Positions 1-38,335 of a stretch of 38,335 nt of DNA are shown piece after piece (positions within the stretch are counted from its first letter, which is position 1; each line of letters starts with the position of its first letter). The DNA comes from Nitrospira sp. SB0677_bin_15 (GTDB taxonomy: Bacteria > Nitrospirota > Nitrospiria > Nitrospirales > UBA8639). The notes beneath the pieces are model-generated. The model did no database searches. It was not told the origin of the DNA and saw only the letters and a program-made list of their open reading frames with translations. The stretch is taken from assembly GCA_009842645.1 (NCBI GenBank), contig VYFB01000092.1:1-38335 (forward strand), written 5' to 3'. The position numbers and the translations under genes are program-made.

Positions 1-38
1 GCCTTGCCCTTCTACCTCCCCTACCCCCTCCTTACAAA
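1..38. repeat. Left half of dispersed intergenic repeat, split by the IS element
   Basis: The block 'tctacctcccc...ctccttacaaa' is the left module of the GC-rich repeat also present near 7861, 9513, 12043 (reverse) and 16377. It continues on the far side of the insertion element at 3006 with 'cttacaaaggagggg', so the repeat was whole before insertion. Confidence 0.75.
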
Positions 39-61
39 GGGAATTATATAGTTAAATAAAC
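39..61 (+). repeat. Left terminal inverted repeat of the IS element
   Basis: These 23 bases are the exact reverse complement of 2983-3005. The outermost bases are GGG, followed by an A+T-rich tract. Confidence 0.93.
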
Positions 62-133
62 ATTTAATCTTGACTTATTCTGTTTATTTTAGTAACACTG
101 TTCCATCATTCACGAACAGAAGAGGTTAAGATA

Positions 134-1078
134 ATGGCGCACGATTACGTTACTATCAGCGAATTTGAGTTCTTGTCCAGATTTGATACCGAAGCCAAGG
201 CTGTTGAGTTTTTTGAATCTGTCCGGTGGAAGGATGGGCGAACCTGTCCGCATTGTGACCATCAACATACCTACCAGCATAAGACCCGTCAATTCTTTTA
301 TCATTGTCGGGCATGTCGGAAACAATTTACTTGCAAAGTACATACGATCATGCACGCGAGTCCGCTTCCTGTGAAGATGTGGCTCTTTGCTATGTATAAG
401 ATTTCTGTTGCTCGAAAAGGCATCTCATCACTTCAACTATCTAAGCAACTGGGGATTACCCAAAAGTCAGCATGGTATATGCTCCATCGGATTAAAGAAG
501 CCTGTGGAGGCGACCAAGGCCCGTTGAGTGGGATTATTGAGGTTGATGAGACCTTTATCGGTGGGAAAGCCAAGAATAAACATCAGGACAAGAAACCGAA
601 GAAGATCAGAGGCACGGAAGGGAAACAAGCCGTCTTCGGAATGCGTCAACGAGGTGGCAAGACATTTGCGAAACCTGTGCCAAGAACGGACCGGAATACG
701 TTAGTCCCGGAAATTGAACAACGAGTTGAATCCGGAAGTATTATTTACAGTGATGAAAGTGGGACGTATCGTGAGTTAGATGCTAACAAGTATTTTCATG
801 ACTCCGTTAATCACTCGGCTGGAGAATTTGTAAATGGCTTCGTGCATACCAACGGAATGGAGTCGGTTTGGGCAGTCTTGAAACGATCAATCGTTGGAAC
901 GTACCATCATGTCTCATTCAAACATTTGCACCGATATGTGAATGAAGCCACGTTCCGGTTGAATGACGGAAGGGTGGACAATCACGTGATGGATCGGATT
1001 ACAACTCTTTGTCGTTTGAGTCTGGATAGACAATTGCCGTATGCTACGTTGACGAGGGGGCTTCATGTTAGCGTTTGA
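134..1078 (+). CDS. IS1595-family transposase (ISXO2-like)
   Basis: This 314-aa protein is the transposase that would cut and join the ends of the surrounding element. It starts with a zinc-ribbon: C38 and C41 (CPHC), then C58 and C61 (CRAC), typical of the IS1595 N-terminal domain. A helix-turn-helix-like stretch follows at about residues 95-122. The catalytic DDE-type domain shows D138 in EVDETFIGGK, D207 in YSDESGTY and N240 in HTNGMESVW, followed by E243 and K250 (LKR), matching the family's D-D-N-E/K pattern. A purine-rich ribosome-binding site (agaggt) precedes the ATG by about 9 bases. The frame is intact and full length for the family. Its end overlaps the next gene by 14 bases, suggesting translational coupling. 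Confidence 0.93.
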   Translation: MAHDYVTISEFEFLSRFDTEAKAVEFFESVRWKDGRTCPHCDHQHTYQHKTRQFFYHCRACRKQFTCKVHTIMHASPLPVKMWLFAMYKISVARKGISSLQLSKQLGITQKSAWYMLHRIKEACGGDQGPLSGIIEVDETFIGGKAKNKHQDKKPKKIRGTEGKQAVFGMRQRGGKTFAKPVPRTDRNTLVPEIEQRVESGSIIYSDESGTYRELDANKYFHDSVNHSAGEFVNGFVHTNGMESVWAVLKRSIVGTYHHVSFKHLHRYVNEATFRLNDGRVDNHVMDRITTLCRLSLDRQLPYATLTRGLHVSV

Positions 1079-1922
1079 AGACATCGTGCAACGAGTAGCG
1101 GAGACGAAGCCTAAAAAGATTCGACAGAAAACCAAGCGAGCTCTGCCGGGGCAGCAATTTCTTGAATTTATTGAACATGACCTTGACGGAAACGTAATTC
1201 CACAACGTCCCAGGGATGGATATGTCAATGCGACGAAGTTATGTAAGATTGCTGGAAAACCATTTGGAACATACCACCAAAATAAGCAAACAAAAGAATA
1301 TCTTGAGGCTCTTTCCTTAGATATAGGAATCCCTATATCTAACCTTACCCAAATTATAAGAGGTCGTGGTGACAGGTTAGAGCAGGGAACGTGGGTTCAT
1401 CCTCAAGTGGCAATTCACCTAGCACAATGGCTCTCTCCTGAGTTTGCTGTTCAAGTCAGTAAATGGGTGTTTGATTGGATGCGAGGGAGTGTGAAGGGCT
1501 ATATGCCCGCTCACGTTCAACGTTATATAAAAAATCGGACAAAAATTCCCCCAAATTACTTTTCGATGCTCAATGAAATCTATCTCAACTTTCTAGCACC
1601 CCTTGAGGATTATGGGATTATCCCGCCCGATAAGATTATGCCCGACATATCTACTGGACGTATGTTTTCAGAATTTTTGAGAAAAAGAGGAATCAATCCA
1701 AACGACTTCCCAACTTATGACCATGAGTTTGTTGATGGCTCTCGCCCAACCGTCTATGCGAGATTATACCCGCTCAAATATTTGGAAGAGTTTCGGGACT
1801 ACTTCAATCATGTTTGGCTTCCTCAAAAGGCTTTAACGTATTTGCAAAGAAAATTTCCCAGAGCTGTACCTTATATTGACAGAATTACAACGCTCCCTTC
1901 ACCAACAAAAGCACTGCCATGA
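1065..1922 (+). CDS. KilA-N domain passenger protein
   Basis: This 285-aa protein is encoded inside the IS element. Residues about 32-138 look like a KilA-N domain: DGYVNATKLCKIAGK at 51-65, then TWVHPQVAIHLAQWLSPEFA at 109-128 and VSKWVFDWM. KilA-N domains are DNA-binding modules common in phages and large DNA viruses, often fused to a second domain. The C-terminal half (about 145-285) is not assignable by eye. The basic N-terminus (KPKKIRQKTKR) could aid nucleic-acid contact. The start overlaps the transposase end by 14 bases, so the two are probably translated together. A role in target choice, regulation of transposition or exclusion of other DNA is speculation. KilA-N assignment is fairly sure; function is unknown. 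Confidence 0.82.
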   Translation: MLAFEDIVQRVAETKPKKIRQKTKRALPGQQFLEFIEHDLDGNVIPQRPRDGYVNATKLCKIAGKPFGTYHQNKQTKEYLEALSLDIGIPISNLTQIIRGRGDRLEQGTWVHPQVAIHLAQWLSPEFAVQVSKWVFDWMRGSVKGYMPAHVQRYIKNRTKIPPNYFSMLNEIYLNFLAPLEDYGIIPPDKIMPDISTGRMFSEFLRKRGINPNDFPTYDHEFVDGSRPTVYARLYPLKYLEEFRDYFNHVWLPQKALTYLQRKFPRAVPYIDRITTLPSPTKALP

Positions 1923-1962
1923 ATCGCTTCACCAGCAAAATATAACTATTGGGAGGTAATTA

Positions 1963-2160
1963 ATGATTAATTTAACGACACTCAAGGCGGCTTGGGATTC
2001 TGTAGCGTATATTGATGGCTATAACACAACCACAGAGACTACAAAGGCTATTCGAGTCGCGCAAGCCAGGGCAGATATAATTATCGCCGAAGGACAAGAC
2101 GAGCCTGCAAGGTCTATACAACTTAAACAAGCTCAAGCATCTTTAGCTAGCTATTCATAG
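1963..2160 (+). CDS. Small passenger protein of unknown function
   Basis: A 65-aa frame preceded by a strong ribosome-binding site, gggaggt, about 5 bases before the ATG. The composition is mostly soluble, Ala/Gln/Thr-rich and probably helical in the second half (about residues 26-62). No known motif, signal peptide or membrane segment is visible. It lies 40 bases after the KilA-N gene and 13 bases before the next gene, inside the IS element and in the same orientation. The good ribosome-binding site and tight packing argue that it is real. No function can be proposed. Confidence 0.65.
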   Translation: MINLTTLKAAWDSVAYIDGYNTTTETTKAIRVAQARADIIIAEGQDEPARSIQLKQAQASLASYS

Positions 2161-2173
2161 CGAAGGAGTCTTT

Positions 2174-2959
2174 ATGATTACTACACGGTTACTTTTAGCG
2201 CTTGTTCTGTTTCCGCTTTCTCTATATGCCGGTGATTCAGAAGCATGTTGGGACGTGGTGTGGAATAAGCAGTCTTATTGCGTTTCTGATGACCCTTTTA
2301 TACGATCTCAAGAGAAGTTTGCACATCAGCAGGAAAAGAGCAAAGCGCCAAACGATCGCAGTAGGAAATATAGAGCGTATTTCAACCGAAGTGAAGAACT
2401 CAAAGACCTGATTGAAGACCTCAATAAACAACGAAAGCCTGTTATTTTATTTTATAAAGATAAAGCCGGTCGTGCAAAGGCTCAACGACACCAAGCCCAT
2501 AACGAAGCCCTCAACAAGAAGGTGAAAGACCTTGAACGAGAGCGACTAAGTATCAAAGAGAAAATGGCGCAGCTTCCTTCGCAGCAGATCTTAGAAATAC
2601 CTTTGGAACGGTTAGAGGATTTGTATGACGTAGCGGTTGACATTTCCGTGCGGGATAGACTTGTTCCTCTTTATCACGAAAAATACCGTCTTGAGGATTT
2701 TATTTATATCGGCTATCCAGCCCGAGACTTGGAATTGCGGGCTATGCTAGATCAAATACAAGGTTCCAGAAAGAGAACAGATACCGTGCCTTGTTACGTA
2801 AGTATGTACGAATACAAAAGGTTTGAGAAAGAAGTCCGAAAACAACTAGAAGACATTGAAGCGCGACGTTGCTTGTTATACAAAGAAAAGACAAAGGCTC
2901 AACAACAGGTGGAAGAAGTCAGGCAAAGTATTCGGGTAGAGAAATCTAAGAGGCGGTAA
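2174..2959 (+). CDS. Secreted coiled-coil passenger protein
   Basis: This 261-aa protein begins with a clear Sec signal peptide: a hydrophobic run at residues 5-17 and a likely cleavage site after LYA (about residue 19). The mature part is highly charged, with long Glu/Lys/Arg/Gln-rich helical stretches at about 72-135 and 205-258 that look like coiled coils. Five cysteines are visible in the mature part (C25, C36, C202, C229 and others nearby), which could form disulfides in the periplasm. A good ribosome-binding site (aaggag) lies 5-6 bases upstream of the ATG. It is the last gene of the IS element and ends 24 bases before the right inverted repeat. A secreted passenger is unusual for an IS. 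No family is recognised. Confidence 0.75.
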   Translation: MITTRLLLALVLFPLSLYAGDSEACWDVVWNKQSYCVSDDPFIRSQEKFAHQQEKSKAPNDRSRKYRAYFNRSEELKDLIEDLNKQRKPVILFYKDKAGRAKAQRHQAHNEALNKKVKDLERERLSIKEKMAQLPSQQILEIPLERLEDLYDVAVDISVRDRLVPLYHEKYRLEDFIYIGYPARDLELRAMLDQIQGSRKRTDTVPCYVSMYEYKRFEKEVRKQLEDIEARRCLLYKEKTKAQQQVEEVRQSIRVEKSKRR

Positions 2960-2982
2960 GAACTATTGGTTTACACGAGAAG

Positions 2983-3005
2983 GTTTATTTAACTATATAA
3001 TTCCC
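2983..3005 (-). repeat. Right terminal inverted repeat of the IS element
   Basis: Exact 23-bp reverse complement of 39-61. It is followed directly by the second copy of the 8-bp target duplication at 3006-3013. Confidence 0.93.
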
Positions 3006-3034
3006 CTTACAAAGGAGGGGAAGAGGAGAGAGAA
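3006..3034. repeat. Right remnant of the repeat split by the IS element
   Basis: The duplication cttacaaa is followed by 'ggaggggaagagg', the continuation expected from intact repeat copies such as 7883-7900. The stop codon and the last codons of the methyltransferase on the other strand lie in this repeat. Confidence 0.7.
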
Positions 3035-3942
3035 CCTTTGGTGCTGGAATGTTCAAAGCGCAACCCGTTTACAGAAACGTTCCAATGCCAGTATTCTCCA
3101 TTTTGGCTTGAAGACATCTCTGCGTCGATACGGTTGCCTCGGTCCACGGAAACGGGGCGACCAATGGGGAAAAAGGCCAGCCCCCAATGCGAGGCTTTAT
3201 CCTGGGGGCCATTGGAGATAGAAAGACCGGGAATCAATTCGGCGTTGAACCACCCCGCCAATCCGTGAAGCCAACCCTGCCGCCTGACGTGGATGGTGAA
3301 ACCTGCCTTGACTTCCGTCTGAGTCGTTTCCCCGAATTCAATTTCCTGTACGCGCAGGGGATCACCCAAAAACGTGCCTTCGTGCAGCTTCAGCGGATGA
3401 AAGTTGTTCACCGTCAAGTGCCGAACGGGTGAAAAGTCGAATCCCTGACACCGGTTCACCCAAAAGTCGATCACGTGTTCATAAAATTGCGGCAGTTCCA
3501 CCGGCACGAGAAACAGTTCCACGCCGTGGGGGATGAGGGTGCCACCCTTTTTAAGCAAACGCTCCCTGGCATCGGTCAGGGACCCGAGAATCCCTTCTTC
3601 AAACCCGAAGGTGCCCATCGTCTCCGTCACGATAACGTCTGCAGGTTCAGGCAAATCCACGTTGAAAGACGAGGCATTGTAAAACGTGATCCGATCTTGA
3701 AATCCGTTTTTCGCCGCCACGAGTTCGGCGATGTTGATGACGGGTTCACTCTCAATGGCATGTACGTGGCGAGCGCCGGCACGGCACGCGAAAAACGAGA
3801 GAATGCCCGACCCGCAGCCCACGTCCACCACCACGTCACCCGGTTTCACGACTTTGGAAACGGCTCGACTGTAGGCGCCCGTCCTCGTCTCGTCAATCAG
3901 CATCGACAGGTGATAATTGATGAAGTCGGTGTATTTCGTCAT
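3007..3942 (-). CDS. PRMT-like SAM-dependent methyltransferase
   Basis: This 311-aa protein resembles protein arginine methyltransferases. The N-terminus has the YF-type helix region (HLSMLIDETRTGAY, residues 11-24). Motif I, VVDVGCGSGIL, sits at 38-48, and the acidic SAM ribose-binding motif ends at E64 (HAIE). The double-E loop is present: E107 in TETMG and E116 in GFEEG, nine residues apart as in PRMTs. A THW-like motif appears late as SHWGLAFFP. The family transfers methyl groups from SAM to arginine guanidino nitrogens; the bacterial substrate is unknown. The C-terminus, ending SSSPPL, is written by a dispersed repeat, and its stop codon falls in the IS target duplication. The IS inserted directly beyond the stop, so the protein is intact. 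Confidence 0.8.
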   Translation of the reverse strand: MTKYTDFINYHLSMLIDETRTGAYSRAVSKVVKPGDVVVDVGCGSGILSFFACRAGARHVHAIESEPVINIAELVAAKNGFQDRITFYNASSFNVDLPEPADVIVTETMGTFGFEEGILGSLTDARERLLKKGGTLIPHGVELFLVPVELPQFYEHVIDFWVNRCQGFDFSPVRHLTVNNFHPLKLHEGTFLGDPLRVQEIEFGETTQTEVKAGFTIHVRRQGWLHGLAGWFNAELIPGLSISNGPQDKASHWGLAFFPIGRPVSVDRGNRIDAEMSSSQNGEYWHWNVSVNGLRFEHSSTKGSLSSSPPL

Positions 3943-3963
3943 TCCGCTCTTTCTCCATCAGAC

Positions 3964-4024
3964 GCCCTCGCCCCTTGAGGGAGAGAGCCTGCCTTGAGCT
4001 TGTCGAAGGGGTTGGGGTGAGGGG
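3964..4024. repeat. Dispersed repeat copy with a nested insertion
   Basis: The core 'ccctcgccccttgagggagagag...ggttggggtgagggg' is interrupted at about 3988-4009 by 'cctgccttgagcttgtcgaa', a sequence of a different repeat type. Other copies (for example 16461-16481) run through without it. Confidence 0.65.
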
Positions 4025-4097
4025 TTCTTCGTGACGTGATCGCGTCGCCCATCCGTATTCCAGGAACCTCTATTCAAGGACGCCTCATACTAGAGCA

Positions 4098-4106
4098 TGC
4101 TACACT
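4098..4106 (+). promoter_or_regulatory. Possible extended -10 promoter for the AmpG-like gene
   Basis: TGC-TACACT matches an extended -10 element, with a start of transcription near 4113. No good -35 is visible at normal spacing. It lies in the only non-repeat part of the gap before the transporter gene. Confidence 0.33.
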
Positions 4107-4177
4107 ACCCGGCAAGGCCCTGCCATCACCAAACCCAAACGGCGAAACACCGGAGTTTTTCGGATTAGCGAGAAACC

Positions 4178-5716
4178 ATGCAGACCACCTCACAGTCATG
4201 GCGGCGTTCCCTGCAATCGTTTGCCCACCCGCGAGTCGTCACGATGTTGTTTCTCGGCTTCTCGGCCGGGCTTCCTCTCCTGTTAATTTTTTCTTCACTC
4301 TCTTTGTGGTTGCGTGAGGCCGGCATCGAGCGGGCAACCGTGACCTTCTTCAGTTGGGCTGCCTTGGGCTACTCGTTCAAATTCGTCTGGGCCCCGCTCG
4401 TGGATACCTTACCCGTGCCTCTCCTGACCAGGAGGTTGGGGCGGCGGCGCGGGTGGATGCTGCTGGCCCAGGGCTCCATCATTGCGTCGATTGTCGGCAT
4501 GGCCTTTACTAATCCTGCTGGAGGGCACTTGACCGTGATGGCGTTGGCCGCCGTACTGCTGGGTTTTTCATCAGCCACACAGGACATCGTCATCGACGCT
4601 TATCGCATCGAATCCGCAGCCGTCTCGCTTCAAGCCCTGATGTCATCTGCCTATATCGCGGGGTACCGCATTGGAATGCTGATATCGGGAGCCGGAGCAT
4701 TGTTCCTCGCCGGGGCATTCGGATCGGCGAAAGGCGCGTATGATTATCAAGCATGGCAATGGACCTACCTCATCATGGCCGCGGCCATGTCGGTGGGCGT
4801 TCTCACGACGCTCATGATTTCTGAACCGCCCTCCCGTGACGTACACGGGCCTGCCCGGTCAACCGGCGATCACGCGGGGATTCTGTTCATGTTCGTGGCG
4901 GGCGTCACCGGATTCATCCTGGTCTTCTATTCTTCATCGGAACCGGCTGCCGAACTCAGCCGCGCAATGGCTGGAGTGCTCGGAACCGAAGCCGGTGCGC
5001 GATTCCTGGTCGAAACGGTGCGACTGGCTATGGGGACGGCAACGGCTTGGCTAATCGCCACCCTGATGATTCAGGCCGGAATCGTCAGCCGGGACATGAT
5101 ACAGGACACCTACGTCGCCCCGCTGAAAGATTTTTTCAGGCGATATGGCTTGAAGTCCGCTTTTGTGCTGCTGTTGCTGGTCGGGGTCTATCGCATTTCC
5201 GACGTTGTGCTGGGCGTCATCGCCAACGTGTTTTACCAGGACGTGGGATTCACCAAGCCGGAAATTGCCGGCGTCGTGAAAACCTTCGGGTTGTTCATGA
5301 CCATTGCCGGCGGGTTTCTGGGCGGTCTGCTGTCCGTCCGGTACGGCATGTTCCGCGTTCTCCTGTTTGGAGCCTTGTTGTCCGCCGCCACTAATCTCCT
5401 TTTTATTGTGTTGGCCGCAACAGGCCACAACCTGAGCATGCTCTACGTGGTAATTTCTGCCGACAATCTGTCAGCGGGACTGGCCAGCGCCGCCTTTGTT
5501 GCCTTTCTCTCCAGCCTCACCAATATCAGGTTTACTGCCATGCAATATGCCATTTTCAGTTCGCTCATGACCTTATTCCCTAAACTCCTGGGCGGTTACT
5601 CAGGCACCATCGTGGACAGCCTGGGGTATGCAAATTTTTTCATGCTGACCACCCTGCTGGGGCTGCCCGTACTTATCCTCGTCCTGCAAGTGCGCCACTA
5701 TCTGGACCAGGCGTAA
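4178..5716 (+). CDS. AmpG-like MFS transporter
   Basis: This 512-aa inner-membrane protein has 12 or more hydrophobic segments and matches the AmpG branch of the major facilitator superfamily. Early motifs LGFSAGLPLLLIFSSLSLWL (about 25-44) and the following REAGIE are characteristic. AmpG imports anhydro-muropeptides for cell-wall recycling and links to beta-lactamase induction in enterobacteria. Whether this homologue carries muropeptides or another substrate is not shown by the sequence. No ampC, ampD or nagZ is nearby. The ATG has only a weak upstream ribosome-binding site. The stop codon TAA lies inside a 28-bp palindrome. It converges with the FAH-family gene on the other strand. Confidence 0.82.
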   Translation: MQTTSQSWRRSLQSFAHPRVVTMLFLGFSAGLPLLLIFSSLSLWLREAGIERATVTFFSWAALGYSFKFVWAPLVDTLPVPLLTRRLGRRRGWMLLAQGSIIASIVGMAFTNPAGGHLTVMALAAVLLGFSSATQDIVIDAYRIESAAVSLQALMSSAYIAGYRIGMLISGAGALFLAGAFGSAKGAYDYQAWQWTYLIMAAAMSVGVLTTLMISEPPSRDVHGPARSTGDHAGILFMFVAGVTGFILVFYSSSEPAAELSRAMAGVLGTEAGARFLVETVRLAMGTATAWLIATLMIQAGIVSRDMIQDTYVAPLKDFFRRYGLKSAFVLLLLVGVYRISDVVLGVIANVFYQDVGFTKPEIAGVVKTFGLFMTIAGGFLGGLLSVRYGMFRVLLFGALLSAATNLLFIVLAATGHNLSMLYVVISADNLSAGLASAAFVAFLSSLTNIRFTAMQYAIFSSLMTLFPKLLGGYSGTIVDSLGYANFFMLTTLLGLPVLILVLQVRHYLDQA

Positions 5717-5815
5717 GGGCGACCGGCCGGTCGCCCTTACCAGACACCCCCTCACCCCAGCCCTCTCCCACAAGGGGCGAGGGAGTTCAAAGGAGGGGAA
5801 GGGAGAAAGAGGTAT
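5713..5815. repeat. Composite repeat: 28-bp palindrome plus dispersed GC-rich repeat
   Basis: 5713-5740 is a perfect 28-bp palindrome (gtaagggcgaccgg and its reverse complement). It is followed by 'cagacaccccctcacccc...' of the dispersed family. Positions 5713-5787 are repeated in inverted orientation at 12083-12157 with one mismatch. The palindrome could act as a bidirectional terminator between the two convergent genes, although it lacks a T-run. Confidence 0.85.
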
Positions 5816-5831
5816 CGATGCCTCTTTGTTT

Positions 5832-6632
5832 TTAAACTTCCTCGGAAACGGGATTGACGAGTGTTCCGATCCGTTCGATTTCAATGGCAACCCTGTCGCC
5901 CTTTTTCAGAAAAACCTGTGGATTTCGAGCAAACCCGACACCTTGAGGGGTTCCCGTCAGGATGACCGTCCCTGACAATAACGTCGTCCCCTCACTCAAG
6001 AAGCTGATCAGGGAGGGCACGTCGAAAATCATATCCGCGGTGGTGGAATCCTGCACCATCTCGTCATTAACCGTGGTGCTGATCCTGAGAGTATTGGGGT
6101 CCGGAATTTCGTCGGTGGTGACCAGGCAGGGACCGAGCGGGCAGAACGTATCAAATGATTTTCCCCGACACCATTGGTTGCCTCCACCCTCTTTTTGCCA
6201 TCGCCGCGCGCTGACGTCATTGGCGCAGGTGTACCCTAGCACGTGATCGAGAGCCCTGCGCCGTTCAATGTTTTTTCCGGGTTTTCCGATGACCACTGCC
6301 AACTCGCCCTCGCAATCGACCTGTCCCGGGGCAACCCTGGGAATGACGATTGGATCACCAGGATGGGCCAGCGCATTCACCGCCTTGATGAACAGCACGG
6401 GGTGTTCAGGAATTTTTGCGCCCGTTTCCTCTGCGTGCCGGCGGTAATTCAAACCCACACAAAGAATGCTCGGAAGTTCGACGGGCGCAAGGAGCCTGTC
6501 AATCGCAACAACGTGATCTGTAACCTGGTAGATTCCATCAACCGTTTTCTCAATAAGGAGAGCCGACCACTCCTTTATCCACTCACCATAGTGAACGTTA
6601 CCTGCCGGATCTTGAAAACGGACGATTTTCAT
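5832..6632 (-). CDS. Fumarylacetoacetate hydrolase (FAH) family protein
   Basis: This 266-aa soluble enzyme has the FAH fold signature: LCVGLNYRRHAEE early, the metal-binding acidic set in DCEGELAVVIG, then CANDVSAR and GKSFDTFCPLGP, and near the end LTGTPQGVGF. Family members cleave or isomerise C-C bonds in acylpyruvates and related diacids using Mg2+ or Mn2+, in aromatic degradation or as oxaloacetate decarboxylases. The sequence does not settle the substrate, and no aromatic pathway genes are nearby. The ATG at 6632 was preferred to the GTG at 6644 because 'ggtggg' lies about 5 bases before it and the protein then starts MKIVRF as is typical. It is transcribed away from nirK. Confidence 0.85.
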   Translation of the reverse strand: MKIVRFQDPAGNVHYGEWIKEWSALLIEKTVDGIYQVTDHVVAIDRLLAPVELPSILCVGLNYRRHAEETGAKIPEHPVLFIKAVNALAHPGDPIVIPRVAPGQVDCEGELAVVIGKPGKNIERRRALDHVLGYTCANDVSARRWQKEGGGNQWCRGKSFDTFCPLGPCLVTTDEIPDPNTLRISTTVNDEMVQDSTTADMIFDVPSLISFLSEGTTLLSGTVILTGTPQGVGFARNPQVFLKKGDRVAIEIERIGTLVNPVSEEV

Positions 6633-6682
6633 TAAGCCCACCACTCAGGTTGTCATCCTGAGTTTACATGGTTCCCATCCAA

Positions 6683-6711
6683 TTGTCTTAATGGAACAAG
6701 AAGTATATCAT
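6683..6711 (+). promoter_or_regulatory. Probable sigma70-type promoter of nirK
   Basis: TTGTCT (6683-6688) and TATCAT (6706-6711) are separated by 17 bases, giving 4/6 and 5/6 consensus matches. Transcription would begin near 6718, leaving a leader of about 115 bases. No clear FNR or CRP palindrome was found. Confidence 0.5.
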
Positions 6712-6833
6712 GCTGGTCGAAGAAATTTTCCGGCAGACACGCACGTTACCCGTGAAGACCATGGATGCCAATGACGTTCACGCAAATTCTTTTTGAGAAA
6801 AACCAAAAATCCGTCACACCAGGAGGTTGAACA

Positions 6834-7832
6834 ATGCAAAAACCATATTCCCGAGAAGTCCGTAGCGCATGGATGGCCGCCTTATGCCTGGCCGGCTGCC
6901 CTGTCCTGGCGTCCGCAGAAACCATCAAGGCTCAACTTTCGACGGCACCGAACGTTCCTCCTCCCATTACCCGTACCAAGCCGGCAACGGTCGTGGTTGA
7001 AATGGAAGCAAAGGAATACGTCGGCACAATTGCCGAAGGGAAGCAATATAAGTTCTGGAGTTTCAACGGCACAGTGCCGGGTCCCATGATCAGGGTTCGG
7101 GTTGGCGATACGGTGCAAATCCATTTAACCAATGGCAAGGACAACTCCGAAAGTCATAATATCGACTTTCACGCGGTCAACGGGCCGGGCGGCGGTGCCG
7201 CGATGCTGAATACCGAACCCGGAAAGACAACGGGGTTGAGCTTCAAGGCCATCAATCCCGGCCTCTACGTGTACCATTGCGCCACCGCGTCGCCGTCGAT
7301 TCCAGCCCACATTGCAAACGGCATGTATGGCATGATCCTGGTGGAACCGGAAGGCGGTCTGCCGCCCGTGGACAAGGAATTCTACGTCCTTCAAAGCGAT
7401 TTCTACACCAAGGAAGGCAAGGACGGCGTCCTGGAGTTTGATCACAAAAAAGGATCGGACGAACATCCGACTTACGTGGTGTATAACGGCATGGCTGGTT
7501 CCCTGGTGCAAAATCCGCTCAAGGCCAAAGTCGGCGACACGATACGGATTTTCTTCGGTAATGCCGGTCCCAACCTGGTGTCGTCGTGGCACATCATTGG
7601 CGAAATCTTCGACAAAGTCTGGACTGAAGGTTCGCTCACGACGCCGCCCTTGGAAAACGTACAGACCACACTGGTGCCGGCTGCTGGCTCTTCCATCGCG
7701 GAATTTGTCGTCGAAGTTCCCGGCACGTATATCTCGGTGGACCATTCGATCTTTCGCATCGAGAAAGGCGCCTTGGGTCTGCTGAAGGTGGAAGGGAAAA
7801 AGAACCCCGACGTCTACAAAGGTCTCCAGTAA
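6834..7832 (+). CDS. nirK: Copper-containing nitrite reductase, AniA type
   Basis: This 332-aa periplasmic two-cupredoxin enzyme reduces nitrite to nitric oxide. Type 1 copper ligands are H108, C149, H159 and M164; type 2 ligands are H113, H148 and H304. The catalytic pair is D111 and H253. The motifs SHNIDFHA, YHCA, HIANGMYG, SSWHIIGEIFD and VDHSIF match the AniA/Nitrosomonas class more than the Alcaligenes class. The N-terminus is a signal peptide. Both a lipobox (LAGC, Cys22) and a signal peptidase I site (ASA-ET, after 28) can be read, so membrane anchoring is open. An excellent ribosome-binding site (aggaggt) precedes the ATG. In Nitrospira such genes are common but their physiological role is debated. 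It stands alone with its own promoter. Confidence 0.93.
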   Translation: MQKPYSREVRSAWMAALCLAGCPVLASAETIKAQLSTAPNVPPPITRTKPATVVVEMEAKEYVGTIAEGKQYKFWSFNGTVPGPMIRVRVGDTVQIHLTNGKDNSESHNIDFHAVNGPGGGAAMLNTEPGKTTGLSFKAINPGLYVYHCATASPSIPAHIANGMYGMILVEPEGGLPPVDKEFYVLQSDFYTKEGKDGVLEFDHKKGSDEHPTYVVYNGMAGSLVQNPLKAKVGDTIRIFFGNAGPNLVSSWHIIGEIFDKVWTEGSLTTPPLENVQTTLVPAAGSSIAEFVVEVPGTYISVDHSIFRIEKGALGLLKVEGKKNPDVYKGLQ

Positions 7833-7860
7833 GCCGATCCCTTACCTCTTCCGGAGAAAT

Positions 7861-7940
7861 CCTCTACCTCCCCTCGCCCCTCCTTACAAAGGAAGGGAAC
7901 AAAAAGCCCCCTCTCCCTCAAGGGGCGAGGGAGAAAGAGG
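7861..7940. repeat. Dispersed GC-rich repeat, full module
   Basis: This copy runs 'tctacctcccctcgcccctccttacaaaggaaggg...ccccctctccctcaaggggcgagggag' and shows the uninterrupted order of both halves. The right half can form a hairpin (ccctctccctc/ggggcgaggg). Confidence 0.75.
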
Positions 7941-7955
7941 TCATTCTTGGTTTCA

Positions 7956-7983
7956 TTGACTTGTTTTGAAATCGCATGATACC
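7956..7983 (+). promoter_or_regulatory. Weak candidate promoter for the trp operon
   Basis: TTGACT at 7956-7961 is a good -35. The best -10 at 16 bases' spacing is the poor GATACC (7978-7983), just before the trpE ATG, which would leave almost no leader. No leader peptide with tandem Trp codons was found. Confidence 0.25.
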
Positions 7984-7992
7984 GTTCAGGGC

Positions 7993-9489
7993 ATGAAAAA
8001 GCCTTGTTATTCAATAAGTTTTGACCAATTCCGCCAATTGGCCACAATGGGGAATCTCGTGCCGGTGTACCGGGAGATCATGGCGGACCGAGAAACGCCG
8101 GTTAGCGCATTTTCGAAAATCAACACCGGCCGGACGGCGTTCCTGTTTGAAAGCATCGAAGGCGGCGAACGTTGGGCACGATACTCCTTCTTAGGCAACA
8201 GCGCCACACAAGTGCTATGGGAGGAAGACGGCATCCTCTACGTCAATAAAGGGCGGAAAACCGAAACCTTTCCCTTAAGAAACAATCCGCTAGACCATAT
8301 CCGGACGATCCTGTCCGGGTTTCAGCCGGTACAGGTGCCCGACCTTCCGCGCTTTGTCGGAGGCGCCGTTGGTTACCTGGGATACGACGTCGTGCGATTT
8401 TTTGAACCGGTTCCCGAGTACCCCAAGGATTCGGCCAGGCTACCCCTGCTCGCCTTTTTCGTCACGGATACGCTTGTGATTTTCGATAACGTGCGGCATA
8501 CGGTCAAAGTCGTAGCCAATGCGCATATTGCCTCCTCCAGGAAATCAGACGTCCGGTCCGCGTACGTGGATGCGACGACCCGCATTGAAAAAATGATCGC
8601 GAAGCTCAAGACACCCTTGCGGCACCGGCCTTCACCCGGGCGCAAGCACGTCCTCCGCTTCACTTCCAATATGACCCAAGCCACCTTTGAAAAAATGGTG
8701 ATGCGGACCAAAGAATATATTCAGGCCGGCGATATCGTTCAGGCCGTGGTCTCCCAACGCTGGCAAACCAGGATTCGGACGTCGCCTTTGGAAATCTACC
8801 GTGCGTTGCGGGTCATCAATCCGTCACCGTACACGTTCTATCTCCGGGTAGCGGGAATTGAATTGGTGGGATCTTCACCGGAAATCCTGGTCCGACGCGA
8901 AGAGGATCAGGTCGTCGTCCGGCCAATCGCCGGAACCCGAAAGCGTGGAGATACGGTTGCGAAAGATCAGGTATTGGCCGATGAACTGTTGGCTGATACA
9001 AAGGAACGCGCCGAACACGTCATGCTGGTCGATTTGGGACGAAACGACGTCGGCCGCGTGGCGCAAACGGGCACGGTCGCGCTGAATCCCTTCATGAAAA
9101 TCGAACGTTACTCTCACGTCATGCACATTGTCTCGCAGGTGACGGGTACGCTCTCTCCCGGCAGGGACGCCTATGACGTGATGAAAGCCTGCTTCCCGGC
9201 CGGCACGGTCTCGGGAGCACCCAAGATCCGCGCCATGCAGATCATCGAAGAACTTGAACCCACGAAACGGGGTCCTTATGCCGGCGCCGTGGGCTATTTC
9301 AGTTTCTCGGGCAACATGGATACCTGCATCAATATTCGAACCATTGTCTTTAAAGGCCGGGACGCCTTTATTCAGGCCGGGGCCGGAATTGTGGCCGATT
9401 CGGACCCGGCCAGAGAATACGAGGAAACGTGCAATAAAGCCCGTGCCATGATGCGCAGCATCGAAATGGCCGAAGAAGGATTGGAGTAA
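7993..9489 (+). CDS. trpE: Anthranilate synthase component I
   Basis: This 498-aa protein has the usual length and the chorismate-binding fold. With the TrpG glutaminase it converts chorismate to anthranilate, the first step of tryptophan synthesis. Conserved signatures include RPIAGTRKRG, HVMLVDLGRNDVGRV, and FPAGTVSGAPKIRAMQII near the C-terminus, followed by GPYAGAVGYFS and IQAGAGIVADSDP. The N-terminal region carries the SxLLES-like segment (FLFESIEGGERWARYSFLG) found in feedback-inhibited TrpE rather than PabB. The ATG at 7993 was chosen over the TTG at 7966 because the homology begins near KKPCYSISFDQF. It heads the order trpE-G-D-C-F-B-A, separated from trpG by a repeat. Confidence 0.95.
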   Translation: MKKPCYSISFDQFRQLATMGNLVPVYREIMADRETPVSAFSKINTGRTAFLFESIEGGERWARYSFLGNSATQVLWEEDGILYVNKGRKTETFPLRNNPLDHIRTILSGFQPVQVPDLPRFVGGAVGYLGYDVVRFFEPVPEYPKDSARLPLLAFFVTDTLVIFDNVRHTVKVVANAHIASSRKSDVRSAYVDATTRIEKMIAKLKTPLRHRPSPGRKHVLRFTSNMTQATFEKMVMRTKEYIQAGDIVQAVVSQRWQTRIRTSPLEIYRALRVINPSPYTFYLRVAGIELVGSSPEILVRREEDQVVVRPIAGTRKRGDTVAKDQVLADELLADTKERAEHVMLVDLGRNDVGRVAQTGTVALNPFMKIERYSHVMHIVSQVTGTLSPGRDAYDVMKACFPAGTVSGAPKIRAMQIIEELEPTKRGPYAGAVGYFSFSGNMDTCINIRTIVFKGRDAFIQAGAGIVADSDPAREYEETCNKARAMMRSIEMAEEGLE

Positions 9490-9512
9490 TCATGAGAAGC
9501 CGACGTGCAGGC

Positions 9513-9617
9513 TCTACCTCCCCTGGCCCCTCTCCCCGATTAAAAATGTCGAGGACAGGCTTACAAGGGAAGGGAACTCCCTCTCCCCTTTTGGTGGGAG
9601 AGAGCTGGGGTGAGGGG
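9513..9617. repeat. Dispersed repeat copy with nested insertion, supplying the trpG ribosome-binding site
   Basis: The module 'ctctacctcccctggcccctctcccc' is followed by a foreign stretch (about 9538-9560, gattaaaaatgtcgaggacag), then 'cttacaagggaagggaac' and 'ccctctccccttttggtgggagagagctggggtgagggg'. The final 'gtgagggg' lies 8-15 bases before the trpG GTG and can serve as its Shine-Dalgarno sequence. Confidence 0.7.
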
Positions 9618-9624
9618 TAATCAC

Positions 9625-10218
9625 GTGTTACTCATGATCGACAATTACGACTCCTTTACGTACAACCTGGTGCAGTACCTGGGGGAACTGGGTGCTGATA
9701 TTAAGGTGTATCGAAACGACAAAATCACGATGGACGAAATTACGGAACTGAATCCGAAACGCATTGTGATCTCTCCCGGTCCGTGTACGCCTAACGAAGC
9801 GGGCATTTCCGTGAAGGTCATCCGGCAATTTGCCGGGCGCGTTCCGTTGTTGGGCGTCTGCCTCGGGCATCAATCTTTGGCCTTTGCCTTCGGCGGTGAA
9901 ATCATTCGCGCAGATCGCCTAATGCACGGCAAAACGTCGCTGGTCGAACACGACAATCAAACAATTTTTGAGGGGCTGCCCAACCCGTTCGAGGCCACGC
10001 GGTATCATTCGCTGATTGTCAACAAGACAACCTTGCCAACTGATTTTGAAATTTCGGCGCTGACGGAGGAAGGTGAGATCATGGGCATCCGGCATCGACC
10101 GACCGGCGCGGAAGGCGTACAGTTCCACCCCGAATCCATCCTCACGAAAGCCGGCATGGACCTGTTGCGAAACTTTCTTGAACCCGGCTCAGGCAATGGT
10201 AAGGGAATAACGGCATGA
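9625..10218 (+). CDS. trpG: Anthranilate synthase component II (glutamine amidotransferase)
   Basis: This 197-aa class I glutaminase supplies ammonia to TrpE. The triad is visible as Cys in [15 protein letters not shown] and His/Glu in VQFHPESI near the C-terminus. The N-terminus [23 protein letters not shown] is classical, and the segment [11 protein letters not shown] is present. It may also serve PabB for folate synthesis, as no separate pabA is seen here. The start is taken at GTG 9625 because the family begins just before MIDNYDSF and 'gagggg' lies at good spacing; ATG 9634 and GTG 9610 are alternatives. It overlaps trpD by 4 bases (ATGA). Confidence 0.95.
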
Positions 10219-11234
10219 TCAAGGACGCGCTTGCAAAATTGGTTGAGGGCGTCAACCTGACGGAAAAAGACGCATACGACGTCATGCTGGAAATCATGCA
10301 GGGGGCAACCTCCGAATCTCAGATTGCCGCCTATCTCATGGGCCTTCGGATGAAAGGCGAGACCGTCGAAGAAATCACGGGCTCGGTCAAAGCCATGCGT
10401 GAAATGGCCGTGCGGATTCACGTGGGAGATCCTCAAGTCATCGATACTTGCGGGACCGGCGGCGATCGATCCAATACGTTCAACATTTCCACCGCGACCG
10501 CCTTCGTGGTTGCCGGAGGAGGCATGACCGTTGCCAAACATGGGAACAAGTCGGTGTCTTCACGGTCAGGAAGCGCAGACGTGTTAGCTGCCATGGGCGT
10601 CAGAATCGACCTTCCTCCGGAACGCGTGGAAGCATGCGTCAATGAAATCGGCATCGGCTTCTTGTTCGCACCGCTCTACCACGGGGCCATGAAGCATTGC
10701 GCCAAGCCTCGCTCTGAAATGGGCGTACGAACGTTGATGAACGTCATGGGCCCGTTGTCCAATCCGGCCGGCGCCGGCATTCAGATCCTGGGCGTGTACG
10801 ATCAGGCCCTGACGGAAAAACTTGCCCAAGTCCTTATCCGCCTGGGCACCCAACATTGTTTTGTCCTGCACGGCAAGGACGGGTTGGATGAAATGACCTT
10901 GACCGATTTCACCTACGTGTCCGAAGGGAAGGCCGGACGGATTTCGAGCTATCATCTTGCCCCGGAAGATTTCGGATTGACCCGGGCAAATCCGAAAGAC
11001 CTGCGTGGCGGAACCCCAGAAGACAATGCCGCCGTCATTCAGGATCTTCTCAAGGGACATCGGAACGCCAAACGTGACGTGGTTCTCATGAATGCCGCTC
11101 CGGCGTTCGTGGCCTGCGGAAAGGCCAAAAACTTGAAAGACGGGTTCGCCCAAGCCGCGAGTGCGCTGGATAGCGGTGCCGCATATGAAAAGTTACAGAA
11201 ACTCGTCAAGTTCTCCAATAAGGCAACGGCATGA
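10215..11234 (+). CDS. trpD: Anthranilate phosphoribosyltransferase
   Basis: This 339-aa enzyme joins anthranilate to PRPP. The PRPP-binding glycine loop [17 protein letters not shown], the [17 protein letters not shown] segment and the anthranilate-site [14 protein letters not shown] are all intact. Length is normal for the family. The ATG overlaps the trpG stop by 4 bases, and its own stop overlaps trpC in the same manner, indicating coupled translation through G-D-C. Confidence 0.96.
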
Positions 11235-12058
11235 TCCTGGACCGCATCCTGGAACATAAAAAGGCTGAACTTCGCCGAAAAAAGGGACGCGGCTACATGG
11301 CTGAACTCAAGGGGAAAATAGCCGACCGCCCCGCGCCATCCGGCTTTATCAGCGCCTTGGAGAAAGCCTATGCTGAGAACCATCCTGCCCTCATTGCAGA
11401 GGTGAAGAAGGCATCGCCCAGCCAGGGATTGATGCGCCCGGAATTTGCCGACAGGTATGAACCTGCCGACATTGCCAACACGTATAAAGAATACGGGGCG
11501 GCAGCAGTCTCGGTATTGACGGATCAGGAATTCTTTCAAGGACATTTGGATCACTTGACTCGCGTCAAGGACCACGTGGAGCTGCCGGCGCTCAATAAGG
11601 AATTCATGATCGAAGACATCCAATTTTATGAGGCCCGGGCCCATGGAGCCGATGCCGTTCTGCTGATCGTGGCGGCCCTGGACCTGATTCAGCTTGAAGA
11701 TTTTTATTCAATAGCCAAGGGCTTGACGCTCGACGTGCTGGTGGAAACACATCATGAATCGGAAATTGACGCGACCTTGGAACGCATCCCCGGCGCGACC
11801 CTGATTGGTATCAATAACCGGGATTTGAAAACCTTCTCAACCGATCTCTCGGTGACTCAACGGCTGGCCCGCCGGATTCCGCCGGAAAAAATCATCGTCA
11901 GCGAAAGCGGAATCCATAAACGTGAGGACGTCGTGCAGATTCTGGAAGCCGGAGCCAAAGCCATGCTAGTGGGTGAATCCCTGATTCGAGCCGATGACAT
12001 CGGCGCCAGGATTCAGGATCTCAGGGGAGAAAAAGACTCTGCTTCCCCTCCTTTGTAA
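11231..12058 (+). CDS. trpC: Indole-3-glycerol phosphate synthase
   Basis: This 275-aa TIM-barrel enzyme decarboxylates and closes the ring of CdRP to give indole-3-glycerol phosphate. Visible motifs are LIAEVKKASPSQG (phosphate and substrate loop), NKEFMIEDIQFYEARAHGADAVLLI, LVETHHESE, IGINNRDLKTF, and VSESGIHKREDV at the C-terminus. The last residues, SASPPL, are encoded by the dispersed repeat that follows and are not expected to be conserved. The methyltransferase at 3007 has gained a similar SPPL tail from another copy. The gene overlaps trpD by 4 bases and is separated from trpF by about 110 bases of repeat. Confidence 0.95.
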   Translation: MILDRILEHKKAELRRKKGRGYMAELKGKIADRPAPSGFISALEKAYAENHPALIAEVKKASPSQGLMRPEFADRYEPADIANTYKEYGAAAVSVLTDQEFFQGHLDHLTRVKDHVELPALNKEFMIEDIQFYEARAHGADAVLLIVAALDLIQLEDFYSIAKGLTLDVLVETHHESEIDATLERIPGATLIGINNRDLKTFSTDLSVTQRLARRIPPEKIIVSESGIHKREDVVQILEAGAKAMLVGESLIRADDIGARIQDLRGEKDSASPPL

Positions 12059-12157
12059 GGGGCGAGGAGAGGTAGAGTTCTTAACTCCCTCGCCCCTTGT
12101 GGGAGAGGGCTGGGGTGAGGGGGTGTCTGGTAAGGGCGACCGGCCGGTCGCCCCTAC
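12043..12157. repeat. Composite dispersed repeat, inverted relative to 5713-5815
   Basis: 12043-12080 is the left module in reverse ('cccctcctttgtaaggggcgaggagaggtagag'). 12083-12157 matches the reverse complement of 5713-5787 at 74 of 75 bases and includes the 28-bp palindrome (12130-12157, one mismatch). It fills the gap between trpC and trpF, and a simple reading frame stays open through it. Confidence 0.85.
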
Positions 12158-12170
12158 AACCTTTTCAAAT

Positions 12171-12806
12171 ATGGCTCTGCCGAAAATCAAAATCTGTGGC
12201 ATCACGAACCAGATCGACGCCTTGCAGGCCGTTGACGCGGGGGCCGATGCGCTCGGTTTCGTCTTCTACAAGAAAAGCCCTCGCCACGTGAATCTGAACG
12301 TGGTCAAGTCTATTGTGGCCGATTTACCGCCGTTTGTGTTGCCGGTTGGGGTATTCGTCAATGAGGACCCCAATAGGGTGCGCAAGACGATGGACGAGTG
12401 CGGATTGGCACTCGCGCAAATTCATGGAGACGAATCAGCCGAATATTGTGAATCGCTGGGTCGTCCGGTTATCCGGGGAATCAGGCTTCGTGACCACAAC
12501 ACCCTCTTTGCCATGGCCGAGTACAAGGGACGGGCGCGCGTTCGAGGATTTGTACTGGATGCCTTTTCAGAGACAGCCTATGGAGGCACCGGCAAAACCG
12601 CAGACTGGAACCTTGCCACGAAGGCTGCTCAATCGTTTTCTTTTTTGCTGGCAGGGGGGCTCACCGCGAACAACGTTCAGGAGGCAATCCGAACCGTGCA
12701 ACCTTACGGCGTGGACGTCAGCAGCGGCGTCGAGGCCGGTCCTGGCAAGAAAGATCCAGCCAAAGTCACGGCCTTCATCCGGGCCGTGAAACTTGTCTCA
12801 TCGTAA
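12171..12806 (+). CDS. trpF: Phosphoribosylanthranilate isomerase
   Basis: This 211-aa TIM-barrel enzyme isomerises PRA to CdRP, the step between TrpD and TrpC. KIKICGITNQIDALQAVDAGADALGFVF carries the catalytic Cys, and the catalytic Asp is in GFVLDAFSETAYGGTGKTADW. The C-terminal phosphate site, LAGGLTANNVQEAI followed by GVDVSSGVEAGPGKKDPAKV, is standard. The frame is open upstream to 11994, but that extension is repeat sequence, so the ATG at 12171 is used. No strong ribosome-binding site is visible; the palindromic repeat lies just upstream. Confidence 0.95.
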   Translation: MALPKIKICGITNQIDALQAVDAGADALGFVFYKKSPRHVNLNVVKSIVADLPPFVLPVGVFVNEDPNRVRKTMDECGLALAQIHGDESAEYCESLGRPVIRGIRLRDHNTLFAMAEYKGRARVRGFVLDAFSETAYGGTGKTADWNLATKAAQSFSFLLAGGLTANNVQEAIRTVQPYGVDVSSGVEAGPGKKDPAKVTAFIRAVKLVSS

Positions 12807-12868
12807 ATCAAGCCGCTATAAAGTAACGGAAGCCTATCTCGACGTTATCCAGCTACTCCGCCAAGTTT

Positions 12869-12903
12869 CCTCTCCCTTGATGGGAGAGGATCAAGGTGAG
12901 GGT
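12869..12903. repeat. Short dispersed repeat copy before trpB
   Basis: 'cctctcccttgatgggagagg' forms a hairpin and is followed by 'atcaaggtgagggtg'. It lies within the 116-base gap between trpF and trpB, which otherwise shows no gene. Confidence 0.65.
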
Positions 12904-12922
12904 GAAAACAGAAGCAAGACTC

Positions 12923-14116
12923 ATGGCACGCACTTCCGTTAAACAGAGCCGGTTCGGCGAATATGGAGGGCAATACGTTCCCGAGACCCTCATGCCGGCG
13001 ATCCTGGAACTGGAAAAGGTCTATGCGAAAGTTCGCCATGACCCCAGTTTTCAAAAAGAATTCCAGGATTGTTTGAGGCAATACGTGGGTCGTCCGACTC
13101 CCCTCTATTTCGCCAAACAACTCACGAGGAGGTTGGGCGGAGCCAAAATCTATCTCAAGCGGGAGGACCTCTGTCATACCGGCGCACACAAGATCAATAA
13201 CACCGTGGGCCAGGCATTGCTGACCAAACGCATGAAAAAGCGGCGAGTCATCGCGGAAACCGGCGCAGGACAACACGGCGTCGCAGTTGCAACCATCGCC
13301 GCCATGTTCGGGCTGGAAGCGGAAGTGTACATGGGGACCGAAGACATGGCGCGACAGGCGCTCAACGTCTTTCGCATGCGATTGCTCGGAGCAACAGTTA
13401 CGGGTGTGGACGCGGGCAGCCGAACGCTCAAGGACGCCATCAGCGAGGCCATGCGTGATTGGACGACAAACGTGCGAACCACGCATTACCTGCTAGGCTC
13501 CGTGCTGGGCGCGCATCCCTACCCGATGATGATCCGTGATTTTCAATCGGTGATCGGCCGGGAAGCCCGACGACAGATTATGGCCGCCGAAGGAACGCTC
13601 CCGCATTGTCTGGTGGCCTGCGTCGGAGGGGGAAGCAACAGCATCGGCCTGTTCTACCCGTTCATCAAGGATACACGGACTCAAATGGTCGGGGTGGAAG
13701 CCGGTGGCATGGGCTTGACCAGCGGCAAACATGCCGCTCGCTTTGCCGGCGGCGTGCCGGGCGTGCTGCACGGAACGATGACCTACCTGCTCCAGGACCG
13801 ACACGGCCAAATCAGCAGCACGCACTCGGTGTCGGCCGGTCTTGATTATCCCGCGGTCGGTCCCGAACACGCCATGCACCATGACTCGGGCCGCGTTCAG
13901 TACACCTCGGCGACAGATCAGGAAGCCTTGGAAGCCTTCGACCTCCTGTCTCAAGAGGAAGGGATTATTCCCGCCCTGGAAAGCGCGCACGCAGTAGCGG
14001 AAGTCGTCAAACGGGCGCCGACGATGAAGAAAAATCAAATCCTGATCATGAACCTGTCCGGACGCGGGGATAAGGACGTCGATCAGGTCGCCCAGATGCG
14101 AGGCATCCAATTTTGA
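12923..14116 (+). CDS. trpB: Tryptophan synthase beta chain
   Basis: This 397-aa PLP enzyme condenses indole with serine. The N-terminal [17 protein letters not shown] is the hallmark of TrpB1. The PLP lysine lies in [17 protein letters not shown], and the catalytic Glu is in [11 protein letters not shown]. The phosphate-binding loop [10 protein letters not shown] and the late [13 protein letters not shown] are present. The ATG at 12923 ([16 protein letters not shown]) is preferred to an upstream GTG at 12896 that lies in repeat sequence. The stop overlaps the trpA start by one base (TGATG), so the two subunits are translationally coupled, fitting their alpha2-beta2 complex. Confidence 0.96.
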
Positions 14117-14934
14117 TGATAGCCGCTCCTTCCAATCGCATTACCGCTACGTTTGCCCGTCTTCGCCGGCAAGGGGAAAAGGCGCTGATCCCCTATATCA
14201 TGGCCGGGGACCCTTCATTGGCTGAAACGGAAACCCTGGTGGTGGCCCTGGAAAAGGCCGGAGCCGACCTGATTGAACTCGGTGTCCCGTTTTCTGATCC
14301 TATCGCCGACGGACCCGTGATCCAAAAAGCGGCTGAACGCGCGTTGCGCACGGGCACCTCGCTACGCGGAATTTTACAGTCCGTCAAATCCTTGCGAACC
14401 AGAACTCAGGTCCCGCTCATTCTGATGACTTACTACAACACCATCATGGCCATGGGAGACCGGGCGTTCTGTGACGCAGCGGTTCGTGCCGGGGTCGATG
14501 GCGTCATCATTCCGGATATGCCGCCCGAAGAAGCCGACTCGTTGCAACGAGCCTCCGCAGAAAAAGGTCCGTGCCTGATCTTTCTGCTCGCGCCGACGAG
14601 CACCACAGCCAGGAAAGCCGAGGTCATCAAACGCACCAGCGGATTCATTTATTACGTGTCCATTACCGGAATCACCGGGGCGAAACTACGTGACCGGGAT
14701 TCCATCAAACGCAACGTGCGCGCGATCCAAAAGAAAGCAGGGAAACCCGTGGCCGTAGGATTCGGCATTGCCACCCCCGACGATGCCCGGCAAATCGCGG
14801 CTTTTTCCGACGGCGTCATCGTGGGCAGCGCCCTGGTGAGAAAAATCGAAGAACTTCAGCATTCCACCGACCTGGTCACGGAAATCAGCCGGTTTACAGC
14901 CGAACTGAAAGCCGCCCTTTCCGATTCGTGTTAA
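14116..14934 (+). CDS. trpA: Tryptophan synthase alpha chain
   Basis: This 272-aa TIM-barrel subunit cleaves indole-3-glycerol phosphate to indole. The catalytic Glu and Asp lie in ADLIELGVPFSDPIADGPVIQ, and the substrate loops YYVSITGITGAK and VGFGIATPDDA are intact. The ATG at 14116 shares its A with the trpB stop; a TTG just upstream is unlikely. The gene overlaps the following NFACT gene by 7 bases, extending the transcript beyond trp. Confidence 0.96.
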   Translation: MIAAPSNRITATFARLRRQGEKALIPYIMAGDPSLAETETLVVALEKAGADLIELGVPFSDPIADGPVIQKAAERALRTGTSLRGILQSVKSLRTRTQVPLILMTYYNTIMAMGDRAFCDAAVRAGVDGVIIPDMPPEEADSLQRASAEKGPCLIFLLAPTSTTARKAEVIKRTSGFIYYVSITGITGAKLRDRDSIKRNVRAIQKKAGKPVAVGFGIATPDDARQIAAFSDGVIVGSALVRKIEELQHSTDLVTEISRFTAELKAALSDSC

Positions 14935-16373
14935 ACCTTGATGACCTGAACGCCGTTCTCACGGAAATGGCGCCGGCTTGCGCCGGAGGATTTATCCAAA
15001 AGATCCAGCAGCCAACGCCCGATACCATCACCCTTTCGTTGCGCCGGCCCGGCCGTTCTCTTTCACTTGTACTTTCAACCCATTCTCAATACGGACGGCT
15101 ACACGTACTGAGTCAAAAAATGCCGTCCGTTCCAACGCCGCCGTCGTTCTGTCAATATGCACGCGCCCATCTCTCGGGAGCACAAATCCGTCGTCTCGCC
15201 CAAACCCCCGGTGACCGCATCGTGTGGTTCGAGCTCAAAAGAGGCGAACAGGTGTTCTTGCTGGTCGTTGCATTGACCGGACGTTCGGCCAACGTCTTCA
15301 TCCTGGATGCGCAAACCACGGTGCTTCGGTCCCTCAAACCGAGTCGACAGGCCATTGGACAACCGTTTAACCTCGCTCCTTGTCCCTGGAGGGGCGATAG
15401 TCCGGCTGAAGCGTTTCCGCCCATGACTGATACGGCGACGAGGGCTTTCCCCGTTTCTGAACGAATCGAAGCGTCATATTCCACGTCCGAACTGAACGCG
15501 ACGCTCGAAGACGAACGTCACCGGCAAATCACACACGTTCGCAAACACGTAAAAAAATTGCAGCGACGGATTGAGAAATTGACGCAAGATTTTGCAAAAG
15601 TCGATGCTTATCGCGAATTTGGACGGTACGGCGAGCTGTTGAAAAGCCACGTCTCCGCCCTGGGCAAAGGGCAGAAACACGTTACGGTCGTTGATTACTT
15701 TGATGACAGGCTGCCCGAGATCACGCTACCATTAAACCCGGAAAAAGACGGACCCGAGAACCTGAAAAACTATTTTACGAAATACGGAAAATTTACTGGA
15801 GCACAGAAAAACCTTGTCCCCCGGCTTAACCAGGCCAAAACAGAATTGATGAAATACCGGCAGGAATTGGAAGCCCTGGAGAGCGGGAAATTGGCAAGCT
15901 CACAAGAAAGTGAACCTGTAGCGGCGCTGACGAAGCGGCAGGCACCGCTACGCAACCCACAACGCTCCAGGCAAAAACCTCAACCTGCTGTGCCATATCG
16001 AGAGTTTTTCTCTCGGGAAAGGTGCCCCATCCTGGTCGGCAAAACCGCCAAGGATAATGACGCCGTCACGTTCAAGGTATCCAAGCCCGACGACCTTTGG
16101 CTGCACGCCAGGGGAACCCCGGGGTCACACGTGGTCGTCAAGCTGGAAAAGAAACAGCAAGTTCCTCCGGAAACCTTGAAGGATGCCGCAACCTTGGCTT
16201 TGTTTTACAGCGATCTGCGAAAAAGCGGAAAAGGCGAAGTCATCTATACCTTGAGAAAAAACGTCAGGAAACCCAAGGGCGCGAAGCCCGGATCAGTCAC
16301 CGTGACCCAGGAAAAGAACCTGTGGGTCTTCGTGGATCAGGCCCGTTTGGATCGACTGAAAAAGTCCGGTTGA
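14928..16373 (+). CDS. rqcH: NFACT protein, RqcH-type ribosome quality control factor
   Basis: This 481-aa protein belongs to the RqcH/Tae2/FbpA family. The N-terminal NFACT-N region contains D96-R97 in GDRIVW, matching the Asp-Arg pair needed by Bacillus RqcH for tRNA binding, and GRSANVFILD after it. A coiled coil follows at about 190-330. The C-terminal NFACT-R domain has DLWLHARGTPGSHVVVKLEK at about 388. RqcH binds stalled 50S subunits and adds C-terminal alanine tails that mark nascent chains for degradation. It is shorter than Firmicute homologues (about 570 aa), mainly in the coiled-coil and HhH region. The GTG start overlaps trpA by 7 bases. Family assignment is firm; alanine-tailing activity is inferred. 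Confidence 0.88.
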   Translation: MLNLDDLNAVLTEMAPACAGGFIQKIQQPTPDTITLSLRRPGRSLSLVLSTHSQYGRLHVLSQKMPSVPTPPSFCQYARAHLSGAQIRRLAQTPGDRIVWFELKRGEQVFLLVVALTGRSANVFILDAQTTVLRSLKPSRQAIGQPFNLAPCPWRGDSPAEAFPPMTDTATRAFPVSERIEASYSTSELNATLEDERHRQITHVRKHVKKLQRRIEKLTQDFAKVDAYREFGRYGELLKSHVSALGKGQKHVTVVDYFDDRLPEITLPLNPEKDGPENLKNYFTKYGKFTGAQKNLVPRLNQAKTELMKYRQELEALESGKLASSQESEPVAALTKRQAPLRNPQRSRQKPQPAVPYREFFSRERCPILVGKTAKDNDAVTFKVSKPDDLWLHARGTPGSHVVVKLEKKQQVPPETLKDAATLALFYSDLRKSGKGEVIYTLRKNVRKPKGAKPGSVTVTQEKNLWVFVDQARLDRLKKSG

Positions 16374-16376
16374 TAA

Positions 16377-16481
16377 CCTCTACCTCCCGACTTTTCCCTC
16401 TTCGGAAAAAGTTCCCGTCCTTACAAAAGAGGGGAACCGAGGCACCCTCTCCCCTGGCGGGAGAGGGTTGGGGTGAGGGGG
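16377..16481. repeat. Dispersed repeat copy with internal hairpin
   Basis: The order 'ctctacctcccg...ccttacaaaagaggggaac...accctctcccctggcgggagagggttggggtgaggggg' matches other copies. An extra segment (about 16390-16411) forms a hairpin from acttttcc and ggaaaaagt. It fills the gap between rqcH and the nitroreductase gene. Confidence 0.72.
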
Positions 16482-16517
16482 AAATAAGCAACCAACACAC
16501 CAAACAAGGAGCACAAC

Positions 16518-17132
16518 ATGAACGATTCATTGACGGAAGAAGTACGGACACGGAGAAAGCCGAACTATGACGTGCATCCTCTTATTGTGAACAGGTGGTC
16601 TCCCCGTTCGATGACAGGTGAAGAATTATCCGATGACGAACTCATGCCGCTGTTTGAAGCGGCTCGTTGGGCGCCGTCGTCGAATAATGCACAACTGTGG
16701 CGATTCGTTTATGCAAAACGCCGGACGACGTTTTGGGAAACCTTCGTGGATTTGCTGGCCGAAGGCAATAAAGTATGGGCCCGGCAGGCAGCCGCACTGA
16801 TCGTTGTCACCTCCAGGAAGCTCTTCGAGCGAAACGACAAACCCGCGGTCACCTACGCCTTTGACGCCGGCGCGGCGTGGGAAAATTTTGCATTGGAAGG
16901 AATACGGCGAGGATTGGTCGTACACGGGATGCAAGGATTCGATTACGAGAAGGCCAGGAGAGAACTTCACGTACCCGAAGACTACGACGTCCTGGCCATG
17001 ATCGCCGTTGGGAAGCACGCGCCAAAGGAATCCCTGCCCGATCACCTTCAAGAGAGAGAATACCCAAATGACCGGCGGCCATTGGCTGAAATCATCATGG
17101 CCGGCCGGTTCGGAACAGAAGAACGTCCTTGA
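16518..17132 (+). CDS. Nitroreductase-family flavoprotein
   Basis: This 204-aa protein is of the FMN-dependent nitroreductase fold. RWSPRSMTGEELSDDELMPLFEAARWAPSSNNAQLWRFVY (about 23-62) contains the Arg/Ser and Ser-Ser-Asn-Asn-Gln phosphate and flavin contacts. The later ENFALEGIRRGLVVHGMQGFD and AMIAVGKHAPKESLPDHL match the cofactor-binding end of the family. Members reduce nitroaromatics, quinones or other electron acceptors with NAD(P)H; the natural substrate cannot be read from sequence. A good ribosome-binding site (aaggag) precedes the ATG. It may be read through from trp/rqcH, but a repeat intervenes. Confidence 0.85.
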   Translation: MNDSLTEEVRTRRKPNYDVHPLIVNRWSPRSMTGEELSDDELMPLFEAARWAPSSNNAQLWRFVYAKRRTTFWETFVDLLAEGNKVWARQAAALIVVTSRKLFERNDKPAVTYAFDAGAAWENFALEGIRRGLVVHGMQGFDYEKARRELHVPEDYDVLAMIAVGKHAPKESLPDHLQEREYPNDRRPLAEIIMAGRFGTEERP

Positions 17133-17177
17133 GACCTGTTCACTTTTTGGCAAGAACGTTCATTCTGGCCATTTGCC

Positions 17178-17206
17178 TTGACATTTAAATTCTATTCCGA
17201 TATAAG
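17178..17206 (+). promoter_or_regulatory. Strong sigma70-type promoter of the urea operon
   Basis: A perfect -35, TTGACA (17178-17183), lies 17 bases from the -10 TATAAG (17201-17206, 5/6). The predicted start is near 17213, about 280 bases before the porin ATG. It is the best promoter match noticed in the window. Confidence 0.72.
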
Positions 17207-17222
17207 CCTTCAACCATAAGAC

Positions 17223-17260
17223 GGCACGGTCGGGGAACGAGGAAGTTTTCCTGACCGGCC
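17223..17260 (+). promoter_or_regulatory. 5' leader hairpin of the urea operon
   Basis: The RNA can fold ggc-(a)-cggtcggg with cctgaccggcc, plus an inner helix gaac/gttt capped by gaggaa. It begins about 10 bases after the predicted start. It could be a pause or ligand-sensing structure; no known riboswitch class was recognised. Confidence 0.5.
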
Positions 17261-17283
17261 TTTAAAAATGAGCAAGGACATTG

Positions 17284-17327
17284 ACGTCCTTTTGGTTTGT
17301 GGTTCAGACCAGAAGGGCGTTTTTTTT
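17284..17327 (+). terminator. Intrinsic terminator in the leader, attenuator-like
   Basis: A 13-bp stem with two G-U pairs (17284-17296 with 17308-17320) and an 11-base loop is followed by eight T residues (17320-17327). The 5' arm is also the 3' arm of a competing hairpin at 17274-17291 (aaggac/gtcctt). The two folds are mutually exclusive, as in terminator/antiterminator switches. The terminator sits after the promoter and about 160 bases before the porin start codon. Confidence 0.65.
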
Positions 17328-17490
17328 GTTCATTTCATTGATGCCGGCAAAAGAAGGGGACACAACGTGACGGTTCGTCTCGCTGAAGGAAACAACGGTG
17401 TTTCCCGCATTGCCGAAACAGGAAAATTTTTGGGCGCCTACGAAAGACAATCTTGCACAATCGACTCTGATACGAAAAGGACATATATCC

Positions 17491-18705
17491 ATGAATGTAC
17501 TCAAACAAAGCACGTTCAATATCGTTTTCGTCGCGATGCTCCTGCTCGCATTGCCGGCGTTTGCCGGTCCGAAACTCGAATTCGGCGATGACAAGTGGCT
17601 CAGTATCGGCGCCGGAGCACGGGTACATTTCTTCGCACAAGAGGATGGTGCCGCGGACGGCAAAAATTGGAGCAAGCATTTCGGGTTGGAGAATATGCGG
17701 CTTTACCTTAACGGGCAATTCCACAAGTACCTGAAAGTCGAATTCAACACGGACTGTACGAATTGCCTTGGCGACAACAGCAGCGGCACGATGATCGTCC
17801 TGGACGCCATCGGCAAATTCGAGTTCAATCAGTACATCAATATCTGGGGCGGACGGCAGTTAGTCCCGTCTGACCGTGCCGAACTCGACGGACCGTATTT
17901 CCAAAACACGTTCGACTTCAACAGGACACCATTCTACCCGTCTGATTTCGGCAATTTTGTGGCGGGCCGGTTCGGACGTGACGACGGGATAAACCTCTGG
18001 GGGGCCTTATTCGAGGACAAGCGGTTGACGTACGTCGTGGGCGTATTTGACGGAGTCGATCATTCGAATATGGCCGGACGTCCGAATACGAGTGACAACC
18101 TGCTTTGGGCGGGTCGTTTCAGCTACAACTTCTGGGACGTGGAAAAAAATCCTGGCTACTACACCAGCAGCACCTATTATGGTAAAGGAGGAGACATCCT
18201 GACCCTGGCTTTCGCCATACAGCACCACGAAGACGGGGCCGGCACAGCCGCCAATCAATCGGATTTCACCGGCTACAGCACTGATCTCCTGATGGAAAAA
18301 GTCCTGCTGAACAAGGGCGTCCTGACCTTTGAAGGAGAATATAAAGCGTTTGATACCGGGATGTCTCAGGCTACTTTCGATGAAGCGTTAGCCGAAGGCG
18401 GTCCCGGCTGCTTTTGCCTATTCGACGGAGATTCCTGGACGGCAACGGCGTTGTACCTTTTTCCCGAAAAATTAGGGATCGGACAATTGCAGCCTTATGT
18501 CCGTTATACCGCGAACAATCCCGACTTCAGTTCCAGTCGAAGTGAAATCGAATTCGGGACCAATTACATCATCGACGGGCACAACGCCAAAATCGCACTC
18601 TTTTATCAGTACGGCGACATTAACACGAAAGGAAGAAATTGGACGCCTGGTGTCACCGGTGACGACGTGGGTCTCATCAAGCTGGCCCTTCAGTGGCAGA
18701 TCTAG
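17491..18705 (+). CDS. Outer-membrane porin, FmdC-like (urea/short-chain amide)
   Basis: This 404-aa protein has a Sec signal peptide with cleavage after PAFA (about residue 24), then a mature part rich in alternating hydrophobic and polar beta-strands, Gly, Asp and aromatics, as in 16-strand porins. Segments such as INIWGGRQLVPSDRAELDGPYFQNTFDF and WAGRFSYNFWDV fit phosphate/amide-selective porins. In Nitrospira and related bacteria a short-chain amide porin called FmdC precedes the urt genes; position here supports that. It would let urea cross the outer membrane at low concentration. The ATG at 17491 has 'aaaagga' upstream and gives a clean signal peptide; a longer in-frame start at 17398 lies in the leader. 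First gene after the attenuator-like terminator. Confidence 0.75.
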   Translation: MNVLKQSTFNIVFVAMLLLALPAFAGPKLEFGDDKWLSIGAGARVHFFAQEDGAADGKNWSKHFGLENMRLYLNGQFHKYLKVEFNTDCTNCLGDNSSGTMIVLDAIGKFEFNQYINIWGGRQLVPSDRAELDGPYFQNTFDFNRTPFYPSDFGNFVAGRFGRDDGINLWGALFEDKRLTYVVGVFDGVDHSNMAGRPNTSDNLLWAGRFSYNFWDVEKNPGYYTSSTYYGKGGDILTLAFAIQHHEDGAGTAANQSDFTGYSTDLLMEKVLLNKGVLTFEGEYKAFDTGMSQATFDEALAEGGPGCFCLFDGDSWTATALYLFPEKLGIGQLQPYVRYTANNPDFSSSRSEIEFGTNYIIDGHNAKIALFYQYGDINTKGRNWTPGVTGDDVGLIKLALQWQI

Positions 18706-18768
18706 CAATCAACCGGCTGTTTAAGAAGCAAACCAACGTTCCATGATATTGTGAAGGAGACGCAAAAC

Positions 18769-20142
18769 ATGAATTCATCAAAAGATATGATCCCTGAAAT
18801 CATGAACAACAAAACGGAGAACCCGCTCGACCGGACACCTGAGAAAGGCCGGCGCCAATTTTTTGCCGACGCAGGGAAGACCGCGGCAGGATTCGGCATC
18901 GCGGCACTTCTGGGCAACCTGGGAAATTACGCGCTGTCCTATGCCGCGAGTAAAGAACCCTTTAAGATCGGCATCCTCCATTCGTTGAGCGGCACGATGG
19001 CCATCAGTGAAGTTTCATTGCGAGACGTTGTGCTGATGGCGGTCGAGGAAATCAACGCCGCGGGCGGGGTTCTCGGCAGGACGATCGAACCCGTTGTGGT
19101 CGATCCTGCGTCGAATTGGGACCTGTTTGCGGAAAAGGCCAAACAACTTCTCCTGGTCGACAAGGTCTCCGTCGTGTTCGGGTGCTGGACGTCCGTGAGT
19201 CGCAAGTCCGTGCTTCCCGTGTTTGAAAGCAACAACGGGTTACTCTTTTATCCCGTGCAATACGAAGGAGAAGAATGTTCGCGCAACGTGTTCTACACGG
19301 GAGCCGCGGTTAACCAACAGGCCGTTCCCGCGGTCGAATATCTGATGAGTGAAGAAGGCGGCGCATACAAGAAATTCTATCTCTTGGGAACGGATTACGT
19401 GTACCCCAGGACGACGAATAAAATTCTGCGGGCGATGTTACTTGCCAAGGGCGTCCCTGCTTCCGATATTGGCGAAGAATACACCCCGTTCCACCACCAG
19501 GATTACCAAACCATTGTCAGTAAAATCCGGCAATTTTCCCGTCGCGGAGACGCGGCCGTGATCAGCACGATCAACGGTGACAGCAACGTGCCGTTCTACA
19601 AGGAATTCGCCAATCAGGGACTCCGGTCCGAAGACGTGCCCATCATGGCATTCAGTGTGGCCGAGGACGAACTCCGCAGCATGGACACAACCGCGTTAGT
19701 CGGGCATTTGACGGCCTGGAATTACTTCCAAAGCATCGACTCTGCAGGAAACAAAAAGTTCGTGAGTGACTTTAAATCCTATTGCAAGAAAAACGGCCTG
19801 CCCGGCGGGGCGCAACGGGTCACGGATGATCCGATCGAAGCCGCCTATTTTGGGGTACACGTCTGGAAACAAGCCGTGGAAAAAGCCGGTGACACGGACG
19901 TGGACGCGGTGCGAAAAGCCGTTTACGGATTGGAATTCGATGCGCCTGGTGGCAAGAAGAAGATGGATGCGGTCAATCACCACACCCACAAGCCCGTGCT
20001 CATCGGGGAAATTCGAAAAGACGGACAATTTGCGATCATTTCTCAAACCGACCTGGTCAGGCCGGAGCCCTGGAGCGAATACACCAATCCGGAAAAAGGC
20101 TGTGACTGGGTCAATCACAAAGGTACCCACAAGAAAGCCTGA
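18769..20142 (+). CDS. urtA: Urea ABC transporter substrate-binding protein
   Basis: This 457-aa periplasmic protein binds urea for the UrtABCDE importer. The N-terminus carries a twin-arginine signal: G-R28-R29-Q-F-F, followed by a hydrophobic stretch GFGIAALLG and AYAAS-like cleavage (near SYAAS). The mature start FKIGILHSLSGTMAISEVSLRD is typical of UrtA, as are FGCWTSVSRKSVLPVFE and GLLFYPVQYEGEECSRNVFYTGA. Export would thus be through Tat rather than Sec. ATG 18769 is preferred to GTG 18751 because 'aaggag' lies at 9 bases. It follows the porin by 63 bases. Confidence 0.94.
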   Translation: MNSSKDMIPEIMNNKTENPLDRTPEKGRRQFFADAGKTAAGFGIAALLGNLGNYALSYAASKEPFKIGILHSLSGTMAISEVSLRDVVLMAVEEINAAGGVLGRTIEPVVVDPASNWDLFAEKAKQLLLVDKVSVVFGCWTSVSRKSVLPVFESNNGLLFYPVQYEGEECSRNVFYTGAAVNQQAVPAVEYLMSEEGGAYKKFYLLGTDYVYPRTTNKILRAMLLAKGVPASDIGEEYTPFHHQDYQTIVSKIRQFSRRGDAAVISTINGDSNVPFYKEFANQGLRSEDVPIMAFSVAEDELRSMDTTALVGHLTAWNYFQSIDSAGNKKFVSDFKSYCKKNGLPGGAQRVTDDPIEAAYFGVHVWKQAVEKAGDTDVDAVRKAVYGLEFDAPGGKKKMDAVNHHTHKPVLIGEIRKDGQFAIISQTDLVRPEPWSEYTNPEKGCDWVNHKGTHKKA

Positions 20143-20151
20143 GTCCGTTGC

Positions 20152-20182
20152 GGGCTCAGGAGCGGCCTTCGATCCTGAGCCC
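20152..20182 (+). promoter_or_regulatory. Stem-loop between urtA and urtB
   Basis: A perfect 10-bp stem, gggctcagga with tcctgagccc, and an 11-base loop lie just after the urtA stop. No T-run follows, so it is more likely an RNA-stability or processing element than a terminator. Such elements often raise the amount of binding protein over membrane subunits. Confidence 0.6.
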
Positions 20183-20224
20183 ACGCTCTTGCCACTGAAA
20201 ACCCGACGTCAGGTTAGCTCATTC

Positions 20225-21784
20225 ATGAGACGCAGCAACATCATCAGACTGTCGCTCCTTCCCGTTTTGTCCGCGTGGCTTCTCCTGTTTTTAGGGACTT
20301 CATTGAGTTTGGCAACGGCGCAGGAAGAATCGACATCGGCACCCGTGGTCATGACGGCGCAAGAAGCCATGACCACACTACAGGAAGGTTCATGGCCGGA
20401 CAAAAAACTCGCGGCTGACTATCTCTTGAAAAATGGGGTTCCCGCCCTGCTCCCTCAACTTGAAGAACTTCGCTCGAACACAAACCGACGCGTTCGCAGG
20501 CTGATCAAACCCGTCATCAACCTGCTCAAAAACAAGGCAGGCCTCGCCAGTCCGGACAAGGGAACCCGTCGCGCAGCAGCCAGGGATCTCGGGGCGCGCG
20601 GCACACCGGAGGCGTTGCCGGTCCTCAAGGAAGCCTTGTCCAATGAAAAAGAGCATTGGGTTCGATACGACCTGGAAGAGGCCATACAGTTACTCAACCT
20701 GGAGAATGCCGACCCACAAGTGAAATTTACGGCCATTCAGCAACTGGGCGATATGCGCAGTGCCGCGGCCCTCCCGATTTTGCAGGATTTAGCAAAACAG
20801 CAGGCCGGCAACCTCGAACAGCAAACACTCAAGGACGAAGCGGAAAAAGCCAGCCGCCTGATACAGAAATGGCAGGACGTGACCCGCGGCATCGAAATGC
20901 TGCTGCAAGGCCTGAGCCTGGGGTCCATCCTCCTCCTCATGGCCTTGGGACTGGCCATTGTGTTCGGTCTCATGGGCGTTATCAATATGGCGCATGGGGA
21001 AATGATGATGATCGGGGCCTATGCCACGTTCGTCGTTCAGGAAACGTTCAGAATGTACCTGGGCGAACACCTCTTTGATTATTATTTCTTTTTTGCTCTC
21101 CCCTGCGCATTTTTCGTCGCGGCGTTCATCGGCTGGGTCCTTGAAGGCACGCTCATCCGGTTCCTGTATGGGAGACCCCTCGAAACGTTGCTCGCGACCT
21201 GGGGCGTCGGGCTGGTCCTGATCCAGACCGCCCGCCTTATCTTCGGCGACCTCACGGCAGTCCGGGCCCCAAGCTGGCTCAGGGGCGGCGCGCAAGTCGT
21301 GGTCGGCGTGCAACTGCCTTACAACCGGCTCTTCATTATCGTATTGGCCCTGTTCAGCGTCGCCGGTATCTACCTGCTGCTGTTTCGGACAGGCGTCGGA
21401 CTGCGGGTCCGCGCCGTCCTGCAGAATCGCGATATGAGTGCCTGTTTGGGCATTCCGACAAGAAAATTGGACGCCTATACTTTTGCCTTCGGCTCAGGCT
21501 TGGCAGGGTTGGCCGGCAGCGCCCTCACCCTGGTCGGGAACGTCGATCCTGAACTCGGACGGAATTACATCGTGGATTCATTCATGGTCGTCGTCGCCGG
21601 CGGAGTCGGAAAACTCGCCGGAACGATTACAGCCGCGTTCGGTATCGGCACGCTTAATAAACTGTTGGAACCCGGTTTCGGCGCCGTGTACGGCAAAGTG
21701 ATTATTCTCGTACTCATCATCCTGTTCCTCCAGATGAGGCCGTCCGGGCTCTTTGCATTGAAGGGACGACACCTTGACTCCTGA
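20225..21784 (+). CDS. urtB: Urea ABC transporter permease UrtB
   Basis: This 519-aa protein has a signal peptide (to about residue 33), then a periplasmic domain of about 190 residues with HEAT-like helical repeats (for example TRRAAARDLGARGTPEALPVLKEAL), and then a LivH-type permease with about eight membrane segments from GIEMLLQGLSLGSILLLMALGLAIVFGLMGVINMAHGE onward. The extra N-terminal domain is usual for UrtB and distinguishes it from amino-acid LivH. The frame is open far upstream, but only the ATG at 20225 gives a signal peptide. It overlaps urtC by 11 bases. Confidence 0.93.
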   Translation: MRRSNIIRLSLLPVLSAWLLLFLGTSLSLATAQEESTSAPVVMTAQEAMTTLQEGSWPDKKLAADYLLKNGVPALLPQLEELRSNTNRRVRRLIKPVINLLKNKAGLASPDKGTRRAAARDLGARGTPEALPVLKEALSNEKEHWVRYDLEEAIQLLNLENADPQVKFTAIQQLGDMRSAAALPILQDLAKQQAGNLEQQTLKDEAEKASRLIQKWQDVTRGIEMLLQGLSLGSILLLMALGLAIVFGLMGVINMAHGEMMMIGAYATFVVQETFRMYLGEHLFDYYFFFALPCAFFVAAFIGWVLEGTLIRFLYGRPLETLLATWGVGLVLIQTARLIFGDLTAVRAPSWLRGGAQVVVGVQLPYNRLFIIVLALFSVAGIYLLLFRTGVGLRVRAVLQNRDMSACLGIPTRKLDAYTFAFGSGLAGLAGSALTLVGNVDPELGRNYIVDSFMVVVAGGVGKLAGTITAAFGIGTLNKLLEPGFGAVYGKVIILVLIILFLQMRPSGLFALKGRHLDS

Positions 21785-22922
21785 ACGCCCCATCACGTCA
21801 CGCCTCGCAGTCGCGGCCTCGAGCGCCGGGGCGGGTCCCGCGTTCTGGATTACAGGAGCGATCCTGTTCGCCGGCGTGCCCCTGCTCAATTTGCTGCCCG
21901 ATGATTCGTTCTTTCACGTTTCCGACTTTACCTTAAACCTGTTGGGGAAATTTTTTGCGTTTGCCATCCTGGCATTGGGGATCGATCTGATTTGGGGCTA
22001 CACCGGCGTCTTGAGCCTGGGGCACGGCGTGTTTTTCGGCCTGGGAGCCTATGCCATGGGGATGCACCTGATGCTGGGGATCGGAACGGAAGGCGTCTAT
22101 GGCAATGCCCTTCCCGACTTCATGGTGTGGAATCAGGTCGAAGAACTTCCCTGGTTTTGGAAACCATTTTACAGCCTGCCGTTTTCATTAGCCGCCGTTG
22201 TTCTGGTGCCGATGACCGCCGCGGCAATTTTCGGGTACTTCGTGTTTCGCAGCCGGATTCGCGGCGTCTATTTTTCCATTATCACGCAAGCACTCGCTCT
22301 CGTCGCCTGGCTGGTCTTCAATCGCAATGAAACCAACCTGGGCGGGACGAATGGGTTGACCGACTTTAAACACATTCAAGGATTTTCCTTGAACGACCCC
22401 TCCACCCAGCTCGTCATGTATATGATAACTATCCTGTTCCTGGGCTTGGCCTACGCACTCTGCCGGTGGATTACTCAATCCCGGGCGGGACGCGTGCTCA
22501 TCGCCATTCGCGATTGCGAACAGCGCGTGTTTTTTTCCGGATACTCACCGGCCAATTACAAATTATTCGTTTTTATGATCTCCGCCGGGTTGGCCGGTCT
22601 CGCCGGCGCACTCTACGTGCCACAGGTCGGGATCATCACGCCTAACCAAATAGGCGTCCTGCCTTCGATCGAAATGGTGATCTGGGTGGCCGTGGGTGGA
22701 CGCGGAACCTTATCAGGCGCCATTATCGGAGCTACAGGCGTCAACTTCATGCGCAGTACGTTGACCAATCATTTCCCCGAACTCTGGCCCTTTTTCCTTG
22801 GCGGCCTGTTCATCGCCGTGGTCATGTTTTTTCCGAAAGGAATCGTGGGATTACTCAAGAAGGCGTCCGTGATGCTGCCTTCCGGAAAATCGAAAGTCGA
22901 AAACGTAGCGACAACCGACTGA
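21774..22922 (+). CDS. urtC: Urea ABC transporter permease UrtC
   Basis: This 382-aa LivM-type permease has about ten membrane segments. LGIDLIWGYTGVLSLGHGVFFGLGAYAMGMHLML and GGTNGLTDF match UrtC; near the end are AGLAGLAGALYVPQVGIITP and EMVIWVAVGGRGTLSGAIIGA, the usual coupling region. A TTG start is proposed because 'aaggga' lies 7 bases before it and no in-frame ATG occurs before the first membrane segment. It overlaps urtB by 11 bases and ends 5 bases before urtD. Confidence 0.93.
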   Translation: MTPERPITSRLAVAASSAGAGPAFWITGAILFAGVPLLNLLPDDSFFHVSDFTLNLLGKFFAFAILALGIDLIWGYTGVLSLGHGVFFGLGAYAMGMHLMLGIGTEGVYGNALPDFMVWNQVEELPWFWKPFYSLPFSLAAVVLVPMTAAAIFGYFVFRSRIRGVYFSIITQALALVAWLVFNRNETNLGGTNGLTDFKHIQGFSLNDPSTQLVMYMITILFLGLAYALCRWITQSRAGRVLIAIRDCEQRVFFSGYSPANYKLFVFMISAGLAGLAGALYVPQVGIITPNQIGVLPSIEMVIWVAVGGRGTLSGAIIGATGVNFMRSTLTNHFPELWPFFLGGLFIAVVMFFPKGIVGLLKKASVMLPSGKSKVENVATTD

Positions 22923-22927
22923 TCGCC

Positions 22928-23758
22928 ATGAACAAAAGCATTTCAATCCCCAGGGACATAGCCGGCGAACACAAGGTCATCGGCTCCCGGCACCAACGGT
23001 CGATCATTTATCTGGACAACGTGACGGTGGACTTCGACGGGTTCAAGGCATTGAATCAACTGAACCTGATCGTGGACTACCACGAACTTCGCGTGGTGAT
23101 CGGACCCAACGGCGCCGGCAAGAGCACGTTGCTGGACGTGATCTCAGGAAAAGTCCAGCCGGCATCCGGCCGTGTGGTCTTCGGTCAGGCCACGGACCTG
23201 ATCGGCCTCCGGGAAAACGAAATCGCGGCATTGGGCATCGGCAGGAAATTTCAAACCCCCTCGGTCTATACCACCCTCCCCGTGTGGGACAACCTCGACC
23301 TTTCACTCCGTCGAAAAAACAAAGGATTCGTCGCCACCTTGTTCTCAAAATTGAATTCAGAAGAATCGGATAAAATTGCCTTGACCTTGGAGACTATCGG
23401 ATTGACAAAGAAAGCCCGCGTGCTGGCCGGCCAACTGTCGCACGGCGAAAAGCAATGGCTGGAAATTGGCATGGTCCTCCTCCAGGACCCCGAACTCCTC
23501 CTCATTGATGAACCCGTTGCAGGCATGACGGAACAGGAAACGGAAAAAACCGGCGAACTGCTGAAATCCCTCACGGATAAACATTCCCTTATTGTAATCG
23601 AGCATGATATGGAGTTTGTCAGACAGATTGCGAAAATGGTGACGGTCCTGCATGAAGGCACCGTGCTGTGCGAAGGATTCGTGGAGGACGTCCAAAACGA
23701 TCCTCGCGTAATCGAAATTTATCTCGGACGACAAAAAGAAGCCGATGCTCCGGTGTGA
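22928..23758 (+). CDS. urtD: Urea ABC transporter ATP-binding protein UrtD
   Basis: This 276-aa ATPase has a Walker A GPNGAGKST, signature LSHGEKQW and Walker B LLLIDEP, with the switch His in VIEHDMEFV. The LSHGEKQWLEIGM form is typical of LivG/UrtD. About 25 extra residues precede the ATPase core. It powers urea import as a heterodimer with UrtE, whose start it overlaps by 14 bases. Confidence 0.94.
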   Translation: MNKSISIPRDIAGEHKVIGSRHQRSIIYLDNVTVDFDGFKALNQLNLIVDYHELRVVIGPNGAGKSTLLDVISGKVQPASGRVVFGQATDLIGLRENEIAALGIGRKFQTPSVYTTLPVWDNLDLSLRRKNKGFVATLFSKLNSEESDKIALTLETIGLTKKARVLAGQLSHGEKQWLEIGMVLLQDPELLLIDEPVAGMTEQETEKTGELLKSLTDKHSLIVIEHDMEFVRQIAKMVTVLHEGTVLCEGFVEDVQNDPRVIEIYLGRQKEADAPV

Positions 23759-24455
23759 CGCGCTCAACGTTTTCTATGGGGAAAGTCATATCCTGAGGGA
23801 TATTTCCATCGACGTGCCCGCGGGTCAGGTGATTTGCCTCATGGGACGAAACGGCGTGGGCAAAACCACGTTATTGAAAACCATCATGGGTTTACTCAAA
23901 CCTCAGACCGGACACGTATACCTGCACAACGAAGAAGTCACTGAAAAATCTCCGGATCAACGAGTGCGCCGGGGCATTGCCTACGTGCCTCAGGGCCGGG
24001 AACTGTTTCCGCATTTAACGGTCGAAGAAAATCTCCGGTTGGGATTTGAAGCCCGGCAAGGCCCACAGGATTCCTTGACCGCGGAGTCGGCCTATGATGA
24101 AGTCTATACGCTGTTCCCGGCTCTACCGGCATTGCTCGGACGTCCGGGAGGCGTCCTCAGCGGCGGTCAACAGCAACAGGTTGCCATTGCCCGGGCCTTA
24201 CTCACGCAACCCAAACTGCTACTCTTGGATGAGCCCACCGAAGGTATTCAGCCATCGATCGTGATCGACGTTGAGCGCGTCATCGAAGGCTTTAAAAATC
24301 AACGCCGGTTCGCTATCTTGTTGGTGGAACAATACTTTGAATTTGCGGCCCGGCTGGCCGACACGGTTGTGCTCATGGCCAAAGGCGCCGTCGTGTCATC
24401 GGGTCCCGTCTCCGAACTCACGGAAGAAATCGTCCAACAACACCTGGTGGTATAA
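23745..24455 (+). CDS. urtE: Urea ABC transporter ATP-binding protein UrtE
   Basis: This 236-aa LivF-type ATPase has Walker A GRNGVGKTT, signature LSGGQQQQVAIARAL and Walker B LLLLDEPTEGIQPS. The sequence MLRCDALNVFYGESHIL is the usual UrtE start. It ends only 3 bases before ureA, so transporter and enzyme genes form one transcription unit. Confidence 0.94.
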   Translation: MLRCDALNVFYGESHILRDISIDVPAGQVICLMGRNGVGKTTLLKTIMGLLKPQTGHVYLHNEEVTEKSPDQRVRRGIAYVPQGRELFPHLTVEENLRLGFEARQGPQDSLTAESAYDEVYTLFPALPALLGRPGGVLSGGQQQQVAIARALLTQPKLLLLDEPTEGIQPSIVIDVERVIEGFKNQRRFAILLVEQYFEFAARLADTVVLMAKGAVVSSGPVSELTEEIVQQHLVV

Positions 24456-24458
24456 ACG

Positions 24459-24761
24459 ATGCACCTAAGCCCGAGAGAACAGGAAAAACTCCTGATTTAC
24501 GTTGCCGGACAACTTGCGAAGGACCGCAAGGCCCGTGGACTCAAGCTCAACCACCCCGAGGCAGTGGCGTACATTACCGCCGCCATATTGGAAGGCATTC
24601 GGAATGGCCGCTCCGTCTCGGACCTGATGAGCTATGGAGCCACCCTGTTGACCAGGGAAGACGTCATGGCCGGCGTGCCGGAAATGTTGCCGGACATTCA
24701 AGTGGAGGGCACCTTTCCCGATGGAACGAAGCTGGTCACCGTGCATAATCCCATCCGATGA
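24459..24761 (+). CDS. ureA: Urease gamma subunit
   Basis: This 100-aa small subunit matches the standard gamma chain in full: [30 protein letters not shown], and the C-terminal [12 protein letters not shown]. It forms the outer part of the (ABC)3 urease trimer in the cytoplasm. It is a separate gene rather than fused to beta. It starts 3 bases after urtE. Confidence 0.97.
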
Positions 24762-24774
24762 GGCAAAAGCTATA

Positions 24775-24794
24775 TATTCGCTAGTCAGCGAATA
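24775..24794 (+). promoter_or_regulatory. Small stem-loop between ureA and ureB
   Basis: A perfect 8-bp stem (tattcgct/agcgaata) with a 4-base loop lies in the 50-base gap. It lacks a T-run and is A+T-rich, so it may tune translation or RNA processing between the subunits. Confidence 0.45.
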
Positions 24795-24811
24795 CCAATG
24801 GAGCACTGATC

Positions 24812-25276
24812 ATGGCAAAACGACAACCCGCTAAGAAATCTCCTTCTCCGAAGAAAGCTACGCGGAAGACCGTTCGTGCGACCGAACGCGCGTCACTCAT
24901 TCCCGGTGAAATCGTATTGGGTACGGGCGACATCGTCGCTTTGGCGAATCGTCCGACCCTGACCCTGAGGGTGACGAACCATGGCGACCGGCCCATTCAA
25001 GTAGGATCACATTGTCACTTTTTCGAAGTGAATCGTGCTTTGCGGTTTTCCCGGGAACAGGCATTCGGCTTTCGTCTGAACGTCCCGGCAGGCACCGCCG
25101 TGAGATTCGAACCGGGAGAAGAGAAACGGGTCACACTCGTTGCCCTTGGAGGAAACCGGATCGCCCATGGCATCAACGGCTTGACCAATGGCGCACTCGA
25201 TAATGCACGAGTCAAGGCCCAAGCGCTTAAACGCGCCGTCGAATTGGGGTTTTGCGAAGAGGGGAACGCCCAATGA
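24812..25276 (+). CDS. ureB: Urease beta subunit with basic N-terminal extension
   Basis: This 154-aa protein has the complete beta chain from about residue 30 ([12 protein letters not shown]) through [13 protein letters not shown], the [19 protein letters not shown] segment and the late [12 protein letters not shown]. Typical beta chains start at that IPGEI, so about 28 residues at the front are extra. The extension is rich in Lys and Arg ([18 protein letters not shown]) and looks disordered. 'tggag' precedes the ATG at good spacing, and no later ATG exists before IPGEI, so the extension seems to be translated. The gene overlaps ureC by 4 bases. Confidence 0.93.
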
Positions 25277-27000
25277 AGATACCACGCCGTCAATACGTGG
25301 ATTTATTCGGTCCTACCGTCGGCGATCGCATCCGCCTGGCTGATACCGAGCTACTCGTGGAAGTCGAACAGGACCTGACGACCCCCGGAGAAGAGGCCAA
25401 GTTCGGTGGAGGGAAAGTTATTCGGGATGGGATGGGACAATCCCCGACTGCCACGCGAGCCGGCGGTTCTTTGGACGTAGTCGTGACCAATGCGGTCATT
25501 CTCGACTATTGGGGCATCGTCAAAGCGGATATCGGCATCCGTGAGGGACGCATCGTCGCCATCGGGAAAGCCGGCAACCCTGACCTCATGTCCGGCGTGT
25601 CGCCGGGTATGACAATCGGTCCGGGCACGGAAGTCATTGCAGGGGAAGGTAAAATCGTGACGGCCGGCGGCGTTGAAAGCCACGTGCATTTCATTTGCCC
25701 ACAACTGATCCGGGAAGCGTTGTCCTCAGGAATGACGACCCTGCTGGGTGGTGGAACAGGACCGGCAACCGGCACAAACGCCACGACCTGCACTCCCGGC
25801 CCTTGGAATATCGGTCGCATGCTGGAGAGCGCAGACGAGTTCCCGGTCAACCTCGGTTTTCTCGGAAAAGGCAACGCCTCTCTTCCCGATGCCCTGGTCG
25901 AACAAGTCAAGGCAGGCGCCATCGGCCTGAAATTACACGAAGATTGGGGAACGACGCCGGCCGCCATCTCAACGTGTCTTGACGTTGCGGATGACTATGA
26001 CGTGCAGGTCGCTATTCATACGGACACGTTAAACGAAGCGGGTTTCGTGGACGACAGCATTCGAGCATTCGGGGGACGAACGATTCATACCTTTCACACC
26101 GAAGGAGCGGGAGGCGGCCATGCCCCCGACATCATCCGCGTCTGCGGGGAATCAAACGTCCTGCCGTCCTCCACCAATCCAAGCATGCCGTTTACCGTGA
26201 ATACCATTGACGAACACCTCGATATGCTCATGGTCTGTCATCACTTGAGCCCTCGTATCCCTGAGGATATTGCGTTTGCCGAATCGCGCATTCGCGGAGA
26301 AACCATTGCAGCAGAAGACGTCCTCCACGACATGGGCGCCATCAGCATCATGTCATCGGACTCACAAGCCATGGGCCGCATCGGTGAAGTGATTACGAGG
26401 ACGTGGCAGACCGCCCACAAAATGAAAGTCCAGCGGGGACACCTGGACCCATCGGGCGTTCACGCGGTCACGAAACAGGATGACAACTTCCGGGCAAAAC
26501 GCTACGTCGCCAAGTACACCATTAATCCGGCCATCACGCATGGAATCTCTCCGGAAGTAGGATCGGTGGAAGTCGGGAAGTTAGCCGACCTCGTGATCTG
26601 GAACCCGGCCTTCTTCGGAGTCAAGCCGGATCTCGTCGTCAAGGGAGGATTTTTAGTGGAAGCTGCCATGGGCGATCCCAATGCCTCTATTCCCACACCG
26701 CAACCGGTGTTGAGTCGTCCCATGTTCGGGGCTTGGGGAAAGGCACTCTTCAGCACGAGCGTCACGTTTCTGTCACAGGCCGGAATCGATTGCCGGGTTC
26801 CCGAACAACTCGGTTTGCAAAAACGGATCGTCGCCGTACAGGATTGTCGACGTATCGGCAAACGTGACCTGAAGCTGAACGACGCGACACCCAACATCGA
26901 AGTGGACGCCGAAACCTACGTGGTGAAAGCCGATGGACAACGTGTCACCTGCGAACCCATGGCGGTCCTGCCGATGGCTCAGCGATACTTTTTATTTTAG
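25273..27000 (+). CDS. ureC: Urease alpha (catalytic) subunit
   Basis: This 575-aa nickel enzyme hydrolyses urea to ammonia and carbamate. Active-site residues are visible: H137 and H139 (SHVHFI), the lysine to be carbamylated K220 with H222 (GLKLHEDWG), H249 ([12 protein letters not shown]), [15 protein letters not shown], the mobile-flap Cys-His in [13 protein letters not shown], and Asp in [12 protein letters not shown]. Length is normal. ATG 25273 overlaps the ureB stop by 4 bases and gives the usual [18 protein letters not shown] start; an upstream in-frame start at 25252 is unlikely. Confidence 0.98.
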
Positions 27001-27026
27001 TGTTCCGTTTATGATCGAACCTCCCA

Positions 27027-27713
27027 ATGGATACTCGTCTTCTTCTCCAAGGTTTCCGCTATCTCGATACGTTTTTCCCTTCCGGCGGGTTCGCCTTTTC
27101 CTCAGGTCTGGAAACAGCCGTCCAGGAAGGCCACGTCCGAACGATCGAAGACTTGAATCAATACGTCGTGGATGTCTTCCGGTGGGGGCTGGGGACATGC
27201 GATGCCGTCGCCCTGGCTCAAGCCTACCAGGCTTCCTGCAAGAGAGATCTCGATGGTACGATCCAAACTGATCACGCCCTTGAGGCGATGAAATTATGCC
27301 GGGAAACACGGGCAGCCAGTCGTCAAATGGGACGCAGCCTGTTACACCATGCCATTCCTCCAGAGGAAACCCAGGGAATCCTCGAAGAATTCTCTACGGC
27401 GGTATATTCGGGACGTTCCCCCGGTCACTTGGCCATAACCTTCGGAGTCGTGTTCCAAACAATCGGGTGGGATCAACCACGGACGATCGCCGGTTTTCTG
27501 TATCAAGCCGGGGTCGGGTTTGTATCGGCTTCGTACAAATTACTGCCCATCGGTCAACGGGAAGGCCAGCGATTGCTGGAATCGTGGGTCCCCGTGATCG
27601 AAGAACTCAGCCGGACCATTGACGCCCGTATGGCACTGATGTCCTGGACGCCGGTCCAGGAGATCTACTCCATGCGACATTCACAATTAACCTCCAGGCT
27701 GTTCAGGTCATAA
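27027..27713 (+). CDS. ureF: Urease accessory protein UreF
   Basis: This 228-aa all-helical chaperone binds UreD on the apo-urease and acts with UreG in nickel insertion. The start [31 protein letters not shown] is diagnostic; [18 protein letters not shown] and the C-terminal [18 protein letters not shown] also fit. It follows ureC by 26 bases. No ureE lies between them. Confidence 0.94.
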
Positions 27714-27717
27714 CGCC

Positions 27718-28380
27718 GTGCATCTCATTGAGAATGTACCGGGCGGCGGAACACCCATCGCACGGCCAGGAAACGTCACCGTCATTGGCATCGGGGGACC
27801 CGTCGGCTCGGGCAAAACGGCCCTGGTCGAATCCTTATCTCGTACGCTGCAATCCCTCATGGAAATTGCGGTTGTCACAAATGATATTTTCACAAAAGAG
27901 GACGCCGAGTTTCTGACCAGGCGCGGCGTGCTCCCCGAAGAACGAATTCTCGGTGTTGAAACCGGAGGCTGCCCCCATACTGCCGTCCGTGAAGATGCCT
28001 CCCATAATCAAAGCGCCATAGAGGAACTGATCAACCGTATCCCCGGTTTGGAACTGATCTTTCTGGAAAGCGGAGGCGACAACCTGGCGGCCACCTTCAG
28101 CCCCGATCTGGTGGATGACGTCATCTATGTCATCGACGTGGCCGCGGGGGATAAAATTCCTCGAAAAGGCGGTCCGGCTATCACACGGTCCGGACTGCTC
28201 GTCATCAACAAAATCGACTTGGCTCCGCACGTCGGCGCCGACCTTGCCGTGATGGATCAGGACAGTCGTCTCATGCGTGGTGAACGACCGTTCGTGTTCA
28301 CCAACCTGCATTCGGGAGAAGGACTCGAACGGGTGGCAGAATGGGTGGAACACCACGTCCGTTCACACGCCTCAAGCTAA
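27718..28380 (+). CDS. ureG: Urease accessory GTPase UreG
   Basis: This 220-aa SIMIBI-class GTPase delivers nickel to urease. The P-loop [10 protein letters not shown], the nickel-binding Cys-Pro-His in [34 protein letters not shown] and the guanine-specific [13 protein letters not shown] are present. It begins with GTG, 4 bases after ureF. There is no His-rich N-terminal tail, so it has no built-in substitute for the missing UreE nickel store. Confidence 0.96.
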
Positions 28381-28386
28381 CAACTC

Positions 28387-29298
28387 ATGCACCGGCAACA
28401 CGGTCTTCAGGCTGACACGACTCCCTTGCCGTTTCAGTCACGTCCATCTTCCAAGACGGAACGTTCTCATTTTCAAAAAGGTGAGCTGTTTCTCGAATGC
28501 ACAAAACGGAACGGCAAAACCGTTTTCACCCGGTCGCGCTGTTCGTACCCCTGGTATGTGTTCCAGCCCCTGTATCTTGACCACACGGGTTGCGCCGTGA
28601 CGTTCCTCACAAATCCTTCAGGAGGTCTGGCCGGAGGAGATACATGCTCTCTTCTGGCAACGTTGGGAAAAAACTCACACGTGCTCTTTACGACCCCCTC
28701 GGCGACCAAAGTTTATCGAACGCTGCAAGAACCCGCTGTCCAGTCAATCGAACTGAACGTCGGGGCCAACGCCAGGTGTGAATGGATGCCCGAACCCACC
28801 ATTCCATTTGCCGGCTCATCATTTGAACAAACAATCACCGTGCGACTCGAAACAGGTGCGTCTCTTCTTCTCTGGGATGCCCTGGCAGCCGGGCGGATCG
28901 TTCGGGGAGAACGGTGGAAGTTTTCCTCTTATGCGAACCGGATCAAAGTCCTGCTTGCAGACGGGAGATCCCTCGAAGAGCGGTATCGCCTCTCACCGGA
29001 CGACGACAATCCCTGTCTCCCGTTCAACCAGGCATGGAATTACACGGGGTCATTCTTCATCGTGAACGATCAGGTGCCAAGTTCAACATGGGAACGAATC
29101 AAGCAAGACGTCACGACGGTGATCGAAAACCATACCGGCAAGGTTTTGGGAGGCGTATCAGAACCATCAATCCCGGGCCTAGTGGTGAAATTGCTGACGC
29201 GCTCGGCACCCGACCTCAATGCCGTCCTGGAACAACTATGGCAAATCACGCGCCTGCATTTATGGAATACAGCAATCCCTCCCCTGCGACGTTACTAG
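28387..29298 (+). CDS. ureD: Urease accessory protein UreD
   Basis: This 303-aa scaffold protein joins UreF and UreG on the apo-enzyme. Conserved stretches include LTNPSGGLAGGDT, FTTPSATKVYRT, WMPEPTIPFAGS and LLLWDALAAGRIVRGERW. It is the last gene of the cluster, whereas in many proteobacteria ureD comes first; the order ureABCFGD is like that described for Nitrospira. No T-rich terminator was found in the 87 bases after it. Confidence 0.93.
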   Translation: MHRQHGLQADTTPLPFQSRPSSKTERSHFQKGELFLECTKRNGKTVFTRSRCSYPWYVFQPLYLDHTGCAVTFLTNPSGGLAGGDTCSLLATLGKNSHVLFTTPSATKVYRTLQEPAVQSIELNVGANARCEWMPEPTIPFAGSSFEQTITVRLETGASLLLWDALAAGRIVRGERWKFSSYANRIKVLLADGRSLEERYRLSPDDDNPCLPFNQAWNYTGSFFIVNDQVPSSTWERIKQDVTTVIENHTGKVLGGVSEPSIPGLVVKLLTRSAPDLNAVLEQLWQITRLHLWNTAIPPLRRY

Positions 29299-29340
29299 GA
29301 AAAGCCAGTTTCCACCACATTCTTCAACAGATCTTGCATA

Positions 29341-29349
29341 TGCTATAAT
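29341..29349 (+). promoter_or_regulatory. Extended -10 promoter of the toxin-antitoxin pair
   Basis: TGC-TATAAT matches the extended -10 consensus exactly, with a start near 29356, about 30 bases before the antitoxin ATG. A dyad overlaps it: GCATATGC (29336-29343) between cagat (29328-29332) and atctg (29348-29352). That is a plausible operator for the antitoxin. Confidence 0.62.
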
Positions 29350-29385
29350 CTGAAACCATCGCCATCATCCTACGTGAGGAAATTT

Positions 29386-29616
29386 ATGGCCAATAACGCG
29401 CGAACGACAGTCTACTTGAAACCTGGGGTCTATCGTGCCCTGAAGTTGAAATCGGCAGAAAGTGACCGAACGCTCTCCGATATCGTCAACCAAGCGGTGC
29501 TTGAATTGTTGAGGGAAGATTCTCTCGATTTGGAGGCCGTTGAAAAACGACGTGAGGAACCGAGTCGTCCCTTCGAGGAGGTGCTCAAGGACTTGAAGCG
29601 TGACAAGCTCATATAA
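29386..29616 (+). CDS. Antitoxin, ribbon-helix-helix type
   Basis: This 76-aa protein begins ARTTVYLKPGVYRALKLKSAESDRTLSDIVNQAVLELL, which has the beta-strand plus two-helix pattern of CopG/RHH antitoxins. The charged C-terminal half (about 42-76) would wrap the toxin. 'gtgagga' precedes the ATG by about 7 bases. It overlaps the toxin gene by 17 bases, the usual order for such pairs. Confidence 0.8.
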   Translation: MANNARTTVYLKPGVYRALKLKSAESDRTLSDIVNQAVLELLREDSLDLEAVEKRREEPSRPFEEVLKDLKRDKLI

Positions 29617-29869
29617 TGTCAGGATCAAGAAGTCAGCAGAAAAAGAGTTGCGGGGACTTCCGAAGAAAAATCTGAAACAAATTTTCTCTCGCATCCGTGC
29701 TCTTGCTGCCAACCCGAGACCTGTCGGTTGCGAAAAATCGTCTGGAGCGGATTGGTATCGGGTCCGTCAAGGAGATTACCGGATCGTCTATATCATCGAC
29801 GATGATGAGTTACTTGTGGAGGTCGTAAAAATCGGCCACCGGAAGGAAATCTATCGAGTATCGCGATGA
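29600..29869 (+). CDS. RelE/ParE-family toxin
   Basis: This 89-aa protein has the family pattern: YNVRIKKSAEKELRGLPKK at the start, then WYRVRQGDYRIVYIIDDDELLVEVVKIGHRKEIYR at the end. RelE members cleave mRNA on the ribosome and ParE members poison gyrase; the sequence does not decide between them, though the Arg/Tyr-rich end resembles RelE. The start is GTG inside the antitoxin gene. It ends 9 bases from the convergent ABC permease gene. Confidence 0.83.
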   Translation: MTSSYNVRIKKSAEKELRGLPKKNLKQIFSRIRALAANPRPVGCEKSSGADWYRVRQGDYRIVYIIDDDELLVEVVKIGHRKEIYRVSR

Positions 29870-29878
29870 ATACACAAG

Positions 29879-30670
29879 TTATTCCCCGACCCTGACCAAC
29901 ATGCCGCGATCTTTGCACGCAGCGAACGTGTATTGATAAATCGCGATCATGATCAGCAAATACAGGCCGTTCAGACCCATCGCCCACCACAGGTGTGACC
30001 ACGGTACGGCCTGATTCAATAAGACTTCTCGCATGCCTTCAAACACGTGTGCGGCCGGATTCGCCATGGCCAACGGTTGTAACCATCCCGGCAAGACGGA
30101 GAGCGGATAGAATACACAGGAGATCGGTTGAAACAGAAATACCAGCCCCCAAGCCAGGACTTCGGCTTGCTGGCCGAATCGCATAATCACGGACGTGGTC
30201 AAAATTCCGATAAGCCATCCGGAGGCAATCAGGTTCATGATGAACGGGATGAGGGTCAATCCCATAATGAAGACGTTGTAGGAATAAAAGAACAGGGCGG
30301 CGAACGCCATAATGATGGACACCGCTGCTACCTTGAAAATACTCATGGCCATCATCGCCGCGAGAAATTCTCCGGCGGTGAGCGGGCTCGCGAATAAATT
30401 CATAAGATTCCTCGACCAGATTTCTTCGAGAAAGGAGATAGTGATCCCCTGTTGCGCCCGAAAGAGAATGTCCCAAAAAATGAGCGCTCCCAGAAAAAAC
30501 ACAACGGCCCCGTGCAACTCCTTACCCTCCTGGGCCAAGTACACGGTAATGAATCCCCAGACCACCAAATCCAGCAAAGGCCAATAGAAGATCTCCAGCA
30601 ACCTGGGAAAACTCCGCCGGTAGAGAAACAAATGCCTGGATATCAATGCCAAAATCCGACCGACGTTCAT
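29879..30670 (-). CDS. ABC-2 type exporter permease
   Basis: This 263-aa membrane protein has about six hydrophobic segments in the ABC-2 arrangement, with the conserved NLFASPLTAGEFLAA loop after the second segment and PISCVFYPLSVLPGWLQPLAMANPAAHVFEGMRE before the last. Such permeases export lipids, glycans or drugs with a partner ATPase. That partner is directly upstream (17-base gap). The substrate is unknown. It is the last gene of the leftward run. Confidence 0.86.
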   Translation of the reverse strand: MNVGRILALISRHLFLYRRSFPRLLEIFYWPLLDLVVWGFITVYLAQEGKELHGAVVFFLGALIFWDILFRAQQGITISFLEEIWSRNLMNLFASPLTAGEFLAAMMAMSIFKVAAVSIIMAFAALFFYSYNVFIMGLTLIPFIMNLIASGWLIGILTTSVIMRFGQQAEVLAWGLVFLFQPISCVFYPLSVLPGWLQPLAMANPAAHVFEGMREVLLNQAVPWSHLWWAMGLNGLYLLIMIAIYQYTFAACKDRGMLVRVGE

Positions 30671-30687
30671 TTAACTCTTCTCTTTCA

Positions 30688-31416
30688 TTACCTCTCTCTG
30701 GCGATTTTGAGGAAGACTTGCTCTAGATCGTCTTCGCCGTATTGGGCGATGACTTCCTGGGCGGTGCCTTCGGCGATGACTTTTCCTCGTTGCAGGAACA
30801 CGATCCGGTCGGACATTTCCTCTATCTCCCGCATGTTATGCGAGGTATACAACATGCTCAGACCGGAGGTTGCACGATATTCTTTTAAAAATCCTTTGAC
30901 TTTGTGGGCGATATCCGGGTCCAGACTGGCGGTGGGTTCATCCAGAAACAGGATCTTCGGTTCGGTCAGAACCGCCTTGGCCAACGTCAATCGCGTCATC
31001 TGTCCGGACGACAATTTGCGAGCTATTTTATGGCGCATATCCTCCATTTCCAGCTTTTTGATCACGTCGTCGATCCGCCTGTCGATTCCCGATACTCCAT
31101 ACAACCGACCGATCACCCGGAGATTTTCTTCTACGGTCAGAGCATACGGCATCGAAATGTAGGTGGAGGAAAAATTGACCTGCCGAAGAATCTCTTCCCG
31201 ATGATGGAGAAGATCGAACCCCAACATTTCGATCGTTCCATGCGTGGGCGTAATCACCCCCAGGAGCATTTGAAACGTCGTGGTCTTCCCCGCGCCATTC
31301 GGCCCAAGCAGTCCGACGGTCTCTCCTGGTTGGATCTCAAACGACACGTGATCCACCGCAGTGAAGTTACCGAACTGCTTCGTCAGATTTTGAACGCGAA
31401 CGATCGGTGCAGACAT
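30688..31416 (-). CDS. ABC exporter ATP-binding protein
   Basis: This 242-aa ATPase has Walker A GPNGAGKTT, signature LSSGQMTRLTLAKAV and Walker B ILFLDEPTASLDPD, followed by TSHNMREIEEMSDRIVFLQRG. The type matches CcmA/NodI-like ATPases paired with ABC-2 permeases. The gene sits between the hexaheme cytochrome gene (19 bases) and its permease. Confidence 0.9.
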   Translation of the reverse strand: MSAPIVRVQNLTKQFGNFTAVDHVSFEIQPGETVGLLGPNGAGKTTTFQMLLGVITPTHGTIEMLGFDLLHHREEILRQVNFSSTYISMPYALTVEENLRVIGRLYGVSGIDRRIDDVIKKLEMEDMRHKIARKLSSGQMTRLTLAKAVLTEPKILFLDEPTASLDPDIAHKVKGFLKEYRATSGLSMLYTSHNMREIEEMSDRIVFLQRGKVIAEGTAQEVIAQYGEDDLEQVFLKIARER

Positions 31417-31435
31417 TGGTGCCGTTTAGAAGGGG

Positions 31436-32137
31436 TTAAAATAAAAAATCTCCGATTTTGTCCGGGAGATGACAGACTTCACAATCCTTGCTCAGCACCT
31501 TACCTGCGTAGGTGGTCTTGTTATCGTGACACCGCACACAATCCGCCAGGGCAGATTTCCACAACGCCGACCCCTCGGGATGGTCGGGATGGTGCGGCTC
31601 CATGTCCAATTTGACGTGACCGCGCGGGATCACGATGGGATACCCTTTGACGGGTTTCCCGTGTACCACGCGCGCGTGGCAGGTGGTACAGCCTTCCCCC
31701 TGCCCGCGCTTCTCAAACGCTTCCATGTGTTTCCTGTGACTCATAATCAATCCGACGTCCTTGACCGGCTTCGGCAAATCTCTCGTGGACACTTCCGTCA
31801 CCCTGAGAATCGCACGATGGCAACCCAAACAGACGTTTGAATCAATATGCCCCTGCAAGTCATGGGGTTCGGCCGGCGTGCCGAACCACGTAATTGCCAC
31901 GTCTTTCAAACCGGCATACACTTTATCTTCGAGAAATCCTTGCAGGCCGGGACGAACGTGGCACGCGACGCAGGACACATCCTTATGAGACGATGTTTTC
32001 CAACTGTCGACGGAGGGGCGTATCGTGTGGCAAGACGCGCAGAATTCCGGCTGGTTGGTAACGGGAATGGCCACCGCCCCGGCTAAGCCAAGGACCACGA
32101 CAGCGACCAGGAGGACGATGACGGTCCTTCGGTTCAT
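31436..32137 (-). CDS. Membrane-anchored hexaheme c-type cytochrome, NapC/NirT-like start
   Basis: This 233-aa protein has one N-terminal membrane anchor (residues 4-26) and six CXXCH heme sites: CASCH, CVACH, CLGCH, CTTCH, CVRCH and CEVCH. The first two hemes with spacing and the following CHVRPGLQGF resemble NapC/NrfH quinol dehydrogenases, which usually have four hemes. The remainder contains many free His residues for distal ligands. It likely passes electrons between membrane quinol and a periplasmic partner. It lies in a Moco gene run, so the partner may be a molybdoenzyme, but none is encoded here. It starts 1 base after the mobB stop. Confidence 0.85.
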   Translation of the reverse strand: MNRRTVIVLLVAVVVLGLAGAVAIPVTNQPEFCASCHTIRPSVDSWKTSSHKDVSCVACHVRPGLQGFLEDKVYAGLKDVAITWFGTPAEPHDLQGHIDSNVCLGCHRAILRVTEVSTRDLPKPVKDVGLIMSHRKHMEAFEKRGQGEGCTTCHARVVHGKPVKGYPIVIPRGHVKLDMEPHHPDHPEGSALWKSALADCVRCHDNKTTYAGKVLSKDCEVCHLPDKIGDFLF

Positions 32138-32138
32138 G

Positions 32139-32642
32139 TCAGGAAGACGGCGGCTTGGGGTAATGCTGAATAATCAACCTGGCCAGCCCCGCGATATCAT
32201 CACGGTCGATACACGGCACCGACGCTTCAATGGGTTTCGTCGAGACAATGGCCAATAGCCCGTCGACGGCGACGTTCACTTCTTCCGGTTGTTCGCGGAC
32301 GACGGCAATTTTCGGATAGCCTTCGCTTTTCCAGCCCTCCGCAATAATGAGATCCGTCTGGCTGTCGAGAAACCGGTCGCGGACTTCTTCGACTTTTATT
32401 TCTTCGGCCACGTCGGCAAACATAGCGAGGCTTCCCTTGGAGATCACGATAACGGCATGAGCCCCGGCCTGTTTATGCCGCCAACTGTCTTTGCCTTCCG
32501 TATCCAACTCGAACCCGTGTCCCGCGTGCTTCACGGTCGCGATCCGATACCCCGCGCGGGTCAGTTCTGGAATCACCCGTTCGATCAACGTGGTTTTGCC
32601 GCTATTGGAACGGCCGACAAAAGAGAGGATGGGTGGTGGCAT
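32139..32642 (-). CDS. mobB: Molybdopterin-guanine dinucleotide biosynthesis protein MobB
   Basis: This 167-aa GTP-binding protein has the P-loop GRSNSGKTTLIERVI, then TVKHAGHGFELDTEGKDSWRHKQAGAHAV and LIIAEGWKSEGYPKIAVVR, all typical of MobB. MobB helps MobA attach GMP to molybdopterin. It lies 3 bases after moeA. No mobA is visible in this window. Confidence 0.92.
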   Translation of the reverse strand: MPPPILSFVGRSNSGKTTLIERVIPELTRAGYRIATVKHAGHGFELDTEGKDSWRHKQAGAHAVIVISKGSLAMFADVAEEIKVEEVRDRFLDSQTDLIIAEGWKSEGYPKIAVVREQPEEVNVAVDGLLAIVSTKPIEASVPCIDRDDIAGLARLIIQHYPKPPSS

Positions 32643-32645
32643 GGA

Positions 32646-33872
32646 TTAAAAATTCTTACTGAGTACTTGCACGCGAACGGTATCGCCGGGATTAATCTTT
32701 TCCACTTCTTCCGGAATGTCGATCAACCCGTTGGCCTTCACCATGGAGGTCAAAATCCCCGAACCTTGTGACCCGGTGGTCCGAACGGTGAGTTTCCCGT
32801 TCTTTCGTTCCAGGATCCCTCGAAGGAAATGCCGGCGATCCGGGTGCTTGGAAAACTTTTCCTGAAACTCGGCTTCGACCACCGGACGGTCCAAGTGCCG
32901 GCAGCCGCCCATTTTCATGACCGCCAATCGGACCAACTGTTCAAACGTGACCATGGACGATACGGGATTTCCGGGCAACCCGAACGCCAATTTACCCTGG
33001 ATTTTTCCGAAGGCCAGGGGTTGCCCCGGACGTATCGCCAGTTTCCAGAAATGCATGTCGGCGCCGAGCTCCGCGAACACGACTTTCGTAAAGTCGTAGT
33101 CACCCATGGAGACGCCACCGGAAAGCACCAGGATGTCACAGCCCAATCCTTGCGAGATCTTTTCCTTGAGAGATTCCGGTGTATCCTTGGCAATGCCCAG
33201 CAAAAGTGGTATTCCGCCCGCTTCTTGAACCGCTGCCGCGATGCCGTAGCTATTGGAGTTGACGATTTTATTCTCGTCGAATTTTTCATCGAGGTCGGCA
33301 AGTTCGTCACCGGTCGACAGGATCGCAATCCGTGGACGCTGATGCACCAACACGAACGACTTCGCCAGGATCGCAAGCATACCGATTTCCGCGGGGCGCA
33401 GTTGGGTTCCCTTGGGAATGATGCAGTCTCCTTCCTTGACGTCCTCGCCCTTTGGCCGGATGTTGGCACCCTGGGGTTCCGGCTGGAAAATCCTGACGCT
33501 GGTGCCGGACGGTTCCGTGAACTCGACTCGCACCACGGTATCGGCCCCGGCCGGGACCGGCGCGCCGGTCATGATGCGGATAGCTTCACCGGGCCCCACG
33601 GATTTCTCAGCAACCTGGCCGGCGGGCACGTCTTCGACGATGGTCAACTCCGCCGGTTTGGTGATTTCATGCTCTTTTTTAACGTCTTCCCAGCGGACGG
33701 CAAATCCGTCCATAGCCGAATTATTCCACGGAGGATTATCCCGTGGCGCCACGATATCCTCACCCAACACCCTTCCCAAGGCGTCCAGTAATCCGACTTT
33801 CTCGCACCCTAACGGAACCGCGGCGTCCAGCACGATCCGTTGCGCTTGCGTGAGAGGAGTTAATCCGTCCAT
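32646..33872 (-). CDS. moeA: Molybdopterin molybdenumtransferase MoeA
   Basis: This 408-aa enzyme inserts molybdate into adenylated molybdopterin. Signatures are RDNPPWNNSAMDGFAVR near residue 45, GEAIRIMTGAPVPAGADTVVRVE, ILSTGDEL, SGGVSMGDYDF, FGLPGNPVSSMVTFEQLV. The domain order and length fit the family. It follows the Mrp gene by 6 bases. Confidence 0.95.
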   Translation of the reverse strand: MDGLTPLTQAQRIVLDAAVPLGCEKVGLLDALGRVLGEDIVAPRDNPPWNNSAMDGFAVRWEDVKKEHEITKPAELTIVEDVPAGQVAEKSVGPGEAIRIMTGAPVPAGADTVVRVEFTEPSGTSVRIFQPEPQGANIRPKGEDVKEGDCIIPKGTQLRPAEIGMLAILAKSFVLVHQRPRIAILSTGDELADLDEKFDENKIVNSNSYGIAAAVQEAGGIPLLLGIAKDTPESLKEKISQGLGCDILVLSGGVSMGDYDFTKVVFAELGADMHFWKLAIRPGQPLAFGKIQGKLAFGLPGNPVSSMVTFEQLVRLAVMKMGGCRHLDRPVVEAEFQEKFSKHPDRRHFLRGILERKNGKLTVRTTGSQGSGILTSMVKANGLIDIPEEVEKINPGDTVRVQVLSKNF

Positions 33873-33878
33873 GTGTCT

Positions 33879-34835
33879 TTATTTTTTCTTGAAAGGACTC
33901 TTGGAGGCAACTTGCACCAACGATCCCTTTCTCTTGCAAAAATCATCGACCTTATTAGCAATATCGTGATAGGCGTCAGCCGTGGGCAAATCAGAATGGA
34001 AGAGGGCATAGGGTTCGCCGTAATCACTTTGTCGCACCACTTCAGGATCGAGCGGAATCCGTCCCAAAAAGGGAACGCCCATGTCGTGAGCGGATGCTTC
34101 TCCTCCACCCAGTCGAAAAACTTCGATGTGCTGATGACAATGCGGACAATCCAAACCGCTCATGTTCTCGACGATGCCGATAATCGGCAATTCGCTGTCC
34201 CTGGCGAAGGTAACGGACTTCCGGGCGTCAAGCAAGGCCACTTCTTGCGGGGTCGAAATAATCACGCACCCGGTCACCTCCCCGATCAGGTCGATTGTCG
34301 TGACCGACTCGTTGCCGGTTCCCGGAGGCAAATCCACGATGAGAAAATTCAAATCCTGCCATTCGACGCCACCGAGTAGCTGGTTGATGAATTCGAATTT
34401 ATAGGCGTCGCGCCAGATAATGGGGTCGTCCGAGTTTTGGAGCAGGAACGACATCGAGGCGATTTTCATGTTGTAGGCTTGATGGGGAATAATGCCGCCG
34501 CCCGTGCTGATCTTGAGACGCTGGCCTTCGGCGCCGACCATCTTGGGAATATTGGGGCCGTGAATATCCATATCGCAGATACCCACCTCATAGCCTTTCA
34601 AAGCCAGGCTGACGGCCAGGTTCGTGGAGACGGTGCTCTTCCCGACCCCGCCCTTGTTGCTCATGACGAGGATCTTGTAGTCGATCCGCTCCATGCGCTT
34701 GTTCACCAACCACCGGCTGTGGCCTTCCTTGTCTTTTTGGCACGTTTCGTTTTCATCACAAATCGCGCACGCCCACATGTACGTACAGGCGTCGCCTTGT
34801 GTCGAAGGTTGAAACATTTTCAGTTCAGCACTCAT
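33879..34835 (-). CDS. Mrp/NBP35-type Fe-S carrier ATPase with N-terminal cysteine motif
   Basis: This 318-aa P-loop ATPase has the deviant Walker A VMSNKGGVGKST (residues 57-68) and the bridging-cluster CPHC motif in SGLDCPHCHQHIEVF. The N-terminus has C17, C23, C26 and C32 (C-x5-C-x2-C-x5-C), like the ferredoxin-type cluster of eukaryotic Nbp35 and some bacterial Mrp. Such proteins carry 4Fe-4S clusters to target enzymes. ATG 34835 was chosen because 'ggagg' lies 6 bases before it. Among Moco genes it may supply clusters to a molybdo-iron-sulfur enzyme. Confidence 0.88.
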   Translation of the reverse strand: MSAELKMFQPSTQGDACTYMWACAICDENETCQKDKEGHSRWLVNKRMERIDYKILVMSNKGGVGKSTVSTNLAVSLALKGYEVGICDMDIHGPNIPKMVGAEGQRLKISTGGGIIPHQAYNMKIASMSFLLQNSDDPIIWRDAYKFEFINQLLGGVEWQDLNFLIVDLPPGTGNESVTTIDLIGEVTGCVIISTPQEVALLDARKSVTFARDSELPIIGIVENMSGLDCPHCHQHIEVFRLGGGEASAHDMGVPFLGRIPLDPEVVRQSDYGEPYALFHSDLPTADAYHDIANKVDDFCKRKGSLVQVASKSPFKKK

Positions 34836-34905
34836 GAACGCCTCCAAGTCTCATATTACAATCAATCAAAGAATCCATGGTCAAAAAATCCATTGCACAT
34901 TTCGT

Positions 34906-34928
34906 CCCCTCTCCCATCAAGGGAGAGG
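34906..34928. repeat. Short dispersed repeat between mrp and moaB/mogA
   Basis: 'cccctctcccatcaagggagagg' is the hairpin core of the dispersed family. It lies in the 166-base gap between moaB/mogA and mrp, which otherwise shows no gene, and could form an RNA hairpin in this transcript. Confidence 0.6.
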
Positions 34929-35001
34929 AAACGTTCCTGCATTGACCTCTTCGATGGTTTCTCTGTCCGCAGACGAAAGAAATCTTTGCACAATCGTCAT
35001 G

Positions 35002-35499
35002 TCAGCGACTTTTTACAGCCCCCTTGACTGTGGAGGACGCTACCTTCCCAACGGTGTGATCGAGAATCGGGAGCAGCGTGGCTAAATTGTCGATTACACC
35101 GTTGGGACTGCCCGGCAGGTTGACCACCAGGGTTTTGCCGCGAATCCCGGCTGTTCCCCTCGACAACATGGCCGTCCTCATTTTTTTCAGGCTCTCCGCC
35201 CGCATGGCCTCCCCGATACCGGGGATTTCTTTCTCAATGACGTCCCGCGTGGCTTCCGGAGCCCAATCCGTAGGCCGAACGCCGGTTCCCCCTACGGTGA
35301 AAACCACATGCAGATCCTGTTCTTCACACAGGCTCACCAGACGTTCACAAATGACCTCACGGTCATCCTGCACGACTTCATAACTGGCCAGATGAAGCGC
35401 ATGGTCCTGCAAATATCGACACAGGCTTTCCTTCCCTCGATCTTCCGCTTCTCCGGAACAGATCTTACTGCTGATGACTACTACTGCGACGTCAATCAT
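35002..35499 (-). CDS. Molybdopterin adenylyltransferase, MoaB/MogA family
   Basis: This 165-aa protein adenylates molybdopterin before MoeA acts. The motif VVFTVGGTGVRPTDWAPEATRDVIEKEIPGIGEAMR and VVNLPGSPNGVIDNLATLLPILDH define the family. Whether it should be called MoaB or MogA cannot be settled from sequence. ATG 35499 is used; a TTG 12 bases upstream is an alternative. It starts 17 bases after the tatC stop. Confidence 0.9.
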   Translation of the reverse strand: MIDVAVVVISSKICSGEAEDRGKESLCRYLQDHALHLASYEVVQDDREVICERLVSLCEEQDLHVVFTVGGTGVRPTDWAPEATRDVIEKEIPGIGEAMRAESLKKMRTAMLSRGTAGIRGKTLVVNLPGSPNGVIDNLATLLPILDHTVGKVASSTVKGAVKSR

Positions 35500-35516
35500 G
35501 TCACCAGGCAAAAACG

Positions 35517-36443
35517 TCAGGGGACACCCACGTAATCGTCATCGTGTCCGCCGGTGGCCGTTTGGGGTTGCAATGCGCCGGTGCCTTTTGACGCGGGACT
35601 GGAGGCAGCCGTCTTCTCTTCTTCGCCTGCTTCCGGTTTCTTCTTGAAAAACCCGGCGCTGATGATGCCGACTTCATAGAAAAAGTACATCGGCAGGGCC
35701 ATGAGACATTGATTGAACGGATCGGGTGTCGGCGTCAACAGCGCGGCAAAAAGAAACGCTCCCAAAAACGCCCACTTCCTGTACTTTTTCAAAAACGGCG
35801 CGTCCACCCACCCCAATTTGGCCATGAGCGTGAGCGCCAGCGGTACTTCAAAAATCAGCCCGAATACCACCAGAAACCACAGCGCGAATCCCACGTAGCT
35901 GGCAATGGATATTTGCGGGATGAAACCCGCCTTGACGCCGTAGGAAATCAGAAAGTTCAAGGCAAACGGCAGGACGAAGAAGAAACAGAACCCCAACCCC
36001 GAGTAAAAAGCCACGGCGCTGATTGCGACAAACGGAGCCACGAACCGGCGTTCCTGCACGTGCAAGCCAGGAACCACAAACGCCCAGATTTCCCAGAGGA
36101 TATATGGAGTAGCGAGCACCAGGGCAAACAGGGCGGCGACTTTAAGGTTCTGCCACAACGCCTCAGCCGGCGACAAGAAGATAAAGGGAATTTTCGGCAA
36201 GTCGGTCGGAACCCATTCCAAGCTTCCGGGAACGAACATGTTCTGCAATGGAATACGCAGCCACTGCACCAGGGTATCGGCGTAGAAGAACGTGCCGACG
36301 AAAAACAAGGCCACGACCACAACGGTTTTGGTCAGCCTTGCCTGAAATTCAAACAAGTGCTGCATGACCGGCATCTTTTTATCCTCGAGAGGATTAAAGA
36401 CCTTGTCCTGCATCCACTTGGTAATTTTCGATTGTTCCGCCAT
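35517..36443 (-). CDS. tatC: Twin-arginine translocase subunit TatC
   Basis: This 308-aa inner-membrane protein has six hydrophobic segments and the early motif MQHLFEFQARLTKT, the counterpart of the usual HLxELRxRL. PYILWEIWAFVVPGLHVQERRFV and the late FGLIFEVPLALTLMAKLG are typical. TatC recognises twin-arginine signals on folded proteins. A charged tail of about 45 residues rich in Lys, Glu, Ala and Ser extends into the cytoplasm beyond the last segment. No tatA or tatB was found here. It lies 62 bases after htrA. Confidence 0.92.
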   Translation of the reverse strand: MAEQSKITKWMQDKVFNPLEDKKMPVMQHLFEFQARLTKTVVVVALFFVGTFFYADTLVQWLRIPLQNMFVPGSLEWVPTDLPKIPFIFLSPAEALWQNLKVAALFALVLATPYILWEIWAFVVPGLHVQERRFVAPFVAISAVAFYSGLGFCFFFVLPFALNFLISYGVKAGFIPQISIASYVGFALWFLVVFGLIFEVPLALTLMAKLGWVDAPFLKKYRKWAFLGAFLFAALLTPTPDPFNQCLMALPMYFFYEVGIISAGFFKKKPEAGEEEKTAASSPASKGTGALQPQTATGGHDDDYVGVP

Positions 36444-36505
36444 GACTCAGCGCGACTCTTCGCGTCCTGCCCCAAACTATGGGACAATCCGGCAATCCAA
36501 AGACG

Positions 36506-37993
36506 CTATTCAGGATTCACCGCCACAAAAAGATTATTCCCTCTCCGGCTTAAAAAGAGCACGACCAATTCCTCTTTTTTAATCATCGGAGCCACCCGTT
36601 GATAATCGTCCAGGCTCTTGACGACTTCCCGATTGACTTCCTGAATGATGTCTCCTTGTTGCAATCCCGCGGATTCTGCCGCACTTCCGGGCTCCACTTC
36701 ATTTACCACGACACCGGCAACGTCTTCAGAGACGTTCAGTTGTTTGCGTCGTTCATCAGTCAACGGGGCCACGTCCAGACCGGCAAGCACATTGTCGAGT
36801 TTTTCAGTTGTCGCGGGAGGAGCCAAGCCCCTGCCGCTGGCTAACATTTCATCCGTCGGCCGTTCTCCCACTGTCATCGTGACTTTCTTTTGTTCGCCGT
36901 TGCGCAAGATGGAGAGTTCCACCTCAGAGCCGACCGGCGTCCGCGCGACGATATTGCGAAGGTGATTGACGTCTCTCACTTTCTTGCCGCGATATTCAAG
37001 CAACACGTCTCCCCGCTGTAAAAGTCCTCCAGCAGATGGGCCTTTTTCATTCACTTCACTAATCAGCACTCCACCTTGATGAGATTCCGGCAATTGAAAA
37101 GACTGCGCCAAAGCCGGACTCAACTCTTGAATCGCAATCCCCATCCACCCTCTCACGACACGTCCGGTTTTAATCAGGCTGCTCGTAATGTCCTGGACAA
37201 TATCAACGGGAATGGCAAACCCGATTCCTTGCGAACCGCCGGTTCGGGAAAAGATGGCGGTATTGATGCCGACAATTTCACCCGCCATGTTCACAAGGGG
37301 TCCGCCGGAATTGCCCGGGTTGATGGGCGCATCGGTCTGGATAAAATCTTCGTATTCCGTGATCCCGACGTTCCCCCGTCCCATAGCACTGATGATGCCC
37401 ATCGTCACGGACGACGCCAGACCGAACGGGCTTCCCACGGCCAGGACCAGATCGCCCACCTTGATCGACTCCTGAAGGCTCCACGAAATAAACGGAAGTT
37501 TATCTCCGTCAATCCTGATCACCGCCAAATCGGTTTTGGGATCAGTCCCCACGACTTTTGCGGGGTGTTCTTTTCCATCAAACGTCGTCACCGTAATGTC
37601 CGTGGACTCCTCCACAACGTGGTTGTTGGTCACGATATACCCTTCCGGACTGATGATGACACCGGACCCGGCACTCATGCCCGGAGGTCCGGGTGGCCGT
37701 CCCGGAGGACCCGGGGGTAGCATGGGAGGTCCGGGAGGGCCTGGCGGACCACCAAAGGGACCGGGAGGTAAGCGTCGAGGCCCCCGGCCCCTGGCTGATT
37801 CTGCAACCGCAACGTTCACCACGGCGGGTTGCACTTTTGCAACGATGTCGGAGAATCCCCTGCTAAAGGCTTCAGGAACAGTGGCCGACGCCGGCTGGGG
37901 TGAAAAAATAACCATGAGTCCCGAAAAAACCAGAGCCGTGAGACCGAAGACAACGTTTCCCTTGCGACACCCGTATAAAATTTCCATAATCAT
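36506..37993 (-). CDS. DegP/HtrA periplasmic serine protease with Pro-Gly-rich insert
   Basis: This 495-aa protease has a signal peptide (cleavage near ASA, residue 37), a trypsin-like domain and two PDZ domains (about 283-370 and 400-490). The triad is H125 (TNNHVV), D155 (PKTDLAV) and S229 (GNSGGP). Between the N-terminal helix and the protease core is a Pro/Gly-rich stretch, residues about 75-105, with PPGPPG-type repeats where DegP has its LA loop region. Function would be degrading or refolding damaged periplasmic proteins. 'aaagga' lies about 8 bases before the ATG. First gene of the leftward run. Confidence 0.92.
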   Translation of the reverse strand: MIMEILYGCRKGNVVFGLTALVFSGLMVIFSPQPASATVPEAFSRGFSDIVAKVQPAVVNVAVAESARGRGPRRLPPGPFGGPPGPPGPPMLPPGPPGRPPGPPGMSAGSGVIISPEGYIVTNNHVVEESTDITVTTFDGKEHPAKVVGTDPKTDLAVIRIDGDKLPFISWSLQESIKVGDLVLAVGSPFGLASSVTMGIISAMGRGNVGITEYEDFIQTDAPINPGNSGGPLVNMAGEIVGINTAIFSRTGGSQGIGFAIPVDIVQDITSSLIKTGRVVRGWMGIAIQELSPALAQSFQLPESHQGGVLISEVNEKGPSAGGLLQRGDVLLEYRGKKVRDVNHLRNIVARTPVGSEVELSILRNGEQKKVTMTVGERPTDEMLASGRGLAPPATTEKLDNVLAGLDVAPLTDERRKQLNVSEDVAGVVVNEVEPGSAAESAGLQQGDIIQEVNREVVKSLDDYQRVAPMIKKEELVVLFLSRRGNNLFVAVNPE

Positions 37994-38101
37994 AAAATCT
38001 ATCCTTTAAAGTTAATGGCGTAAGCCAATATCAACACAGATCCGGAACCGGGTCGGACCCTCCCGCCTGTTTCCCACAGAAACATTGAGCCTAATTAACT
38101 G

Positions 38102-38131
38102 ATTCTACACTAATCTCTTTCAGCTATTCAA
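38102..38131 (-). promoter_or_regulatory. Candidate promoter of htrA and the leftward run
   Basis: On the minus strand TTGAAT (38131-38126) and TAGAAT (38107-38102) are 18 bases apart, matching 4/6 and 5/6 of the consensus. Transcription would start near 38095, about 100 bases before the htrA ATG. Confidence 0.4.
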
Positions 38132-38146
38132 AGGCAAACCGGAAAC

Positions 38147-38262
38147 ACCCTCTCCCTTGTGGGAGATTGCTAAAGTAAGGGGCAATGGTCATCCAGCATG
38201 CCACATCGCTGTAAGTTGGAACACCCCCTCTCCCTTGGTGGGAGAGGGCTGGGGTGAGGGGG
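38147..38262. repeat. Two adjacent dispersed repeat copies
   Basis: 38147-38182 is a degenerate copy (ccctctcccttgtgggagattgctaaagtaagggg) and 38223-38262 a full one (ccccctctcccttggtgggagagggctggggtgaggggg). Together with the flanks to 38335 they fill the end of the window; no gene was seen there. Confidence 0.75.
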
Positions 38263-38335
38263 AGCTTGTCGCAAACAGTAAAGGAACCTCTGATTCAGTG
38301 TGATAGCGGGATGCAGGGCAAGGCGTCCCGGAGCG

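Follow-up and report, generated by a model that had tools for sequence, protein, structure and literature searches.

A complete IS1595-family transposon in Nitrospira whose main cargo is probably the phage-defence gene bstA

Here we report that the window, a 38,335-nt stretch of the genome of Nitrospira sp. SB0677_bin_15, contains a complete transposon of the IS1595 family, and we propose, from sequence comparison, that this is probably an autonomous element whose main cargo is the phage-defence gene bstA. Its parts are arranged as follows:

31..38: left copy of the target-site duplication (TSD), CTTACAAA, 8 bp
39-3005: complete IS1595-family transposon of ~3 kb, with ends, TSD and intact transposase
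39..61, + strand: left terminal inverted repeat (TIR), GGGAATTATATAGTTAAATAAAC, 23 bp
134..1078, + strand: IS1595-family transposase, 314 aa, with zinc ribbon and DDE domain
1065..1922, + strand: bstA homologue, 285 aa, with KilA-N and BstA C-terminal domains
1963..2160, + strand: 65-aa ORF without detectable relatives
2174..2959, + strand: 261-aa ORF with a hydrophobic N-terminus, without detectable relatives
2983..3005, - strand: right TIR, the exact reverse complement of GGGAATTATATAGTTAAATAAAC, 23 bp
3006..3013: right copy of the TSD, CTTACAAA, 8 bp

By its sequence the element is a member of the IS1595 family. The TIRs pair over 23/23 bp and are flanked on both sides by CTTACAAA, in keeping with the family's ends of about 25 bp beginning GG and its 8-bp target duplication, and an end scan returned this single TIR and TSD solution. 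All four ORFs lie on the + strand with their frames intact, and the first 14 nt of bstA lie within the end of the transposase gene. The transposase matches the IS1595 DDE domain (PF12762, 9e-45), the zinc ribbon (PF12760, 3e-11) and NF033547 (2e-57), and carries motifs fitting a catalytic D-D-E (D136 in the region EVDET, YSDES at 205, NGMES at 240). Consensus scans for promoters and terminators gave scores near shuffle level. The element is present as a single copy in its genome, which also encodes two other full-length IS1595 transposases, 49-51% identical to that of the window and with methyltransferase ORFs behind them.

Insertion is demonstrated from two directions, since the target is a palindrome that is restored on excision and dispersed in the genome, and since the empty site is found in two congeners. 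When the element and one TSD copy are removed in silico, the flanks join as CCCCTCCTT-ACA-AAGGAGGGG, a perfect palindrome. Counting exact matches in the window genome, CCTCCTTNNNAAGGAGG occurs at 32 other places and a reversed control pattern at none. The target palindrome CCTCCTTACAAAGGAGG spans window positions 22-38 plus 3006-3020 and is dispersed genome-wide; the transposon occupies the loop of one copy. The palindrome is uninterrupted in congeners G013 (locus L255) and G011 (L257), where the orthologous site follows the same methyltransferase gene. An origin of the ends as chance inverted repeats is ruled out by this empty site and the 32 target palindromes. A sequence-only reading of the window had described the IS1595 element as complete and passenger-bearing, and had proposed related strains as the place to look for an empty site; the perfect 23-bp ends, exact 8-bp TSD, intact transposase and congener sites bear out both.

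The host genes first met after the element are a PRMT-like methyltransferase gene kept across the genus and then a transporter-like ORF; they are not phage genes. The PRMT-like gene (window 3007-3942, - strand) has PRMT_C and PRMT5_C matches and is present in 14/14 genomes of the genus searched. To our knowledge, protein-arginine-methyltransferase-like genes are unusual in bacteria.

The sequence-only reading did not recognise the passenger set, in which it listed a KilA-N protein; that protein is, on the basis of its domains, the known protein BstA. It matches PHROG 6287, “BstA abortive infection system, replication inhibitor”, over residues 35-264 (E 3.6e-49), PADLOC BstA over the C-terminal domain (2e-16) and Pfam KilA-N (1e-24), and in alignment it is 45-63% identical to 11 homologues and keeps the conserved family columns. 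BstA is a published prophage protein that acts alone, blocking phage DNA replication in abortive infection, and is associated with a self-immunity DNA element, aba; 21% of BstA homologues in the published survey are prophage-independent (PMC8585504). The window protein shares with the family described from Salmonella prophage BTP1 (Owen et al. 2021, PMC8585504) the KilA-N and C-terminal domains, full-length homology and the conserved columns, but its gene lies on a chromosomal IS1595 transposon rather than a prophage, overlaps the transposase at its start and has no recognisable aba repeat. The longest direct repeat near the bstA start, in a scan for aba-like repeats, is 7 nt, a length matched by 9.5% of shuffles; aba elements are homologue-specific, so a missing known motif is little informative. 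No relatives of the window BstA with solved structures were found by sequence, and a fold search gave a single weak, KilA-N/APSES-like match, to the APSES domain of Mbp1. We found no bstA in 97 related genomes searched; 396 genomes of the window's phylum added one partial match and no more.

The association of an IS1595 transposase with bstA recurs. In four further cases an IS1595 transposase directly overlaps the bstA start, one in a Dehalococcoidia genome (L006) and three (L151, L158, L168) in viral contigs, which are metagenomic and some of which may be misassigned host DNA. All four of these elements have TIRs, three of the four have a target duplication, and their BstA proteins match PADLOC BstA in 4/4 cases. 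L006, recovered from 14 species-collection bstA loci, has perfect 27-bp ends and an 8-bp duplication around a transposase directly upstream of bstA; among 400 genomes of its phylum, a search for further BstA returned two loci, both already in the set. L168 has perfect 42-bp ends and an 8-bp duplication, and lies between two PHROG family 98 genes. L151 is inserted in the ORF of another IS1595-type transposase, ~0.8 kb from a phage-type repressor gene, with a duplication that the alignment shows as 7 bp and that becomes 8 bp when the left end is moved by one base. L158 adjoins a RecE-like exonuclease gene and has inverted ends and no clean target duplication. The window transposase, used as a lone query against the viral contigs, found no close relative there; its closest relative, at L051 (57%), has no BstA, and no recognisable ends were found for it.

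The two phylogenies are consistent with cargo that has been exchanged repeatedly. On the BstA tree, IS-borne proteins fall in three branches (four label changes), and on the transposase tree the BstA label needs five changes, at least four of them set by supported branches. A single capture of BstA by IS1595 is ruled out by the label changes on both trees. Sister transposases carry other kinds of cargo: P63C proteins, in one case with a PemK-type toxin gene after it; C5 and N6/N4 methyltransferases, several of which also have HNH, Mrr or HSDR_N domains; Mom; a type IIG-like enzyme; and, as read by eye, what is likely a glycosyltransferase. Some have no cargo beyond a micro-ORF. Elements closed with ends and duplication, which are not all of those with cargo, include L054, L056, L057, L061, L165, L166, L168, L226 and L237. 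Since IS-borne bstA is found in three branches and other cargo on related transposases, we regard the position behind the transposase as an exchangeable slot: cargo has been exchanged behind a stable transposase, and the slot reused for genes likely acting on phage or foreign DNA.

Several of these loci deserve mention in their own right. IS1595 elements with ends and duplication carry a Mom-family DNA-modification gene (L226:5773-6240) and a PemK/MazF-type toxin gene (L165:6386-6811). In the same genome and genus as the window, L049, L055, L057, L059 and L060 have an IS1595 transposase followed by methyltransferases fused or adjacent to HNH, Mrr, HSDR_N or type IIG sequences, and these methyltransferase/nuclease loci could possibly be minimal restriction-modification transposons.

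Cargo proteins of related elements also share sequence at their starts. Six from one transposase clade (L151, L158 and L165-L168) begin with a K-x-I-E-P-I-x-x-S-F-E-x-V-V-like segment, behind which the main domains differ (BstA, P63C or unassigned). In leave-one-out profiles the left-out member topped ~6,000 other sequences with E 1.6e-8 to 0.015 (best unrelated ~2), E-values that are exploratory, as they come from small sets picked after the motif had been seen. Fifty-seven of 100 IS1595 loci have a loose LDxIADxVLxYRP-type pattern in the ORF behind the transposase, counting fusions and the window's own loose match. In the viral-contig loci L169-L247 (e.g., L184, L187, L207 and L247) it forms a micro-ORF of ~40-48 aa, LDxIADxVLxYRPKPK plus a basic tail, which when stand-alone in most cases shares 4 nt with the end of the transposase gene. 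The micro-ORF evolves as coding sequence, with third-position changes dominant and pN/pS of 0.32, and its profile matches a fused segment in two methyltransferases and the L006 BstA (E 4e-8, 7e-7 and 3e-5, likewise exploratory values). The N-terminus of the window BstA gave no significant match to the micro-ORF profile (1.1 bits) or the IEPI-tag profile (E ~100), and we therefore do not claim the segment for it. Tentatively, a branch of IS1595 may have a dedicated slot, in which a second ORF set on the transposase stop joins a short conserved N-terminal segment to interchangeable domains directed at phage or foreign DNA (BstA, P63C, methyltransferases). Such a segment would link the defence genes to their transposon, and the result would be exchangeable anti-phage cassettes, able to pass between chromosomes and phages and to bring their own immunity where an aba-like site is included; in the window element, itself a cassette of this type, the segment would have diverged or been lost.

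The other two passengers are of a different kind. In profile libraries neither ORF had a convincing match (best E 0.02). Homologues of the 261-aa protein were not found in 59 related genomes, plasmids or PDB sequences, nor those of the 65-aa protein in phage genomes, and both are absent from every other locus compared, including the four other IS1595-BstA elements. Long helices are predicted for the 261-aa protein (model mean pLDDT 56), and its hydrophobic N-terminus is likely a signal peptide. The two genes are probably element-specific additions. The sequence-only reading had asked whether the passengers recur in other IS1595 elements: bstA does, in four of them, and the 65-aa and 261-aa genes were found in none; its suggestion that the three are selected as a unit finds no support in the loci and collections searched.

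A conserved three-gene system is rejected on this same absence of homologues in the loci and collections searched. One might still suppose that the passengers, being on the same strand, closely spaced and inside one element, make up a single new multi-gene defence system in which BstA needs the 65-aa and the exported 261-aa protein, the more so as in L006, L151 and L158 the last gene, after bstA, likewise is a small ORF encoding a hydrophobic or exported protein. However, these third genes show no sequence relationship to one another or to those of the window, L168 lacks one altogether, and prophage BstA works alone (PMC8585504); we consider such a system improbable. It also seems improbable that the cargo is a passive hitchhiker, captured by chance and under no selection. 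The single copy of the element, the lack of bstA in 97 relatives and the two orphan passengers would fit that reading, but all frames are intact, the conserved BstA columns are kept, and different IS1595 lineages have taken up this type of gene on several occasions.

An unlikely, though more serious, competitor is that the BstA-like protein serves the transposon itself, binding element DNA and repressing or limiting transposition as an autoregulator, so that its likeness to a defence protein reflects ancestry only. KilA-N is a DNA-binding domain, here with the weak fold match to the Mbp1 APSES domain, bstA is coupled to the transposase gene, and the conserved N-terminal segment that related elements have on their cargo could reflect a connection with the transposition machinery. 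Against this, the transposases of sister elements function with cargo of quite other kinds, or with the micro-ORF as the sole addition, and the protein retains the C-terminal domain of prophage BstA. From the repeated capture we infer that bstA has been selected as defence cargo.

On the favoured reading, a transposon with bstA as its defence cargo, the transposase would move the whole unit as one block, and bstA would be translated by coupling to the transposase, as the 14-nt overlap suggests. Through its KilA-N domain, the protein would become associated with phage DNA during replication, as reported for prophage BstA. Going by its homology, phage DNA replication would be stopped and infection aborted, and cells bearing the transposon would resist some phages. 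Landing in a prophage or plasmid could bring defence to the new carrier, together with self-immunity provided that the bstA locus includes an aba-like site. Counting against this reading are the lack of BstA and of recognisable ends at L051, the closest transposase relative, the lack of an aba-like repeat above shuffle level, and the absence of bstA from the 97 related genomes.

The element can be viewed alongside known passenger-bearing transposons. With tISCpe8 and MTnSag1, IS1595 elements with passengers (PMC5704250), it shares the transposase family, ends of ~25 bp, the 8-bp duplication and cargo inside the ends; unlike theirs, which is lincomycin resistance or mobilisation (PMC5704250), its cargo is a gene for phage defence that begins within the end of the transposase gene. 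Phage-defence genes are also reported as cargo of Tn7-like transposons (PMC8649781), whereas the window element has one small IS-type transposase and one main defence gene behind it in 3 kb, with no Tn7 targeting genes among its four ORFs. A literature search, with most subscription journals and ISfinder outside its coverage, found no paper joining IS1595 with KilA-N and no BstA paper with IS1595 as its subject, and the accessible part of the BstA description (PMC8585504) does not mention IS1595; the combination could be recorded elsewhere.

Based on these comparisons, phage defence by BstA seems to move also on small transposons. If IS-sized transposons carry BstA repeatedly, also in viral contigs, then genes for abortive infection can pass among phages, chromosomes and plasmids with no phage being transferred. 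Transposon-borne BstA raises the testable question of an aba immunity site travelling with the gene, and the slot behind the IS1595 transposase is a simple place to look for new defence and counter-defence genes.
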